A DNA stretch of 64,000 nt from Bacillus sp. AFS055030 (GTDB lineage Bacteria; Bacillota; Bacilli; Bacillales; Bacillaceae_G): positions 1-64,000 of the forward strand of contig NZ_NUGT01000019.1 of NCBI RefSeq assembly GCF_002574545.1. Reading direction: 5' to 3'. Position 1 is the first letter of the stretch, and every line of letters begins with the position of its first letter. The notes below the pieces were generated by a model. That model made no database searches and was not told the DNA's origin. It saw only the letters and a list, made by a program, of their open reading frames with translations. Shown here in pieces: positions 1-64,000 of the stretch. Made by a program: the position numbers and the translations under genes.

Positions 1-74
1 CACTTAGAGGGTTCACTCTAGTTATAGGAAATGAGCTTTTTTATTCAAGTTAAAATACATAGCGATTAATCCGA

Positions 75-572
75 TTATCGATTATCAATCTTCTCAGGAT
101 ATAAATCATGGTTCATCATACGATGTTCAGCCATTTTTTCGTATTTTGTACCTGGGCGACCATAGTTGCAATATGGGTCAATTGAAATTCCACCACGTGG
201 AGTGAATTTTCCCCAAACTTCAATATAACGAGGATCCATTAATTTAATTAGATCATCCATAATGATATTCATGCAATCTTCATGGAAATCACCATGATTA
301 CGGAAGCTAAAGAAGTATAGTTTTAATGATTTACTTTCAACCATTTTCTTCTCAGGAATATAGCTTATATAAATTGTCGCAAAATCAGGTTGACCAGTTT
401 TTGGACAAAGTGAAGTAAATTCAGGGAAATTAAATTTTACGAAATAATCACGATCTGGGTGAGTATTATCAAATGTTTCTAATATTCCTGGATCGTACTC
501 AAATAAATATTTAGTGTTGTTACTGCCAAGTAATGATACATCTTCTAGTGAACCTTTTGATCTTCCTACCAT
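75..572 (-). CDS. queF: NADPH-dependent 7-cyano-7-deazaguanine reductase
   Basis: Reduces preQ0 to preQ1, the last free-base step before insertion into tRNA for queuosine. The 165-residue protein matches the short unimodular (YkvM) form of QueF. The catalytic Cys is at about residue 56 in [11 protein letters not shown], the motif whose Cys forms the thioimide with the nitrile. It is the last gene of queC-queD-queE-queF, 5 bp after the queE stop, so it should be expressed through the preQ1 riboswitch upstream of queC. Identity is clear from motif, length and context. Confidence 0.97.
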
Positions 573-577
573 TCTGG

Positions 578-1294
578 TTAAACTCCTCTCTTATTTCCCC
601 AAACAAATGCATGTAATTGAGGTAAAACTTTTACATTTTTAAAGACGTTTGATTTCATTGCTTCATCTATAAGCCATTCGTAACGATTTAACATGTATTG
701 TAATAAAGTGCCATCATCCGCATTTAGCCAACTATTTCCGACTTGTAAAAAGAACGGAACATGTGGGAATTTTTGATGAACAGATTCTGCATAAGCTAAA
801 TCTTTTCCATCAAAAATAACAACTTTTAAGCAAAACTTTGGGTGGTTTTCTAAACTTTGAATAATGCTTCCTAGCATTTCAAAATCAGTATCCATGCCAC
901 TGCTAGGCGGTTTAGGCGATAAAGTAACTTCATCTATAGAAGGTAACCAAGATTGCCACTTACTACCTTGAGTTTCAAGAGCCAAAGTCATATTCTTTCC
1001 TTTTAAAAACTCAACAACAGGGCCTAAAGATGGAAGTAAGGCAGGGTTTCCACCAGAAATCGTAATATGAGAGAAAGTATCGCCACCTAAACTGACTAAA
1101 TTCTCCCAAACTTCTTCTGCGGTCATCCATTTAATATTCTCTTTTTCACTACCATCCCAGGTGAATGAAGAATCGCACCAACTACATGAGTAATCACAGC
1201 CAGCTGTACGAATAAACATCGTTTTTTGACCGATTGCCATACCTTCACCTTGTACAGTAGGTCCGAATATTTCAAGTACAGGAATTTTATTCAT
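578..1294 (-). CDS. queE: 7-carboxy-7-deazaguanine synthase (radical SAM)
   Basis: Radical-SAM enzyme that converts 6-carboxytetrahydropterin to 7-carboxy-7-deazaguanine. The cluster-binding motif is C33-x3-C37-x2-C40 in [13 protein letters not shown]. It follows the N-terminal GPTVQGEG segment typical of the family, and ISGGNPAL forms the SAM-contact region. At 238 residues it has normal length. The start overlaps the queD stop by 8 bp, which implies translational coupling within the que operon. Confidence 0.97.
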
Positions 1295-1763
1295 TGATCA
1301 TCCACTCCCTACGAGCTTCTGCATAGCTTGTAGGCGTTTCAAATAAACGAACAAACTCAACTCGAATATCTTGTACAGGATTTGTTTCATCTTTAAGCGC
1401 ATTTTCCATTTGCTCAAAAATCCAAACAACCATGTTCTCCGCTGTTGTATTCATCGGAGGTAGCATCTCATTTAAATAACGGTGATCTAAATAGATTTCG
1501 ATTTTTTCTTTCCAGATCTGCTTAATATCTCCAAAGTCTATTACTAAGCCGATCTCATCAACAAAGCCACTGATTCCAAAAATAACTTTATATGTGTGGC
1601 CGTGTAAATTCTTACATTTACCTTCATAGCAGTGTAAGTGATGTGCAGCATCAAACGTAAATTCTTTATTAACAAGAACTCGTTTATGGTGATATTTTAA
1701 GTCTTCTTTTTTTATATGCTCATCGATCTTATGAAGTCTTTCTACAATGCGAAAATCAAACAT
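1287..1763 (-). CDS. queD: 6-carboxy-5,6,7,8-tetrahydropterin synthase
   Basis: Converts dihydroneopterin triphosphate to 6-carboxytetrahydropterin, the second step of 7-deazaguanine synthesis. It belongs to the PTPS family: the zinc and active-site residues are visible in [20 protein letters not shown] (residues 37-56), with the zinc histidines and the catalytic Cys of the CxxxHGH arrangement. The DHRYLNE segment lies in the second half. At 158 residues it is close to the Bacillus form. It overlaps queC and queE by 8 bp each. Confidence 0.96.
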
Positions 1764-2421
1764 GCTTTGGGGCTCCCTTCGATTGTAGGTAACGATCTAA
1801 ACCAGCCTGACGAAGCTCACATGCCGGACATTCTCCACAACCATCTGAAATGATGCCGTTATAGCAAGTTAATGTTTTATTTTTAACGTATTCAAATGCA
1901 CCCAATTCATCAGCTAATTTCCATGTGTCAGCTTTATCAATCCACATAAGTGGAGTATGAATAACAAATGGATAATCCATTGATAGATTAAGAGTTACAT
2001 TTAATGATTTAACAAAGATATCTCGGCAGTCAGGATATCCGCTAAAGTCAGTCTCACAAACACCAGTAATAATGTGCTTTGCTCCTTTTTGTTTAGCAAG
2101 TACTGCTGCAAAAGATAGGAATAATAAGTTACGTCCATCGACGAATGTAGAAGGAAGTTCGCCTTCTTCGTGAGTTATATCAATATCTGATCTTGTTAAA
2201 GCATTTGGTGCAAGCTGATTTAACAAGGACATATCAAGGATATGGTGAGGAATATTTAATTCCTTACAAATATCTGCAGCTACATCCAATTCAAGTTTAT
2301 GGCGCTGATTGTAATTAAATGTAACAGCTTCAACCTCACCAAATTGTTGCATAGCCCAGAATAAACAAGTAGTACTGTCTTGGCCACCGCTAAATACAAC
2401 GATTGCTTTTTCATTTTTCAT
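1756..2421 (-). CDS. queC: 7-cyano-7-deazaguanine (preQ0) synthase
   Basis: ATP-dependent conversion of 7-carboxy-7-deazaguanine to preQ0. The PP-loop SGGQDS is at residues 11-16 and a C-terminal zinc site at [10 protein letters not shown]. The open frame extends 24 codons further upstream, but the ATG at 2421 is chosen because AAAGGAGAG precedes it at proper spacing and the family begins [13 protein letters not shown]. The result is 221 residues, the normal length. It is the first gene of the operon, and the riboswitch and terminator lie in its leader. Confidence 0.97.
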
Positions 2422-2470
2422 ATTTCTTCTCTCCTTTACACGATTAAAAAGAAGAGGGCATCCCGAATAA

Positions 2471-2504
2471 CAAAAATAAAAACAATACGACAAATATTGT
2501 TTTT
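2471..2504 (-). terminator. Riboswitch-controlled terminator in queC leader
   Basis: On the minus strand a perfect 10-bp A/U-rich stem (arms 2495-2504 and 2478-2487) with a 7-nt loop is followed by a U-rich run. It lies directly downstream of the preQ1 aptamer and upstream of the queC SD, the layout of a transcription-OFF switch. The stem has few G/C pairs, so its strength is uncertain. Confidence 0.75.
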
Positions 2505-2506
2505 CG

Positions 2507-2541
2507 CCTTATTTTTTTGTAGAGGGGAGTTTGCGACCTCT
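2507..2541 (-). promoter_or_regulatory. preQ1-I riboswitch aptamer
   Basis: The minus-strand RNA has the preQ1 class I layout: P1 stem AGAGG/CCUCU enclosing a short loop (GUCGCAAACUCC), followed by an A-rich tail ACAAAAAAAUAAGG. It closely parallels the B. subtilis queC leader aptamer. It precedes queCDEF, whose product it senses, with an intrinsic terminator immediately 3'. Class and orientation are judged from sequence; no covariance search was run. Confidence 0.9.
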
Positions 2542-2542
2542 A

Positions 2543-2564
2543 CCATAAGTAATATAACTTATGG
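2543..2564 (-). repeat. 8-bp hairpin 5' of preQ1 aptamer
   Basis: CCATAAGT and ACTTATGG form a perfect 8-bp inverted repeat with a 6-nt loop. It abuts the aptamer by one base, so in the queC leader RNA it could stack coaxially on P1. It is not part of the known minimal preQ1-I fold. Confidence 0.6.
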
Positions 2565-2593
2565 ATTTTTTATTTAATTCTTTATCTATTAAA

Positions 2594-2612
2594 TTGTACT
2601 AAAGGAGTACAA
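2594..2612. repeat. Inverted repeat near queC transcription start
   Basis: TTGTACT and AGTACAA, 7-bp arms separated by AAAGG, lie just downstream of the predicted -10 at 2624-2629. It could be a repressor operator or an RNA hairpin at the 5' end of the leader. No regulator is assigned. Confidence 0.4.
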
Positions 2613-2623
2613 TCATAATTCCC

Positions 2624-2652
2624 ATTATAATCGTTTCATGTTAAAAGAACAA
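2624..2652 (-). promoter_or_regulatory. SigA-type promoter of queCDEF
   Basis: On the minus strand TTGTTC (2647-2652) and TATAAT (2624-2629) are 17 bp apart, an excellent match to the housekeeping promoter. Transcription from here would carry the inverted repeat, the preQ1 aptamer and the terminator before queC. Confidence 0.75.
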
Positions 2653-3419
2653 AAACTTTTGTAAGAAAGTAAAAAATTACATAAATAGAATGGGGGTTAA
2701 ATTTTAGCTTTATTTCGATAACGGGAAAAAGGAAATAGAAATGTTTTGAAGAGATTGGTTAGCCAATAAAGGGCACTTTGATATCAAGGAGATTGAATAG
2801 AGTAAGTATTATTTCATTAAAGGAGATATGGGGAAACGTATAAGGCTCTAGTTTTTGGTTGTTATTTTAGAGACTTAATCTGCGCAGTAACGACAAAATC
2901 TGCGAATTCGAAATTGGATTTCTCCGTATTCAATTACATAGGGTAAATATTATTCTATTACTTGAAGTTAATAGAAAGAATATAACCGAGTGCTGGGTAA
3001 ATTTATGACTGATCTGGTGTAGGAGTTACATTTATTGAAAAAAGCATTTGTCGTAGTAGGAGTAGGGGACATAAAAAGGGAATTTGTAACCAAGGGATAT
3101 ATTGAGAGAGGGACAAGTGGTAATCATGTGATCACGCAATTATTATTGGACTTTTATATATATGAACTTTGTTATATTCACATCAGTTGCATAGAGAAAT
3201 TTGCCTATATATTTCGCTAGTAAGTTTCAATAATCGATAGAAAAAAATAGTATGGCCCCATTTTAATGACGAATTATGACAGAAATTTATTTAATTTTAA
3301 TCCTTTACCGAGAAGGTTTTATTTAAAATTAACAACAAAATAGAGCTAGGATTACCAAATAAAATTCAGGATTTAAAAATTACTTCTTTCTAAATAATTA
3401 AGTTTTAGTCATAAAAAAT
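2653..3419. other. Gene-poor stretch before the partition locus
   Basis: About 0.77 kb with no convincing gene apart from a doubtful 61-codon frame at 3035. Very A/T-rich, with an imperfect A/T-rich inverted repeat around 3290-3333 (TTTAATTTTAATCCTT against AAGG plus TTTTATTTAAAATTAA). I recognise no RNA family. It could be decayed sequence or part of a larger maintenance locus. Confidence 0.5.
3035..3220 (+). CDS. Doubtful small ORF, possibly a gene relic
   Basis: A 61-codon frame starting with TTG, with AGGAG about 9 nt upstream. The start MKKAFVVVGVGDI has a glycine-rich Rossmann-like look, but the frame degenerates into a hydrophobic, Tyr/Ile-rich tail with no recognisable domain. It sits alone in a gene-poor region. 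It could be a small real gene, the 5' remnant of a longer gene, or chance. I do not assign a function. Confidence 0.2.
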   Translation: MKKAFVVVGVGDIKREFVTKGYIERGTSGNHVITQLLLDFYIYELCYIHISCIEKFAYIFR

Positions 3420-3422
3420 AAG

Positions 3423-3464
3423 TAATCCACATGTGGACAATTTTAATGAAAGGATTTATCCACA
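3423..3464. promoter_or_regulatory. Cluster of DnaA-box-like sites
   Basis: A perfect TTATCCACA is at 3456-3464. TAATCCACA at 3423-3431 differs by one base, and TGTGGACAA at 3432-3440 is the reverse complement of TTGTCCACA, also one mismatch. The first two boxes meet in the palindrome CCACATGTGG. They lie about 65 bp upstream of the iteron arrays. Binding by DnaA is an inference. Confidence 0.5.
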
Positions 3465-3529
3465 TACTGACAGGTAGAAACCATCTGCCTGGTTATTTAT
3501 TTTTGGGGATAAACTGTTCTAAATGAATT

Positions 3530-3608
3530 GTACACATGTTTGCACACAAGAATACATTTTGTAAACAATTGTACACGATAAAGTATACATGTACACAAAA
3601 ACGTAAAC
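3530..3608. repeat. Iteron array 1 (GTATAC-like), putative parC
   Basis: Seven degenerate GTATAC-type hexamers start at 3530, 3542, 3561, 3571, 3583, 3591 and 3603 (GTACAC, GCACAC, GTAAAC, GTACAC, GTATAC, GTACAC, GTAAAC). Steps are 12, 19, 10, 12, 8 and 12 bp, many close to one helical turn. The array lies upstream of the ParM/ParR-like genes, where a ribbon-helix-helix adaptor would bind a centromere. Confidence 0.7.
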
Positions 3609-3667
3609 TTTTATTTTTAGGTAGGAAATAGTTGTTCTGAAAATAATTTTAGGATGAAAAAGTCAAT

Positions 3668-3775
3668 GTATACACTTTTGTATACAAGCACACGTTTTTG
3701 TAAACATTTGTATACACTTTTGTACACATGTATACGTTATTGTATACGAGTTTATGTGTTTACAATATTGTATAC
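3668..3775. repeat. Iteron array 2 (GTATAC-like), putative parC
   Basis: Nine hexamers start at 3668, 3680, 3700, 3710, 3722, 3730, 3742, 3758 and 3770, five of them before the last two perfect GTATAC or one base off. Steps are 12, 20, 10, 12, 8, 12, 16 and 12 bp. The first seven reproduce the spacing of array 1 at an offset of 138-139 bp, so the two arrays look like an ancient tandem duplication. It ends about 130 bp before the actin-like gene. Confidence 0.75.
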
Positions 3776-3904
3776 AAGATGACATTTCAGTTACATTTTA
3801 ATAATAGTTCAGTGGTGGACATTGACCAGATGGCTAAAGTTAGATAATCTAATATCAGAATTATCTATAAATATGTAAACCTATTAACGAAAGGGATGAT
3901 TTAG

Positions 3905-5107
3905 GTGGTAAATGCTCGTATAGCTGCTATTGATGTAGGAAACGATTCACTCAAAGGAATTTTTGGGAAGATGGAATCTGAAATTAATATTCCTAATATT
4001 ATTGCAAGGGATACAGAAGATCGTCCAATCATTGGGATAGAAGAATTAGACAACCAAGATCCAGTTGATGGAATACATATTCGCGTTCACTCTCCTACAT
4101 TAAAAGAGAATAATACTGTTTATCGTGTAGGGAATTTGGCAACAAAAAGTGGTAATGCAACCGAATTAGATCCTGGGAGTAATAAGTCTGAAGAGGATCA
4201 AACACTTATTATGTTATTTGCAGCATTAGCGTTAGATGCTGCTAGAGAAGAGAATAAACAAATTGTAAAAAACTCTAATAATGTAATTGAGGCAACATAT
4301 GTATTGGGAACGGGTCTTCCGCTTAGAGAAGTAAAGGAAGGAAAGGACGTAGGTTATCGTTCACGATTACTTGGCTCAGTTCACCAAGTAGAGTTTTTAG
4401 TAACACCAAGACATCAAGGTTTAAAAGTTAATATTAAGTTTGAAGATGTTAAAGTTTATCCTGAAGGATTTGCAGCTTTTATTAACTTAGTTATGGACAA
4501 TCATTTAAACATAATTAATAAAGACCTTATAGATAAAAAAATCCTTATTCAAGACATCGGAGGGTTATCAACTGATATTGCGGTCATTAGGAATCGAAAG
4601 GTAGATGACGATAAAGCTCAAGGTTTTAATCTTGGTGTGGCAGAATCCCTTGAAGCTATTCGTGAAGAGATTCGTTCAAGACATGGAGTTGAACTTGATA
4701 GCCGAAGAGATGTTGTAGAGATCATTACGAAGAAAAATGATCGAAATCATATAATGGTTAAAGGTAGTCGGACAAGCGTTCATGATATTGTAGACCGTAT
4801 TCTGTTAGAACTAGCAAAAAAACAATATCGCCATTTGAGAAATATTTGGCAGAAGAACTCTCAAACTGAAATATGCTATTTCATTGGTGGAGGGTCGTTG
4901 ATCTTAAAAGAATATCTTAAAACACTTAATAATAACCTAGATGGTTATAATATCGATTTCTTTGAGGACGAGAAGGAAAGTATCTGGATGATGGCGAATG
5001 CTTATTATAAGCTAATCGCTGATTTTGAATTAAAAAGAGCTAGAGAAGTTAGAAGAGAAGCACAACATACTGGAAAAGAAGAACAAAAAATGTCTAAAGC
5101 AAAATAA
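3905..5107 (+). CDS. ParM/Alp-family actin-like protein
   Basis: A 400-residue actin-fold ATPase of the bacterial plasmid-segregation type (ParM/StbA, Alp7A-like). Visible motifs are the phosphate-1 loop AAIDVGNDS (residues 7-15), the phosphate-2 loop DIGGLSTDIAV (around 223) and the adenosine loop YFIGGGSLI (around 330). The C-terminal 30 residues are charged and probably disordered. The start is GTG, with AAAGGGATGA 9 nt upstream; no nearer ATG is in frame. A ParR-like gene follows 9 bp after the stop, and iteron arrays precede it. Likely role: filament that moves or positions DNA. What a chromosomal copy does is not known from the sequence. Confidence 0.85.
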   Translation: MVNARIAAIDVGNDSLKGIFGKMESEINIPNIIARDTEDRPIIGIEELDNQDPVDGIHIRVHSPTLKENNTVYRVGNLATKSGNATELDPGSNKSEEDQTLIMLFAALALDAAREENKQIVKNSNNVIEATYVLGTGLPLREVKEGKDVGYRSRLLGSVHQVEFLVTPRHQGLKVNIKFEDVKVYPEGFAAFINLVMDNHLNIINKDLIDKKILIQDIGGLSTDIAVIRNRKVDDDKAQGFNLGVAESLEAIREEIRSRHGVELDSRRDVVEIITKKNDRNHIMVKGSRTSVHDIVDRILLELAKKQYRHLRNIWQKNSQTEICYFIGGGSLILKEYLKTLNNNLDGYNIDFFEDEKESIWMMANAYYKLIADFELKRAREVRREAQHTGKEEQKMSKAK

Positions 5108-5116
5108 GGTGATTCC

Positions 5117-5707
5117 ATGAAGGAAAAAGAATTGACGAGGGGACAACCTATTACATTTCGTATCCCTTCTGATACGCCTGATCAGATTATTAAACATTTG
5201 CAGCAGCTTAAACAAAGCGAAAGGCGAAACTTTTCAAGTAAGATTGCTGAGTACGTAATAAGCGGAGTGAATGACTCATTATCAAAGCAAAGGCAAACAA
5301 TAACGATTCCACTTCCGAAAAGCCTAGATAAAGCTCAAAGAGATTGGTTAAAACATGAACATTCTGAGGCTTTATTAGGTAGTATTGTGTATCAATTATT
5401 ATCCAACCCGATTCGAACTGCTTCTCTTATTACATCGCTAAATAGTAATAGTTTAGCAATTGAAGAGGCGTTATATCTTCAAGAAGAAATGAATGAATTA
5501 GAGCCAGAATTGGAACCTGTTCAATCAAAACGTTCAAGCGAACCGAATTTAGATAAGACCGGAAGAAAGTCCGATCTTGATGATGATTTAGATAACTTTA
5601 ATTGGGATGCTGCAAGCAAAAGAGAAATCTCTGCAGCTAAAGAAGAAATTGAAGAGGAAGATATGGATAGTCTACTCGGAGATTTTCTTGCACAAATGAA
5701 TAAGTAA
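5117..5707 (+). CDS. ParR-like adaptor protein, partner of ParM-like actin
   Basis: A 196-residue protein translated from ATG with AAGGTGAT just upstream, in an operon with the actin-like gene. Residues 10-65 (TFRIPSDTPDQIIKHLQQLK...SSKIAEYVISGV) read like a ribbon-helix-helix DNA-binding domain: a short strand, then two helices. The next 60 residues are helical. From about 130 the chain is acidic and low-complexity, ending in a short helix (MDSLLGDFLAQMNK), as in ParR-type adaptors whose C-terminal tail contacts the filament. Sequence similarity to named ParR proteins is not obvious; the assignment is by position and architecture. Confidence 0.6.
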   Translation: MKEKELTRGQPITFRIPSDTPDQIIKHLQQLKQSERRNFSSKIAEYVISGVNDSLSKQRQTITIPLPKSLDKAQRDWLKHEHSEALLGSIVYQLLSNPIRTASLITSLNSNSLAIEEALYLQEEMNELEPELEPVQSKRSSEPNLDKTGRKSDLDDDLDNFNWDAASKREISAAKEEIEEEDMDSLLGDFLAQMNK

Positions 5708-5718
5708 AAACTAAAAAT

Positions 5719-5751
5719 GGGACCGAATACTAAATACATCGGTCCCGTTTT
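5719..5751. terminator. Bidirectional terminator after parR-like gene
   Basis: GGGACCGA (5719-5726) pairs with TCGGTCCC (5739-5746) and is followed by GTTTTT. The opposite strand also has a T-run, so it can end both the partition operon and the convergent CBS gene. Confidence 0.85.
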
Positions 5752-5756
5752 TCTAA

Positions 5757-6170
5757 TTATTGGATATCATTCTGTGAGATTTGTGATAGTGCTTCGCCAG
5801 CACTTTCATCTGACTGCTCTTGTACTGCTAAGTCACCGAGTGAAAGGATACCAACAAGGTTACCATTTTCTACGACTGGTAATCTTCTGATTTGATGTTG
5901 TGCCATTAAATGTGATGCTTCTTGAAGACTTGCGTTACAATCGATCGTCACAATATTATTAGACATTACTTGGGAAGCATTCGCGTTTCCACCTTGATTA
6001 ATACCACGTAAAGCTAAATCTCGGTCTGTAATCATACCAACTACTTGTCCATTTTCAACAACTGGAATTGCTCCGACATTTAAAGATTCCATTTTACTTG
6101 CTACTGATTGTAAAGAATCCTGATTTGAACAACATTCTACATTACTCGACATGACGTCTTTTACTCTCAT
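5757..6170 (-). CDS. Stand-alone tandem CBS-domain protein
   Basis: A 137-residue protein made of two CBS motifs, residues 1-58 (VKDVMSSNVECCS...VVGMITDRDLALRG) and 65-120 (ASQVMSNNIVTIDC...LVGILSLGDLAV). It resembles B. subtilis YhcV. CBS pairs bind adenosine nucleotides and often report energy or redox state, but no attached effector domain exists here, so the partner is unknown. Two adjacent Cys are present near residue 14. It is convergent with the partition operon and shares its terminator; no operon partner. Confidence 0.8.
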   Translation of the reverse strand: MRVKDVMSSNVECCSNQDSLQSVASKMESLNVGAIPVVENGQVVGMITDRDLALRGINQGGNANASQVMSNNIVTIDCNASLQEASHLMAQHQIRRLPVVENGNLVGILSLGDLAVQEQSDESAGEALSQISQNDIQ

Positions 6171-6376
6171 AAAAACACCTCCAAAAAAATAACAAAGATA
6201 TTAAATCAATACCTTTGTTTTTAGACAAAGTCTAAAAAACTTCATCTTCTGACTGGTTACTAACACATTGCTTGCAGTCTAAGATATTATTTGGAATATC
6301 TATTTTATTATTCGAAGCATTAATAGATTTATGTTGCATAATGTATCTTTTATGAGTTTTATTGTAATAGATAGTT

Positions 6377-7285
6377 TTATGCTGATTGAAGTGACTTCCT
6401 ATTCAGAAATTCAGGTAAAACGATACCGATTAAAATTAAAATGATACCAAAATATTGTAGAACACCAACCGTTTCCTTCAATACGATTGCTGACATGAAT
6501 GTAGCTGTCGGTAACTCTGCTGCACCTAAAATAGAAGCAAGACCAGAACCCGTTAAAGGAACGCCTTTTGAAAACATTAATGTAGAGAAAAATGGACCTA
6601 GAAAGCCTAAGATTAACCCGTACTTTAATGAAAGCTCTACAAATAAGTGCCAATTTGTGAAAAATGTAGGTGGTAGGAAGATCGCACAAATGATGAAACC
6701 ACCTGTTATCATTAAGGCGGTTTTTGTGATAGGATTAGCTTTTAAGGCGATTCTACCGCTTAGTAAGATAAAAATACTATACGAAACCGCGGACAACGCC
6801 CCAAATAATACCCCAAACCAATTCAGTGAACCAATTCCATCGGTTAAAACACTTGTCGCAAAGATTGTACCGATTACAAGAGGAATCAGTGAGAACAATT
6901 TACTTTTTTCAGGAAGTTCTCGATTGACTATTGATTCTAATAAAACGCCAATCCAAGTGAACTGGAATAACAGTACGATTGCTAATGAGGCTGTAATGTA
7001 TTGCAAAGCCAAATAATAAAACATCCCTGTTAAGCCAGTCGTAGACCCTAATACAACAAGCAATAAACCTTCTCTCTTTGTAGGCTTTGAATATTGTTGA
7101 TTATTTGATTTAGCAGATCTACTTTTATTTAAAAGTACGATGGACCATAACAATAGAGCCCCTACAAACATTTGAATTCCGACTACATCATTTACAATAA
7201 AACCATCACCATAAGCCAATTTTACAAAAGTAGACAAAACGCCATAACAAACAGAACCAATAATAATAAATAGTATACCTTTCAA
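6377..7285 (-). CDS. DMT-superfamily (EamA) transporter
   Basis: 302 residues with about ten hydrophobic helices and the internal two-fold EamA repeat (first half to about 150, second from GVLFGALSAVSYS). Such proteins export or import small metabolites; the substrate cannot be read from sequence. Start is TTG at 7285 (MKGILFIIIGSV), which places the first membrane helix at the N terminus; GGGGTGT lies about 8 nt upstream. A strong intrinsic terminator ends only 18 nt before this start, so expression must read through it or be attenuated. Confidence 0.85.
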   Translation of the reverse strand: MKGILFIIIGSVCYGVLSTFVKLAYGDGFIVNDVVGIQMFVGALLLWSIVLLNKSRSAKSNNQQYSKPTKREGLLLVVLGSTTGLTGMFYYLALQYITASLAIVLLFQFTWIGVLLESIVNRELPEKSKLFSLIPLVIGTIFATSVLTDGIGSLNWFGVLFGALSAVSYSIFILLSGRIALKANPITKTALMITGGFIICAIFLPPTFFTNWHLFVELSLKYGLILGFLGPFFSTLMFSKGVPLTGSGLASILGAAELPTATFMSAIVLKETVGVLQYFGIILILIGIVLPEFLNRKSLQSA

Positions 7286-7303
7286 ATTTACACCCCGTTT
7301 TCA

Positions 7304-7337
7304 TAAAAAAAGTAAAGAGGAAAAACCTCTTTACTTT
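7304..7337 (-). terminator. Intrinsic terminator directly upstream of DMT permease
   Basis: A 12-bp stem (7309-7320 with 7326-7337) with a 5-nt loop and seven Ts on the minus strand. It lies 200 bp past the punA stop and 18 nt before the DMT start codon. It may end punA transcription, attenuate the DMT gene, or both. Confidence 0.85.
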
Positions 7338-7346
7338 TATCTAATT

Positions 7347-7400
7347 TCTGCCTAGTTGAGCAGATATTTCTCCGGTAATACTGTCTTGAGAACTACTCAA
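7347..7400 (-). ncRNA. Candidate switching leader upstream of the terminator
   Basis: Two short stems, TCTGC/GCAGA (7347-7351 with 7360-7364) and TTCTC/GAGAA (7368-7372 with 7388-7392), precede the terminator. An alternative stem TTGAG/CTCAA (7386-7390 with 7396-7400) shares bases 7388-7390 with the second, so the two are mutually exclusive. No known riboswitch class was recognised. Short arms make chance pairing possible. Confidence 0.3.
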
Positions 7401-7411
7401 ACGCTTTTTTG

Positions 7412-7534
7412 TATTGTCTAGCTCCAGGCGTTAGCCCCTCGAGGTCATAAGCCGAAGCTTAATAAAGGTAAAAACCATCCTTTATCGTTCTTTGTCTTAT
7501 GCTTGTCGGGGCTGATCAAACGCCTTCCGCATTT
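7412..7534. repeat. Dispersed hairpin repeat, copy A
   Basis: An intergenic element of about 123 bp bounded by TGTCTAGCTCCAGGCGTTAG and CGCCTTCCGCATTT. The ends pair (GGCGTTAGCCCC with GGGGCTGATCAAACGCC, CATAAG with CTTATG), and the centre forms a stem around GGTAAAAACC. The reverse complement of this unit recurs at 40666-40787. The element type is common in Bacillaceae intergenic regions; its role is not known. Confidence 0.8.
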
Positions 7535-7538
7535 CGAA

Positions 7539-8357
7539 TTACATTTCTTCTAAAATGCCCTTAACTAAGTTAACAAATTTCGTTCTAACCATGCTTGCTA
7601 CTTCAATTACTTCTTCGTGGTTTAATGGTTGGTCTAAGATGCCACAAGCCATGTTAGTTAGGCAAGAGATACCTATTACTTTCATATTTCCGTGAACAGC
7701 CACGATTGCTTCAGGAACCGTTGACATTCCTACAGAATCAGCACCAAGGGTACGAATCATACGAATTTCAGCAGGTGTTTCGTATGAAGGGCCACTCCAC
7801 CAAGCGTATACACCTTGTTGTAATTTAAGATCTTGTTTCGCAGCAACATCTAATGCAAGGCTACGTAACTCTTTGTTATATACTTCAGAAACATCTGGGA
7901 AGCGTGTTCCTAGTTCTGGGTTATTTGGTCCAATTAAAGGATTTGTTCCTACTAAATTGATATGGTCAGTAATTAACATTAAATCGCCTGGTTTAAAGCT
8001 CGTGTTAACAGCACCACAAGCATTGGTTACGATTAACTTTTCTACTCCAAGTGCTTTCATTACACGCACAGGGAATGTTACTTCATCTAAAGTAAAGCCT
8101 TCATAATAATGGAAACGACCTTTCATTGCTACCACAGCTTGACCTTTTAACTCACCAATTACTAATTCATTTGCATGTCCAACTGCTTCAGACTTTGCAA
8201 AGTGAGGAATTTCACTGTAAGGAATTACAACAGAGTTTTCGATTTCATCTGCAAGAGTACCTAGGCCAGAACCCAATATTAATCCGACAGTAGGACGGTA
8301 GCTTGTTTTATTTAGTATAAAATCTCTTGTTTCTAAAATATGTTTAGTTTTATGCAT
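7539..8357 (-). CDS. punA: Purine nucleoside phosphorylase (trimeric type)
   Basis: Cleaves inosine and guanosine to base plus ribose-1-phosphate in purine salvage; equivalent to PupG of B. subtilis. 272 residues, normal for the trimeric class. Visible motifs: GLILGSGLG (phosphate site), MKGRFHYYEG, VTNACGAVN, WWSGPSYETPAEIRM and GMSTVPEAIVA, with the purine-binding NMACG near the C terminus. It lies divergently from a ROK regulator across a long palindrome. Being monocistronic fits salvage rather than a deoxynucleoside operon, although a pentomutase gene often sits beside it and is absent here. Confidence 0.93.
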   Translation of the reverse strand: MHKTKHILETRDFILNKTSYRPTVGLILGSGLGTLADEIENSVVIPYSEIPHFAKSEAVGHANELVIGELKGQAVVAMKGRFHYYEGFTLDEVTFPVRVMKALGVEKLIVTNACGAVNTSFKPGDLMLITDHINLVGTNPLIGPNNPELGTRFPDVSEVYNKELRSLALDVAAKQDLKLQQGVYAWWSGPSYETPAEIRMIRTLGADSVGMSTVPEAIVAVHGNMKVIGISCLTNMACGILDQPLNHEEVIEVASMVRTKFVNLVKGILEEM

Positions 8358-8472
8358 TTATTTAACCTCCAAAAATGATCGATAGGATTTGTAATAAGAA
8401 TTCTAATAAATAATCATGCTTTTAACATAAGTCTAATGGATAATTCCTAACTTGTAAACAGACTAAAAACCA

Positions 8473-8505
8473 TTTTGGTAAAAAGTTAACTTCTTTTTAC
8501 CAAAA
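8473..8505. promoter_or_regulatory. 13-bp perfect inverted repeat, candidate ROK operator
   Basis: TTTTGGTAAAAAG (8473-8485) and CTTTTTACCAAAA (8493-8505) are exact inverse repeats with a 7-nt spacer. It lies between divergent punA and the ROK regulator gene. Size and symmetry suit a dimeric repressor and it is not followed by a T-run, so an operator is more likely than a terminator. Confidence 0.6.
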
Positions 8506-8600
8506 ACGCTGTAAATATAGTGTATAAATAGCTATACTTAATTCATAAAATATAAAAAGTTAAGTGAAAGTAAAATAAGATTAGAGTGTTGGAGGAGTCA

Positions 8601-9815
8601 ATGATCAGGCAATTTATAGGTTATCAGTCGCCCAAAATAAAAAGTTTAAAGCATTTATATAGCCTAATACGAAAATTAGGGCCAACTAAAGTTAGTACAT
8701 TAACAGAGACGACAGGGTATAAGCATACTACTTGTGTTCGGTTATTAGATGAACTAGTACAGGAAGGACTTATATACGACACTGGTTTAGGGGTTTCTAG
8801 CGGCGGAAGGAGACCAGCCTTGTATGTGATTAACCAAACTGCGTTCTACTTAATCGGTGTCGAAATCACGAATTTATATACAACAGTACTACTGCTTGAC
8901 CTAAATCTATCTATTATCGATTCTAAAAAGTTGAAAATGAGCAATGTGAGTACTGGGGAATATACTTTAGATTTTGTAACCAAAAGCGTAAGAGAATTAT
9001 TAGATCAAAATAGTATTAATAGAGAACGATTATTAGGTATTGGAATTGGGGTGTTGGATCCAATCGATCAAGAAAAGGGTGTAATGATTAAATCAGGATC
9101 ATCTTTAGAAGATGGATGGGACGATCTAAATATTGTTAGGCACCTAGAAGAAGCTAATCAATGCCCAGTATTACTTAATAACGGTACAAATTTAGCCGCC
9201 CTAGCGGAGTACAGGCTAAATTTCAGTAAAGAGAACAAAAATATAGTTTTTGTTTCTAGTGATATGGGAATACGATGTGGAATTATTCAACAAGGTAAAT
9301 TAATAAATAATAAGAACGAAATGGACGATGCTTTTGGCCATATAATCGTTGATATTCATGGAAAACTTTGTTCATGTGGTTCATATGGTTGTCTACAAGC
9401 GTACAGTAGTTTACCTGCAATTCGAACAGAGGTGATCAAACGTGTTAAGCGCGGTGAAATGACTTCTTTGAAGGATGAATTAAACGATATCGAAAATATT
9501 AGCTATCATAGAATTCTTGATGCCTTAGAAAAAGAAGACGCACTTTGTTTAGAAGTCATAAAAGAGGCTGCTAATTACTTTGGTATTGGACTGACTAATC
9601 TTATTTATATTGTTCGACCTGATATTGTAATTTGTGGTGGTACTTTAGTTCCAAAGCCATTATTTTTTGATGTAGCATGCGAAACAGCACAAGCAAGATT
9701 AAGGAAATATCCATACAGTCCTGTTCAAATCATTAAATCATCAACAGCGTATAATATCGTTGCACAAGGAGCGGGCTGTATCGTATTTGATCACTTTACA
9801 GAGGAATCTATGTAA
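8601..9815 (+). CDS. ROK-family transcriptional regulator
   Basis: 404 residues: an N-terminal winged helix (about 15-75, with STLTETTGYKHTTCVRLLDELVQEGLI) and a C-terminal ROK sugar-kinase-like domain. The zinc motif is partly visible as CSCGSYGCLQAY. The XylR/NagC type senses a sugar or sugar phosphate. The frame opens earlier with GTG, but GGAGG sits 5 nt before the ATG at 8601, which is chosen. No sugar operon is adjacent on the same strand; the nearest candidate targets are itself and divergent punA. The effector is unknown. Confidence 0.85.
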   Translation: MIRQFIGYQSPKIKSLKHLYSLIRKLGPTKVSTLTETTGYKHTTCVRLLDELVQEGLIYDTGLGVSSGGRRPALYVINQTAFYLIGVEITNLYTTVLLLDLNLSIIDSKKLKMSNVSTGEYTLDFVTKSVRELLDQNSINRERLLGIGIGVLDPIDQEKGVMIKSGSSLEDGWDDLNIVRHLEEANQCPVLLNNGTNLAALAEYRLNFSKENKNIVFVSSDMGIRCGIIQQGKLINNKNEMDDAFGHIIVDIHGKLCSCGSYGCLQAYSSLPAIRTEVIKRVKRGEMTSLKDELNDIENISYHRILDALEKEDALCLEVIKEAANYFGIGLTNLIYIVRPDIVICGGTLVPKPLFFDVACETAQARLRKYPYSPVQIIKSSTAYNIVAQGAGCIVFDHFTEESM

Positions 9816-9824
9816 TAAAAACGA

Positions 9825-9873
9825 AAAACCGTTAATGCTCTACCTGGAAACAGATAGAGGTTAACGGTTTTTT
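9825..9873 (+). terminator. Terminator of ROK regulator gene
   Basis: AAAACCGTTAA pairs with TTAACGGTTTT around an imperfect inner stem (CTCTA/TAGAG), followed by a T-run. It begins about 10 nt after the stop. Confidence 0.85.
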
Positions 9874-10028
9874 ATTCTATTAAAATACGGATTCATGAAG
9901 ATCACTAAATAAAGTATAGTCTGCTAGTACTTGGTAATCGTAATTTACAATTAGAAGTTGAGTGTAAGCATTAATGTCATGACGCCTTATTTAAAATTAA
10001 AGCGATTTCCATGGAAATGAATAAGGAG

Positions 10029-10055
10029 TGAGAACGTTTACAAAAAACGCTTGCA
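10029..10055. promoter_or_regulatory. cre-like sites upstream of treP
   Basis: TGAGAACGTTTACA at 10029-10042 resembles the CcpA cre consensus with two deviations. AAAAAACGCTTGCA (10042-10055) matches the right half of a cre. They lie just before and overlapping the -35 of the tre promoter, where CcpA would repress during growth on glucose. Confidence 0.5.
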
Positions 10056-10079
10056 ATCCTGTACGTACAAGAATATACT
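10051..10079 (+). promoter_or_regulatory. SigA promoter of the trehalose operon
   Basis: TTGCAA (10051-10056) and TATACT (10074-10079) are 17 bp apart. One TreR operator half of the pair fills the spacer and the second covers the start region, an arrangement that lets a repressor block polymerase directly. Confidence 0.8.
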
Positions 10080-10096
10080 AATCTTGTACGTACAGG
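10058..10096. promoter_or_regulatory. Paired TreR-type operators
   Basis: CCTGTACGTACAAG (10058-10071) and its exact reverse complement CTTGTACGTACAGG (10083-10096) contain the same 12-bp core TGTACGTACA, with centres 25 bp apart. The position on the tre promoter and the treR gene at the end of the operon make TreR the expected ligand-responsive repressor (trehalose-6-phosphate as inducer in known TreR). Binding is inferred. Confidence 0.75.
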
Positions 10097-10146
10097 ATAA
10101 ATAAAAATGATTAAATAAATTATAGATTGCTCGAGGAGGGGATAAC

Positions 10147-11565
10147 ATGAGCCGATTTAGTGATGAAGCAAAACAATTACTTCAATCCATTGGTGGTAAA
10201 GAAAACATCGCTACAGTAACTCATTGTGCAACACGAATGCGTTTTGTTCTGAAAGATGTAAAAAAAGCTGATGAAAAAATGATTCGAGAAATTAAAATCG
10301 TTAAAGGTACTTTTACGCAAGCTGGGCAATTTCAAGTCATTATCGGTAATGAAGTATCTATTTTTTATAATGAATTTGTAAAGTTAGCTGGGGTAGAGGA
10401 AACTTCCAAAGAAGAAGCTAAAATAGCAGCAAGGCAAAATATGACATGGATTCAAAGATTACTTGCTCACTTAGCGGAAATCTTTTCACCATTAATTCCT
10501 GCCATTATTGTAGGGGGGTTGATCTTAGGATTCCGTAACATTATAGGAGATATTAAACTACTAGATCATGGTACAAAAACGCTTGTCGAAACCTCTCAAT
10601 TTTGGGCAGGTACACATTCTTTTTTATGGCTGATCGGTGAAGCCATCTTTCATTTCTTGCCAGTCGGTATTACATGGTCAATTACAAAGAAAATGGGTAC
10701 GACTCAAATTCTAGGGATTGTTTTAGGTATCACACTTGTTTCACCACAACTACTTAATGCATATGCAGTAGCAAGTGGGACTGTACCTCCAGTTTGGGAC
10801 TTTGGTTTTGCTAAAATTAATATGATTGGTTATCAAGCGCAAGTTATTCCAGCTATATTAGCCGGTTTCACTTTATCAATTTTAGAGATAAATATTCGAA
10901 AAATCGTACCAAGTGCAATTTCAATGATTGTTGTCCCGTTCTTTGCATTAGTACCAACAGTTTTAATTGCACATGTAGTATTAGGCCCGATCGGTTGGAA
11001 AATCGGTTCAGTTATTTCACATTTAGTTTATTCAGGATTAACATCTTCATTTGGATGGCTATTTGCCTTAGTTTTTGGATTCTTTTATGCACCACTAGTT
11101 ATAACTGGATTGCATCATATGACTAATGCAATTGATCTGCAACTAATGAGTCAGCTAAACGGAACGAATCTGTGGCCGATGATCGCTTTATCAAATATCG
11201 CTCAAGGCTCAGCTGTTTTAGCAATCATTTATCTAAATAGAAAGAATGAGGAAGAAAAACAAGTATCAATACCTGCTGCTATCTCATGTTTCTTAGGGGT
11301 AACAGAGCCGGCGATGTTTGGTATTAATTTAAAGTATGCTTATCCATTTGTAGCTGCAATGATTGGATCTGGTATAGCGGCTATTGTATCAGTTGGTACA
11401 GGTGTAATGGCGAATTCAATAGGTGTTGGAGGTCTTCCAGCCATTTTATCTATTCAACCTAAACATATTGGAATGTTTTCAATCGCTATGCTAGTTGCAG
11501 TCGTTGTCCCATTCATTTTAACGATTATCTTTAACAAGAAAAAATTACTAGTGAAAAACTCATAA
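10147..11565 (+). CDS. treP: PTS trehalose-specific EIIBC component
   Basis: Imports trehalose as trehalose-6-phosphate. Residues 1-85 are the EIIB domain, with the phosphorylated Cys27 in VTHCATRMRF. The membrane EIIC domain with about ten helices follows from about 105 and includes GLHHMTNAID. 472 residues, with no EIIA domain, so it depends on an EIIA in trans; a free-standing glucose-type EIIA is encoded at 24030 in this window. First gene of treP-treA-treR. A GAGGAGGGG SD precedes the ATG. Confidence 0.93.
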   Translation: MSRFSDEAKQLLQSIGGKENIATVTHCATRMRFVLKDVKKADEKMIREIKIVKGTFTQAGQFQVIIGNEVSIFYNEFVKLAGVEETSKEEAKIAARQNMTWIQRLLAHLAEIFSPLIPAIIVGGLILGFRNIIGDIKLLDHGTKTLVETSQFWAGTHSFLWLIGEAIFHFLPVGITWSITKKMGTTQILGIVLGITLVSPQLLNAYAVASGTVPPVWDFGFAKINMIGYQAQVIPAILAGFTLSILEINIRKIVPSAISMIVVPFFALVPTVLIAHVVLGPIGWKIGSVISHLVYSGLTSSFGWLFALVFGFFYAPLVITGLHHMTNAIDLQLMSQLNGTNLWPMIALSNIAQGSAVLAIIYLNRKNEEEKQVSIPAAISCFLGVTEPAMFGINLKYAYPFVAAMIGSGIAAIVSVGTGVMANSIGVGGLPAILSIQPKHIGMFSIAMLVAVVVPFILTIIFNKKKLLVKNS

Positions 11566-11634
11566 TTATTTAAGGGGAAGGAAAGCTATTTTCCTTCCTT
11601 TCGAATTTATTTATAAATCAAGGAGATTATCAAC

Positions 11635-13311
11635 ATGAAGGATTTTAAGAACAGTGTCATATACCAAATTTACCCTAAGTCTTTTTATGATTCGAATGGA
11701 GATGGTTTTGGAGACTTAAGAGGAGTTACAAAAAAGCTTGATTATTTAAAAGAATTAGGTGTTGACTACATTTGGCTTACTCCATTTTATGTATCTCCTC
11801 AAAATGATAATGGTTATGATGTAGCAGATTATCGAAATATTGACCCAGCATACGGAACAATGGAAGATTTTGATGAATTGATCAAAACTGCGAAACGTTA
11901 TGATATAGAAATAATGCTAGATATGGTATTTAATCATACTTCATCAGAACATGAGTGGTTTAAGAAGGCTCTTAATGGAGATGAAAAATATAAAAACTAC
12001 TATATTTTTAGGGAAGAAAAAAACGGCAAAGAACCAACGAATTGGATCTCCAAATTCGGTGGTTCAACTTGGGAAAAAGTTGAGAATTCAAATGAATATT
12101 ATCTACATTTATTCGATAAAACCCAACCAGATTTAAACTGGGAAAATAGTGAGGTACAAAACGAAATATTCGATATCGTTAACTTTTGGATTGATAAAGG
12201 AGTAAAAGGGTTTCGCTTAGATGTAATTAATCTGATTTCAAAGCCAGAAGTTATGGTTGATGATGAAACGGGTGACGGCAGAAGATTCTATACAGACGGA
12301 CCTCGAATTCATGAGTTTTTAAAGAAGCTAAATGATGAGACGTTTGGTAAGAGGGAAGAAATCATTACTGTTGGTGAAATGTCTTCAACTTCAATTGACC
12401 ATTGTATTCGATACTCAAATCCGACTGAGAATGAGTTATCGATGGTTTTTAGCTTCCACCATTTAAAAATTGACTATAAAGATGGGCAAAAATGGTCATT
12501 AATGGATTTTGATTTTATCTCACTTAAGACAATTCTAGATCAGTGGCAAAAAGGTATGCAATCGGGAAATGGATGGAACGCCTTATTTTGGTGTAATCAT
12601 GACCAACCGCGTATTGTTTCACGAATTGGAAACGATCAAAAATTTCATAAAGAATCAGCGAAAATGCTTGCTACTTCAATGCATTTATTAAGGGGAACTC
12701 CATATATTTACCAAGGAGAAGAAATAGGTATGCCTAATCCTAAATTTGATGCAATTGAAGATTATCGAGATGTAGAAAGCTTAAATTATTATAAAATATT
12801 AAAAGATAACGGGGTTCCAGAAAGTGAAATATTAGCCATTTTAAAGAGTAAATCAAGGGATAATGCTCGTACTCCTATGCAATGGAATGATTCAATACAT
12901 GCAGGCTTCACTACTGGGACACCTTGGATTTCAACAGGAAAAGATTACGAACAAATAAATGTCGAAAAGTCTCTAGCTGATGAAGATTCGGTGTTTCATC
13001 ATTATAAAAAACTAATTAATTTAAGAAAAGAATTCGAGATTATTTCGTCAGGTACGTATCATTCTTTATTACTAAATCATGAACAAATCTTTGCATACAC
13101 TCGTAAACTGGGGAATCAAATGTTGTTAGTTATTAATAACTTTTATGGCAAGGATACTATTTTTAAACTACCAGAAGATCTTGCTATTGGGGATTATAAC
13201 AAGCAGATACTCATTTCAAATTATACTGATTCTAGTCAGGATTTAACCGAATTCACGTTGCGTCCTTATGAGTCTATTTGTTACCTTCTTGAGAAAAATG
13301 TGAGAATATAA
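11635..13311 (+). CDS. treA: Trehalose-6-phosphate hydrolase
   Basis: GH13 phospho-alpha-(1,1)-glucosidase that splits cytosolic trehalose-6-phosphate into glucose and glucose-6-phosphate. 558 residues, usual length. GH13 regions are all present: DMVFNHTS (I), GFRLDVINLI with the nucleophile Asp (II), TVGEMSS with the acid Glu (III) and CNHDQPRIV (IV). The start YQIYPKSFYDSNGDG is typical of oligo-1,6-glucosidase and TreA types; context with treP and treR decides for TreA. SD AAGGAGAT lies 9 nt before the ATG. Confidence 0.94.
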   Translation: MKDFKNSVIYQIYPKSFYDSNGDGFGDLRGVTKKLDYLKELGVDYIWLTPFYVSPQNDNGYDVADYRNIDPAYGTMEDFDELIKTAKRYDIEIMLDMVFNHTSSEHEWFKKALNGDEKYKNYYIFREEKNGKEPTNWISKFGGSTWEKVENSNEYYLHLFDKTQPDLNWENSEVQNEIFDIVNFWIDKGVKGFRLDVINLISKPEVMVDDETGDGRRFYTDGPRIHEFLKKLNDETFGKREEIITVGEMSSTSIDHCIRYSNPTENELSMVFSFHHLKIDYKDGQKWSLMDFDFISLKTILDQWQKGMQSGNGWNALFWCNHDQPRIVSRIGNDQKFHKESAKMLATSMHLLRGTPYIYQGEEIGMPNPKFDAIEDYRDVESLNYYKILKDNGVPESEILAILKSKSRDNARTPMQWNDSIHAGFTTGTPWISTGKDYEQINVEKSLADEDSVFHHYKKLINLRKEFEIISSGTYHSLLLNHEQIFAYTRKLGNQMLLVINNFYGKDTIFKLPEDLAIGDYNKQILISNYTDSSQDLTEFTLRPYESICYLLEKNVRI

Positions 13312-13334
13312 TAAAATTTTTCTAGGTGATGAAA

Positions 13335-14060
13335 ATGAACGCAAAGTATATTTCAATCTATCATAAGTTAATTGAACAGATTGAAAAAGGTGCTTTTTCT
13401 GTTGGTAGTAAAATACCTTCTGAGAAAACATTAATGGAGCAATTCGATGTCTCTAGAGATACAATTAGAAAATCATTACAAATGCTTGAGCAAAACGGTT
13501 ATATAAATAAAGTCAAAGGTAAAGGTTCGTTTATTTTAGATACTGCAAAGTTAAATTTCCCAGTAACAGGTTTAATTAGCTTTAAAGAATTATCAAATCA
13601 AATCGGTAGAGAAGCAGAAACGATTGTAGAAATTCTTGAAAAGAAATGGCCAAGTAAATTTATAAGAGAGCAACTAGAAATAGATGACCAAATAGCGGTT
13701 TGGAAAGTAGTAAGAGCTAGGAAAATCGACGGGAAAAAAATAATTTTAGATAAAGAGTACTACAATAGTGTATTTGTCGAAAAACTTTCTAAGTCAATCT
13801 GCGAAGGATCAATTTTTGATTATATAGAAAATACGCTGCATTTAAATATTGGCTTTGCAAAAAAAGAAATTGTAGTACAAGCTTGTACAGAAGATGACCA
13901 AAAATATTTGGATTTAGATGGCTATGATATGGTAGTAGTTGTCAATACGTTCGTCTATTTAGACGATGGTTCTCTATTACAATACGGTCAATCTAGGCAC
14001 CGTCCTGACAAGTTCAAATTTGTTGATTTTGCTAGAAGAATCCAACAGGTTAATGAATGA
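13335..14060 (+). CDS. treR: Trehalose operon repressor, GntR family
   Basis: 241 residues: GntR winged helix (about 5-70, with GSKIPSEKTLMEQFDVSRDTIR split across the recognition helix) and a UTRA effector domain (about 85-235). In known systems TreR binds trehalose-6-phosphate and releases the tre operator. The frame allows earlier GTG and ATG codons at 13326 and 13329; ATG 13335 is chosen because AGGTGA lies 5 nt upstream. It closes the operon 23 bp after treA, so repressor level follows operon expression. Confidence 0.92.
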   Translation: MNAKYISIYHKLIEQIEKGAFSVGSKIPSEKTLMEQFDVSRDTIRKSLQMLEQNGYINKVKGKGSFILDTAKLNFPVTGLISFKELSNQIGREAETIVEILEKKWPSKFIREQLEIDDQIAVWKVVRARKIDGKKIILDKEYYNSVFVEKLSKSICEGSIFDYIENTLHLNIGFAKKEIVVQACTEDDQKYLDLDGYDMVVVVNTFVYLDDGSLLQYGQSRHRPDKFKFVDFARRIQQVNE

Positions 14061-14088
14061 TATAAAAACTCTAATTAGTTTGATTGCG

Positions 14089-14149
14089 CCCCTTAAAGTA
14101 AATGTTAAAAAGCCCTAGTCGGATAACATTGAAATTAAGGGGTGTTTTT
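14089..14149 (+). terminator. Terminator of the tre operon
   Basis: CCCCTTAA (14089-14096) pairs with TTAAGGGG (14135-14142), with an inner AATGTT/AACATT stem, followed by GTGTTTTTA. It is a long stem about 30 nt after treR. Confidence 0.8.
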
Positions 14150-14258
14150 ATGATCAAAATAATGTTGTAAAAAGAAGTTATTTCCAAAGAAATTAATTCT
14201 TTTACATTTCTAATTTTGGAGATAAAGCAATATTAAATTACTTCTTTAACATTAAATA

Positions 14259-15122
14259 TTATATAAATTTTCTTTTAATTCTATCTATAAAACTCTGCTT
14301 AACAATAGGATTTCCAATGAAAAATCGGTTTTTGTTTCGGTTCATTTGCAAATTTTCTTTAATAAAATCAAGTTTTTCTGAAACCAACTTTAATTCAGTT
14401 AATGATTTTTCAATTGAAGAAAATGGGAGCATCTCGGTCTGATTGTATGAATAAATATAGTTTTCACTCTCAAAAAGATCATGACTTTGAGTTTCTAATT
14501 CTGTATAGGCATGTACACTGTCATTAGTAAAAAAAATCGATTCACCAATTTTTCTTGCTGGATTGCCCGCATATGAAGAATTAGATTCAATTTTTTTCCC
14601 ACTAACTAACGACATACCTCCGATAATACTACCTGATCCGATTTGTGTTCCTTTTAAAATAAAAGCATGTTGACCAATCCAAACATGATCGCCAATATAA
14701 ATGCTTTTGCTTGGATTAACTCTTTTTTTCGTATAAGAATCGTAAATTAGATGAGGGTCCGCAGTTCTAAACCAACAGTCGAATGAAAATAAACAACCTT
14801 CCCCCACAATGATATTTTTTTGCTCTGAAATAATGATATTTAGTTTGCTGTTAAAATAATTATCACGTCCAAAAAATAACACAGAATTATTGTAAACAGT
14901 TGCATTGAGTAAATAATCAAAACTACTTTTACAAAGAAAAATAATCGAATCATATCCATTAAACTGAATAGCGCTATTTACTAAATGAACATCGTCATGA
15001 TCACAATAAAGAACATTTCCTGTTCCCTTAAATACTATTTTTGAATTTGTTAGTTTAGGGTTGCCTATTATGTAATTCTCTTTTAAATCCTCTATTTGTT
15101 TTGTTTCATTTATGACTTCCAT
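14259..15122 (-). CDS. CatB-like hexapeptide-repeat O-acyltransferase
   Basis: 287 residues. The left-handed beta-helix repeats occupy roughly residues 35-195, ending in the signature IGDHVWIGQHAFILKG, IGSGSIIGGMSLV and the closing AGNPARKIGE. The conserved active His of the family is probably in TADPHLIYD. A 95-residue C-terminal helical, charged extension is unlike the short xenobiotic acetyltransferases and suggests a surface-polysaccharide or exopolymer substrate. Start at ATG 15122, since AAAGGA lies 6 nt upstream; the frame reaches a GTG 15 nt earlier. Isolated gene, substrate unknown. Confidence 0.75.
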   Translation of the reverse strand: MEVINETKQIEDLKENYIIGNPKLTNSKIVFKGTGNVLYCDHDDVHLVNSAIQFNGYDSIIFLCKSSFDYLLNATVYNNSVLFFGRDNYFNSKLNIIISEQKNIIVGEGCLFSFDCWFRTADPHLIYDSYTKKRVNPSKSIYIGDHVWIGQHAFILKGTQIGSGSIIGGMSLVSGKKIESNSSYAGNPARKIGESIFFTNDSVHAYTELETQSHDLFESENYIYSYNQTEMLPFSSIEKSLTELKLVSEKLDFIKENLQMNRNKNRFFIGNPIVKQSFIDRIKRKFI

Positions 15123-15375
15123 ATTTTTTCCTTTCACTTAGATCATGAATGTGTTCTGACTTAATATTTTGGCTTTTACTTTAGTATTGCCACTTTTGCA
15201 ATTACATTAAAGTTATTTTGAAGATTATGTGAATTGTATAGCATGTTATAATGAAAGACTTAACAGCTCGTTAAGCTTTAAAAGGCTTTTAGCGGTTATT
15301 AGTAAGAAATATTTTAAATTAAAAAATTTACACTTTTGTCTAGAAATATGGAAATAATGAGTAAAAAGTGAATGA

Positions 15376-16581
15376 ATGGATGGGCTTATGAAAGAAATGA
15401 ATCTAAAGATTAAACAAAAATTTGTACGAGATTATAAAAATGGGTATCCACTAATTTCAAAAGAATCGATCTTGAATAGTAAAGATTTAATTAGTGAAGG
15501 TACGAAACTGAATTTAGTTGATGAGCGTAATGGCTTTATTGGAAAGGGCTATTATGGAAAGCAAAATAAGGGTTTAGGTTGGATTCTTAGCTTGAAGGAG
15601 AATGAAGAGATTAGTCCTAAGTTCTTTGAAGACAAAATTAAACAAGCAATCGAAGACCGCCAACAGTTTTATAATAGCTCTGATACGACAGCATTTAGAG
15701 TCTTTAATGGGGAAGGCGATGGAATTGGTGGATTAACGATTGATTTTTTTGACGGATTTTATTTAATTAGTTGGTATAGCGAAGGAATCTATCAATTCAA
15801 AGATTGGGTTATTCAAGCGATAAAGAATATTGTCGAATTCAAAGGGATTTATCAGAAAAAGCGCTTCGATACAAAGGGTCAATATATTGAAGAAGATGAT
15901 TTTGTGATGGGGGAAAGGGGTCAATTTCCTATTATCGTAAAGGAAAATGGAGTTAATTTTGCTATTTATTTAAATGATGGCGCAATGGTAGGCGTATTTT
16001 TGGATCAACGTGAAGTTAGAAAATTAATACGAGATAAATATGCTTACGGGAAAACAGTCTTAAATACTTTCTCATATACAGGTGCATTCTCTGTCTTTGC
16101 AGCAATTGGAGGGGCAAGTAGGACTACTAGCGTTGACTTAGCTAATCGGAGCTTAGATAAAACAAAAGAACAATTTAAAATTAATGGAATCGATCCTGCT
16201 TCTCAGAGCATAGTCGTAGAGGATGTATTTCATTACTTTAAATATGCAGTTAAAAAGAACCTTTCTTTCGATATGGTTATTTTGGATCCACCAAGCTTTG
16301 CAAGATCAAAGAAACATACCTTTCGTGCTGAAAAGGACTATAAGAATCTGTTGAAAGAAGCGATTACGATTACAGAAAAAGATGGCGTAATTGTTGCTTC
16401 AACAAATTGTAGTACTTTTGGAATGAATAAATTTAAAGGGTTTATTGACACAGCGTTTAAAGAATTAGGAGGACAATATAAATTAATGGAAGAATTCAGT
16501 CTACCTAATGATTTTAAAACAACTAAACAGTTTAAAGAAGGTAACTATTTAAAGGTCGTATTTATTCGTAAAATTAAGTAA
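15376..16581 (+). CDS. Class I rRNA large-subunit methyltransferase, RlmI-like (YwbD)
   Basis: 401 residues: a PUA-like N-terminal domain (about 1-75), a linker domain, and a Rossmann SAM methyltransferase domain (about 190-395) with NTFSYTGAFSVFAA (SAM loop) and catalytic-site LDPPSFARSKK. The architecture matches RlmI (m5C1962 of 23S rRNA) and B. subtilis YwbD. Three in-frame ATGs lie at 15376, 15388 and 15397, none with a strong SD, so the start is uncertain by up to seven codons. Monocistronic, sharing a terminator with convergent pepT. Confidence 0.85.
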   Translation: MDGLMKEMNLKIKQKFVRDYKNGYPLISKESILNSKDLISEGTKLNLVDERNGFIGKGYYGKQNKGLGWILSLKENEEISPKFFEDKIKQAIEDRQQFYNSSDTTAFRVFNGEGDGIGGLTIDFFDGFYLISWYSEGIYQFKDWVIQAIKNIVEFKGIYQKKRFDTKGQYIEEDDFVMGERGQFPIIVKENGVNFAIYLNDGAMVGVFLDQREVRKLIRDKYAYGKTVLNTFSYTGAFSVFAAIGGASRTTSVDLANRSLDKTKEQFKINGIDPASQSIVVEDVFHYFKYAVKKNLSFDMVILDPPSFARSKKHTFRAEKDYKNLLKEAITITEKDGVIVASTNCSTFGMNKFKGFIDTAFKELGGQYKLMEEFSLPNDFKTTKQFKEGNYLKVVFIRKIK

Positions 16582-16618
16582 AAAAATAGGACTGACATTA
16601 CTGTCAGTCCTATTTTTT
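16581..16618. terminator. Bidirectional terminator between rlm-like gene and pepT
   Basis: GGACTGACA (16589-16597) and TGTCAGTCC (16602-16610) form a perfect stem flanked by A and T runs on both sides. Confidence 0.92.
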
Positions 16619-17858
16619 ACTTAGAAGTTGCCTTTTGTTCATATAATTTGATCACTTCAATCATAACATTTGTTGCTTTAATCATATTGTCGATAGAGAT
16701 GTATTCAAATTTACCATGGTAGTTTTCTCCACCTGTAAAAATATTTGGAGTAGGCAGTCCCATATATGAAAGCTGTGAACCATCTGTACCACCACGAATT
16801 GGTTCTACAATTGGTGTGATTTCTAGGTTTGTCATTGCCTCGTGAGCAATGTCAACAACCTCTTTAACAGGTAAGATTTTCTCACCCATATTATAATACT
16901 GATCTTTTAACTCTAACGTTATACTGTTTTCACCATGTGTTTCTTTTAATTGATTTACAATATTCGACAAGGTCTCTTTTCGATTTGCAAATTTAGTTTT
17001 ATCATGATCTCTTATAATGTAGTGCATTTTTGTTAGCTCTACATCACCTTCAATTGATACTAAATGATAAAAGCCTTCGTAGCCTTCAGTTGATTCTGGA
17101 GCCTCTTCAACAGGTAATAAATTATTTATTTCCATGGCAATTTTCATAGAATTTATCATTTTACCTTTAGCTGTACCAGGGTGCACATTTTTACCTTTTA
17201 CTGTAATCATTGCACCTGCAGCATTAAAGCTCTCGTATTGAAGCTCTCCTAGTGGACCACCGTCCATTGTGTAAGCATATTTAGCATCAAAGGCTTTTAC
17301 ATCAAATTTATGTGGGCCTCTACCAATCTCTTCATCTGGTGTGAATGCGATTCTTATTTTACCGTGTTTGATTTCTGGATGTTGAACTAAATACTCCATG
17401 GCAGTCATAATTTCAGCGATTCCAGCCTTATTATCTGCACCAAGTAATGTTGTCCCATCAGTAGTCATTAATGTGTGACCAATATATTTACTTAACTCTG
17501 GTGAATGACTTGGAGATAATACAACATTTAAACGCTCATTTAACACGATGTCACCTCCATCATAGTTTTCAACCAGTTGAGGGTTAACATTTTTTCCTGT
17601 AAAGTCTGTCGCCGTGTCTAAATGTGCTAAAAATCCAATTGTCGGAATTTCTTTGTCGGAATTTGCCGGAAGTGTAGCCATTACATAACCATTGTCATCC
17701 ATTGTTACGTCAACTAATCCGATTTTGTTTAGTTCTTCCACTAACATGCGACCTAAAGTTAATTGGCCAGGTGTAGAAGGGCATGTTTCACTACTTGCGT
17801 TTGATTGTGTATCAACTTTTGCATAACTAATTAAACGATTAATTAACTCATTTTTCAT
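16617..17858 (-). CDS. pepT: Peptidase T (tripeptidase)
   Basis: Cytosolic di-zinc aminopeptidase removing N-terminal residues from tripeptides; M20B family, 413 residues. Metal ligands are visible in [12 protein letters not shown] (His, catalytic Asp), [12 protein letters not shown] (bridging Asp), TPDEEIGRG (catalytic Glu then Glu) and [15 protein letters not shown] (C-terminal His). The dimerisation lid holds [12 protein letters not shown] partial cre-like sequence (TGAAAGCGCATTAC) lies upstream near 17900, but it is imperfect. Monocistronic. Confidence 0.95.
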
Positions 17859-17976
17859 ATGAAAATCTCCTTTTTTTACATTTCATAATTTTTATGTAAT
17901 GCGCTTTCATTCTTTGTTATAAGTGAAAAGAGGCTACATATATATTGTAGTTCTTTCTTTATTTGAAAGTAAAATA

Positions 17977-18612
17977 TTACGCAACTCTCTTTCTATTTAA
18001 AATGCTTTTTGCGATGAAAAACTGAGCAGAGTAGTAAGTGATCATGATCAATTCATGACTATGTTTAACAGTTTCTACAAATAGATCCCATGATAAGATA
18101 GAATCTGAAATAATAAATAATAAGCTTCCTAAAATAGCCCATTTGTTTCCAGTCATTATGGCTGTAAATACCATCAAAGAAATGGCTACTGAATAGGCGA
18201 TTACCGGTATAACTAGATTTTCCTGTCCACTTTCGTTTAAAGATTTTACTAAATTAGAGCATAGAAAAATCGCATAAACTGCAATTGGAATGATCGCTAG
18301 TAGGCGATAAATTGAAAAGTTCCATCTTGATATAAAACCGGCAGCATAAAACAAATGACCAATTAGAAAAGCACTTAAACCGACTACAAACCATATCAAT
18401 GTTCCGTCACCAACCATACAAAACATAAGACCAAAAAGGATAAGAACACGATATTTAGTTGACTGATAAGGTGTTTGTAAAAAGGCAAAACTGATCAACA
18501 ACACCATTGGAATAATCTTAAATAGTATTTTTATGCTTACAGGCTCTGAGGGAATAAAAAAGATATAGAGAATACCAAAAAACAAAATAAGGATAGGTAA
18601 ATATCTCTTCAA
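17977..18612 (-). CDS. Lysoplasmalogenase, YhhN family
   Basis: 211 residues, nearly all hydrophobic, with about eight membrane helices. The family motifs are present: MFCMVGDGTLIW around residue 65 and LLFIISDSILSW around 165, two symmetric Asp-containing segments thought to form the active site. The family, known from TMEM86 and Legionella YhhN, hydrolyses the vinyl-ether bond of lysoplasmalogens. Plasmalogens are not expected in aerobic bacilli, so the natural substrate here is uncertain. Single gene. Confidence 0.8.
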   Translation of the reverse strand: MKRYLPILILFFGILYIFFIPSEPVSIKILFKIIPMVLLISFAFLQTPYQSTKYRVLILFGLMFCMVGDGTLIWFVVGLSAFLIGHLFYAAGFISRWNFSIYRLLAIIPIAVYAIFLCSNLVKSLNESGQENLVIPVIAYSVAISLMVFTAIMTGNKWAILGSLLFIISDSILSWDLFVETVKHSHELIMITYYSAQFFIAKSILNRKRVA

Positions 18613-18712
18613 AATAAAATTACCCCTTTCTAACGATTTCCTTTTTACTAAATATTATCAGTGAAATATGAAAAGAATGCTATTACAAATAAAGATAGTA
18701 GTCTATTAAACT

Positions 18713-18742
18713 AAAAAAAAGCAAACCATAAAAGGTTTGCTA
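18713..18742 (-). terminator. Terminator of the L,D-transpeptidase gene
   Basis: GCAAACC (18721-18727) pairs with GGTTTGC (18734-18740) and the minus strand continues into eight Ts. The stem overlaps the stop codon of the gene it ends. Confidence 0.88.
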
Positions 18743-20326
18743 TTGGGCGATGGACATACCATATGAGTGGGCAATTTGCCCATTTGAATTAGAAGACTTT
18801 GCAATAATAACTGTCGCTCCAACATTTATTTGATCGAATAACCATTGGATTTCACTGTTATGCATTCGGATACAACCTGAACTAACCGATTTTCCGATTG
18901 AGCTTTCGTTCGCATTTCCGTGTATTCCATATGAGCTTCCAGGCGAGCTACCGGCACTTAAACCCATCCATCTTTTACCGAGTGGATTATTTGGAGCACC
19001 ACCAGGAATATTTCCTTTATACCAAGGTCTATTTTTAATCTTATTTAAGACTTTATACTTACCAGTAGGTGTAGGAGTAGAAGCTTTTCCTGTTGCTACA
19101 TTAAATGTTTTTACTAGTTTTCCTTTATTGTAATAAGAAAGTTTATTTGTTTTTGTATTAACAATAATTAATTGCCCATTTGAAAGGGGCTTGGAGCTCT
19201 TTGCCTCGGTAAATGAAAACTTACTTTGATTTCCGGCGGCGTCAATTGATTGTACTTTTATAGGCGTAAATGCTTTTAACTTTGTAACCTTAAAAGAATA
19301 GCTACCATTCTTTAATGCAGACGTTTTAGCAGTATATTTCCCGTTTAGATACAGTTTGACGGAAGCGTTTGGTTCTGTTTTTCCACTAATAATCGTAGCA
19401 TTTTCTTTAACTGTTTGGATTGTAGGAGCAGAAGGTGCAGTACGATCTAATACACGAATGGAAACAGGTTTACTTTGATTCTTACTTTTATCAACTGCAA
19501 CAACTTGAAGAACTGTGTTTGCCTTTTGCTTCGCCATTTTAATCGTAAACTTTCCTGCCGTGTTAACTTTCCCTTTTGCTAATACTTTCTTGTTTAAGTA
19601 AATAAGAACATCAGCGTTTGGCTCTGATTTACCTGATATACTTTGAGATTGATCTGAAATTGAAGGTATTGAAGTGATAGTAGGTGCGATTACATCTGAA
19701 ACATATGATGTAGCGATTTTACTTTTTAATCCAATTGAAACACCAACTGCATTTATTTTAGTAAATTCTTTTAGAGGTTTAGTATTGAATTGAAAATTTC
19801 CTTTTGTATCCGTTTGTACAGTACTTACCAGCTTATTGTTGATAAGAATTTGGACACTGCTTTTTTCCAAAAATGATCCTGTCACGGAAGTCGATTTATT
19901 CGTAATTTGATTGATTTTCGGAGTAGGTAAATCTTTTATTATAAAATTAATATTTTGGTCTGAAACAGCTATCGTTTGATCATCCAGTGAAATTGAACTT
20001 AATTGATAAGTCCCTTTTGTAAAAGAAGCTGCAACCCCAATTTTTCCAGAATAGTAAAGTTCAGAAGACGAAGAATTTTTCAGTAAAACTTCCGTCAAAT
20101 TAGTCCCGTTTTTAAATGTGAGAGTTACATTGTTGAAATGTTCTTTAGTCGTTAATCCAACTTCAATCGATTGTCCAAAAGTGGCTTCAGTAGTGTTTAA
20201 ATTTAGATTATCTATATAGTTCGATAACTCTCCATCACTAAAACCTTGAGAAAAAGAAGTTGCGTTAGCAGTGGGTAAAAGGAACAAAAATACCCCCAAA
20301 AGCACAGATACAATCTTATTAATCAT
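18740..20326 (-). CDS. Secreted L,D-transpeptidase with Ig-like repeats
   Basis: 528 residues. An N-terminal signal peptide (about 1-22, cleavage near ANA) is followed by a variable domain. Three bacterial Ig-like repeats follow (about 135-375; each opens with an ISGKSEPNADV or ISGKTEPNASV type motif and ends in a DKSKNQSKP or DAAGNQSKF turn). A C-terminal YkuD domain (about 385-510) carries the catalytic GIHGNANESSIGKSVSSGCIR segment, read in two parts: GIHG and SSGCIRMHN with nucleophile Cys. It should cross-link or anchor proteins to peptidoglycan outside the membrane, with the Ig repeats as a stalk. Confidence 0.92.
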   Translation of the reverse strand: MINKIVSVLLGVFLFLLPTANATSFSQGFSDGELSNYIDNLNLNTTEATFGQSIEVGLTTKEHFNNVTLTFKNGTNLTEVLLKNSSSSELYYSGKIGVAASFTKGTYQLSSISLDDQTIAVSDQNINFIIKDLPTPKINQITNKSTSVTGSFLEKSSVQILINNKLVSTVQTDTKGNFQFNTKPLKEFTKINAVGVSIGLKSKIATSYVSDVIAPTITSIPSISDQSQSISGKSEPNADVLIYLNKKVLAKGKVNTAGKFTIKMAKQKANTVLQVVAVDKSKNQSKPVSIRVLDRTAPSAPTIQTVKENATIISGKTEPNASVKLYLNGKYTAKTSALKNGSYSFKVTKLKAFTPIKVQSIDAAGNQSKFSFTEAKSSKPLSNGQLIIVNTKTNKLSYYNKGKLVKTFNVATGKASTPTPTGKYKVLNKIKNRPWYKGNIPGGAPNNPLGKRWMGLSAGSSPGSSYGIHGNANESSIGKSVSSGCIRMHNSEIQWLFDQINVGATVIIAKSSNSNGQIAHSYGMSIAQ

Positions 20327-20466
20327 TGTCTCTCTCCTTATATATGGAATTAATTACTAAATTTGCCATATAGAGAGTAAATCCCTTTGTTTTCTTAGTA
20401 AAATAAAACGTCAATTTTCAGCAAAAAAAGAAAAATTAGAGAGAAATTTGTTATCCCAGATACTTT

Positions 20467-20718
20467 TTAGTAATGCTCTTTTCTAAGAGAAACGATCGAA
20501 ACTACTATTATTGCAATTATTGAGGATAAAAATAGAGAAAAGCCAATTGTACTTAATCCAAGCCCATGCCATCTTCCTACGACTACCCCAAAAATTATTA
20601 CAGCAATACCTAATATGGAAATAACTAGTGGAAAGACATACTGTAATGGTGACTTTTTTCTATTCAAAAATAAAGAAATAGAAATTAGAACACTAGTTGT
20701 TACAAAGAGAAAAGCCAT
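20467..20718 (-). CDS. Small YesK-like membrane protein
   Basis: 83 residues with three hydrophobic segments. The centre, VVVGRWHGLGLSTIGFSLFLSS, resembles the GxW-x-Gxx-GxS signature of YesK-like proteins; the first 18 residues of that stretch carry the key Gly, Trp and Ser. Function of the family is unknown. The SD before the ATG is weak. It lies divergently from a 45-codon gene. Confidence 0.55.
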   Translation of the reverse strand: MAFLFVTTSVLISISLFLNRKKSPLQYVFPLVISILGIAVIIFGVVVGRWHGLGLSTIGFSLFLSSIIAIIVVSIVSLRKEHY

Positions 20719-20786
20719 TTATTGAGCGTCTTTCATTTCCTCTAACTTTAGTATATAGAATAATGATTACAGCGGAGGCGTTAAAA

Positions 20787-20924
20787 ATGAACAATTTTAG
20801 TGAAAATGAACTTAAATATTGTCTTGATTTAAGAAGAAAGTTATTTGAAGTTAGTAAATCACTGGTAAACTGCGATTTAGAGGAAAGAAAGTTATATGAG
20901 AAACTTTATATTTTACTAAATTGA
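20787..20924 (+). CDS. Small hypothetical protein (45 aa)
   Basis: A longer open frame starts upstream at 20697, but GGAGGCG lies 6 nt before the ATG at 20787, giving a 45-residue, charged, probably helical protein (NNFSENELKYCLDLRRK then a Leu/Glu-rich helix). The spacing of Leu and charged residues would suit a two-helix hairpin, like the Spo0E-type aspartyl phosphatase family, but I do not see the SxxxD signature clearly. No function is assigned. Confidence 0.5.
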   Translation: MNNFSENELKYCLDLRRKLFEVSKSLVNCDLEERKLYEKLYILLN

Positions 20925-21042
20925 AAGCACTAGTGTGTTACCATACCTGGATAAAAGTAATACAATTAGATTTTGAATTTAGATTAGTAGAAGTGTTAAA
21001 GTTAGTTAATAAGAATATTGAATTTAAACTAAGGAGTAGTCT

Positions 21043-23223
21043 ATGAGTAAAACAGTAGTATTAGCAGAAAAGCCTTCTGTTGCTAGAGATATAGCTAAAG
21101 TGCTAGGGTGCAGTCAAAAAGGTAACGGATTTTTAGAAGGTAAAAAGTATATTGTGACCTGGGCATTAGGGCATCTTGTGACTTTAGCTGATCCAGAGGG
21201 ATATGATCATAAATATAAGTCATGGAATTTAGAAGATTTACCAATGATTCCAGATAAATTAAAGCTTGTTGTTATTAAAAAGACAGGCAAGCAGTTTCAA
21301 GCCGTGAAATCTCAATTATTAAGAAAAGATGTTTCCGATATTGTTATTGCAACGGATGCAGGGCGTGAAGGTGAGCTTGTTGCAAGATGGATTCTTCAAA
21401 TGGCAAAGGTTAATAAACCGATTAAAAGGCTATGGATTTCTTCTGCAACAGATCAGGCAGTAAAAAAAGGCTTTGAAAATTTACGTAGTGGTAAGGAATA
21501 TGAAAATTTATATCTTTCTGCTGTAGCAAGAGCTGAAGCAGATTGGATCGTAGGGATTAATGCAACAAGAGCACTTACTTGTAAGCATAATGCTCAACTA
21601 TCTTGTGGTAGGGTTCAAACTCCGACACTTTCGATGATTTTAGAGCGTGAAAAAGAAATAAAAGAATTTAAGCAACAAACTTATTACGGGTTACAAGTAT
21701 TAGCAAATAATGTAATCTTTACGTGGCAAAATCGTAAGTCAAATGACCAGAAAATTAAAACATCCGATGAATTACAAAAGATTATTGGAGCGATAAAGGG
21801 AAAACAGCTAAAGATAAAGGAAGTATCAACTGCTGAAAAAAAATCCTTTGCTCCGCAGCTTTATGATTTAACTGAGCTTCAAAGAGAGGCGAATAAAAGA
21901 TTTAACTTTTCACCTAAAGAAACCTTATCGATTATGCAAAAGCTATATGAGCATCATAAAGTCGTTACGTATCCACGAACTGATTCTAGATACCTATCAT
22001 CGGACTTAGTAGATACATTAAAAGAACGATTATCAGCATGTAACATAAAACCGTATGGAAAAATCATTATGAAGTTAACGAATCAACCGATTAAAGTAAA
22101 TAAGTCATTCGTTGATGACAAAAAGGTTTCTGATCATCATGCGATTATACCGACAGAGCAGGCACCTATCATCAGTGAGCTTTCTTCAAAAGAATTTAAA
22201 ATATATGATTTAATCGTAAGAAGATTTTTAGCAGTCTTACTACCTCCTTACGTATATGAACAAGAAAAAGTTATCGCAGAAATTGAGAATGAGTTATTTG
22301 TTGCGAAAGGTAAAAGGGTTATATCATTGGGGTGGAAAGAAGTCTTTAAAGATGAAGATGATCTTGAGAGTACAGAAGATCAACGTTTACCAATGATTAA
22401 AGAGAATGAGCGTATTGAAGTAGTTAAAGTTATTGAAACTAAAGGGTATACGAAACCACCAGCGTACTTTAATGAAGCCACACTTTTAAGTGCAATGGAA
22501 AACCCAGTTCATTTTATGTCTGGTAATAGTAATGATCTAAAGAAGACGATAGGCGAAACAGGTGGATTGGGAACAGTTGCAACAAGAGCGGATATTATTG
22601 AAAAACTTTTTAGTAGCTTTTTAATTGAAAAAAAGGGAAAAGATATTTTCATCACAAATAAAGGAAAGCAATTGTTAAATCTTGTTCCAGAAGCTTTGAA
22701 GTCGCCAGCCCTAACGGCCGAGTGGGAGCAGAAGCTTCAGGCAATCTCCAAAGGTAAATTAGCTAAATCTAAATTTATGAGTGAAATGATTAAATTTTCT
22801 TCAGATGCTGTGAAAGAAATAAAACAAACTGAGCAAAAATTTAAGCACGATAATATGACTAGCACTAAATGTCCCGACTGCGGAAAGCTTATGTTAGAAG
22901 TGAACGGTAAACGCGGAAAAATGTTAGTTTGCCAGGATAGGGAATGTGGTCATCGTAAAACAATTTCACAGTCTACGAACGCGAGATGCCCTAATTGTTT
23001 CAAACGTTTAGAGCTAAGAGGTGAAGGGGAAGGTCAAATTTTTGTATGTGCATGTGGACATAGAGAAAAACTTTCTACTTTTAAAGATCGACGTTCAAAA
23101 GAAAAAAATAGTAAAGTTTCAAAACGAGATGTTCAAAAATATTTAAAGCAACAGAACAAACAAGATGATGAACCATTTAATAATCCATTTGCAGAAGCTT
23201 TAGCAAAGCTGAAAAAACAATAA
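21043..23223 (+). CDS. topB: DNA topoisomerase III
   Basis: Type IA topoisomerase that decatenates and resolves single-strand junctions. 726 residues. The TOPRIM domain is at the start (VVLAEKPSVARDIAKVLG, then ATDAGREGELVARW with the acidic DxD-type residues). The active Tyr is in VTYPRTDSRYL (around 311), and GGLGTVATRADIIEKL is in the core. The C terminus carries a topoisomerase zinc-ribbon pair (CPDCGKLMLE...CQDRECGHR and CPNCFKRLEL...CACGHRE), then a basic tail. ATG with AAGGAG 7 nt upstream. Confidence 0.95.
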   Translation: MSKTVVLAEKPSVARDIAKVLGCSQKGNGFLEGKKYIVTWALGHLVTLADPEGYDHKYKSWNLEDLPMIPDKLKLVVIKKTGKQFQAVKSQLLRKDVSDIVIATDAGREGELVARWILQMAKVNKPIKRLWISSATDQAVKKGFENLRSGKEYENLYLSAVARAEADWIVGINATRALTCKHNAQLSCGRVQTPTLSMILEREKEIKEFKQQTYYGLQVLANNVIFTWQNRKSNDQKIKTSDELQKIIGAIKGKQLKIKEVSTAEKKSFAPQLYDLTELQREANKRFNFSPKETLSIMQKLYEHHKVVTYPRTDSRYLSSDLVDTLKERLSACNIKPYGKIIMKLTNQPIKVNKSFVDDKKVSDHHAIIPTEQAPIISELSSKEFKIYDLIVRRFLAVLLPPYVYEQEKVIAEIENELFVAKGKRVISLGWKEVFKDEDDLESTEDQRLPMIKENERIEVVKVIETKGYTKPPAYFNEATLLSAMENPVHFMSGNSNDLKKTIGETGGLGTVATRADIIEKLFSSFLIEKKGKDIFITNKGKQLLNLVPEALKSPALTAEWEQKLQAISKGKLAKSKFMSEMIKFSSDAVKEIKQTEQKFKHDNMTSTKCPDCGKLMLEVNGKRGKMLVCQDRECGHRKTISQSTNARCPNCFKRLELRGEGEGQIFVCACGHREKLSTFKDRRSKEKNSKVSKRDVQKYLKQQNKQDDEPFNNPFAEALAKLKKQ

Positions 23224-23242
23224 TGTAAAGGTCCCTGCAATT

Positions 23243-23283
23243 AGAACCAGTCATATGAAATTACTCTATGACTGGTTTTTTTC
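23243..23283 (+). terminator. Terminator of topB, overlapping the next gene's 3' end
   Basis: AACCAGTCATA and TATGACTGGTT form an 11-bp stem with an 11-nt loop, followed by seven Ts. The hairpin covers the final codons of the convergent dehydrogenase gene. Confidence 0.85.
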
Positions 23284-23758
23284 GTTCAACAGCATATTCA
23301 TCCACGACTTCACTATAATGATCGTCAAAATAATTATCTAGTTCCTTTTTTATTTTTTTTGATAAGACTGGACTTTTACCTGAAGTTGAGACTGATACAA
23401 TCAGATCTCCTCTACGAACCACAGCAGGTGTATGGAAATCACTATTATTTTGATCACTTACATCATTAAACCATTGGAAGTCTGATGTACTGTCTTTAAC
23501 GAATTTATTTATATTTTTATCGTCAGTAGCTGCTATCACAATATGAGCTCCAGTTAGATCAGTTTTTTCAAAATACTTATTAATCCATTTGATTGTAGGA
23601 AACTGTTTGAATTCATCACAAAGTTGAGGGCTAATAATTGTAATTGTAGCACCACTTTTTATAAATGCTTTTGCTTTTCGAAAAGCGATTTTTCCTCCAC
23701 CGACGATTGTGATCTTTTTGTTTTGAAGTGAGAAAACTAATGGAACCATTTCAGTCAA
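23261..23758 (-). CDS. Precorrin-2 dehydrogenase-type NAD-binding protein (SirC/YlnF-like)
   Basis: 165 residues. N-terminal Rossmann fold with ITIVGGGKIAFRKAKAF (residues 16-32), then VIAATDDKNIN and the family's DFHTPAVVRRGDLIVSVSTSGKSPVLS segment. In siroheme synthesis this enzyme oxidises precorrin-2 to sirohydrochlorin with NAD. No methyltransferase or chelatase partner (SirA, SirB) is adjacent, so it is an orphan here. It is shorter at the C terminus than YlnF-type fusions that also chelate, consistent with dehydrogenase only. Confidence 0.82.
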   Translation of the reverse strand: MTEMVPLVFSLQNKKITIVGGGKIAFRKAKAFIKSGATITIISPQLCDEFKQFPTIKWINKYFEKTDLTGAHIVIAATDDKNINKFVKDSTSDFQWFNDVSDQNNSDFHTPAVVRRGDLIVSVSTSGKSPVLSKKIKKELDNYFDDHYSEVVDEYAVERKKPVIE

Positions 23759-24029
23759 CTTAAATCGCTCCTATCTTTTAATGATGAACATCTTGTTATA
23801 CATCATTATTTTAACATATGTATTTCCAACTTTTAGAACTACTACTAAATGATTCATGAGCGGTTTTTATGTCTTTTATTGTAAAAATAAGACAGTTTGG
23901 TTAATAATTCAATAAAAGTTCAACTTTTCTTTAGCATAAAAGTGATTTTTCTGTTAGGATAATTAGTATTATTTTTTCTGAAAAGATAATGATAAGACTG
24001 GAATCTAAATTAAAGAAAAGGTGAGTATT

Positions 24030-24566
24030 ATGTTTAACAAATTAAAAAAAATGTTCGGTTTAGAGGAAGAACAACAACAAGGTTCTGCAGCTGTAACTAA
24101 AGCAGCAAAGGATGTTGTTATTAAAGCGCCATTAACTGGAGAAATACATCCACTATCTGAAGTACCAGATCCTGTATTTGCAGAAAAAATGATGGGTGAT
24201 GGATTTGCAATTACACCATCAGAAGGTGTTGTTGTATCTCCTTTTGATGGAGAAATCGTACAAGTTTTCCATACAAAACACGCTATTGGAATTCGTTCAA
24301 ATGAGGGTGTTGAAATCTTAATTCACGTTGGACTAGAAACAGTTAAACTAAATGGTGAAGGTTTCGATGCTCATATAACAGAAGGACAAAAAGTTAATGC
24401 AGGAGATCATTTATTAACATTCAATATCGACTATATTAAAGAAAATGCAAAAAGCACAATTACTCCAGTTATTTTTACAAATGGAGATGCGCTTGAAAAT
24501 ATTAAAGTTACAGCAACTGGCTCAATTCAAAAAGGTTCAGATGCAGCTGTTGCTACATTAAAATAA
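24030..24566 (+). CDS. Free-standing glucose-type PTS EIIA
   Basis: 178 residues, like YpqE or Crr. The phosphorylated His is H99 in EILIHVGLETVKLNG; the partner His is H84 in KHAIG. The core begins at IKAPLTGEIHPLSEVPDPVF. Cytosolic donor of phosphate from HPr to EIIB domains lacking their own EIIA, such as TreP in this window. The frame opens with GTG at 24021, but AAAGGTGAG lies 4-5 nt before the ATG at 24030, which gives the usual start. Single gene. Confidence 0.92.
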   Translation: MFNKLKKMFGLEEEQQQGSAAVTKAAKDVVIKAPLTGEIHPLSEVPDPVFAEKMMGDGFAITPSEGVVVSPFDGEIVQVFHTKHAIGIRSNEGVEILIHVGLETVKLNGEGFDAHITEGQKVNAGDHLLTFNIDYIKENAKSTITPVIFTNGDALENIKVTATGSIQKGSDAAVATLK

Positions 24567-24594
24567 AAAAAATAGCCCTTGGGCTATTTTTTTT
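24565..24594. terminator. Bidirectional terminator between EIIA and acyltransferase
   Basis: A12-type stem AAAAAATAGCCC / GGGCTATTTTTT with a 2-nt apex (TT), so the inner pairs must open, with T-runs on both strands. Confidence 0.88.
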
Positions 24595-25642
24595 ATGCAG
24601 TTCTTGCGTTTAAATGTTGTTTTCGTTTTACATTTAAACCAATGAACAATGGTTTTATAGTAGGTTGTGTTTCAATAATAAATTTCTTCGCAATCATAGG
24701 CACAGCTAAACCAATCATTGTGTACAATAACGGCCCATAATCGAAAAACTGTGAAAAGACAGCATTTGCAAAAATATGAATATACATTATTGTTAATGAT
24801 TCTTTCCCAAATATAGTGTAAGGCTGGATAAATTGTAATCTTGCTAGCTTTTGACATAAATAAAGCACGGCAATCGTCATCGTTATTGGAATTAAAGCAT
24901 CCAAAAATAAATGGTTATATCTTAAATATTTAAGACTTAAATGGTAGTCTAATTTATTCAATTCATATAAGGTCATATAAACAATACTAAGCGTAATACA
25001 TGATATTCCAAGGAAATTATGAATTGACGCGATCAATTTTTTCGTAAAGAATCCTAACCCTAAAAAGAAAATTGCTAGTAAAGCAACATCCACATTCCAA
25101 GGAATGGAAATTTGATTAAAGGTATTTTTACCGATTTGTGGAATTAATTTAATTGTTTCAAAATGTGCACCTAAATAGCAAGTAATGACGATTAATAAGC
25201 GGGTACTAGTCTTTTTAAAGTATAAACAGATTAACGCAAATAATATTTGTGTAATAAATAAACATGTCACATACCAAAATACACCATGGACCCCTGTAAT
25301 AAACCTTCCACCAATTAACAATGAGAGGACTTCTTTTGATAAATTTGACTGGTTAATCGTACCGTCTATTACCTCAATTGTTATGTTATATAAACTAAAT
25401 AAAATCAGATACGTACAGTAGGGTACAAGCAATCTATATGTTAGTTTTTTTATATAAAATTTGAGTTCATTAATTGAATTCACGGGTTTAAATAAATAGC
25501 CACTAATAATAAAAAATAGAGGCATGTGAAACCAGTAAATAAATGTAATAGAATTCGGACCTTCTGTAGAATGACCATAAACAACCAAAAAGATGCCGAT
25601 CATTTTGGCAACATCCAACCATTTTTCACGTTCTATTTTCAT
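24593..25642 (-). CDS. Membrane acyltransferase family 3 (OatA/WcaF-like)
   Basis: 349 residues, about ten membrane helices. The start REKWLDVAKMIGIFLVVYGHS gives the family His, and FHMPLFFIISGYLFKP is the diagnostic second motif. Such proteins move acetyl or other acyl groups across the membrane onto sugars of peptidoglycan or exopolysaccharide. No partner SGNH domain is fused or adjacent. The fucose-4-O-acetylase-like variant is closest by look. AAGGTGAT precedes the ATG. Confidence 0.85.
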   Translation of the reverse strand: MKIEREKWLDVAKMIGIFLVVYGHSTEGPNSITFIYWFHMPLFFIISGYLFKPVNSINELKFYIKKLTYRLLVPYCTYLILFSLYNITIEVIDGTINQSNLSKEVLSLLIGGRFITGVHGVFWYVTCLFITQILFALICLYFKKTSTRLLIVITCYLGAHFETIKLIPQIGKNTFNQISIPWNVDVALLAIFFLGLGFFTKKLIASIHNFLGISCITLSIVYMTLYELNKLDYHLSLKYLRYNHLFLDALIPITMTIAVLYLCQKLARLQFIQPYTIFGKESLTIMYIHIFANAVFSQFFDYGPLLYTMIGLAVPMIAKKFIIETQPTIKPLFIGLNVKRKQHLNARTA

Positions 25643-25999
25643 TTTATCACCTTGTTTTTATGGCTCGCTTAAAGTAAACAACTTCAAATCAGAGCCAATT
25701 TTTTTAAATAATGTCCAACATATTGTAACTTATGAGTATTACAAAGTGACAACATGGGCGTTACAATCAAGTTATAAAATGTGAATGATTATTTCATAAA
25801 AAATGCAAATAGTTTTGGCTATTTTGCATATCATGGGATGACACAAATTGGTAAAAAATGTAAATTTAATTAAAAATTATTAATAATCAGCCTTTTCGAC
25901 AAATATATTGTGTTTTGCATTATATACTTAGCAGGCTGAATTATAAAAGATGTACGCTTTTTAACTAATCATTCAAGTAGTCGAGGTGAAGGAAAAACA
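25643..25999. other. 357-bp gap upstream of the ABC exporter
   Basis: Contains no gene. An imperfect inverted repeat ATGCAAATAG / CTATTTTGCAT (25803-25829, one extra T) may be an operator for the divergent genes. No clear promoter was picked with confidence; TATACT near 25924 lacks a good -35 at 16-18 bp. Confidence 0.45.
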
Positions 26000-26920
26000 A
26001 TGAGTTCAATTATTAATGTTGAAAATCTTAAAAAGAGATATGGAGATTTTTACGCTGTAAATGGCATTAGTTTTGAAGTTGAAAAAGGTGAAGTATTTGG
26101 ATTACTCGGTCCAAATGGAGCTGGTAAATCAACGACGATGGAAATGCTTGTAGGATTAAGAAAACCAGATGAAGGTACTGCTACTATTGCAGGGCATGTA
26201 ATTGGTAAAGACTCAAATAAAATCAAACAAGAAATCGGCATCCAACTCCAATCAACATCATTATTTGAGCTGTTAAAAGTAAAGGAAATCATTGAGATGT
26301 ATGCAAGCTTCTATCCAAGTCATATCCCAATACAACCATTAATCGATGAAATGCTTTTATCGGAAAAACAAAATAGTCTAGTAAAAAGTTTATCAGGAGG
26401 ACAAAAGCAGCGATTAGCGATTGCATTGGCACTAATTCATGATCCTCAAATCATATTTTTAGATGAGCCAACTACAGGACTTGATCCACAAGCTCGTAGA
26501 ACGTTGTGGGATATCATTTTAAAGCTAAAAGAACGAGGTAAAACAGTCGTATTATCCACTCACTACATGGATGAAGCTCATGTACTTGCTGATCGGATTG
26601 GTATTATGGATAAAGGTAAGTTAATTGCACTAGATACACCGAACAATTTAGTGAGTTCAATTTCTGCAGAGAGTGCGATTGAATTTAAAACAAAACTACC
26701 CGAGCAAGAAGAAAAGTTCGCACAATTAGACAGTGTAATGAATGTCGTGATTAATCATGATTTCGTAACATTGTATACTCATAACTTACAAGCTTCATTA
26801 ATAGCCCTACTTGAGTATACAAAAGAACAGAATATGGAAATTTCAGATTTATCGACACGAACCGCGACTCTAGAGGACGTATTTTTACATATGACTGGAA
26901 GGGGGTTACGTGAGGAATGA
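26000..26920 (+). CDS. ABC exporter ATP-binding protein
   Basis: 306 residues of the DrrA/CcmA class. Walker A GPNGAGKST (39-47), signature LSGGQKQRLAIA (around 132), Walker B IIFLDEPTTGLDP (around 153) and the H-loop LSTHYMDEAH. The C-terminal 80 residues are the extension common to drug or lipid exporters. The stop overlaps the permease start by 4 bp, so the two form one transporter. Substrate unknown; antibiotics or lipids are usual for the class. Confidence 0.93.
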   Translation: MSSIINVENLKKRYGDFYAVNGISFEVEKGEVFGLLGPNGAGKSTTMEMLVGLRKPDEGTATIAGHVIGKDSNKIKQEIGIQLQSTSLFELLKVKEIIEMYASFYPSHIPIQPLIDEMLLSEKQNSLVKSLSGGQKQRLAIALALIHDPQIIFLDEPTTGLDPQARRTLWDIILKLKERGKTVVLSTHYMDEAHVLADRIGIMDKGKLIALDTPNNLVSSISAESAIEFKTKLPEQEEKFAQLDSVMNVVINHDFVTLYTHNLQASLIALLEYTKEQNMEISDLSTRTATLEDVFLHMTGRGLREE

Positions 26921-28014
26921 AGGCTTATTATCAATTAACTTTAGCGCAACTCCGAATTTATGTACGTAATCGCCAGGCTTTAATTTGGACATTATTATTT
27001 CCATTTTTCTTTATGATTATTTTTGGATTAATGTTCAACGATGGGAATACAACTAGTTACTCAGTAAACCTAATTGATTATGATAACACTCAAGTAAGTA
27101 AACAAATTACAACTGTTTTAGAAAAACAAAAGTCACTTAAAATACATAAAAAGACAAATGAATTAAAGTCTAGGAAATTATTGTCTGATGGCAAAACAGA
27201 TTTTGTAATCATCATAAAAAAAGGGTTTCAAAATCAAGTGACATCTAAACAACAATCAGCTCCAGCGCAAATAAAGGTACTATATAATGAAAGTAATACG
27301 GGCCAGCTTCAAGGTGGAATAGCAACGATTACAGCATATGTTGATGCCGCTAGTAAACAAATGGCAGGGTATACACCTAAAGTCGTCACTGACTTTAAAG
27401 GAGTAGCTGGTATTACTCTTTCATATTTAGATTTTTTGGTACCTGGGATTATTGCAATGCAAATCATGAGTAATAATATGAATGGTGTTGCTGGCCAAAT
27501 TGCGTCTTGGAGGGAACGAGGAGTTTTAAGACGAATGCAAGGCACCACATTAAAAGCTTCGACATTTATTGCCGCGCAAATTACAGCAAGGCTTATATTG
27601 AATAGCTTACAAGCAATCTTAACAATTCTAATTGGTTATTTTGGATTCGACGTAAGTATTCGAGGATCATTCCTATTAGTGGTGTTGTTTGTAGTATTAG
27701 GTACATTAACATTTATGAGCATTGGATTTATTATAGCAAGTTTAGCAAAAAGTCCAGAAAGTGCTGGACCAATTGCAGGCTTTATTTCGTTCCCACTTAT
27801 GTTTTTAGGTGGAGTATTTTTCCCTGTAAATAATATGCCTGACTATTTACAACCGATTATAAAGACTATCCCAATTACACACTTATCAACTGCAATGCGT
27901 GACATCATGAATGTCGGAGCATCATTTGGGGATTTGCTTCCAGATTTCGGTTGGTTATGTGTCTGGATGGTCGTAAGCTTCTTAATCGCTGCACGTACTT
28001 TTAGATGGGAATAA
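26917..28014 (+). CDS. ABC-2 type permease
   Basis: 365 residues: one N-terminal membrane helix (about 20-40), an extracellular loop domain of about 130 residues, then five helices in the C-terminal half with the ABC-2 fold (LDFLVPGIIAMQIMSNNMNGVAG, and RERGVLRRMQGTTLKA as the coupling region). It pairs with the ATP-binding protein through a 4-bp ATGA overlap. Architecture is that of the YhaP/DrrB-type exporters. Confidence 0.92.
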   Translation: MKAYYQLTLAQLRIYVRNRQALIWTLLFPFFFMIIFGLMFNDGNTTSYSVNLIDYDNTQVSKQITTVLEKQKSLKIHKKTNELKSRKLLSDGKTDFVIIIKKGFQNQVTSKQQSAPAQIKVLYNESNTGQLQGGIATITAYVDAASKQMAGYTPKVVTDFKGVAGITLSYLDFLVPGIIAMQIMSNNMNGVAGQIASWRERGVLRRMQGTTLKASTFIAAQITARLILNSLQAILTILIGYFGFDVSIRGSFLLVVLFVVLGTLTFMSIGFIIASLAKSPESAGPIAGFISFPLMFLGGVFFPVNNMPDYLQPIIKTIPITHLSTAMRDIMNVGASFGDLLPDFGWLCVWMVVSFLIAARTFRWE

Positions 28015-28065
28015 GGGCATAAACTAGATTATGTAAGTAGATAAAACATAAAGTATTTAGTCAGA

Positions 28066-28101
28066 AAAGACTTTCGCTAATTTTGGCGGGAGTCTTTTTT
28101 C
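28066..28101 (+). terminator. Terminator of the ABC exporter operon
   Basis: AAGACT pairs with AGTCTT with an inner CGC/GCG, followed by six Ts; about 50 nt after the permease stop. Confidence 0.75.
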
Positions 28102-28204
28102 ATTTTACTTTTTCTTTACCTCAAATCATCTACTCTTGCCGTTAAGAATAGTTATGCATTATTTATTGCATACTATTTAAAAATTAAGATTAGGTGAGTT
28201 ATAG

Positions 28205-30352
28205 GTGAGTTCAATAATTGAAATCTATTTTCGTGATATAAAGCGCGTTGTAACAAATTGGGCTGCATTGATGATTATCGTTGGTTTAATTATTATGCCC
28301 TCAATGTATGCATGGTTTAATATAAAATCTTCTTGGGATCCGTACGGTAATACAAAGGGTTTAAAGATTGCAATAGTAAACGAGGATCGCGGTGCCACTG
28401 TCTTAAGCAATAAAATTAATATCGGAAACGAAGTCATCAATTCTTTAAAAGAAAATCCTTCATTAGGCTGGAGATTTACAAGTAAAAAAGTCGCATATGA
28501 AGGGGTTAAACAAGGAAAATATTACGCTAGTATATTAATTCCGAATGATTTTTCAAATAAAATTAGCACAGTATTAACAGATCATCCTCAAAAACCCGAA
28601 CTAGTTTATCAAGTTAATGAAAAGTTAAATATTGTTGCACCAAAATATACTGAAAAAGGTGCCACCGGTATTGCCAGTGAGATTACAAAGAAATTTGAAA
28701 AGACCGTTAGTAAGGAAGTATTGCAGGAGTTTAATAAAATAGGAATTGATTTACAAGCAAATTTACCTGAAATAAAAAAATTTGAGCAAATGGTTTTTAA
28801 GCTTGAAAAAGATTTACCGGAAATAAAGACAACTGTGAATACAGCCTTAAATGATTATAGAAAAGTACAAAACGTTATTCAAACTACAAAAAAAGACTTG
28901 GAACTGATTAATAAGATCATAGCGAATGGTGAAAAATTAACGGCTAGCTTAAGTGGTTTTTTTAATCAAATAAACAAAGTAATTCAAGATTCAACTCCAT
29001 TTATTAAAGAGACACTTAACCTACTCCAGAACCAGTCTGTAGTTATACAAAGTACATTATCACAAATACAGAATCAAACGGTTAGTCAAGACGAATCAAT
29101 GAGGCTATCAAATGAAATCGGAAAAATATTAGCAAATTCAAAAAATATGGTTACTTCTTTAAATCAAGTTCTTCAATCTTTTAATAGCTTAGGTACTACA
29201 GCAGATTTTAGTAGTAATATTAGTGTATTAAAAGATCTAGAAGCAGATTTCATGATGATTCAAAATGAGAATGCGCAATTAAAAGATGCAATACAAAGCG
29301 GAAACGGTTTACCGAATGATTTACTTCAAAAAATGAATGATAGCGTAGCAAGTATAAATAACAAAATAAATAGCTTAAACGGAAATTTTGATCAAGATCT
29401 AGCACCAAAAATAAGAGAAGCTTCAAGATTAGTGAATGAATCAGTAAAAAATACCGAGATTGTTTTAACTGATGCAAAAACGAGTATACCTACAATAAAA
29501 GGTGTACTTCAGGACACGTCAAATTTATTAGCAACGAAAAAGGGTGACATTCAGCAATTAGTAAATGAATTACCGATAATAGAAGCGAAAATAAAAAAAA
29601 TAGCAAATGAGATTAGAAAGGCAAAAGAAAAAGGAAGTATCGAGGATTTAATTAACTTTCTACGAACTGATATAGAAAAGGTAAGTGATTTTTATTCTAA
29701 CCCAATCGCTATCAAAAAGGAGCGAATGTTTCCAATACCGAATTATGGTACAGGATTGACCCCTTTTTATACAACATTGGCGTTATGGGTAGGAGCTTTA
29801 TTAATGGTATCATTACTAACTACTGAAGTTCATGAAGAAAAACCATATAAAAGTAGAGAAGTTTATTTTGGAAGACTATTGACCTTTATTACAATTGGGT
29901 TACTACAGACTTTAGTAGTGACTACTGGTAACTTCCTGATACTAGGTACTTATGCAGCAAGTAAAGGTTATTTTATCTTATTTGCACTATTGATTAGCAT
30001 TGTATTTACGTTTATTGTTTATACGCTTGTTTCCGTTTTCGGAAATATAGGCAAAGGGATCGGTATTATCTTTTTAGTACTCCAAATATCTGGAGCGGGA
30101 GGAGTTTATCCGATACAAGTAACTCCACCATTTTTCCAAAAAATTAACCCATTTCTACCTTTTACCTATGCATTGGGCATGTTGAGGGAGGCGACCGGAG
30201 GAATCGTTTGGGAAACCATTTATAAAGATGTTCCGATATTAGTTCTTTTTGTCATCTTTGCAATCATAGTGGGAGTTGTACTTAAAGCACCTATTAATAA
30301 AAGAGCAAGTAAAATCGTAGATCTTTCTAAGAAGAGTAGACTCATTCACTAA
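28205..30352 (+). CDS. YhgE/Pip-family membrane protein
   Basis: 715 residues. An N-terminal segment with one membrane helix (AALMIIVGLIIMPSMYAWFN) and the conserved SSWDPYGNTKGLKIAIVNEDRGA block is split here for length: SWDPYGNT and IAIVNEDRG. A long coiled-coil extracellular domain (about 170-500) follows, then five or six C-terminal helices of ABC-2 type. The family includes lactococcal Pip (phage receptor) and B. subtilis YhgE and is linked to export or type VII-related systems. It follows the ABC exporter with its own terminator between, so is probably separately expressed. Start GTG with AGGTGAGTTATAGGTG nearby. Confidence 0.88.
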   Translation: MSSIIEIYFRDIKRVVTNWAALMIIVGLIIMPSMYAWFNIKSSWDPYGNTKGLKIAIVNEDRGATVLSNKINIGNEVINSLKENPSLGWRFTSKKVAYEGVKQGKYYASILIPNDFSNKISTVLTDHPQKPELVYQVNEKLNIVAPKYTEKGATGIASEITKKFEKTVSKEVLQEFNKIGIDLQANLPEIKKFEQMVFKLEKDLPEIKTTVNTALNDYRKVQNVIQTTKKDLELINKIIANGEKLTASLSGFFNQINKVIQDSTPFIKETLNLLQNQSVVIQSTLSQIQNQTVSQDESMRLSNEIGKILANSKNMVTSLNQVLQSFNSLGTTADFSSNISVLKDLEADFMMIQNENAQLKDAIQSGNGLPNDLLQKMNDSVASINNKINSLNGNFDQDLAPKIREASRLVNESVKNTEIVLTDAKTSIPTIKGVLQDTSNLLATKKGDIQQLVNELPIIEAKIKKIANEIRKAKEKGSIEDLINFLRTDIEKVSDFYSNPIAIKKERMFPIPNYGTGLTPFYTTLALWVGALLMVSLLTTEVHEEKPYKSREVYFGRLLTFITIGLLQTLVVTTGNFLILGTYAASKGYFILFALLISIVFTFIVYTLVSVFGNIGKGIGIIFLVLQISGAGGVYPIQVTPPFFQKINPFLPFTYALGMLREATGGIVWETIYKDVPILVLFVIFAIIVGVVLKAPINKRASKIVDLSKKSRLIH

Positions 30353-30459
30353 TCGTCTGAAAAAAAATTCATATAAAAATCATTGAACTGTTTTGCCGAG
30401 TGCTATAACATAGATAAAAGTTATATCCTCATAGCTTTTAGGAGAAGTAGGTGTTTTGT

Positions 30460-31386
30460 ATGAAATTATCTGTTGTTGTATATTGTTATAATAATGGAGA
30501 AAATTTTGAGAGATTTCACGTTAGTTTATCTAATACAATTAAGTTACTTAAAGAAGATTATGAAATTATCTATATAAACGACGGAAGTGATGATGATACA
30601 CTACTTGCACTTCAAGTTGTTTCAAATCATAGCAGTCATTTGAAATATATCTCATTTACTCGCCGCTTTGGAAGAGAGGGAGCAATTTGTGCTGGACTTG
30701 AACATGCAAAGGGCGATGTAGTCATCTTAATGGATGGAAACTTTATACATCCACCGAATGTTATTTTAGAGATGATGGATGAATACAAAAAAGGGCATAA
30801 CCATGTAGTTGCATCGAAAAAAGTGGAGAATTCAGTTCTAAAAAAAGCGAAAAAAGGCATTTTAGAGAAGATCATTAAAAAATTTGTGGACCCTGATCTT
30901 TTGCAAAACGAATCAGACTTTCGTTTGTTAAGCAGAAAAGTAGTAAATGCTATTTTAAGCATGCCAGAATCAAACCGCTATTCTAAAGGTATTTTTAACT
31001 GGATTGGTTACAAAATAAAAACGATTGAGTATGAAATAACATCAAGAATCATAAACAAAGAATCAGAAGTAAAAAGACTGGATTCGATAAAAAGATCCAT
31101 TGAATATATACTGTGTTTTAATACAAGACCTTTGAGGTTGTTAACGAAAGTCGGATTATTATTAATTGGTATAAGTCTTATAATTTTTATTATGATGAGC
31201 TTTAAAGTTCTTTTAGTAGGGGTTAGAATTCCTGGTTTATATACGATATCTAATTTCATTATGTTATTTGGCGGAGTTCAAATCTTAATGATTGGTGTAT
31301 TAGGTGAATATATAGGTAAAATTTATTACGAAACAAAAAGAAGACCTCAGTACATTGTTGAGGCTTCAAGCTTTGATGAAAATTAA
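30460..31386 (+). CDS. Membrane-anchored GT2 glycosyltransferase, DPM1/GtrB-like
   Basis: 308 residues: GT-A domain (about 1-215) and two C-terminal membrane helices (about 225-250 and 262-290), the GtrB/YkoT layout for transferring sugar to undecaprenyl phosphate. YINDGSDDDT and RRFGREGAICAGLEHAKGD are intact. However, the usual DADLQDPP motif reads DGNFIHPP, so the second metal-binding Asp and the Gln are missing. Start: ATG at 30460 (AAGTAGGTG 6 nt upstream) is preferred, but GTG 30451 behind AGGAGA is equally possible. Confidence 0.8.
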   Translation: MKLSVVVYCYNNGENFERFHVSLSNTIKLLKEDYEIIYINDGSDDDTLLALQVVSNHSSHLKYISFTRRFGREGAICAGLEHAKGDVVILMDGNFIHPPNVILEMMDEYKKGHNHVVASKKVENSVLKKAKKGILEKIIKKFVDPDLLQNESDFRLLSRKVVNAILSMPESNRYSKGIFNWIGYKIKTIEYEITSRIINKESEVKRLDSIKRSIEYILCFNTRPLRLLTKVGLLLIGISLIIFIMMSFKVLLVGVRIPGLYTISNFIMLFGGVQILMIGVLGEYIGKIYYETKRRPQYIVEASSFDEN

Positions 31387-31407
31387 ATTTATGTATGATA
31401 AATTTGG

Positions 31408-31441
31408 AAATTCGACAAGAATCTTGTCGAATTTCTTTTTT
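31408..31441 (+). terminator. Terminator of the glycosyltransferase gene
   Basis: AAATTCGACAAG and CTTGTCGAATTT form a perfect 12-bp stem with a 3-nt loop, followed by CTTTTTT. Confidence 0.88.
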
Positions 31442-31494
31442 CGTTACATAATGTTGAAGGATAGAATAATATTTTATGAAAGCTTGGAGAATAT

Positions 31495-32478
31495 ATGGGG
31501 AATATTTATAAAGTTATTCCAGGGTTGGTTCTTTGCCTTATGATTGCACTTATTAGTGAACTACTTTCTTATATATTACCGGTTGGAGCAGCTACATTTT
31601 CGATATTAATCGGATTGATCATCGGTAATACAGTGCACTTAAAGTCTTATTTTGAAAGTGGTAGAAAGTTTGCCGAAAGTAAACTTTTAGAGATTTCAAT
31701 CTGTTTATTAGGGGCAACGATTAGTATTCAAATGATTAGCCATCTAGGGTTAAAAGGAATCCTATTAATCGTGACACAAATGTGTTTAGTCATCATTTTT
31801 ACGATTTGGTTAGGCGAAAAATTAGGTTTTGGTTTGAATTTTAGTTATTTAATGGCAAGTGGAAATGCAGTCTGTGGTTCTTCAGCAATTGGCGCAACAG
31901 CCCCGGCTATACAAGCCACTCAAGAAGAAAAGGGACTGGCTGTGACACTTGTAAATATGATGGGAACAGTCTTAATGTTTGTTCTGCCTTTAATAGCATC
32001 TGTATTATATCGTTTTGAAACACTGCCGACCTCTGCATTAATCGGCAGTACATTACAATCGGTGGGACAAGTAGTTGCTAGTGGTAGTTTAGTGAATGAT
32101 GAAGTAAAGAATTATGCAACTTTATTTAAATTGATTCGAGTAGTTTTTTTAGTTTTTGTAGTTTTTAGCTTATCTACTATAAAGAAAAGACACTTAGCAG
32201 AGGAATCGATTGAGAAATTAAGAACCAAATTTCCATGGTATGTAATTGGATTTGTCATCCTTTGTGTTTTTTATAGTTTAGGAGTGTTACCAAGTTGGAC
32301 TGAAAATATTTCAAATAAAACTAGTCACTTATTAGAAATTATTGCACTAGCTGCAATTGGTTTGAATGTAAATGTGAAAATGATTATTAAACAAGGGAAG
32401 TCGCTTTCACTTTATGCATTAAGCATTGTAGGTTTTCAAATCATCATTGCGGTTTTACTAATCCAAGTAATCTATTAA
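31495..32478 (+). CDS. YeiH-family putative sulfate exporter / permease
   Basis: 327 residues with about ten membrane helices. Family hallmarks: FSILIGLIIGNTVH, ESKLLEISICLLGATISIQ, and the central ASGNAVCGSSAIGATAPAIQ, split here as SGNAVCGSSAIGA and TAPAIQA. The family is annotated UPF0324. Transport of sulfate or sulfonate-derived anions is proposed for relatives but not certain. ATG with a weak AGGAA-type SD 8-10 nt upstream. Single gene before ung. Confidence 0.85.
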   Translation: MGNIYKVIPGLVLCLMIALISELLSYILPVGAATFSILIGLIIGNTVHLKSYFESGRKFAESKLLEISICLLGATISIQMISHLGLKGILLIVTQMCLVIIFTIWLGEKLGFGLNFSYLMASGNAVCGSSAIGATAPAIQATQEEKGLAVTLVNMMGTVLMFVLPLIASVLYRFETLPTSALIGSTLQSVGQVVASGSLVNDEVKNYATLFKLIRVVFLVFVVFSLSTIKKRHLAEESIEKLRTKFPWYVIGFVILCVFYSLGVLPSWTENISNKTSHLLEIIALAAIGLNVNVKMIIKQGKSLSLYALSIVGFQIIIAVLLIQVIY

Positions 32479-32554
32479 GAATCACAAACGACGACAATAA
32501 ACAACAAATCATGTCTATTTCTCGGGAAATTTCGTCAGGAAAGGTGGTATTTCA

Positions 32555-33223
32555 TTGCTTCAACTATCATCAAATTGGAGAGAAATATTAAAACCAGAGT
32601 TTGAAAAACCGTATTTTAAAGATTTATTGCAATTTCTTGAAAAAGAATACAAGGAACAAACGATATACCCTGCCAAAGAGCATTTATTTCAGGCTTTAAA
32701 CGAGTGTTCATATGAAGATTGCAAAGTAGTAATAATTGGACAAGATCCGTATCATCAGCCAGGCCAAGCGCATGGGTTAAGTTTTTCTGTATTACCGGGA
32801 GTAAAAATACCGCCTTCTTTAAGAAATATTTATAAGGAATTAAATAGCGATTTAGGGTTAGAAATACCAACGACCGGCTATTTAATTAACTGGGCTAAGC
32901 AGGGGATATTATTATTAAATACTGTGTTAACTGTTCGTGAAGGTGAACCAAATTCCCATAAAAATAAAGGATGGGAACTATTTACGAATACAATCTTATC
33001 TGAGTTAAATAAGCAGGAACGTCCGATTATTTTTGTTCTATGGGGTAAACATGCCCAAGCTAAAGAGGTATTGATTACGGGTAACCATCATGTAATATTA
33101 AAAGCACATCATCCAAGTCCATTATCAGCTAGTAGAGGATTCTTTGGAAGCAAACCATTTTCACAAATTAACCAAAAACTAGTGGAACTTCAATTAGATC
33201 CGATTGACTGGACAGTAGAGTAG
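32555..33223 (+). CDS. ung: Uracil-DNA glycosylase
   Basis: Removes uracil from DNA, starting base-excision repair. 222 residues, usual length. Motifs: GQDPYHQPGQAHGLSFSV with the water-activating Asp, and HHPSPLSASRGFFG with the catalytic His loop; LLLNTVLTVREGEPNSH for uracil recognition. Starts with TTG behind AGGAAAGGTGG, 8 nt spacing. First gene of the core ung-ywdI-ywdK region, though a HAD gene on the other strand lies between. Confidence 0.97.
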   Translation: MLQLSSNWREILKPEFEKPYFKDLLQFLEKEYKEQTIYPAKEHLFQALNECSYEDCKVVIIGQDPYHQPGQAHGLSFSVLPGVKIPPSLRNIYKELNSDLGLEIPTTGYLINWAKQGILLLNTVLTVREGEPNSHKNKGWELFTNTILSELNKQERPIIFVLWGKHAQAKEVLITGNHHVILKAHHPSPLSASRGFFGSKPFSQINQKLVELQLDPIDWTVE

Positions 33224-33240
33224 TCATATATATAGTTAGA

Positions 33241-33270
33241 AAAGGGTTGTCTTTTTTGGACAACCCTTTA
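33241..33270 (+). terminator. Hairpin after ung
   Basis: AAAGGGTTGTC pairs with GACAACCCTTT (11 bp, 7-nt loop), 18 nt after the stop. There is no clear T-run after it, so it may work weakly as a terminator or protect the 3' end. Confidence 0.6.
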
Positions 33271-33385
33271 AACTGCTCTTCAAACGCTCGCTTTCTTCGT
33301 TGCTTCACCTTCCTATGCGGTGATCATTACCGTCTAGGTAACTCCGCTCCTCACCAAGTGCTCCAAAAGCAGCCTGCAATCAGGT
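33271..33385. repeat. GC-richer intergenic block, possible dispersed repeat
   Basis: About 115 bp distinctly richer in G+C than its surroundings, with a CGGTgatcattACCG hairpin near 33316. The phrases GCTTCACCTTCC and GGTAACTCCGCTCC recall repeated intergenic blocks seen in other Bacillaceae. No second copy is in this window, so the repeat status is from recollection only. Confidence 0.35.
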
Positions 33386-33390
33386 ATTTA

Positions 33391-34203
33391 TTATTTAGAA
33401 CTCAATATAAACTCTTCAACAACTTTAGCGACACCATCTTCATTATTTGTAGCAGTGACGTAATCAGCTTGTTGCTTAATTTCTTCAGGAGCATTTCCCA
33501 TCGCAACGCCTAATCCCGCAAATTTGATCATCGGTAGGTCATTATATCCATCCCCTACAGCGATTACTTCGTCCTGTCGAATTCCTAAAATTTGAATTAA
33601 GTGATTTAGACTTTTACCTTTATCTACTTCGCTGTTCGTTAGCTCTAAAAAGAAAGGCTTCGAGCGCATGACACTAATTTTACCTTCAAGCTCCTTTTGG
33701 AGTATTTTTTCAACTTGTGCTAGTTTTTCTGGATCCTCTAACATTAACAACTTCACAACGTCATTTTGCACATGCTTGGTAAAGCTGCTTACTTCTTTAA
33801 TTGGCATACCTGTAAGCTGGCCTTCGATATCTGTATATTGATTTCCTTTTTCTGTAATAATATCATTTTCAACATATGTATGAACGAAAACATTATGTTT
33901 CTTACTAATCTCATAAAGTTCATGTGCTTGTTCTTTTGTTAGTGTACATTCATAAACATTATTTTTTGTTCGATAGTCAGTAATGATTCCTCCGTTAAAT
34001 GATAGGACATAGCTACCATAGTCATGCAGTAACAGTTCCTCAGCTAACTTATGCATTGCAAAAGTTGGTCTACCGGAAGCTAACACTACTTTTACACCCA
34101 TATCTTGAGATTTAAGTAAAGCTTCCTTTGTTCTTTGCGATATAACATGTTGATCCGTTAATAATGTGTCATCGATATCCAAAACAATCATTTTATAGTT
34201 CAA
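33391..34203 (-). CDS. Cof-type HAD phosphatase
   Basis: 270 residues. HAD motif I DIDDTLLTD (8-16) with nucleophile Asp, motif II LASGRP, the C2B cap between, motif III Lys in DKGKSLNHL and motif IV VGDGYNDLPMIKFAG. It is cytosolic and typical of the YxeH/YidA subgroup, which dephosphorylates sugar phosphates or flavin and pyridoxal phosphates; the true substrate is not clear. It interrupts the ung-ywdI order on the opposite strand. Confidence 0.9.
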   Translation of the reverse strand: MNYKMIVLDIDDTLLTDQHVISQRTKEALLKSQDMGVKVVLASGRPTFAMHKLAEELLLHDYGSYVLSFNGGIITDYRTKNNVYECTLTKEQAHELYEISKKHNVFVHTYVENDIITEKGNQYTDIEGQLTGMPIKEVSSFTKHVQNDVVKLLMLEDPEKLAQVEKILQKELEGKISVMRSKPFFLELTNSEVDKGKSLNHLIQILGIRQDEVIAVGDGYNDLPMIKFAGLGVAMGNAPEEIKQQADYVTATNNEDGVAKVVEEFILSSK

Positions 34204-34351
34204 ATTACATTACCTCCTAAAAATTAACTTTTTTAGTATACCACCGTTCCATTAAAATAGTTGCTAATTTGGTTCGTATTCGCTTTCAGAAAAAAGCCAT
34301 AGTATAATAGGATTTATTGGATTGTGTTAATAATGTTTGGTGGTGATTTAT

Positions 34352-34633
34352 CTGAATATCAGTGTAGAAAAAGTAATCCAGCAAATTGAAAATGAGTTAC
34401 ATAAGGCAAAAGTAAGTACGCAAAAACCAGGACAATTTCGAGAAAGAATTGCCAGCATTCGTTCTTTATGTGAGTTACTTCTTGAAGACGAGAGCAGCGG
34501 TGTAGAGGTTCAAAAAAATATAGTAACTAGTAGTATCGTTCAATCAATACCAAGTCAACCTATTATGTCTGGACCTTCAGTTATGCCTAAATTAGATGAC
34601 TCAGAACAAAGTGGATCATTATTAGATTTTTAA
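34352..34633 (+). CDS. YwdI family protein, probable CTG start
   Basis: A 98-codon open frame begins with TTG at 34337 but has no SD before it. In-frame CTG at 34352 follows GGTGGTGA with 5-nt spacing and gives MNISVEKVIQQIENEL, which looks like a family N terminus. This would be 93 residues: a helical first half, then a Ser/Pro-rich tail ending GSLLDF. B. subtilis ywdI lies in the same ung neighbourhood. The function is unknown. The start is uncertain; TTG 34337 remains possible. Confidence 0.72.
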   Translation: MNISVEKVIQQIENELHKAKVSTQKPGQFRERIASIRSLCELLLEDESSGVEVQKNIVTSSIVQSIPSQPIMSGPSVMPKLDDSEQSGSLLDF

Positions 34634-34652
34634 GATAAAGGGGGAGAGAAAA

Positions 34653-35018
34653 TTGAAACTATTTTTCTTATTAGGTAGTATTTTTGCATTTTTAGCGGTC
34701 GCATTAGGTGCATTTGGAGCACATGGACTTGAGGGGAAAATTTCCGAAAGATCACTTCAAATTTGGCAAAAGGCCGTTCAATATCAAATGTTCCAAACTG
34801 GTGGACTATTTATTATTGCATTTTTAATTGATAAATATGGTTCAACTACTCAATTAACGTGGGCGGGATGGTTATCTGTAATAGGAATCATCTTATTCTC
34901 AGGAAGCCTGTACATATTAAGTGTATCAGGAATTAAAATACTAGGTGCAATTACTCCATTAGGTGGTTTAGCATTTTTAGTAGCTTGGATATTAGTAGGG
35001 ATTTCAGTAATGAAATAA
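34653..35018 (+). CDS. ywdK: DUF423 membrane protein (YwdK)
   Basis: 121 residues, four membrane helices. Starts TTG with GGGGGAGAG upstream. The family motif AVALGAFGAHGLE near residue 20 and the closing PLGGLAFLVAWI are present. Widespread family without known function. It follows ywdI by 19 bp, so the two are likely cotranscribed. Confidence 0.9.
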   Translation: MKLFFLLGSIFAFLAVALGAFGAHGLEGKISERSLQIWQKAVQYQMFQTGGLFIIAFLIDKYGSTTQLTWAGWLSVIGIILFSGSLYILSVSGIKILGAITPLGGLAFLVAWILVGISVMK

Positions 35019-35072
35019 AAAAAGTGTTCAATAAAAGTGCAATTATTGCACTATATTGAACACTTTTTTTTA
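35019..35072. terminator. Bidirectional terminator between ywdK and gerQ
   Basis: AAAAAAAGTGTTCAATA pairs with TATTGAACACTTTTTTT around a second inner stem GTGCAA/TTGCAC. A/T runs on both strands allow use in both directions. Confidence 0.9.
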
Positions 35073-35456
35073 AACTTGATAAGGTAAGGCTATTTCTTCG
35101 TCAAATGTGATGTAATCTAAGTAAATTGTTAACAATACGAAAGTTTTAGTTGTATTCACATCTCTGAGAACAATATGATCCCGTCCAGCTCCCAAAATAT
35201 ACCCGACAAATACTTGTTGTTGGTGACCAGTGAACGTCATATAAACCGTAGCGATTTTCCCACGATTTGCTCTAAGTATATTTTCTACATAGGATTGTTC
35301 AAAAAGACTGGACGAGCCGGTAACTTGACCTTGTTGGGTGATCATACCGCCTGATGGGGCTGCAAATCCTTGCCCCTGTCCAGTTTGTTGTCCTTGCCCT
35401 TGGGCAGGTTGCGCCGGACGATATAGATTTTGATAATATTCGTAAGGATTACTCAA
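35070..35456 (-). CDS. gerQ: Spore coat protein GerQ
   Basis: 128 residues. The N terminus is Tyr- and Gln-rich (NPYEYYQNLYRPAQPAQGQG) and supplies residues cross-linked by transglutaminase in the spore coat. The conserved C-terminal domain (about 45-128) includes SYVENILRANRGKIATVY and DYITFDEEIALPYQV. GerQ keeps CwlJ in place for germination. It begins TTG after GGGAGG and lies 29 bp after cwlJ, so the pair forms a sporulation operon (mother-cell expression expected). Confidence 0.95.
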   Translation of the reverse strand: MSNPYEYYQNLYRPAQPAQGQGQQTGQGQGFAAPSGGMITQQGQVTGSSSLFEQSYVENILRANRGKIATVYMTFTGHQQQVFVGYILGAGRDHIVLRDVNTTKTFVLLTIYLDYITFDEEIALPYQV

Positions 35457-35484
35457 AGAAAAAACCTCCCTTAGTTAAATCATT

Positions 35485-35913
35485 TTAAACACTGTAAACT
35501 TTAGGACAATCTTGATCAGTTGGTTGATAAAAGCAATGCGACTTAAATCTTCCTGCTAGCTTTTGGTTAAACCAAGTTGCTGGGCATGAACCTGCAGGTT
35601 TGAAGAACCATAGACCATAAGTTGCTGGCCAAAAACGCTGCCCTGCGATTACTTTTCTAGATAACTCAATGTCTTGTTCTCTAGCACGCTGATAAAAGTA
35701 AGATTTTTGAACAGCTTCGAATCCACCTGGACTCTGATAAACCATATCTTTTATACTTCGAAGATCTCTAAAATCTAAGCAATCACACAAAACCCTATTA
35801 ACACATACATTTCCAACCATTAACATTCCTTGTTTACCTTCGCCTTCAGCTTCAGCACGCATTAATCTAGCAAGCAAAGAAACCTCAGCGTCAGTGTACC
35901 GAATTACAGCCAT
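35485..35913 (-). CDS. cwlJ: Spore cortex-lytic enzyme CwlJ
   Basis: 142 residues, Hydrolase_2 (SleB-like) domain through the whole length: LLARLMRAEAEGEGKQGMLM is the family helix with the catalytic Glu (20 residues), followed by VGNVCVNRVL and FWPATYGLWFFKPAGSCP. No signal peptide, as expected for a protein assembled at the coat from the mother cell. It degrades cortex during Ca-dipicolinate-triggered germination. Cotranscribed with gerQ. Confidence 0.96.
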   Translation of the reverse strand: MAVIRYTDAEVSLLARLMRAEAEGEGKQGMLMVGNVCVNRVLCDCLDFRDLRSIKDMVYQSPGGFEAVQKSYFYQRAREQDIELSRKVIAGQRFWPATYGLWFFKPAGSCPATWFNQKLAGRFKSHCFYQPTDQDCPKVYSV

Positions 35914-36051
35914 AAAAAAGCCTCCTCATCCGAATTAAATATTCTGCAAAAATCCCATTGGTGATCGGAAAGCGAGGACTAATTAGTTCGTTCACTACTG
36001 TAACTATATTAAAATTAGAAGTAACATATGACTTCTTTTCCAACAGGAAAA

Positions 36052-36082
36052 TAAAAAAACTTCTCAAAAAAGAGAAGTCTTT
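36052..36082 (-). terminator. Terminator of hemQ
   Basis: ACTTCTC (36059-36065) pairs with GAGAAGT (36072-36078) around six As; the minus strand continues into seven Ts. It is about 55 nt after the hemQ stop. Confidence 0.8.
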
Positions 36083-36135
36083 TAATTTATATACTATGAT
36101 TGATTGAATTCATTGGGTACTCTTAAAATATTTAA

Positions 36136-36882
36136 TTAAACGTATAGATATTTTGAGAATGCGTCCTCTTTTAGGATTGTTCCAACAAAGAATGAACCAA
36201 ATACTCCATAACGAGCACTTACTTCATCAAAACGCATTTCATAGATTAATTTTTTGAATTGAAGTACGTCTTCAGAGAATAAAGTAACTCCCCATTCATA
36301 ATCATCAAAACCTACAGAACCAGTAATAATTTGTTTAACTTTACCTGCGTATGTACGACCAATTTTTCCGTGGCTGTACATCATTTCTTTACGAGCTCCA
36401 GAAGGAAGCATGTACCAATTATCTTCGCCTTCACGCTTTTTATCCATAGGATAGAAGCATACATATTGAGATTTTGGTAAAGAAGGATAAAGTCTAGCGC
36501 GTACATGAGGATTTTGATATGGATCCCCATCTTCTTCGCTTAAGTAATTACTTAATTCAACTACAGAAACGTATGAATAACTTGGAATCATATACTGAGA
36601 AAGTGTAGTTTTATTAATTTCTGTTTCAATATGTAATAACTCATCCATTGTAGGTCGTAAAACCATAAACATAATGTCTGCTTTTTGACCTAAAATATTG
36701 TAAATAGCATGGCTACCTTCACCAGAATCAGCAACTTGATTCCATTTTGAGAAAACTTGTTGGAACTCTGTGATTGCTTGTTGACGCTCATCACTACCTA
36801 GTTGTTTAAATGCATGCCAATCCATACTTCTAAAATCATGTAAACAATACCAGCCATCTAAAGTTTTTGCAGCTTCACTCAT
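36136..36882 (-). CDS. hemQ: Coproheme decarboxylase
   Basis: Converts coproheme III to heme b with peroxide, the last step of the Gram-positive heme pathway. 248 residues, chlorite-dismutase-like fold. Conserved start [16 protein letters not shown]; the [20 protein letters not shown] segment holds the catalytic Tyr (YPM) and substrate arginine region; [16 protein letters not shown] carries the proximal His. The frame opens 12 codons earlier, but the ATG at 36882 with GGGGGA upstream is right. Single gene, divergent from pta. Confidence 0.96.
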
Positions 36883-37016
36883 TTTAAATCCCCCAAACGT
36901 TATTGAATTGATTTTCATTTATATAGCATACTACAAATAAAAGTATTTTGTAAAAACATACAAAATTATACAACATTCAGATTTAGTTAGAATATTAGGA
37001 ATTAATTTACTTTAAA

Positions 37017-37030
37017 TGATAGCGCTTTAT
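37017..37030. promoter_or_regulatory. cre-like site upstream of pta
   Basis: TGATAGCGCTTTAT is 12 of 14 with the cre consensus and differs little from the B. subtilis pta cre (TGAAAGCGCTATAA as I recall it). It lies about 90 bp before the pta start, where CcpA activates pta in B. subtilis. Confidence 0.55.
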
Positions 37031-37117
37031 TTAATGTATTATATTTTTCATTATTCTAAAAAGGTTTTATTCTAATTATATACAAATAAAATAATTTTAA
37101 CGATTTTGGAGGCTATT

Positions 37118-38089
37118 ATGAGCAATTTATTTGAAAGCATTAAACAAAAAGTATCAGGTAAAGGTATTTCGATTGTTTTACCAGAAGGTACAGATGAGAG
37201 AATTTTAGCAGCAGCTGATCGATTAGCGAAAGAAGATGTATTAAAACCGATTTTAATAGGTAATGTTGAAAGCGTAAAAGAAAAAGCAAATAGCTTAAGT
37301 TTAGAACTTCAAGGAGTAGAAATTTTAGACCCATCTACATATGAAGAAATGGAGCAATTAGTTGCATCATTTGTTGAACGACGTAAAGGAAAAGCAACAG
37401 AAGAACAAGCCCGCAAAGCATTATTGGATCCAAATTACTTTGGAACGATGTTAGTATATGCTAATAAAGCTCATGGTTTAGTTAGTGGTGCTACTCATTC
37501 AACAGCAGATACAGTGCGACCAGCTCTTCAAATCATTAAAACAAAACCAGGCGTTACAAAAACATCTGGTGTATTTATCATGGTTCGTGAGGATGAGAAA
37601 TACGTATTCGCTGATTGTGCAATTAATATTGCACCAAATAGCCAAGACTTAGCTGAAATTGCAATTGAAAGTGCAAAAACAGCTAAACTATTCGACATTG
37701 ATCCAAAAATTGCGATGTTAAGCTTTTCAACTAAAGGATCTGCAAAATCGCCTGAAACTGAAAAGGTTGCTGAAGCAGTTAAAATTGCAAAAGAACTTGC
37801 TCCAGAGTTAACTTTAGATGGTGAGTTCCAATTTGATGCAGCATTTGTACCATCTGTTGCAAAAAGCAAAGCCCCAGATTCAGTCATTCAAGGTGATGCT
37901 AATACATTCGTATTCCCAAGCCTAGAAGCAGGTAACATTGGTTACAAAATTGCTCAACGTTTAGGTAACTTTGAAGCAATCGGACCAATCCTACAAGGCT
38001 TAAATATGCCTGTTAATGACCTATCTCGTGGTTGTAACAGTGAAGACGTTTATAAATTATCAATTATTACAGCTGCTCAGTCACTATAA
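37118..38089 (+). CDS. pta: Phosphate acetyltransferase
   Basis: Makes acetyl phosphate from acetyl-CoA in overflow metabolism. 323 residues from ATG 37118, the same length as the B. subtilis enzyme. GGAGG lies 6 nt before that ATG; an in-frame TTG at 37106 overlaps the SD. Motifs: SIVLPEGTDER near the start, GATHSTADTVRPALQ, and the C-terminal GNIGYKIAQRLGNFEAIGP region. Upstream cre suggests CcpA activation in glucose. Confidence 0.96.
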   Translation: MSNLFESIKQKVSGKGISIVLPEGTDERILAAADRLAKEDVLKPILIGNVESVKEKANSLSLELQGVEILDPSTYEEMEQLVASFVERRKGKATEEQARKALLDPNYFGTMLVYANKAHGLVSGATHSTADTVRPALQIIKTKPGVTKTSGVFIMVREDEKYVFADCAINIAPNSQDLAEIAIESAKTAKLFDIDPKIAMLSFSTKGSAKSPETEKVAEAVKIAKELAPELTLDGEFQFDAAFVPSVAKSKAPDSVIQGDANTFVFPSLEAGNIGYKIAQRLGNFEAIGPILQGLNMPVNDLSRGCNSEDVYKLSIITAAQSL

Positions 38090-38108
38090 TTAGGACAGAG
38101 TTACGGAA

Positions 38109-38154
38109 AAAGAGTGCTCTTTTAGTCAATGGACTTTCTGAGCACTCTTTTTTA
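38109..38154 (+). terminator. Terminator of pta
   Basis: AAAGAGTGCTC and GAGCACTCTTT pair with a 20-nt loop, followed by a T-run, just after the stop. Confidence 0.88.
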
Positions 38155-38181
38155 TTAGATAAACACAAATATCAGAAAAAT

Positions 38182-39030
38182 TTATGATTCTTGCATCATA
38201 CTTATTTCCGAATTACGATCAATCATTCGTTGCAAATGGTAATTATATAATTCTATTTCATCATTAAGTAATGAGTTAGGTGTTAATTTTGGAGTTAATT
38301 TAATTAATGATTGAAGTAGTCTCGTCATTACGTCCGTTACTGTAAGATTTAATGAAAGTAGTTCGGAAAGAGATGCCATTGTATCAGGAATAATTGTAGG
38401 ATATTTAAATGAAGTATCTTTGTTATCAATCGCAATTTCATAAAAATCTTTAATAATTGAAGCGCGCTTTGAACCACTCTCGTTAATACATAAATAAATT
38501 TGAACAGCAACTCCTTTACGGATCCGGCGCTGAGAGATACCCGCAAACTTCTTGTCATCAATGCTTAAATCAAAATCTCCTGGACAATACGATCCAACTA
38601 TTTCTTTAGCAACTATTTTATCTGTTAAATCCTTAAACATATCTTGAATTAGTGCATACATCGTTTCATAACCATCATTAATTTGCAGCTTATGTTCAGC
38701 CTCTGGAAAGAGGAGAGAGATATTCAATACGCCTTCATCTAAAACAACAGCTAACCCACCTGAATTTCGTACGATTGCTTTGTATCCATGGTCATTAAGA
38801 AATTTAACCCCGCTTGCTAGATTCGGAAGTCTAGTATCTTGTATTCCGAGAACGATTGTATTGTGGTGTACCCAAGTTCGAATTGTTGTTGGAGACTCCA
38901 TTTTCCCAATTTTTGTACATAATGTGTCATCTAATGCAAAAGATTGGATCGCCTCAAATGATGGCCCTAAAGTTGAGCCGTCTATAAAACGTATTTCATC
39001 TGTTTGTAATCGATTTAAATGTTGATTCAT
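38182..39030 (-). CDS. lipL: Octanoyl-[GcvH]:protein N-octanoyltransferase
   Basis: Moves octanoyl from GcvH to E2 subunits of pyruvate and branched-chain dehydrogenases in Bacillus lipoate assembly. 282 residues, close to B. subtilis LipL (YwfL). The catalytic Cys is in [11 protein letters not shown], followed by [10 protein letters not shown]; the lipoate fold core includes [21 protein letters not shown], given here as [13 protein letters not shown]. It lies after pta in the same order as B. subtilis ywfJ-ywfL. Confidence 0.94.
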
Positions 39031-39265
39031 TAAATAAGCCCCTTGCGTTTTGCGTTTGTTTTCCTATTTTAGCATGATTGTGAATTAAATAAAAAACTTC
39101 AAATTCAAATACGCAGATGGTGATCAATCATTACATACAAAAAAGCTTGGCAAAAGGCAGTTCAATCAGCGGGCCTAGTTAAATTTTGTAAAATAGCTAG
39201 TATTCTTTAATAAATATTTAGGAAATTAATAGATTTTAGAGGGAATTTTAAATTTAGAATGCATA

Positions 39266-39311
39266 AAAATAGAGGAACCATATCAAATTTATGATTTGGT
39301 TCCTCTATTTT
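39266..39311. terminator. Strong hairpin terminator after rsfA
   Basis: A perfect 15-bp stem (39266-39280 with 39297-39311) with a 16-nt loop. It lies 13 bp past the rsfA stop, and the minus strand continues in Ts. Confidence 0.9.
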
Positions 39312-39324
39312 ATAGCTAACAATG

Positions 39325-40170
39325 TTATTCTGCAATTTTCTCCAAATTACCGTTTTTATCCATTCTAAAGGATGTTGCTGCTGGTTTCTCTTCCTCTTCA
39401 AATAATACTAATTTTCTAGCGCGGTTCATTATTTTCATCATTGTTTCATAGTCTTCTTGAACAGTAGTAGCGTCTTTTTCAAGCTTTTCAACTTGTCTCT
39501 GTAACTGGGTGTTTCGTTCCTGTAATTGCATAAGCTCTCTTTTAAGTTGCTCATTTTCACGGATTAAACGATCGTTACCAATCTGACTACTGGAAAGACC
39601 TTGCAAGAACTGGATGACATCAAACATAGTAATTGAACTTTTTCTTGTATTCACTGGTGAAGCTTGTGAGTTTTGTGATTGGTATTGATTTTGAACTGAC
39701 GGAGCACTTGAAAATACCTCTGTCGTTTGTTCCTCGTTGTGCTTTACTTCAACACTAGTGTTATTTTCATTGTTAGTTTCCACAAAAGATCCAAATTCTT
39801 GATCAAGTTCAACACCATATTCTAAATCTTGTTCATCATTTAAATAACGATCAAAATTACTAGATACATCTGTTTGTATATAACTAGATTCAGAAGGTGT
39901 ATATAATAATTTTTTCTTAGCATCTTCACCTTTAGCGTGTCTAAGCTTTTCTTTACGGAATTTCTTTGCTAATTGAAGTGCTTTTTCATAATTATAGCGA
40001 ACTACAGCATTCCAACGAAAACCACATGCAGCCGAAGTACGTTCTAAAATATCACCTACTTCTTCAAAGGCATTTAATTGTGTACTACCTTCTCGTACAT
40101 GACGTAAAACGGTTTCTGCTAAAAGTAAATCATTTTCTTCAGTCCATGCATCCTGTCTTAATTTCATCAT
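39325..40170 (-). CDS. rsfA: Prespore-specific regulator RsfA
   Basis: 281 residues. The N terminus (about 1-60) is a Myb/SANT-like DNA-binding domain ([20 protein letters not shown], then [15 protein letters not shown]), typical of RsfA/YlbO proteins that tune SigF-dependent genes in the forespore. The middle is acidic and Ser/Gln-rich; residues 195-265 form a coiled coil. Start MM: either ATG fits the SD GAGGGGAAG. It sits between lipL and ywfO as in B. subtilis. Confidence 0.93.
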
Positions 40171-40392
40171 AGAAACTTCCCCTCAACTTTCTTTTTTAAT
40201 TATTCAATTTTCAATTTAATTTCCTAGCTGATTAATAGAAGTTTGGACAAAAAAATAGAAAACTATACAAAAAATAGAAAATAGTAGAATACTATTTGGA
40301 TTGATTTAATTGGAAAACTTGCATGTCCTTTTTGGAACGAGTAAAATTACTGCTGAGTATGTTCAATTTAGAACAGAAAGGATTGTAAAAAA

Positions 40393-40620
40393 ATGTCAAA
40401 CGAATTTAGAATATGTGATGACTGCCAGGCGACAAATATAAAAACATTAGTCCCTCGCTTAAAAAGAATAGATGATGAAGCAGAGATTAAAATTGGTTGT
40501 CAATCTTACTGTGGACCAGGGCGAAAAAAATCATTTTGCTTCGTAAACAATCGTCCCTTATCCGCACCAAACGAAGATGATCTAATTGTAAAGATAAAAT
40601 CAAAACTAGGTAAGAATTAA
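40393..40620 (+). CDS. DUF1450 small protein (YuzB-like)
   Basis: 75 residues with five Cys: CDDCQATN at the start and [18 protein letters not shown] in the middle, then [14 protein letters not shown]. The Cys pattern suggests metal or iron-sulfur binding or a thiol role; family members such as YuzB have no known function. AAAGGA precedes the ATG. Ends in a strong terminator. Confidence 0.85.
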
Positions 40621-40652
40621 ACGCTCCTTCATCTTCAGGAGCGTTTTTTTGA
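40620..40652 (+). terminator. Terminator of the DUF1450 gene
   Basis: AACGCTCCT pairs with AGGAGCGTT with an 8-nt loop and seven Ts; it begins at the stop codon. Confidence 0.92.
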
Positions 40653-40665
40653 TATAATAGTAAAG

Positions 40666-40787
40666 AAATGCGGAAGGCGTTTGCTCAGCCCCGAAAAGCA
40701 TAAGACGAATTCCAAGGAAGGTTGGTTTTTACCTTCATTGGAATTTGGCTTATGACCTCGAGGGGCTAACGCCTGGAGCTAGACAAT
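40666..40787. repeat. Dispersed hairpin repeat, copy B
   Basis: Reverse complement of the unit at 7412-7534 with near-identical ends and conserved GGTTGGTTTTTACC-type apex. The outer arms pair (GGCGTTTGCTCAGCCCC with GGGGCTAACGCC; GCATAAG with CTTATG) and the inner arms GAATTCCAA/TTGGAATT differ from copy A yet still pair. Confidence 0.85.
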
Positions 40788-40795
40788 AAGAAATG

Positions 40796-41020
40796 TGGAG
40801 AAAGCTTGGTCAGCTCTGAAGGAAATATCTCCATCCAGCTGAAGAAGTGGTGGTTTTTCCACTTCAAAGTTGGATGGAATATTACCGAAGAGCTAGCTTT
40901 CGGAACTAGACACCATGAAAAACATATTTTACCTAAGATATATAAGGACCAGGGGTTAAAAGTAAATAAAGAAAGTGGAAGGTTGGTTTTTACCTTCAAA
41001 TGTAGCGCCTTGTTATAGAA
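40796..41020. repeat. Divergent tandem copies of the hairpin repeat
   Basis: 40796-40917 aligns with copy B end to end (GGTCAGCTCTGAAG for GCTCAGCCCCGAAA; GGAACTAGACACC for GGAGCTAGACAAT), but nearly every stem has changed on both sides: GAAAGCT/AGCTTTC, CCATCCA/TGGATGG, AAGTGG/CCACTT. A partial copy (right half, GGAAGGTTGGTTTTTACC onward) follows at about 40970-41020. Together these fill the gap before ywfO. Confidence 0.7.
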
Positions 41021-41075
41021 AGTAAATCAATTAGCATATAAAGAATTAGTATACATATTGAAAGGGGGCCAAGGT

Positions 41076-42389
41076 ATGTCATATCGTTTCCAAAAGCTTT
41101 ATGAGGAAAAAGTATTTAAAGATCCTGTACATCGTTATATTCACGTAAGAGATCAGGTTATTTGGGATTTAATAGGAACGAAGGAATTTCAGAGACTACG
41201 CAGAATTAAACAGCTTGGTACTACATATCTGACGTTTCATGGAGCCGAGCATAGTCGATTTACTCATTCGCTTGGAGTTTATGAAATTATTAGACGTATG
41301 GTAGATGATGTTTTTTCTGGTCGTCCCCAATGGAATGATGATGATCGCTTATTAGCTCTTTGTGCTGGATTATTACATGATGTTGGTCATGGTCCTTTTT
41401 CGCATACATTTGAGAAGATATTTAAATTAGATCATGAAGAATTAACGAGAGAAATTATTGAGGGTTCAACAGAAATTAATAAAATTCTAAAAAAAGTAGG
41501 GGATGACTTTCCTAAAAAAGTTTCGGAAGTCATTGAGAAAACATCGGCAAATAAATTAGTAACGAGTATGATATCAAGCCAAATCGATGCAGATCGAATG
41601 GATTATCTCCTTAGAGATGCATATTACACTGGTGTAAGTTACGGGAATTTTGATATGGAACGTATTTTGAGAATTATGCGTCCTCGACCAGATGGTGTCG
41701 TAATAAAACAATCTGGGATGCATGCTGTTGAGCACTATTTAATTAGTCGATTCCAGATGTACTGGCAAGTTTATTTTCATCCTGTTTCTAGAAGTGCAGA
41801 AGCTATTTTACAAAAGATTTTACAAAGGGCTAAATATTTGCATGAAATAGGTTATCATTTTAATTATGTACCGGTTCATTTTGGTCTTTTGTTTGAGGGA
41901 AAAGTTGATTTAGATGAATATATCAAATTAGATGAATCAGTCCTTTTGTATTATTTCCAAGTATGGCAAGAGGAGTCCGATCAAATCTTAAGTGATCTAT
42001 GTCAACGTTTTTTAAGTAGAAAATTATTTCAATATGTAGACTTTGATACACAAAAACATACTGAAAAGTTTGCTGAATTAAAAGAATTATTTTTAGAAAT
42101 TGAGATCGACCCGGAATACTATTTAGTCATCGATACGATTTCAGACGAGGCTTATGATTACTTTAGGTACGGTGAAGAAGATGGAAAGAAGCCGATTTTA
42201 CTACTGCAAACAAACGGTGATTTGAAAGAAATATCGCGCAAATCAGAGCTTGTGGATGGTATAACAGGTAAAAAGTTATTCGATTCTAAGTTATATTTTC
42301 CTCATGATTTAATTTATAGCAATCCTGATGAAAAGAAAAAGAAAGTAATCGAAATGATTGAAGAATTAGCTGGGGCTAAAAGAAGATAA
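41076..42389 (+). CDS. ywfO: HD-domain phosphohydrolase YwfO
   Basis: 437 residues. HD metal motif: GAEHSRFTHSLG (His), then GLLHDVGHGPFSHTFE (the HD pair) and later SSQIDADRMDYLLRDA (Asp), the SAMHD1/dGTPase-like arrangement. B. subtilis YwfO hydrolyses nucleotides including dNTPs. AAAGGGGG lies 7 nt before the ATG at 41076; an in-frame TTG 18 nt earlier overlaps the SD and is rejected. Single gene in the core block. Confidence 0.92.
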   Translation: MSYRFQKLYEEKVFKDPVHRYIHVRDQVIWDLIGTKEFQRLRRIKQLGTTYLTFHGAEHSRFTHSLGVYEIIRRMVDDVFSGRPQWNDDDRLLALCAGLLHDVGHGPFSHTFEKIFKLDHEELTREIIEGSTEINKILKKVGDDFPKKVSEVIEKTSANKLVTSMISSQIDADRMDYLLRDAYYTGVSYGNFDMERILRIMRPRPDGVVIKQSGMHAVEHYLISRFQMYWQVYFHPVSRSAEAILQKILQRAKYLHEIGYHFNYVPVHFGLLFEGKVDLDEYIKLDESVLLYYFQVWQEESDQILSDLCQRFLSRKLFQYVDFDTQKHTEKFAELKELFLEIEIDPEYYLVIDTISDEAYDYFRYGEEDGKKPILLLQTNGDLKEISRKSELVDGITGKKLFDSKLYFPHDLIYSNPDEKKKKVIEMIEELAGAKRR

Positions 42390-42390
42390 A

Positions 42391-42422
42391 AACAGTAAAC
42401 GGATGTAATTCCGTTTACTGTT
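42391..42422 (-). terminator. Hairpin between ywfO and ywhB
   Basis: AACAGTAAACGGA and TCCGTTTACTGTT form a perfect 13-bp stem with a 6-nt loop. A T-run follows only on the minus strand, so it ends ywhB best. Confidence 0.8.
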
Positions 42423-42442
42423 GATGCTGTATGTATGGAATT

Positions 42443-42628
42443 CTATTCGTCACTAAGACGTTTTCCAGCAACTGCATAATGGTTTTTTGTCATTTCTTCA
42501 ATGAAAACAACAATCTTATCAGTTGGAGCACCTGTTGTTTCACTTACAGCTTCAGTAACTTTTTCAACTAGTGCTTTCTTTTGTTCTTCAGTACGACCTT
42601 CTAGCATCTTTACTGTAACGTATGGCAT
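42443..42628 (-). CDS. ywhB: 4-oxalocrotonate tautomerase family protein (YwhB)
   Basis: 61 residues, the normal length for the monomer of this hexameric family. Pro2 after the start Met is the catalytic base; Arg in the LEGRTEEQKKALV helix and the end region VFIEEMTKNHYAVAGKRLSDE (given key residues: E, M, K, N, Y) fit. It performs keto-enol tautomerisation; the in vivo substrate in bacilli is unknown. AGGAGG precedes ATG. Confidence 0.93.
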   Translation of the reverse strand: MPYVTVKMLEGRTEEQKKALVEKVTEAVSETTGAPTDKIVVFIEEMTKNHYAVAGKRLSDE

Positions 42629-42790
42629 ATTAGGACCTCCTTCGTTTTGTCATTTTTATTATAACTCAGGAAGTCTGAATAATAACGATTAATTCGATTA
42701 ACATTGAAGAAATCATAAAGAATAATTAAACTATTAATAAATTAACTGTTTTAGTGAGATAAAATAGCAATTTCTTGAGAGGAGCAAAGA

Positions 42791-43459
42791 ATGGGATCAT
42801 TTTTTCAATATCCATTAAAAGATATACCATTAATATTACTAGTTGTTGCAATTTCGTTATCAGTTCACGAATTTGCGCACGCTTTTATAGCTTATAAATT
42901 TGGAGATGACACGGCAAAAAGACAAGGCAGATTAACACTTTCTCCGTTCAAACATTTAGATATTTTCGGAACAATTGCGATTATTATATTAGGCTTTGGT
43001 TGGGCAAGACCAGTACCTGTAAATCGTCATAACTTTAAACACCCGAGATTAGCGGGAATCTTAACGACTGCAGCTGGACCGATTAGTAATCTTATACTAG
43101 CGATGCTTGGTTTAATCGCTTATTCACTATTATATAAGTACGGATTTTTTCATTCTTTCTCACAAGCATTATCACTTACTTTAGATTCTTTCTTTAATAT
43201 TTTCATTCAATTGAATATTGTATTATTTGTATTTAATTTAATTCCTCTTCCACCATTAGATGGATATCGAATTTTAGAAGATTTAGCTCCTAACGATCTT
43301 CGTGCAAAAATGTCACAATATGAACAGTATGGAGCATTTATATTTTTAGTTTTAGTATTAACTCCATTAGATAACTACACAATACAACCTATTTTCCAGG
43401 TTGCTATACCGTCAGTTTTCCATTGGATTAATTCAATTGTTACACCATTAATTTTTTAG
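42791..43459 (+). CDS. ywhC: Site-2 protease-family metalloprotease YwhC
   Basis: 222 residues, five or six membrane helices. The zinc motif HEFAH is at residues 27-31 (SVHEFAHAFIA), and the third ligand lies in NLIPLPPLDGYRIL around residue 155. No PDZ or CBS domain is attached, so this is the minimal S2P form whose target is unknown. SD GAGAGGAG. Followed 10 bp later by ywhD, so likely an operon. Confidence 0.92.
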   Translation: MGSFFQYPLKDIPLILLVVAISLSVHEFAHAFIAYKFGDDTAKRQGRLTLSPFKHLDIFGTIAIIILGFGWARPVPVNRHNFKHPRLAGILTTAAGPISNLILAMLGLIAYSLLYKYGFFHSFSQALSLTLDSFFNIFIQLNIVLFVFNLIPLPPLDGYRILEDLAPNDLRAKMSQYEQYGAFIFLVLVLTPLDNYTIQPIFQVAIPSVFHWINSIVTPLIF

Positions 43460-43469
43460 GAGGGGCACA

Positions 43470-43982
43470 ATGTCTGATCAACCAAAGAAGAAATCACTAG
43501 GATTTAATATATTAAAAAATGATTCAACGAGTGGGCATGGCGGATTTGGTGTTGGAGCAATTAGTTTAGAAAATATTTCGCCAGTTTTTATTGATATACA
43601 AGAAAATGATGTATTTGTTGATATCGGTGCAATGCACGCAAGAAGTTCAGTTGAAAAAGGAATCAAATTCTTAACAAATGAAGAGGAAGTTCCTAATGGA
43701 AAACCATATTGGTTAGTGTGGGTTGCAACTGAGCGAATTGAAAAAGGTCCATATTATGCTGGAGTGACAGGTTGCTACATGACTGTTGATCGTGAAGCTA
43801 GAAGAGGATATAAACTTCTTCCTGATCACGTAAATAAAATGGATAAAGCGATGAAACGAAAAATTATGGTTGAACATATGGATGAAAAATCTCGCAAATT
43901 ATTAGCGGAGTTTCTAAAATCACATAGTGAAGAGATGTGGAATAACTCATCAGACGAACTAAAAACAGAACTTTTAGGTTAA
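43470..43982 (+). CDS. ywhD: YwhD family protein
   Basis: 170 residues, soluble, no known fold. The start SDQPKKKSLGFNILKNDST and the centre MHARSSVEKGIKF, then YYAGVTGCYMTVDREARRGYK, split here as GVTGCYMTVDREARRGYK, are typical of the conserved YwhD family. The function is unknown. It follows ywhC by 10 bp with AGGAGGGG; the two are probably cotranscribed. Confidence 0.92.
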   Translation: MSDQPKKKSLGFNILKNDSTSGHGGFGVGAISLENISPVFIDIQENDVFVDIGAMHARSSVEKGIKFLTNEEEVPNGKPYWLVWVATERIEKGPYYAGVTGCYMTVDREARRGYKLLPDHVNKMDKAMKRKIMVEHMDEKSRKLLAEFLKSHSEEMWNNSSDELKTELLG

Positions 43983-44101
43983 TGTACTTTTTTGGTAAAT
44001 TATATAAAAAATTTGAAGAAATCGTCGAATAATCTTTTTACATTTAAGACTAAATAAAGTAAACTAATAATAGCTTGGACAAAGCTAGGACTAGGACAAA
44101 C

Positions 44102-44139
44102 AAAAGACCTTACCAATTTGGTGAGGTCTTTTGTTTTTA
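44102..44139. terminator. Bidirectional terminator between ywhD and pbpG
   Basis: AAAAGACCT pairs with AGGTCTTTT, inner CCAA/TTGG; T-rich on the plus side (GTTTTTA) and on the minus side (TTTTGTTTG). It covers the end of pbpG. Confidence 0.85.
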
Positions 44140-46155
44140 TAGTAAATATTGCGAATACCAAGGCTTATTGTCCTTATTTTTCTTTTTTTGTTTTTCGTTC
44201 ATTTTTTTATTTATACAAGGTTTTGTAGGTTGTGTCCCTCTACGAAAATAAAGTGAAACCTTATTTCCACAGCCTTCCTTATATAAGAGACCCGTCTTTT
44301 CATCTACTGCAACTTTAACTAGATTATTTGGTAGTTTAGTAACTATATTTTTATCCGATAAATTTGTTATAACTGATGCCCACACTTTCTTGGACAATGA
44401 ACTTTCCTCTACAGATAAATTTTTTGAATGATCATACCCAACCCATACTCCAACAATAAGATTCGAATGGAATCCAATCATCCAACTATCCTTTTTTGTA
44501 GTACCAGTTTTACCATAATAATCTTTTGGTAGTTCAGGAATAATACTAGTACCTGTCACTGGCAAGTAGCCTGAAAAATTTGTGTTGAACATTCCGTTCA
44601 TTAGTTGCTTAAGAATAATGGTTTGATCTTTATCTAATCTTTGTTTTTCATCAAACTTTTCTTTATAGATCGTCTTTCCAGATTGAGTTTTAATCTCTTT
44701 TACAAAATGAGGAATAACATCTTTACCGTTATTCGCAATTAAAGCATAAGCTCTTGTCATATCGAGCAATGATGCATCTTGAGTGCCCAGTGCCATTGAA
44801 GGTAGTTTATTATTTGGTGCGGTTAAATGGAATAACTTCTGTGCTTTAATAAATTCGTCTGTCCCAACTGCCTGTTGTGTTTTTACTGCATATATATTGT
44901 CTGAAACAGCAATTGCTTTAGCTAGAGTGATTGAATCATGTGCGTATAGATTGCCACTATTTTTAGGACTATATGAATCTCCATCTTCAAAGTGAAATAA
45001 AGTAGGCTTACTTAGAAGTCTTGTAGATGGGGTATATCCATTTTCAAGTGCACTGTAATATAGAATTGGTTTTATTGTACTTCCTACCTGTCTTTTCGAC
45101 GTTATTGCTCGGTTAAATAAAAACTGTCCTTTCTCACGGCCTCCAGTCATACCTAATACTTCACCAGTTTCACTATTTAATACAATTACACTCGCCTGTA
45201 AATCAGTTCTTGGTCTAATAAACTTATCAAATGCTTGATCAATGTGCTTTTGAATAGAGGGGTTAAATGTAGTATAAATTTGGCTACCATTGTTATTGAT
45301 CGATTGTCCAATTGAAGTCATAATCTCTTTTTGAACACTTTGTTGAAAATAAGATGTAAATGAAGAATTTGATGTGTGTTTAATTGGTTTTAACTTGATC
45401 GTTTCATCAATTGCATTTTTAACACTTTTTGAGTTGATTAATTTATTTTGTTCAAGTGCCGATAAAATTCGTTGTTGCCTTTTCTTTACAGATGAAAAAT
45501 GAACATAAGGATCATAGACTGAAGGATTAGCTGGAATACTTAATAAAAATGTAGATTCACCAATTGTGAGCTCATTTGTCTCTTTTCCTAAGAAAGTATT
45601 CGCCGCAGTTTCTAGACCATAAACACCATGTCCAAAATAAATGGTGTTTAAATACGCTTCTAATAGTTTGTTTTTACTGTAAGCTGACTCTAGTCTCATC
45701 GTCAAAAAAGCCTCTTTAAATTTACGTTTAAGCGTTTTTTCTTGTGAAAGATATAGATTCTTTGCAAGTTGCTGGGTAATTGTACTTCCGCCTTGAGCGT
45801 ATTGTCCCTTCGTTATATTAATTAAAATAGCAGAACCAACCCTTTTTAAGTCAAAGCCATGATGATGAAAGAAATTACGATCTTCAGAAACTAAAATACT
45901 ATTAACCGCAATCGGAGGTACATCTGCAATTTTAAGTGTTTTACGATTTTGAAGTAGCTTAGTTTTACTAATTAGTTTTTGATTGTTATCATAGTAACTT
46001 GAATTTGACTCAATAAATAATGAAGGCTTTGTAGATGTAATTGCAAGGAGATAGACACAAGATAAAAACAGTGTCCCTGAAATTGAAATAATAGTGAGCA
46101 ATATGCCGACCTTTTGGAGTGTACGCCAATGAAAAGAGTAGTTGAAATTATACAA
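44137..46155 (-). CDS. pbpG: Class A penicillin-binding protein (PbpG/PBP2D-like)
   Basis: 672 residues: cytoplasmic stub, one membrane helix (about 16-38), a glycosyltransferase-51 domain (about 60-235; EDRNFFHHHGFD with catalytic Glu, GGSTITQQLAKNL) and a transpeptidase domain (about 310-620; STIKP with active Ser, SDN, GKTGTT). The C terminus is Lys-rich. PbpG in B. subtilis is SigF-dependent and acts in spore germ-cell wall synthesis with PbpF; context between ywhD and speE matches. Start TTG with strong AAAGGAGG. Confidence 0.92.
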   Translation of the reverse strand: MYNFNYSFHWRTLQKVGILLTIISISGTLFLSCVYLLAITSTKPSLFIESNSSYYDNNQKLISKTKLLQNRKTLKIADVPPIAVNSILVSEDRNFFHHHGFDLKRVGSAILINITKGQYAQGGSTITQQLAKNLYLSQEKTLKRKFKEAFLTMRLESAYSKNKLLEAYLNTIYFGHGVYGLETAANTFLGKETNELTIGESTFLLSIPANPSVYDPYVHFSSVKKRQQRILSALEQNKLINSKSVKNAIDETIKLKPIKHTSNSSFTSYFQQSVQKEIMTSIGQSINNNGSQIYTTFNPSIQKHIDQAFDKFIRPRTDLQASVIVLNSETGEVLGMTGGREKGQFLFNRAITSKRQVGSTIKPILYYSALENGYTPSTRLLSKPTLFHFEDGDSYSPKNSGNLYAHDSITLAKAIAVSDNIYAVKTQQAVGTDEFIKAQKLFHLTAPNNKLPSMALGTQDASLLDMTRAYALIANNGKDVIPHFVKEIKTQSGKTIYKEKFDEKQRLDKDQTIILKQLMNGMFNTNFSGYLPVTGTSIIPELPKDYYGKTGTTKKDSWMIGFHSNLIVGVWVGYDHSKNLSVEESSLSKKVWASVITNLSDKNIVTKLPNNLVKVAVDEKTGLLYKEGCGNKVSLYFRRGTQPTKPCINKKMNEKQKKKNKDNKPWYSQYLL

Positions 46156-46270
46156 AAATGTATCCTCCTTTCGATTTGTTTCTCTAATTTACTACTAGTA
46201 TGGTAGATTAAGAGAAATTTTATTCAAATTACCGAAGTAAAAAATATCAAATAATTTAACTTTAAAAATC

Positions 46271-46298
46271 TTGCATTTCACAAAAATTACTCTATACT
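46271..46298 (+). promoter_or_regulatory. SigA-type promoter for speE-speB
   Basis: TTGCAT (46271-46276) and TATACT (46293-46298) are 16 bp apart. It would leave an approximately 165-nt leader to speE, which contains a remnant of the hairpin repeat. The other part of the 317-bp gap (46156-46270) holds no gene. Confidence 0.6.
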
Positions 46299-46387
46299 TT
46301 TCTTTTGTACGGCAAAAAATTGTCGTAACAACACAAATCCGATAGGAATTAGGAAGAGTGGGGATAATACGAAACATAATCGAAAAG

Positions 46388-46416
46388 TTGTAGCGCCTAG
46401 ACGTTGGAACTAGATA
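46388..46416. repeat. Fragment of the hairpin repeat in speE leader
   Basis: TTGTAGCGCCTAGACGTTGG followed by AACTAGATATT resembles the right end of the repeat unit (GGCTAACGCCTGGAGCTAGACAAT). The partner arm is not evident, so it is probably a decayed copy. Confidence 0.4.
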
Positions 46417-46471
46417 TTACGATACTTTATGTTTCAAACTAAATCTTGATAAAGAAGGGTAGATGCATTAA

Positions 46472-47299
46472 ATGGAATTATGGTTTACTGAAAAACAAAC
46501 AAAAAACTTTGGAATTACTGCTAAAATTAATAAAACTTTACATACAGAGCAAACTGAGTTTCAAAAGCTTGACATGGTAGAGACAGAAGAGTTCGGAAAC
46601 ATGCTTATTTTAGATGGTATGGTTATGACAACTCAAAAAGATGAGTTCGTTTACCACGAAATGGTAGCGCATGTACCTTTATTCACACACCCAAATCCTG
46701 AAAACGTATTAGTTGTAGGTGGCGGTGACGGTGGTGTTATTCGCGAAGTATTAAAACACCCAAGCGTGAAGAAAGCAACTCTAGTTGAAATTGATGGAAA
46801 AGTAATTGAGTACTCTAAAAAATACTTACCTGAAATCGCAGGAAAATTAGAAGATCCACGTGTAGAAGTAAAAGTAGACGACGGATTTATGCATATTGCA
46901 AATAGTGAAAATGTTTATGATGTAATAATGGTAGACTCAACTGAACCAGTTGGTCCTGCAGTTAACTTATTTACAAAAGGTTTCTATGCTGGAATCGCTA
47001 AAGCATTAAAAGAAGATGGAATTTTTGTGGCACAAACGGACAACCCATGGTTTACTCCAGAGTTAATCACACAAGTTCAACGTGATGTAAGAGAAATCTT
47101 CCCAATCACTCGTTTATACATTGCAAATATCCCAACATATCCAAGTGGTATGTGGACATTTACAATTGGTTCGAAAAAACATGATCCACTTGAAGTAGAA
47201 GAGAATCGTTTCTTCGATATTGAGACAAAATATTACACAAAAGAGCTACACAAAGCAGCGTTCGTATTACCAAAATTTGTAGCTGATCTTACTAAATAA
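46472..47299 (+). CDS. speE: Spermidine synthase
   Basis: Transfers aminopropyl from decarboxylated SAM to putrescine. 275 residues. Family signatures: [18 protein letters not shown] near residue 85 (dcSAM loop), DDGFMHIA, and [10 protein letters not shown] with catalytic Asp; [13 protein letters not shown] near the end. First gene of speE-speB, as in B. subtilis. Confidence 0.97.
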
Positions 47300-47311
47300 G
47301 GGGGCTTTATT

Positions 47312-48184
47312 ATGCGTTTTGATGAAGCTTATTCTGGAAATGTATTCATAAAGAGTCATCCAAACTTTGAAGAAAGTAAAGCGGTTATTTATGGTATGCC
47401 TATGGACTGGACTGTAAGTTTCAGACCAGGCTCTCGTTTTGGCCCTGCGCGTATTCGTGAAGTTTCAATTGGATTAGAGGAATATAGTCCTTATCAAGAT
47501 AAAGAACTTGAGGAAGTTAAATATTTCGACGCAGGGGATATCCCATTACCATTTGGTAATGCTCAAAGAAGCCTTGATATGATTGAAGATTATATTGATG
47601 GCTTATTAGCTGAAGGTAAATTTCCACTAGGAATGGGTGGAGAGCATCTTGTTTCATGGCCGGTAATGAAGGCTATGTACAAGAAATATCCTGATTTAGC
47701 TATTATTCATTTTGATGCTCATACTGATTTACGTGATTCATATGAAGGTGAGCCATTATCTCACTCAACACCAATTAAAAAAGTTTGTGATTTAATTGGA
47801 CCAAAAAATGTTTATTCATTTGGAATCCGTTCAGGTATGAAGGAAGAATTTGAATGGGCTAAAGAAGTTGGAATGAATTTATTCAAATTCGAAGTGCTTG
47901 AGCCGTTAAAGAAAGTACTTCCAACACTTGCTGGGCGTCCAGTATATGTAACGATCGATATCGATGTACTAGACCCTGCACATGCTCCTGGAACAGGAAC
48001 ACTTGAAGCTGGTGGTATTACATCAAAAGAAATGCTTGATAGCATCTTAGCAATCGCAAATAGTGATATTAACGTTGTTGGGGCAGACCTAGTAGAAGTA
48101 GCTCCTGTATACGATCATGCAGAGCAAACTCAAGTTGCAGCAAGTAAATTTATTCGTGAAATCTTATTAGGTTGGGTAAAATAA
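47312..48184 (+). CDS. speB: Agmatinase
   Basis: Hydrolyses agmatine to putrescine and urea, supplying SpeE. 290 residues, ureohydrolase family. The binuclear manganese ligands appear in GMGGEHLVSWP (His), IHFDAHTDLRD (Asp-x-His-x-x-Asp) and TIDIDVLDPAHAPGTGT (Asp-x-Asp). It begins 12 bp after speE with GGGGGC upstream. Operon with speE makes spermidine from arginine-derived agmatine; speA is not in this window. Confidence 0.96.
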   Translation: MRFDEAYSGNVFIKSHPNFEESKAVIYGMPMDWTVSFRPGSRFGPARIREVSIGLEEYSPYQDKELEEVKYFDAGDIPLPFGNAQRSLDMIEDYIDGLLAEGKFPLGMGGEHLVSWPVMKAMYKKYPDLAIIHFDAHTDLRDSYEGEPLSHSTPIKKVCDLIGPKNVYSFGIRSGMKEEFEWAKEVGMNLFKFEVLEPLKKVLPTLAGRPVYVTIDIDVLDPAHAPGTGTLEAGGITSKEMLDSILAIANSDINVVGADLVEVAPVYDHAEQTQVAASKFIREILLGWVK

Positions 48185-48193
48185 AAGATTTAT

Positions 48194-48240
48194 AAAAGGC
48201 GATTTTTCGTTCATTAGGACGAGAATTCGCCTTTTTATAT
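48194..48240 (+). terminator. Terminator of speE-speB
   Basis: AAAAGGCGA pairs with TCGCCTTTT, inner TCGT/ACGA, then TTATAT. About 10 nt after the stop. Confidence 0.85.
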
Positions 48241-48300
48241 TGAATTTATAAAACCGTTAACTACTTAAATAATTATTTAATCAAATATCTAAAATTCCTA

Positions 48301-48349
48301 TTGATAATGATAATCATTACCTTTATAATTGAGAACGATTATTGTTATC
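48301..48349 (+). promoter_or_regulatory. Fur-controlled promoter with two Fur boxes
   Basis: TTGATA (48301-48306) and TATAAT (48324-48329), 17 bp apart, form a near-perfect SigA promoter. GATAATGATAATCATTACC (48303-48321) in its spacer matches the 19-bp Fur box at 18 positions. A second weaker box, GAGAACGATTATTGTTATC, is at 48331-48349 over the start region. Repression by Fur with iron is the expected outcome. Confidence 0.9.
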
Positions 48350-48369
48350 AAAATAAGGGGGAAGAGAAG

Positions 48370-49485
48370 ATGAAAAAAGGGGTAAGGAAATCTATTTTAA
48401 TGCTACATTTGTTGTGCAGCTTAGTTTTTGGACTTTTTATTATTGCTGTTTGTGCAACAGGTAGTGTATTGGTGTTTGGCAATCAGATTGAGCATGTTTT
48501 AAATCCACAGTATTTTAAGCCGGCAAGTAATGAAATAAATGTTGGCATTAAAGAAGCAGAAAAGATTTTCCTTGAACAGTACAAAGGTTTTCAAATTTCA
48601 AGGATGGATGTGCCTTCAAAGTTATCGGATGTATACCATGCAAGTATGTCAAAAGGGCATAATGAAATTGATGTATATGTAGATCCAAGTAATGGCAAAT
48701 TATTGGGGAATTTTGATAGAGAAAAATCAGTCGTTTCTTTTGTTAAAGAGTTACATACACATTTATTATTAGATGAAATTGGTGAAACAATTATTGGTAT
48801 CGTTGCAATTGCATTTATTATTATTCTTATTACAGGTGTTTATTTATGGTATCCAGGTATTAAACGAATGTTTAAAAGCCTAAAAATTAAATGGAATAAA
48901 AGTCAAATGGCAAAAAATCTATCATTACATAATTTCATAGGGGTTATTACTTTACCATTTTTACTTGTTGTAGCAATTACGGGGATGCTATTTCCATTCC
49001 AAGAAAAGATTGAAGAATCTTTGAAATTGAAATTTACATCGAATTATCCTGAAGATCTTAAATCGGTTGATAATGGTAAACAACGAATTGGACTGGATTC
49101 GATAGTTGCCCAAATTAATAAATTACACCCGGAAGGTGAGTTATACAAGTTCAGACTTCCATCGGATAAAGAAGGTGTTATAGAAGCACAATTAAGTGAT
49201 GGCAGTTACGATCCTGAAGGTAAAGGAAATACAAGGGAATTCTTTGATCAATTTTCTGGAAAGCATTTAGGAACATTTTCCAAAAATACTGAAACAGCCT
49301 ATGATAAATTTTTTGTTTGGCGTGAAAGTTTGCATAGAGGAACTTTCGGTGGCGTGTTCGTAAAAACAATTTATGCCTTAGTTGGCATAGCTCCGCTTGG
49401 CTTAGGTATAACTGGGATTACAATGTGGGCGTTAAAGAGAAAAAACAAAGCTAAAAAATTGAAAAAATTACAACAAGCAGCATAA
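48370..49485 (+). CDS. Iron-regulated PepSY-TM membrane protein, candidate reductase
   Basis: 371 residues with about four membrane helices (15-40, 140-165, 200-222, 335-360) and PepSY domains in the extracytoplasmic loops (NVGIKEAEKIFLEQY, and the loop around VAQINKLHPEGELYK). PepSY-TM proteins such as FoxB and FpvG reduce siderophore iron or act in heme use. Histidines that could hold heme are in HLLCS, LHTHLLLDE, LHNFIG and SLHRGTFGG. The frame starts 23 codons earlier, inside the promoter; ATG 48370 with GGGGGAAGAG is right. Fur boxes support a role in iron acquisition; reductase activity is inference. Confidence 0.82.
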   Translation: MKKGVRKSILMLHLLCSLVFGLFIIAVCATGSVLVFGNQIEHVLNPQYFKPASNEINVGIKEAEKIFLEQYKGFQISRMDVPSKLSDVYHASMSKGHNEIDVYVDPSNGKLLGNFDREKSVVSFVKELHTHLLLDEIGETIIGIVAIAFIIILITGVYLWYPGIKRMFKSLKIKWNKSQMAKNLSLHNFIGVITLPFLLVVAITGMLFPFQEKIEESLKLKFTSNYPEDLKSVDNGKQRIGLDSIVAQINKLHPEGELYKFRLPSDKEGVIEAQLSDGSYDPEGKGNTREFFDQFSGKHLGTFSKNTETAYDKFFVWRESLHRGTFGGVFVKTIYALVGIAPLGLGITGITMWALKRKNKAKKLKKLQQAA

Positions 49486-49542
49486 ACCAAAATTTTATAT
49501 TGAAGTATGTTTTTAACCAAATCGGTTGAATCATTGATAGGA

Positions 49543-49591
49543 CCCGTAAGAAAATGCGCAAACAGCCGTATTTATCTTTCGGGTTTTTTTA
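49543..49591 (+). terminator. Terminator of the PepSY gene
   Basis: CCCGTAAGA and TCTTTCGGG pair imperfectly, with inner CG/CG pairs, followed by seven Ts. Confidence 0.75.
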
Positions 49592-49674
49592 TTGGGAACA
49601 AATATGAGTATTTGTATTGTTTTTATAGTAAAACAACCGTTTTGTAGAAAGATAAAAATAGAAAAATGTAAAAA

Positions 49675-49692
49675 GTTAACGTTGACGTTAAC
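49675..49692. promoter_or_regulatory. Palindromic operator before the MerR gene
   Basis: GTTAACG and CGTTAAC with a TTGA spacer, overlapping a -35-like TTGACG (49682-49687). TAAGAT at 49706-49711 gives an 18-bp spacer, longer than usual, as for MerR-type promoters. Autoregulation by the MerR protein is inferred. Confidence 0.5.
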
Positions 49693-49760
49693 GATATACT
49701 AGGAGTAAGATAGATAAGTGATATAAAAAGGGGAAATTCATTTCGAAAGGAGAAAATGAT

Positions 49761-50183
49761 TTGCTTTACAAAATAGATGAAGTAGCGAAGGAATGTGGAT
49801 TAACAAAGCGATCGATTCGTTATTATGAAGAAATTGGTTTAATCTCACCACCTGAAAGAAGCGAAGGAGGATTTCGACTTTATTCAGACTTTCATATCGA
49901 ACGACTGAAGAAAATAATGAATGTTCGTGATGTTCTTGGATTTTCTTTACAAGAGGTACAGGAATATATGGCAATCAGTGAGGCGTTTGAAGAATTCCGA
50001 TTACAATATAGAGAAAACAAGGAAAAGATGACTGAAGAAGAAAGAAAAGAAAAGCTTCTAGGGGCGGAAGAAATACTTGGTCAACAATTAAAAATGATTG
50101 ATGACAAGCTTGAAAAAATGAACGAGATTCGAGATGAAATGAATGAGATGTATCAAAAGGTGAAAAAAGCATTAGAACAATAA
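49761..50183 (+). CDS. MerR-family regulator (YfmP-like)
   Basis: 140 residues: winged helix with YKIDEVAKECGLTKRSIRYY (residues 3-22), then the second helix-turn, and a coiled coil from about 70 to the C terminus rich in Glu/Lys. No Cys pair in the effector end, so not a mercury or copper sensor type. Starts TTG with AAAGGAG 8 nt upstream. Adjacent to an MFS pump, matching yfmP-yfmO of B. subtilis, whose regulator represses the pump. Ligand unknown. Confidence 0.85.
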   Translation: MLYKIDEVAKECGLTKRSIRYYEEIGLISPPERSEGGFRLYSDFHIERLKKIMNVRDVLGFSLQEVQEYMAISEAFEEFRLQYRENKEKMTEEERKEKLLGAEEILGQQLKMIDDKLEKMNEIRDEMNEMYQKVKKALEQ

Positions 50184-50206
50184 ATACTATGGGAGATGGA
50201 TAAAAG

Positions 50207-51433
50207 ATGTCAAACTTGGCAAATAGTAAAAAACAAAAGACAAAGATAAATCAAAAACCTAGTCTTTTGAATCAACCAAAGGCAATATGGGCAGTTGGTT
50301 TTGCCTGCGTTATCGCATTCATGGGAATTGGTTTAGTTGATCCAATCTTACCAGCAATTGCTGAAAAGATGCATGCTTCTAAAAGTGATGTAACGCTTCT
50401 TTTTACAAGTTACAATTTAGTAATGGCAATCGCGATGTTAATAACAGGTTTTATCTCTTCACGTATTGGAATCAAATGGACACTACTTTTAGGCATACTA
50501 ATTATTGCGATTTTCTCAGGTCTTGGAGGAAACTCAAGTAGTATTTGGGAATTGGTATGGTTACGTGGAGGTTGGGGTCTAGGTAACGCATTATTCGTTG
50601 CGACTGCATTATCTGCAATTGTTTCATTATCTAGATCTGGTGTTGCACAATCTATTATTTTATACGAAACAGCGATTGGCCTTGGGATATCAGTTGGTCC
50701 ACTTTTAGGTGGAGAATTAGGTTCAATTTCTTGGAGAGGTCCATTTTTTGGCGTAGCTTGTTTAATGGTCATTGCATTTTTATCTCTATCTATTATGATG
50801 CCAAAAACACCTATAACAAAAAATACGAAAAAAGCATCATTCCTTGATCCATTCCGTGCTCTTAAACATAGATCGTTATTAACATTAGGTATTACAGCAT
50901 TTTTATATAACTTTGGATTCTTTACTTTATTAGCATTCTCACCATTTTTTATGGGTTTAAAGGAACATGGTTTAGGATTAGTTTTCTTAGGATGGGGACT
51001 TTTATTAGCAATTACATCTGTATTTATGGCACCAAAATTACAAAAGAAATTCGGTACACTTAAATCGATGTATGCTATGCTAACACTTTTCGCTTTCACA
51101 CTGATCGTAATGGGAATTGGAACAGAAACAAATAGTGTAATTATTGTCTGTGTAATAATTGCTGGTGCATTTTTAGGAAATAACAACACATTAATTACAA
51201 CAGCAGTAATGCAAGCAGCTCCAGTTGAACGCTCAACAGCATCAGCTGCATATAGCTTTTTACGTTTCCTTGGTGGGGCAATTGCACCATATTTAGCAGG
51301 TAAACTTGCTGAATGGTATAATTCACATGTTCCATTCTATGTAGGTGGATGTTTTGTATTACTATCGGTACTTTTCTTGTTTATTAATAAAAAGCATTTA
51401 ATTCATATTGATAAAGCAGAATCTGCACATTAA
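50207..51433 (+). CDS. MFS multidrug-type efflux transporter (YfmO-like)
   Basis: 408 residues, twelve membrane helices, DHA1-like. Motif GIGLVDPILPAIAEKM in helix 1, RIGIKWTLLLG between helices 2 and 3 (partial motif A), and LYETAIGLGISVGPLLGG in helix 5 (motif C of antiporters). It follows the MerR gene by 23 bp, so both are cotranscribed, with the pump under its regulator. Substrate not readable. Confidence 0.88.
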   Translation: MSNLANSKKQKTKINQKPSLLNQPKAIWAVGFACVIAFMGIGLVDPILPAIAEKMHASKSDVTLLFTSYNLVMAIAMLITGFISSRIGIKWTLLLGILIIAIFSGLGGNSSSIWELVWLRGGWGLGNALFVATALSAIVSLSRSGVAQSIILYETAIGLGISVGPLLGGELGSISWRGPFFGVACLMVIAFLSLSIMMPKTPITKNTKKASFLDPFRALKHRSLLTLGITAFLYNFGFFTLLAFSPFFMGLKEHGLGLVFLGWGLLLAITSVFMAPKLQKKFGTLKSMYAMLTLFAFTLIVMGIGTETNSVIIVCVIIAGAFLGNNNTLITTAVMQAAPVERSTASAAYSFLRFLGGAIAPYLAGKLAEWYNSHVPFYVGGCFVLLSVLFLFINKKHLIHIDKAESAH

Positions 51434-51450
51434 TATAATCGGGTAGTTCT

Positions 51451-51487
51451 TAAACCCGCTAGGAATTGCGTATTCCTGGCGGGTTTT
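51451..51487 (+). terminator. Terminator of the MerR-MFS operon
   Basis: AAACCCGCTAGGAAT pairs with ATTCCTGGCGGGTTT (one mismatch) with a short loop, then Ts. Confidence 0.92.
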
Positions 51488-51503
51488 TGTATTTTAAAAT
51501 GAA

Positions 51504-51535
51504 AAAATAAAAAACAGCCCACTACGAACTGTTTT
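51504..51535 (-). terminator. Weak terminator of the 84-residue membrane gene
   Basis: AAACAG pairs with CTGTTT; the minus strand runs on into T-rich sequence. Short stem with few G/C pairs. Confidence 0.45.
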
Positions 51536-51790
51536 TCATGGTCCGAAATGACCAAACACCGCTAGATAAACGATGAAGCCAATCAATGCGAGTAATCCAA
51601 TTAGTGCTGCTGTAAAACTTCCGAACATGATTGCTTTTCGTTTGAAAATGAACCACAAGATGAGTCCTACAACGAATGGCACAAAAAATACGTACAAATA
51701 AATGAGAAAAATACTCGACAATGAAATGATCCCAATGCCTAGTCCAATGAAAAATAGTTTGATGGATGATAGTTGTGCAAAAGTTTTCAT
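51536..51790 (-). CDS. Small hypothetical membrane protein
   Basis: 84 residues with three hydrophobic helices (about 10-33, 35-50, 56-78) and a basic loop FKRKAI between the second and third. Ends VFGHFGP. AGGGGAT lies upstream of the ATG. No family recognised; small membrane proteins of this kind occur beside ywiB in bacilli, but I cannot name it. Confidence 0.65.
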   Translation of the reverse strand: MKTFAQLSSIKLFFIGLGIGIISLSSIFLIYLYVFFVPFVVGLILWFIFKRKAIMFGSFTAALIGLLALIGFIVYLAVFGHFGP

Positions 51791-52092
51791 AAAATCCCCT
51801 TTAATTCATCATATGTTCTTTATTGTCTCACAAATGGTTTTCAATTGAAAACAAAAATCCCTCTTAGTTCAAGGCAAGATTATTTATGCAATTCAAGTTG
51901 ATTACGTTCAATGAGTCATTAAACAATTTACATTTATTTTTCAAAGTCTGATGATTTTGTTCACTTTAATGAATAATTTTCACAATTTTTTTCTTACCTA
52001 TTTTATTTTTTTAATTAGATTATGCTAAAATGGGAAAAGATGATTTTTGGATGTGATTCGTTACGTTCATGGGGAGAAAAGGACGTGTAAAA
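51791..52092. other. 302-bp gap before ywiB
   Basis: Holds no gene. Very A/T-rich; a possible -10 TATGCTAAAAT lies near 52020, but no clear -35 at the right distance. The early ATG at 52069 falls within it and is judged to be upstream of the true ywiB start. Confidence 0.5.
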
Positions 52093-52530
52093 GTGAAAGG
52101 ACAACAAGGTATACCTGTCTCAATTGACTTTGAGACTTTGATAAAAGATCCACACGGGCGTGATAAAATCAGTTTTCAAGCAAATGGCCTATACTATAAA
52201 AAAGATGATGTTTCATATTTATTATTTGATGAAAATCACGAGGATCGAAAAGTAAAGGCTACTATGAAAATAGGTAAAGGGGAAGTAACGATTATTCGAA
52301 ATGGCGGAGTTATGATGCGTCATCAATATCGAGTAAATGAAACGACTGAAGGTACTTTCTCAAATGAGTTAGGCGTATTTCAAACGAAGGCATATACAAA
52401 AAAACTACAATTTCTAGTATCTGAAGAACCTTTGAAAGGGTTACTTCAATTAGGATATAAGTTATTCGTAGGAGATGAAAATGCTGGTTCGTATAACATT
52501 ACAGTATCAATTAAGGAGGCAACGAAATGA
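52093..52530 (+). CDS. ywiB: DUF1934 beta-barrel protein YwiB
   Basis: 145 residues. Beta-rich, with [40 protein letters not shown] and [20 protein letters not shown]-type strands. It belongs to the calycin-like YwiB family of unknown role. GTG 52093 is chosen as start because AAAAGGA lies 9 nt upstream and the length then fits B. subtilis YwiB; ATG 52069 has no SD. The stop overlaps argS by 4 bp, as in B. subtilis, so the two are coupled. Confidence 0.85.
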
Positions 52531-54197
52531 ATACATTAGAACAAGTAAAAAATCGATTGAAAAATGAGATCGAAGCTGCGGTATTAAAAGCAGGACTAGC
52601 AACAGAGGAACAATTACCTCAAGTCGTATTAGAAACACCAAAAGATAAAGCGCACGGAGATTTTTCAACAAATATGGCGATGCAATTAGCACGAGTTGCT
52701 AAAAAGGCTCCTAGAATGATTGCAGAGGAGTTAATTAATTCTTTTGATCAAAGTAAGGCAAGCATTCAAAAAGTGGAAATTGCTGGACCAGGATTCATCA
52801 ATTTCTATATGGATAATAGTTACTTAACTGATTTAATCCCTACAATTATTAAATCTGGAAACGAATATGGCCAAACAAACTTTGGTAACGGTGAAAAGAT
52901 TTTAGTTGAATTTGTTTCAGCGAATCCGACTGGAGATTTACATTTAGGACATGCTCGTGGAGCAGCGTTTGGAGATTCACTATGTAATATTTTAGACAAA
53001 GCAGGCTATGAAGTAACTCGAGAATATTATATTAACGATGCAGGTAACCAAATTAATAATTTAGCTTTATCAGTAGAAGCTCGTTATATGCAAGCTCTTG
53101 GAATGGATAAAGAAATGCCTGCAGATGGCTACCATGGGGCAGATATTATTGAGATTGGTAAAACATTAGCTGCTGAATTTGGTGACCGTTATATGAATGA
53201 ACCAGAAGATACTCGCTACAAATTCTTCCGTGAGTATGGTTTAAAATTAGAAATGGAGAAACTGCAACGAGATCTACGTAATTTCAGAGTAGACTTTGAT
53301 GTATGGTATTCAGAAACGTCATTATATGAAAACGGTAAAGTGCTAGAGGCTCTTGATGATTTAAAACAACGTGGTGAAACATATGAAGAAGAAGGAGCGA
53401 CGTGGTTCCGTTCTACAACATATGGAGATGATAAAGACCGTGTACTGATTAAAAGTGACGGCTCGTATACTTATTTAACTCCGGATATCGCTTATCACCG
53501 TGACAAGCTTAGTCGAGGAGCAGATAAATTAATTGATATTCTTGGAGCTGACCATCACGGATATATTCCTCGAATGAAAGCAGCAATTCAAGCGCTAGGT
53601 TATAATGCTGATACGCTAGAAGTAGAAATTATCCAAATGGTTCAGTTATATCAAGACGGTCAAAAAGTAAAAATGAGTAAACGCACAGGTAAAGCAGTAA
53701 CTCTACGTGATCTAATGGAAGAAGTAGGTATTGATGCGACACGTTATTTCTTTGCAATGCGTGGATGTGACTCACATTTAGATTTTGATATGGACTTAGC
53801 TGTGTCTAAATCAAACGAAAACCCAGTGTATTATTCTCAATACGCACACGCTCGTGTGTGTAGTATTCTTCGTCAAGGAGAAGAAATGGGTATTGTTTAC
53901 AATGGAGAAGCTGATTATAGCCTTGTTTCATCTGAAAAGGAATATGAGTTATTAAAGAAATTAGGAGAATTCCCAGCGGTGGTTTCATTAGCTGCTTCAA
54001 AACGTACTCCTCATCATATTACAAACTATGTGTTTGAATTAGCGGGTACATTCCACAGTTTCTATAATGCAGAAAAGGTGTTAGATCCTGAAAATGTTGA
54101 AAAATCAAAGGCTAGATTGGCATTAATGAAAGCTGTTCAAGTTACATTACAAAATGCATTAGCTTTAGTTGGAGTTTCTGCACCAGAAAAAATGTAA
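52527..54197 (+). CDS. argS: Arginine--tRNA ligase
   Basis: Charges tRNA-Arg. 556 residues, class I. N-terminal tRNA D-loop recognition domain (1-110), signature [18 protein letters not shown] (HIGH motif as HLGH) near residue 130, and the [12 protein letters not shown] (KMSKS-like, KMSKR) segment near 382; anticodon-binding domain from about 435. ATG after AAGGAGG, overlapping ywiB by ATGA. No T-box leader seen. Confidence 0.98.
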
Positions 54198-54208
54198 GTA
54201 ATTTAGTG

Positions 54209-54248
54209 AAAGTATCATATCCCTATTTGGGGTATGGTACTTTTTTTG
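54209..54248 (+). terminator. Terminator of ywiB-argS
   Basis: AAAGTATCATATCCC pairs with GGGGTATGGTACTTT with a few mismatches, then seven Ts. About 10 nt after the stop. Confidence 0.88.
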
Positions 54249-54380
54249 TTTGATAAATTACAATCAATCGATTTACTAAATATAAATTTGTAATATTTTA
54301 GTTTGATAATAGATAAAAAAATGTCGGTAAATAGGGAAAGAAAACAAATTTCACCATTTTTTTATAAATTTCTTAAAACG

Positions 54381-54411
54381 ACCCCCTAAAAAAAGAAATT
54401 CTCTGCGAATA
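54381..54411 (+). promoter_or_regulatory. Possible SigI-type promoter
   Basis: ACCCCC (54381-54386) and CGAA (54406-54409) match the -35 and -10 core words reported for SigI promoters, spaced 19 bp apart. It is about 50 nt before the DUF5667-type gene, which precedes sigI-rsgI. The spacing should be compared with known SigI promoters; it may be too long. Confidence 0.5.
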
Positions 54412-54458
54412 GATATAGTGAGAATAAATAAGAAATTATTACTAAGGGGAAAAAACTC

Positions 54459-55571
54459 ATGAAAAAGTTATTAGTACATACAACTGCAACAGCATTATTA
54501 CTATCTCAGTTAGGTTTCTCAAGTTCAGTACTTGCTGCAGAAAATGAAACTGTTTCACCAACTGACACAAAAGAAGAAGCACCTGCATTAGTTAAAGGCG
54601 ATTTCTTCTACTTTGTAAAAACAACTGTAGAAAAAATTCAACTATTACTAACAACAAATAAAGTTAAAGAAGCAGAACTTTTATCTAAATTTGCACAAGA
54701 GCGTATCCATGAAGCAAGAGAATTAATAAAAGAAGGCAAAGAAGATTTAGCAAAAGAAACAATAAAAGAAGCTTTAGGCAAGATTGAAGTTGCTCAAGGC
54801 CAACTTGACAGTAAACAACCAACTGCTACAGAACCAGCTGATGATTCAACTAAAGTAGAAAATGAAGAACAAGATAAAGCTAAAACAGAAAAAGAACATG
54901 TTGAAAAACATGACAAACAAAAATTAACAAAAGAGCAAAAAGAAATTGCCAAAGTTCAACACCATCTAAATAATAATTTACTTGTATTGGCAAATGTTTT
55001 AGATCAAGTTAAAAATCCAAAAGCAAAAGCTGCAATTGCTAAAAATATTGAAAAGAGCTTTAATAAAATTTCTGAAAGACTAGAGAAAGTCTTAAAGCAT
55101 ACAGAACAGGATTCACCAGTTTTAAAACCAGTTATTACAGTTCAATATCCTGATGCAACGGCAGAACAGTCAGCTACTCCAGAAGTTATTACAACAGTTA
55201 CTAAAATTGAAGACGTAAATGATACAGAAGTTAAAAATGTTAATGAAGATGACCAAGGTGAAAATGATGACAAAGAAGCAGCTACTCATGTTGCTACAAA
55301 ACCTGTAACAGTAGAGCATAAGGTAGGATATCAACATAAGTCAAAAGAAGTAAAACCAGTTAAAGTAAAAGTTGAAAAAGAAGAAAAACAGATAAAGCAT
55401 GTAGTAAAACACGTAGTAAAGCATGAAAATGATACAAACCATAGAAATCAAGGTGAACATGAAAAGCGTGGAAAACATAAGGGAAATGAAAAGCAAGAGT
55501 GGAAAAAAAATCATAACTCAAATAACCAAGGTGAAAACCATGGAAATGGACATGGACATGGTAAAAACTAA
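54459..55571 (+). CDS. Secreted DUF5667-type protein with His/Lys-rich tail
   Basis: 370 residues. Signal peptide 1-26 (LLLSQLGFSSSVLAA, cleavage after AAE or LAA). Residues 40-125 (GDFFYFVKTTVEKIQLLLTT, AELLSKFAQERIHEARELI) look like the DUF5667 helical domain; a second helical region lies at 165-215. From about 230 the chain is low-complexity and Lys/Glu-rich; the last 60 residues are rich in His, Asn, Lys and Gly (NHNSNNQGENHGNGHGHGKN). Just upstream of sigI-rsgI. Role unknown; cell-wall association or metal binding is possible. Confidence 0.7.
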   Translation: MKKLLVHTTATALLLSQLGFSSSVLAAENETVSPTDTKEEAPALVKGDFFYFVKTTVEKIQLLLTTNKVKEAELLSKFAQERIHEARELIKEGKEDLAKETIKEALGKIEVAQGQLDSKQPTATEPADDSTKVENEEQDKAKTEKEHVEKHDKQKLTKEQKEIAKVQHHLNNNLLVLANVLDQVKNPKAKAAIAKNIEKSFNKISERLEKVLKHTEQDSPVLKPVITVQYPDATAEQSATPEVITTVTKIEDVNDTEVKNVNEDDQGENDDKEAATHVATKPVTVEHKVGYQHKSKEVKPVKVKVEKEEKQIKHVVKHVVKHENDTNHRNQGEHEKRGKHKGNEKQEWKKNHNSNNQGENHGNGHGHGKN

Positions 55572-55636
55572 TAAGTGATTATTTCCATTCACCTTTCAAT
55601 AAAATCATATGGAACATTTCATAGGTTGAGATATGC

Positions 55637-55716
55637 TTAAGTTTAATGACTAAATTTAACTGGTGCCTCATACATTCATTTGATTATATAATGAGTGGAG
55701 GCGCCTTTAAGTTTAA
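55637..55716. repeat. Strong hairpin between 10-bp direct repeats before sigI
   Basis: GGTGCCTC (55662-55669) with GAGGCGCC (55698-55705) and inner CATTCAT (55673-55679) with ATGAGTG (55691-55697) make a 15-bp stem with a 3-nt bulge. Direct repeats TTAAGTTTAA at 55637-55646 and 55707-55716 flank it. It could be a terminator for the DUF5667 gene, though without a good T-run, or a structured sigI leader. Confidence 0.6.
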
Positions 55717-55753
55717 ACGGCTAAGCAATCCTCTTTTGAAAGGAGATCGGGTC

Positions 55754-56482
55754 TTGTTACTTACAATTTTTCAGACGCTTTATAAAAGAAGAGAAAAGAT
55801 TGAAGAGATTGTATTAACAATACAACAATCTTCATCAAAAGAACTAGATGACTTTATAGTTCAATATACTCCTTTTATAAACAAAACTGTTTCTACTATT
55901 TGTGGAAGATATATATCTAATCAAGAAGATGAATTTAGTATTGGTTTAAATGCATTTCATGAAGCTATTAAACTATATTCATATAAAAAAGGTGCATCAT
56001 TTCTATCTTTTGCTAAGTTGATCATAAAGCGAGAGTTAATTGATTTCTTTCGCAAGGAATCTAAATACCAATCATTGACTTTTGAACAAACTAACTCAGA
56101 TGATATACATAAACAATATGATGACCATGTGTATAACTCTTATATAAAAAACTTTGATGAAATAAATCGTAAAGAGGAAATTATTCATTTCAGTGAGATG
56201 CTTAAACAATTTGGAATTTCATTAGAAACTTTAGTTGAGGTTTCACCTAAACACGAAGATACAAGAGAGCATATTTTTTCAGTTGTAGACCTTATTACAT
56301 CTGATGAAGAAATGCTGACTTTTCTATATAAAAAGAAAAAATTACCGATGAATAAACTAGAAACGAAAGTTAATATTAGTCGAAAAACACTTGAAAAACA
56401 TAGAAAATATATCATTGCCATGAGCATTATAAAGGTCAATGAGTATATGTATTTACAAAACTATTTGAAAAGGGGGAGCTGA
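55754..56482 (+). CDS. sigI: RNA polymerase sigma factor SigI
   Basis: 242 residues. Region 2 shows NKTVSTICGRYIS, DEFSIGLNAFHEAI and FLSFAKLIIKRELIDFFRKE, as in SigI of B. subtilis; the C-terminal KLPMNKLETKVNISRKTLEKHRKYIIAM part (given here as VNISRKTLEKHRKYIIAM) is the SigI-type DNA-binding helix. SigI responds to heat and wall stress (controls lytE, mreBH, bcrC). The frame opens 36 codons earlier, but GAAAGGAG lies 8 nt before TTG 55754, giving MLLTIFQTLYKRREKIEE and the normal length. Cotranscribed with rsgI. Confidence 0.93.
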   Translation: MLLTIFQTLYKRREKIEEIVLTIQQSSSKELDDFIVQYTPFINKTVSTICGRYISNQEDEFSIGLNAFHEAIKLYSYKKGASFLSFAKLIIKRELIDFFRKESKYQSLTFEQTNSDDIHKQYDDHVYNSYIKNFDEINRKEEIIHFSEMLKQFGISLETLVEVSPKHEDTREHIFSVVDLITSDEEMLTFLYKKKKLPMNKLETKVNISRKTLEKHRKYIIAMSIIKVNEYMYLQNYLKRGS

Positions 56483-56484
56483 AG

Positions 56485-57543
56485 ATGAACAATGGTATTG
56501 TATTAAAAATTACCCGCTCATCCGTAGTTGTACTAACTGCGAACGGAGAGTATTTAAAATGTAAAAAGTTATTGTCATCCTATTCGATTGGTGAAGAAAT
56601 TCAGTTCCCCAACAATGCAATTATTTTAAATAAAAAAGTGAAAATGAGTTTTCCTAAATTAATACCTGTCGTAATAGCTAGTGGATTAATTCTTTTTTCT
56701 TTTTTATTTGTAAATAAGAACAAGAATGAAGCGTTGGCCGCAGGAATGGTTACAATTGACACTAAGGCAAAAGTTTCATTAATATTGGACAAACAATTAA
56801 ATGTTATTAAATTAAAAGGTCATAATGAACAAGGTAAAAAAGTAATCGACAAAATGGATAACTGGAAGAACGAGCCTATCCATTTGGTTATGGATGAATT
56901 AGTTGGTGAAATGGAGAAATCTAAGGTAATTGAACCAAATGAAAAAATCAATCTAAATGGTGAAATGAAAAAAGAATTTGAACATAAACAAAGTGAGTTA
57001 AATCATGAATTGAAGGATATTCAAGAAAGCCATAGTCATATAAAAAAACCAGAATCTAAGGAACTAAATCAGCCTAAGATTAAAACTCAAAATCAACATA
57101 AACAAGAAAAAAGTTCTATTTCTAATTCAACGAAAGTGACAAAAGGCGAAACTAATTACAATGACAAATCTAATTTAAAGTCACCTACAATCGCAAAAGA
57201 AAAAAATAATAATAAAGGTCATTCACAAGAAGTTCAGAACAATAGACATCAAGATGGGCAATGGGGACATAAGCAACCTTATTCGAATCATAGACATCAA
57301 GTGGAACACCATGAATCATCGAATCAAAATCAAAAGAAACAATACACCAACTATAAAAAGCATCAAGACGAAAAAAAAAATGACTATAATGATGACCGTA
57401 AATTAAGAAGAACTACTAATGAACAACGAAAATATATAAATAATAAAGAATGTTATAAGTGCAATACTCGTTATAAAACCAATGGAAATGAGAACAGACA
57501 AATTAATGGCTGGCAAAATAGCAGTAAAAAACGCTCAGATTAA
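56485..57543 (+). CDS. rsgI: Anti-sigma-I factor RsgI
   Basis: 352 residues. N-terminal cytoplasmic RsgI domain (1-52, GIVLKITRSSVVVLTANGEY at 4-23, holding SigI), one membrane helix (57-76, LIPVVIASGLILFSFLFV), then an extracytoplasmic periplasm-facing domain (AAGMVTIDTKAKVSLILDKQ, the RsgI-like domain) and a long tail from about 165 rich in Lys, Asn, Gln and His. B. subtilis RsgI has a similar tail; clostridial ones carry carbohydrate modules, absent here. CYKC near the end is odd. Starts 2 bp after sigI with GGGGGAG. Confidence 0.92.
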   Translation: MNNGIVLKITRSSVVVLTANGEYLKCKKLLSSYSIGEEIQFPNNAIILNKKVKMSFPKLIPVVIASGLILFSFLFVNKNKNEALAAGMVTIDTKAKVSLILDKQLNVIKLKGHNEQGKKVIDKMDNWKNEPIHLVMDELVGEMEKSKVIEPNEKINLNGEMKKEFEHKQSELNHELKDIQESHSHIKKPESKELNQPKIKTQNQHKQEKSSISNSTKVTKGETNYNDKSNLKSPTIAKEKNNNKGHSQEVQNNRHQDGQWGHKQPYSNHRHQVEHHESSNQNQKKQYTNYKKHQDEKKNDYNDDRKLRRTTNEQRKYINNKECYKCNTRYKTNGNENRQINGWQNSSKKRSD

Positions 57544-57560
57544 TAATCTGAGCATTTTTT
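57533..57560 (+). terminator. Terminator of sigI-rsgI
   Basis: GCTCAGATTA and TAATCTGAGC form a stem overlapping the stop codon, followed by ATTTTTT. Confidence 0.88.
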
Positions 57561-57664
57561 GTCCAAATACCAATCTAAACTCATGAATGAATAAAAACCC
57601 AAGAAATGCAAAACAAAGTGATCTTGAAAGTCAGATTCATTAAACAGTTTTGTTAAAGCTAAAA

Positions 57665-57701
57665 GAAGCCCTCAAGATAAGTTAAACTTACTTAAGGGCT
57701 A
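57665..57701 (-). terminator. Hairpin after uvsE
   Basis: AGCCCT with AGGGCT and inner AGATAAG/CTTACTT pair imperfectly; the minus strand continues TTCTTTTA. About 75 nt after the uvsE stop. Moderate strength. Confidence 0.55.
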
Positions 57702-57775
57702 CATTAGTATATAGGAACTTCTTAAATGCTTTCCTAACCCCTTTATTTTCTCCTGAAAGGACTTCGGTCAGCATC

Positions 57776-58732
57776 TTAATTAACTTCGATCATACCACCA
57801 CTTATTCGCTTATATCCCCTCAATTTAGACAGATCTTCCATTAATTGCAATAAAGCTAAATCCTTTTTTTTCGATTCAATCATTATATCGATATCATTTC
57901 CAATTGATCTAACAATGTCAAAAAAGGGCTTAATAAAATCAAGGTCAATTAAATCTGAATGCGCTCTAAACTCTTTATCAGATTTCGGGGATGAAATATG
58001 AATTTTAGGTTTCAAATTTGTATGTTCCCAAGTAGAGAATATAAGGGGTAATAATTTCTCTAACGGCTCTTCACATAAGTTTGCCATATGATGATGATAG
58101 TCAAATACGAGTGGAATTCCTTCGTTTTTACAAACCATAAGTGTCTCACTGGTATTATACGTTTTATCGTCATTTTCTAGGGTCATTTGTTTTTTTACAT
58201 GAGTAGGGAGTTTCTTTATATTTTCATAAAAACGTTGAATTGCAAGCTCTTTATTTCCATACGCTCCTCCAATATGTATATTAATGACGCTTTGTTCTGA
58301 AATACCCATCGCTTCTAGAACGTTATAATGATACTCCATATCAATAACAGCATTATCAGTTATATGAGGTTTATCACTTGTAAAAAGCGTGAACTGGTTA
58401 GGATGAAAGCTAACTCTTAATTCATGCTTCTTAATAAAATCACCTAGTTCTTTAAATTGTTTTTGAAAAATATTAATATAATCAAATTCTACATCTGGAT
58501 GAGTTGCCAAAGGTACCATTGATGAAGACATTCTATATAAGGGAATTTGTTGCCCTACATTATAATGAAGGGCCCTATATGTATTTTCAATATTTTGCGA
58601 TGTAACATAAACTAATTTCTCTAAACGTTCGTCACGGTCAAGGGCTTTATAACGTGTAAAAGTAAGAGTTTTTGCAGGTGAACAATTATATAATGATAAT
58701 GCATGAGATACATATCCAAATCGAATAATCAT
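57776..58732 (-). CDS. uvsE: UV damage endonuclease
   Basis: TIM-barrel nuclease that nicks 5' of UV photoproducts; 318 residues like B. subtilis UvsE (YwjD). Motifs: [19 protein letters not shown] at the start, [12 protein letters not shown] with metal His, [25 protein letters not shown] (Glu ligand) and [10 protein letters not shown]. It follows cls by 42 bp with GAGGTGA before the ATG, so a cls-uvsE operon. In B. subtilis the gene is expressed in sporulation. Confidence 0.95.
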
Positions 58733-58774
58733 CGTTTGTTCACCTCTACATCGGTTTTTGTATTGTACAAAATA

Positions 58775-59968
58775 TTACATTAATGGAGAAAGAAGCTTAG
58801 ATAAAAGCTTGCGACATTTCCATAGGAATGTTGTATTTTTATAATGTCCAATAGGATATGATTTAGAGCATTCTAAGTCCTTTACGAAAATCTCTTTGAT
58901 CTTCATTATGAAAGACTCATTTGAAAAAATACAACTCCATTCATCATTTATGCATAGACTTCTACGATCAAAGTTAACGGATCCTACATCACAGCAACAA
59001 TCATCGATGAGTAATACTTTGGCATGAAAGAATCCTTTTTGATAATGAAAAACTTCTCCACCACCTTCTAAAATTAAAAGGAGATGTGGGAAACTTGCCT
59101 CTTTAACTAGTCTGTGATCTTCTTTTTCCGGGATCATTACGCATATGTGGACCCCTCGATTAAGAGCGGCAAGAAGTGCGTTCATCAGTTTTTTTGTTGG
59201 AATAAAATAAGGTGTACCAATATAAATATGTTTTTTCGCTTGATCTATTAGATCTTTATATAGGTTTTCGATACGTACAAAGTCCGACGAATAGAAGTGA
59301 TGCTCGATTTTACCTTTTGTTAATTCATTATCTTCAATAAGTGTAAAGGATTCGCCGCCACTTCTAACCCAGTCGATTAAAAATTGAACGTGTAAATCCT
59401 TTACACCTTCACCAGTCATTCGGATATGATAATCTCTCCAATAACCTAATTCTTCATCAAAACCGATGTATTCTTTGCCAATGTTAAAACCACCAAAATA
59501 GCCGATTTTTTGATCTATTACTGTAATCTTACGATGGTTACGGTGTTGAAATCGATAAATAGTATATGGAAATCCAGTCCGACGATTAAAAAATACTTCC
59601 ACGCCATTTTCTTTTAGTTTTTTTATTCTTTTACGCTTAAGTCTAAAACTTCCGATCCAATCAACAAGCAAACGTACTTGTAATCCTTGTTGTGCTTTTC
59701 TTTCGAGTAGTGATAAAAATTTTTCGGATGTTTCATCGTTTCGGACAATATAAAAAAGCATAGAAATGCTACTTCTTGCTTCTGTAATATCGTCTAGAAG
59801 TTGCTGGTACAATTTATTACCATCCGTTATTAACATTGTTTCACTATATCTTTTTTTAAATGGACAAGTTTGATCATATTTATGAAATGCTTTATAACCA
59901 AAATAAAGATCTAAGACAGCAAGGAGTATAAGAAAAAGTAGAGCAATTAAGCAAATGCAAAGAATCAT
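58775..59968 (-). CDS. Cardiolipin synthase, YwjE/ClsB-like
   Basis: 397 residues: one N-terminal membrane helix (1-22) and two phospholipase D domains. HKD motifs are HRKITVIDQKIGYFGG (around 140) and HAKVLLIDDCCCDVGS (around 310). B. subtilis YwjE has the same length and neighbour order. The four-helix N terminus of ClsA is absent. Three consecutive Cys follow the second motif. Start ATG with AAAGGAG, first gene of cls-uvsE. Confidence 0.9.
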   Translation of the reverse strand: MILCICLIALLFLILLAVLDLYFGYKAFHKYDQTCPFKKRYSETMLITDGNKLYQQLLDDITEARSSISMLFYIVRNDETSEKFLSLLERKAQQGLQVRLLVDWIGSFRLKRKRIKKLKENGVEVFFNRRTGFPYTIYRFQHRNHRKITVIDQKIGYFGGFNIGKEYIGFDEELGYWRDYHIRMTGEGVKDLHVQFLIDWVRSGGESFTLIEDNELTKGKIEHHFYSSDFVRIENLYKDLIDQAKKHIYIGTPYFIPTKKLMNALLAALNRGVHICVMIPEKEDHRLVKEASFPHLLLILEGGGEVFHYQKGFFHAKVLLIDDCCCDVGSVNFDRRSLCINDEWSCIFSNESFIMKIKEIFVKDLECSKSYPIGHYKNTTFLWKCRKLLSKLLSPLM

Positions 59969-60059
59969 ATAATTTAACTCCTTTACCTTTTACGTGTTGA
60001 TAGTATGACCATATACATTGAAGAATATGAAAAAGAGCCAATTTAATATGAAAAAGTAT

Positions 60060-60087
60060 TTGACTGAATAGTCATTCATAATATAAT
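60060..60087 (+). promoter_or_regulatory. FadR-controlled promoter of ywjF
   Basis: TTGACT (60060-60065) and TATAAT (60082-60087), 16 bp apart. The 18-mer TGACTGAATAGTCATTCA (60061-60078) agrees with the B. subtilis FadR operator TGAATGANTANTCATTCA at all but one defined base and fills the promoter. Release by long-chain acyl-CoA is expected. Confidence 0.9.
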
Positions 60088-60181
60088 TAAATTATATATT
60101 TTCTGAATATTATTATGGTTATAAATTTTTAAACAGTAAGCGTTTTCTTTATAGCCGGTAAAATTGGGGGAGGAATACATC

Positions 60182-62290
60182 ATGAATCATGCACTTTTGT
60201 ATTTGAACGCACTTGGGTTTGTGGCAATTACAGTTTATGCAATTTATTTATTCATTTACCTGATTAAAACAAGAATTGCCTACATCAAATTAGGTAAAAA
60301 AGAAGAATTTGAAAGGAATTTGAAAGAACGCTTTCAAAAAATTTGGGTCAATGTTTTTGGACAAAAAAAGCTTTTGAAAGATAAGAAAAGTGGATTTATT
60401 CATTTGTTATTCTTTTATGGATTCATTTTAGTTCAAGCCGGAGCTTTAGACTTTATTTTAAGAGGTCTTATTCCTGGGGTACATTTACCACTTGGACCTT
60501 TATATGGTGCATTTACGTTTTTTGAAGAAATCGTTGCTTTATTAATATTGGTGGCAGTAGTTTGGGCCTTCCATAGACGATATATTGAAAAATTAGTTCG
60601 ATTAAAAAGAGGTTGGAAAAGCGGTTTAGTTTTAATTTTCATTGGTTTACTAATGTTATCAACATTGTTTGGTAATGGTATGGGAATTATTTGGAGTGGA
60701 GAAGAAACGAGCTTCCACGAACCAATCGCATCTTTAATTGCGACAATTTTTAATGGTATTAGTGAACCTTTAGCCATTTCATTCTTTTATGTTGCTTGGT
60801 GGATTCACTTAATTACACTTTTAACGTTCTTAGTGTACGTGCCACAATCAAAGCACGCCCATTTACTTGCCGGTCCAGCAAACGTATATTTTAATCGTTT
60901 AACGAAGGCAGGAAAATTAGAAAAAATAGATTTTGAAGATGAAACACAAGAGACATTTGGCGTTGGAAAAATCAGCGACTTTCGTCAATCACAGTTAATT
61001 GACTTATATGCTTGTGTAGAATGTGGTCGTTGTACAAACGTCTGTCCGGCAACTGCAACTGGAAAAATGCTTTCACCAATGGATTTAATATTAAAACTTC
61101 GTGATCATTTAACTGAAACTGGAGCAGTTGTAACATCTCGTGCACCTTGGGTTCCAACTGTTGCATTTTCAAAAACAAAAGGAAATCAATTAGCATTTGC
61201 CTCCCAAGGAAATCAAGAAACAGCAGCAACATTGGAATATAGTCCAAGTTTAATTGGTGACGTAATTACTGAAGAAGAGATTTGGGCATGTACAACTTGT
61301 CGTAACTGTGAAGATCAATGTCCTGTAATGAATGAGCACGTTGAAAAAGTAATTGATTTACGACGTTATTTAGTTTTAACAGAAGGTAAGATGCAACCAG
61401 ATGCTCAACGTGCAATGACAAATATTGAACGTCAAGGAAATCCATGGGGATTAAATCGTAAAGACCGTGAAAACTGGAGAGAACTTGATGAAAGCATTCA
61501 TATCCCAACTGTAAAAGAAGCTAAAAAAGCAGGAGAAGAAATTGAGTACTTATTCTGGGTTGGTTCAATGGGTTCATATGATAATCGAAGCCAAAAAATC
61601 GCATTAGCTTTTGCAAAACTTATGAATGAAGCTGGAATTAAGTTTGCTATTTTAGGTAATAAGGAGAAAAATTCTGGTGACACACCTAGACGATTAGGTC
61701 AAGAATTCCTATTCCAAGAGTTAGCAAGTAATAATATAGCAGAAATAGAAAAAGCAGAAGTAAGTAAATTAGTAACAATTGATCCACATGCTTATAACAC
61801 ATTTAAAAATGAATATCCTGATTTTGGTTTGAAAATTGAAGTTTATCATCATACAGAATTATTAGCTCAATGGGTTAAAGAAGGTAAGTTGAAGCCAGTT
61901 CATGAAGTGAATGAAGTGATCACGTACCATGATTCATGTTATTTAGGGCGATACAATGAAGTTTACGAAGCTCCTAGGGATATTCTTCGTGCTATTCCTG
62001 GTGTCAAGCTTATTGAAATGGAACGTAAACGTGAAACAGGTATGTGCTGTGGAGCGGGTGGAGGATTAATGTGGATGGAAGAGCATGTTGGAAACCGCAT
62101 TAATGTGACACGTACTGAACAAGCACTTGCTGTCAGTCCAAATGTAATTGGAACAGGTTGTCCTTATTGCTTAACAATGCTATCAGATGGAACAAAAGCA
62201 AAAGAAGTAGAAGAAAGTGTTAAAACACTGGATATAGCAGAGCTGTTAGAGTTATCGATTTTTGGTGACAAACAAAGCCAAGCTTCGTAA
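60182..62290 (+). CDS. ywjF: FadR-linked iron-sulfur membrane oxidoreductase YwjF (FadF)
   Basis: 702 residues. Five or six membrane helices in the first 220 residues (heme-b-type NarI-like domain with several His), then a ferredoxin pair C-x2-C-x2-C-x3-CP (CVECGRCTNVCP and CTTCRNCEDQCP, around 285 and 370), then two CCG domains (SCYLGRYN and CCGAGGGLMW, then GCPYCLTM). Likely passes electrons from ETF or acyl-CoA dehydrogenase to quinone in beta-oxidation. GGGGGAGG lies 8 nt before ATG 60182; the frame reaches TTG 60164. FadR operator upstream supports the role. Confidence 0.93.
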   Translation: MNHALLYLNALGFVAITVYAIYLFIYLIKTRIAYIKLGKKEEFERNLKERFQKIWVNVFGQKKLLKDKKSGFIHLLFFYGFILVQAGALDFILRGLIPGVHLPLGPLYGAFTFFEEIVALLILVAVVWAFHRRYIEKLVRLKRGWKSGLVLIFIGLLMLSTLFGNGMGIIWSGEETSFHEPIASLIATIFNGISEPLAISFFYVAWWIHLITLLTFLVYVPQSKHAHLLAGPANVYFNRLTKAGKLEKIDFEDETQETFGVGKISDFRQSQLIDLYACVECGRCTNVCPATATGKMLSPMDLILKLRDHLTETGAVVTSRAPWVPTVAFSKTKGNQLAFASQGNQETAATLEYSPSLIGDVITEEEIWACTTCRNCEDQCPVMNEHVEKVIDLRRYLVLTEGKMQPDAQRAMTNIERQGNPWGLNRKDRENWRELDESIHIPTVKEAKKAGEEIEYLFWVGSMGSYDNRSQKIALAFAKLMNEAGIKFAILGNKEKNSGDTPRRLGQEFLFQELASNNIAEIEKAEVSKLVTIDPHAYNTFKNEYPDFGLKIEVYHHTELLAQWVKEGKLKPVHEVNEVITYHDSCYLGRYNEVYEAPRDILRAIPGVKLIEMERKRETGMCCGAGGGLMWMEEHVGNRINVTRTEQALAVSPNVIGTGCPYCLTMLSDGTKAKEVEESVKTLDIAELLELSIFGDKQSQAS

Positions 62291-62328
62291 AAGTTCTATA
62301 ACTATACAATTTTCATGAATTAACAATG

Positions 62329-62358
62329 AAAGGTGTGCGACTTGTACACCTTTTAATT
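62329..62358 (+). terminator. Hairpin between ywjF and thiolase gene
   Basis: AAAGGTGT (62329-62336) and ACACCTTT (62346-62353), then TTAATT. It may end ywjF transcription partly, so the thiolase may be lower or on its own promoter. Confidence 0.55.
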
Positions 62359-62427
62359 GGTGAATTGATGTTTATAGGATTTTTTTATAGAGGAGAAATA
62401 GATAAAAATTTTAAGGGGGAATAAGGG

Positions 62428-63609
62428 ATGAGTAAAACAGTTATAGTAAGTGCAGTTCGTACACCATTAGGACGTTTTGGAGGAGCTTTAAAAGGCTTTA
62501 GTGCTGCCCAGTTAGGTGGTATCGCAATTAAAGAAACGTTGAGCCGTGTTAACCATCCGTTAGAATCAATTGATGATGTAATAATGGGAACTGTTTTACA
62601 AGCTGGACAAGGACAATTACCTTCAAGACAGGCGCTTCATAATGCGGGACTACCTTGGGAAACAAGATCAGAAACAATAAATAAAGTGTGTGCATCTGGT
62701 ATGCGTAGTGTTATGCTTTCAGATTTATTGATTCGATCTGGCGAAAGTAAACGTATAGTTGCAGGTGGAATGGAATCCATGAGTAATACACCTTTTTATC
62801 AAACCTCTTTAAGATGGGGAAATAAAATGGGGAATACAGAGATAAAAGATGGGGTTCTATTGGATGGTTTAACTTGTTCATTTACTGGAGTTCATATGGG
62901 TACATATGGAAATGAAGTTGCTAAAATCGAAAACTTATCTCGTGAACAACAAGATGAGTGGGCACTTCGTAGTCATCAACTTGCGGTGGAATCGATTAAA
63001 ACAGGTAAATTTAAAGATGAGATTGTAGCGATTGAGTCAGTTGATAAAAAAGGAGTCGTTACAAAAATTGAAGAAGATGAGTGTCCAAGGGTGGATACTA
63101 CAATTGAAAAACTAGCAAAACTATCACCAGCATTTGACCGTGACGGAACAATTACAGCTGGTAACGCACCTGGACTTAATGACGGAGCTGCAGCTCTTTT
63201 ATTAATGAGCGAGGAAGAAGCAAAACTAAATGGTTACTTACCATTAGCTACAATTGTTGCAACAGAATCAATGGCTACAGAAGCAAAGGACTTCCCAAGA
63301 ACTCCGGGATATGTTATTCAAAAATTATTACAAAAAACAAATAAAAAGATTTCAGATATTGATTTATTTGAAATTAACGAAGCATTTGCAGCAGTAGTAT
63401 TAGCAAGTTCAAAAATTGCAGATATACCTTTAGAAAAAATTAATGTAAATGGTGGTGCAATCGCTCTAGGACATCCTATTGGAGCAAGTGGTGCAAGAAT
63501 CATTGTTTCATTAATTCATGCTCTTAAAAACAGAGGTGGCGGCTTAGGAATTGCTGCAATCTGCAGCGGCGGTGGTCAAGGAGACGCAGTTTTAGTAGAG
63601 GTACGATAA
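62428..63609 (+). CDS. Acetyl-CoA C-acetyltransferase (thiolase)
   Basis: 393 residues. Catalytic Cys in NKVCASGMRSVM (around 90), His in GGAIALGHPIGASGARI (around 348) and final Cys in AICSGGGQGDA. It matches MmgA/ThlA-type thiolases, which act in beta-oxidation or acetoacetyl-CoA formation. FadF context favours fatty-acid breakdown. Starts ATG with AAGGGGG upstream. In related bacilli, hbd and acdA follow; the window ends before them, so this is not verified. Confidence 0.93.
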   Translation: MSKTVIVSAVRTPLGRFGGALKGFSAAQLGGIAIKETLSRVNHPLESIDDVIMGTVLQAGQGQLPSRQALHNAGLPWETRSETINKVCASGMRSVMLSDLLIRSGESKRIVAGGMESMSNTPFYQTSLRWGNKMGNTEIKDGVLLDGLTCSFTGVHMGTYGNEVAKIENLSREQQDEWALRSHQLAVESIKTGKFKDEIVAIESVDKKGVVTKIEEDECPRVDTTIEKLAKLSPAFDRDGTITAGNAPGLNDGAAALLLMSEEEAKLNGYLPLATIVATESMATEAKDFPRTPGYVIQKLLQKTNKKISDIDLFEINEAFAAVVLASSKIADIPLEKINVNGGAIALGHPIGASGARIIVSLIHALKNRGGGLGIAAICSGGGQGDAVLVEVR

Positions 63610-63612
63610 GAG

Positions 63613-63727
63613 GGAAAAGCAAGAAATGCAGGTATGGGATGAGCAGGAAAGGTATGGAGGGGAATAGAGCCTTTCACCTAAGTACTGCCTCCCTTTTGCT
63701 GTTAATTTTTGCTTTTCTTTTTTTGTT
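63613..63727 (+). terminator. Long imperfect terminator after the thiolase
   Basis: GAAAAGCA (63613-) pairs with TGCTTTTC (63710-) across a large partly structured interior, followed by seven Ts. The interior and the distance between arms make the fold uncertain. Confidence 0.5.
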
Positions 63728-63864
63728 TTTTGCCTATTATCTTGATCTTGTTTTTCCTTCCTTCTAGAATGAAAAATTTTTCTACAAAAAATAACAGGAA
63801 TTTTCAGATTTTTGTCTAATATTATACGAAGTAGACTATCTTTTAGTCAAAGTAGAAATATTTT

Positions 63865-63878
63865 TGTTAACGCTTACA
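63865..63878. promoter_or_regulatory. cre site before the next operon
   Basis: TGTTAACGCTTACA; its complement TGTAAGCGTTAACA fits every defined position of TGWAARCGYTWNCA. It is in the 391-bp stretch after the thiolase (63610-64000) that otherwise holds a terminator and A/T-rich DNA. It would repress the gene to the right, not seen here, or whatever starts near 63900. Confidence 0.75.
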
Positions 63879-64000
63879 AAATTCGACAAAAACAACATGG
63901 CAGTGATAAGGGGGCAATTAAGTTAAAGGGAATAGGATATAGAATAATGATCTTTAATGAAACCCTTTATTTAATTGTGATCCTTGTCCTAGCAAAAAAT

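Follow-up and report, generated by a model that had tools for sequence, protein, structure and literature searches.

Actin-based partition is known from plasmids, and Alp7A-Alp7R of pLS20 is a related type II partition system. Whether bacteria use actin-based partition for their own chromosome is, to our knowledge, an open question. A 2025 paper introduced chromosomal ParMs (Dh-cParM1, Cb-cParM, Bt-cParM1 and Bt-cParM2); there Bt-cParM is described as conserved in Bacillus, filaments are shown for two systems, and it is asked whether chromosomal ParM systems serve the chromosome (PMC12270681). A search of its text for oriC, dnaA and origin met these terms only in the references and as general words, with no analysis of location (PMC12270681). 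Here we describe a ParM-ParR-parC cassette from Bacillus sp. AFS055030, found in a window of 64,000 nucleotides that is part of a 110,944-bp contig (genome of 4.39 Mb in 91 contigs). Its most telling feature, a constant closeness to the replication origin, lies beyond the reach of any one window and emerged from comparison with its relatives.

Make-up of the cassette

An initial annotation, made from the sequence of the window alone, had proposed a complete type II-like (ParM-ParR-parC) cassette among chromosomal genes, with intact genes for an actin-like ATPase and an adaptor, a Shine-Dalgarno sequence, duplicated upstream repeats and a shared terminator, and this description holds: both open reading frames are present, purine-rich stretches stand at ribosome-binding distance, 15 palindromic hexamers lie upstream in two blocks, a strong hairpin follows parR, and no rep gene was seen beside the cassette. 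The features are as follows.

3530-3608, strand not applicable: parC block 1, six GTNNAC-type hexamers at 3530, 3561, 3571, 3583, 3591 and 3603
3668-3775, strand not applicable: parC block 2, nine GTNNAC-type hexamers (3668 to 3770) with a spacing of mostly 8, 10 or 12 bp
3822-3850, plus strand: putative sigma-A-type promoter TTGACC-N17-TAATCT between parC and parM, read from the sequence
3905-5107, plus strand: parM, actin-like ATPase of the Alp7A/ParM group, 400 aa, GTG start
5117-5707, plus strand: parR, adaptor, 196 aa
about 5713-5752, plus strand: intrinsic terminator separating the convergent parR and CBS-domain genes
75-2493, minus strand: queF-queE-queD-queC, a genus-specific neighbour outside the system, given for context only (queE was named from the sequence by eye)

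Assignment of the actin to the ParM/Alp families, which the initial annotation had left to a search, is well founded: ParM matches Alp7A_like_C (2.2e-36), ALP_N (1.4e-11) and MreB-like_C above the Pfam cut-offs, the ParM_N match falling below its own, and the closest fold matches of its AlphaFold model (mean pLDDT 68, moderate confidence) are solved ParMs; the matches include plasmid ParMs, Alp7A and the chromosomal Dh-cParM1 (8x1i). Dh-cParM1 resembles the window protein in fold only, at 16% identity, and a profile search of PDB sequences for orthology with a named cParM returned nothing at E <= 0.001. Within the cassette, conservation is highest in ParM (mean column identity 79% vs 60% for ParR), which fits an active filament motor.

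ParR was aligned from 46 of the 81 sequences at hand. Its N-terminal ~110 aa are conserved and are followed by a variable linker and a tail in which an acidic DDDLDNFDW motif and a C-terminal LLGDFLAQMNK motif are strongly conserved. The N-terminal part, in which two strand-helix-helix-like stretches can be made out by eye, is probably DNA-binding. The helices of the ParR model (pLDDT 66) show an RHH-like pattern; structure and family searches gave no significant fold, Pfam or PDB match, and no convincing family entry was found in Pfam or PHROGs, against which 46 members were run, or in NCBIfam, against which the window protein was run. Since neither family nor fold searches gave a convincing match, we put the RHH fold forward as a proposal; a new ParR family model could be built from these sequences. 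Plasmid adaptors encoded downstream of related parM genes gave tblastn matches in 22 plasmid records, all confined to the N-terminal half and none covering 80% of the protein. In plasmid ParR proteins the tail contacts ParM, and by analogy the tail of the present ParR should do the same.

The 15 hexamers of the window are of the form GTANAC or GTNTAC, and the 600 bp upstream of its parM hold 16 hexamers vs 1.9 in dinucleotide shuffles. Over 80 named relatives plus the window the mean is 11.6 vs 1.2 in such shuffles, and the pooled hexamers of these 81 upstream regions are spaced mostly by 8 and 12 bp (a 20-bp unit, with peaks at 8, 12 and 20 bp), a regularity less marked in the window itself. 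All 45 genomes examined for position carry 5-18 GTNNAC-type hexamers in the 600 bp before parM (median 10, about 1 in base shuffles). When a three-hexamer pattern was searched over 45 whole genomes (the window's own and the 44 described below), 109 of its 113 matches fell within 2 kb of parM (a reversed control pattern gave 47 matches), the strict pattern being present near parM in just 38 of the 45; the array is essentially unique on each chromosome. The five plasmid-type relatives analysed, four on plasmids and one a chromosomal copy (L222), have 0-4 such hexamers each and are devoid of this array. In the four genomes of family f29 (G298, with loci L165 and L221, G337, G356 and G193) array-pattern matches occur ~1.1 kb before parM; G298, G337 and G356, not G193, have matches close to parM as well, so that a second array block is present.

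The array bears on the idea that the locus is a repurposed cytoskeleton with a role in cell shape or another function unconnected with DNA. In its favour, FcmB of cyanobacteria, an actin of plasmid-partition descent, is reported to control cell morphology (PMC12645912), and ParM has a weak match to the NCBIfam FcmB equivalog (3.3e-6), although its 26.2 bits fall far below the cut-off of 300. However, a dense array of shared motif precedes every parM examined and the locus lies near oriC, both of which count against a non-DNA role, since such a role needs neither; we consider it very unlikely.

Transcription signals are conserved as well. A TTGAC box occurs within the final 250 nt upstream of parM in 64/81 loci, vs 10/81 after base shuffling, and 62 of these loci also have a suitably spaced second box. 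The TTGACC-N17-TAATCT element of the window was listed neither by a consensus promoter scan nor by a stricter script and is therefore called putative. The conserved promoter-like element looks to be of sigma-A type, and its place between array and parM suggests vegetative transcription. Autoregulation by ParR is known from plasmid systems, and by analogy ParR may perhaps act on the parM promoter here. The hairpin downstream of parR (-19.3 kcal/mol, z -5.7) was equalled by none of 200 shuffles; a simple terminator scan had missed it because its loop has 12 nt and the scan allows 8.

Distribution, constraint and lateral transfer

A scan of one genome per species yielded 426 stretches that encode relatives, and in all of the best 80 of these 426, which were retained, parR directly follows parM. 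The names among the 80 loci include Gottfriedia, Rossellomorea, Priestia, Heyndrickxia, Metabacillus, Siminovitchia, Lederbergia, Ectobacillus, Peribacillus, Cytobacillus, Mesobacillus, Neobacillus, Alkalihalobacillus and Sporosarcina, with the highest identity to the window in Gottfriedia and unclassified Bacillus sp. When 397 genomes of the order were sampled, the window's own included, 224 had a ParM match at E <= 0.001. By manual count 207 of the 397 carry clear orthologues, with best E-values of 6.2e-197 or below and, for those listed, identities of 76-98%; the other 17 matches are weak (9.9e-24 or higher), and the gap in E-values between the two groups is empty. The orthologue is missing from 190 of the 397, one of them of the window's own genus. 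A class-wide sample gave matches at E <= 1e-100 in 15/249 genomes, six of them outside the order, and Alp7A_like_C had no match in 14 named control genomes, Bacillus subtilis among them. Chromosome segregation must hence work without parMR in these 190 genomes and 14 controls.

Plasmid relatives are few and distant: 31 of 72,556 plasmid records contain one, the best ParM identity is 44.5%, no record holds a copy at >= 60% identity, and no match was found among 50,697 phage records. The initial annotation had entertained a domesticated plasmid remnant; a recent one is unlikely given the wide spread, the strong purifying selection described below and the lack of plasmid copies at that identity. 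An ATPase of the ParM/Alp group, an adjacent adaptor related to genes in the parR position and a parC-like array together place the locus among type II-like systems, and its pairing, spread and location on dnaA contigs are those of a ParMR pair conserved on chromosomes, as are the cParMRs. The cassette is no peculiarity of this one genome, and it is unlikely to be the scar of a recent plasmid.

Some individual records deserve mention. One locus (L080), in a record titled Pseudomonas sp. ISL-84, is a Bacillales-type cassette of 80% identity and probably reflects a mislabelled or contaminated assembly. In G076 and G377 the parM match (79-80% identity) contains one in-frame TAA, which may represent decay, a sequencing error or alignment past the gene's own stop. 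The chromosome of G011 carries at 2347500-2353000 a second ParMR (L222) of plasmid type, 36% identical and located beside what we take, by eye, to be a resolvase-like gene; it is probably an integrated plasmid.

Mean pairwise identity is 81.7% for ParM, 84.2% for DnaA, 70.5% for RecF and 69.4% for DnaN. Against five near loci the dN/dS of parM is 0.036-0.065, compared with 0.038-0.042 for punA and 0.089-0.145 for parR, dS exceeding 1 in two of the five comparisons; as judged from these ratios, parM is under strong purifying selection. Distances between ParMs follow those between core proteins (Mantel r 0.67, p 0.001; DnaN vs RecF 0.94), and the core and ParM trees have 17 splits in common vs 0.2 at random. 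In IQ-TREE analyses the core proteins hold 11 of 11 multi-genome families together and ParM holds seven. A single clade for family f46 is rejected for both ParM and ParR, and the three remaining tree conflicts are either weak or do not recur in ParR. The parM of one f46 genome, G178, is 90% identical to those of family f7 and 80% to that of its family mate G063. The 20-kb stretch around it has no other gene in common with the two f7 genomes compared; with G063 it has two or three gene families in common, in other places. Lateral transfer of parMR into G178 is the simplest account. The cassette of G178 still lies left of oriC and points the same way, whether it was newly inserted there or took the place of a resident copy; replacement in place is possible because of the flank families common to G063. 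As this is the single firm case of transfer, it suggests selection on position and does not prove it.

At least one transfer between families, together with a patchy presence, might be taken to indicate a selfish or defensive locus, which would be maintained by lateral transfer and/or act against incoming plasmids bearing related ParMRs. Neither version predicts a constant place near oriC, however; no plasmid record has a copy at the identity threshold given above, the five plasmid-type loci are without the array, and no mobile-looking cluster was seen (by eye, few scanned) among the neighbours that recur in at least 6 of the 80 loci. We regard this as the most improbable of the readings weighed.

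Position relative to oriC

dnaA and parM were both located in 44 genomes (all 42 with an orthologue that were listed at 1-3 contigs, plus one of 5 contigs and one of 6), which comprise 24 single-contig genomes, 24 genus codes and 18 family codes. In all 44 parM lies left of dnaA on the opposite strand, at 36-288 kb (median 92 kb), 20 of the distances crossing contig ends on the assumption of a closed circle; the largest value, 288 kb (G319, whose contig spans 3.5 of 4.1 Mb), depends on this assumption, and leaving out G319 lowers the maximum to 260 kb. In a complete genome from another order parM is ~51 kb from dnaA, on the same side and in the same orientation, with the array upstream. The initial annotation had reckoned with the contig being a plasmid or an integrated plasmid; the sharing of a contig by parM and dnaA in 45 of 45 genomes, and the lack of plasmid copies at >= 60% identity, count against this.

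As a control, queC was found in 36 of the 44 genomes at a median of 1,497 kb from dnaA; only three copies lie 300 kb or less from it, of which two belong to the genus of the window. Adjacency of queC and parM, whose conservation in relatives the initial annotation had proposed to check, is confined to 8 of the 80 loci, each of which bears the name Gottfriedia or unclassified Bacillus sp. (the contig of L033 ends before the queC point); in the other genera queC is located elsewhere. Since queC is mostly far from dnaA, it seems that in Gottfriedia queC moved to parMR rather than parMR to queC. The conserved feature is the distance to the origin, while the queC neighbourhood is genus-specific.

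The constant position may be inherited gene order, and the 45 genomes are not independent: one ancestral entry near oriC would have been followed by gene-order inertia or in-place replacement. This possibility is compatible with the partition function proposed below and denies only selection on position. The left arm does keep some order, with rlmH nearer dnaA than parM in 43/44 genomes, and the splits common to the core and ParM trees and the little flank that G178 shares with G063 point the same way. Yet the gap between parM and rlmH varies from 1.2 to 233 kb, most genera have few neighbours in common, and the G178 cassette, ~90% identical to those of f7, stands in flanks without a gene of the two f7 genomes. 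When 24 representative loci were compared in pairs over 10 kb, most had few gene families in common, exceptions being for example Pseudalkalibacillus-Alkalihalobacillus (15) and the two Peribacillus loci (10). Neighbours turn over while the position of parM stays, and we think it rather unlikely that inheritance alone explains the placement.

In 15 loci (L044-L050, L052, L055, L056, L058, L061, L063, L064 and L076), which carry the names Rossellomorea, Bacillus sp. or B. enclensis, a gas-vesicle (gvp) gene cluster was noticed beside the cassette, ~6-8.5 kb downstream of parM; GvpL/GvpF and Gas_vesicle Pfam matches were checked in L044 only. In two Alkalihalophilus loci, L103 and L108, gvp-related genes lie ~9.5 kb upstream.

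Proposed function and comparison with known systems

Our best explanation, which we hold to be fairly likely, is that Bacillales and some relatives possess in this locus a chromosomal ParM-ParR-parC partition system that acts on the origin region of the host chromosome. From the presence, pairing, array, position and constraint read in the sequences we infer the following steps: ParR would bind DNA by coating the array to form a segrosome, its conserved C-terminal acidic helix would contact ParM, and polymerisation of ParM into ATP-driven filaments would exert force on the chromosome, pushing or holding apart the two newly copied origin regions. Such a centromere is most effective when it replicates early and travels with the origin, and this would account for its siting near oriC. 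ParA, ParB and Noc were found near dnaA (Pfam-checked) in 18 of 20 stretches, the queries coming from G011, which is extra to the 20; the other two stretches are without all three, at least one of them probably for want of range. As these proteins are also present, parMR does not simply replace Soj/Spo0J, and because about half of the order has no orthologue, parMR is dispensable and most likely backs up or refines segregation by ParABS/SMC.

We further propose, tentatively, that about half of the sampled Bacillales run a second, actin-based mitotic apparatus beside ParABS, with a single origin-proximal parC, ParR as kinetochore and ParM as spindle, kept near oriC by selection even when exchanged between families. 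If so, it would have been little noticed because Bacillus subtilis is without parMR.

A domesticated plasmid locus might instead have been reused for tethering or organising the origin region, or for a sporulation-only role in the forespore, without ParM-driven separation of sisters. Plasmid ParMRs of the same group do exist, the array is near oriC as an anchor would be, and many hosts, going by their names, belong to spore-forming genera. On the other hand, the promoter-like element is of sigma-A type and not clearly sporulation-specific, so that the positioning of DNA at sporulation considered in the initial annotation has no positive evidence as an exclusive role, and the higher column identity of ParM than of ParR fits an active motor. 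We judge such reuse clearly unlikely and retain partition of the origin region as the preferred reading. With about half of the sampled order carrying a single centromere-like site near oriC, the question of chromosomal use becomes directly testable; origin proximity predicts that the array should behave as a chromosomal centromere, and the findings suggest that some bacteria may sort their chromosomes with actin filaments.

Among known systems, plasmid ParCMR (type II) and its relatives on Bacillus and Paenibacillus plasmids have in common with the locus the order actin-adaptor, the Alp7A_like_C domain and the ParM fold, the plasmid adaptor matching the N-terminal half of the present ParR. 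The locus differs from them in ParM identity (<= 44.5%), in array motif, in adaptor length (126-149 aa in the five plasmid-type loci vs 196 aa here) and in its chromosomal, origin-proximal location. Like Soj/Spo0J (ParABS) it is an origin-proximal chromosomal partition system; however, motor and site are unrelated and the two coexist. The cParMs are likewise highly conserved chromosomal ParMR pairs, and coexistence with ParAB is noted for them too (PMC12270681); no Bacillus cereus-group record was recognised among the loci analysed here. Salactin of Halobacterium, also an actin homologue of cellular origin, has been implicated in partitioning the chromosome at low ploidy, but it is archaeal, and an adaptor-centromere cassette is not described in the accessible part of the source (PMC10746226). 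In Nostoc, FcmB/FcmC are reported to represent a plasmid partition actin that moved to the chromosome and, rather than segregating DNA, influences cell shape at the membrane (PMC12645912); the present locus, in contrast, has kept a centromere-like array. Literature searches at title and abstract level, preprints aside, gave no description of an origin-proximal chromosomal ParMR. New here are the breadth across Bacillales, the constant origin proximity and the single array, together with a distinct array motif, a long tail on the adaptor and signs that the cassette was once exchanged between families.
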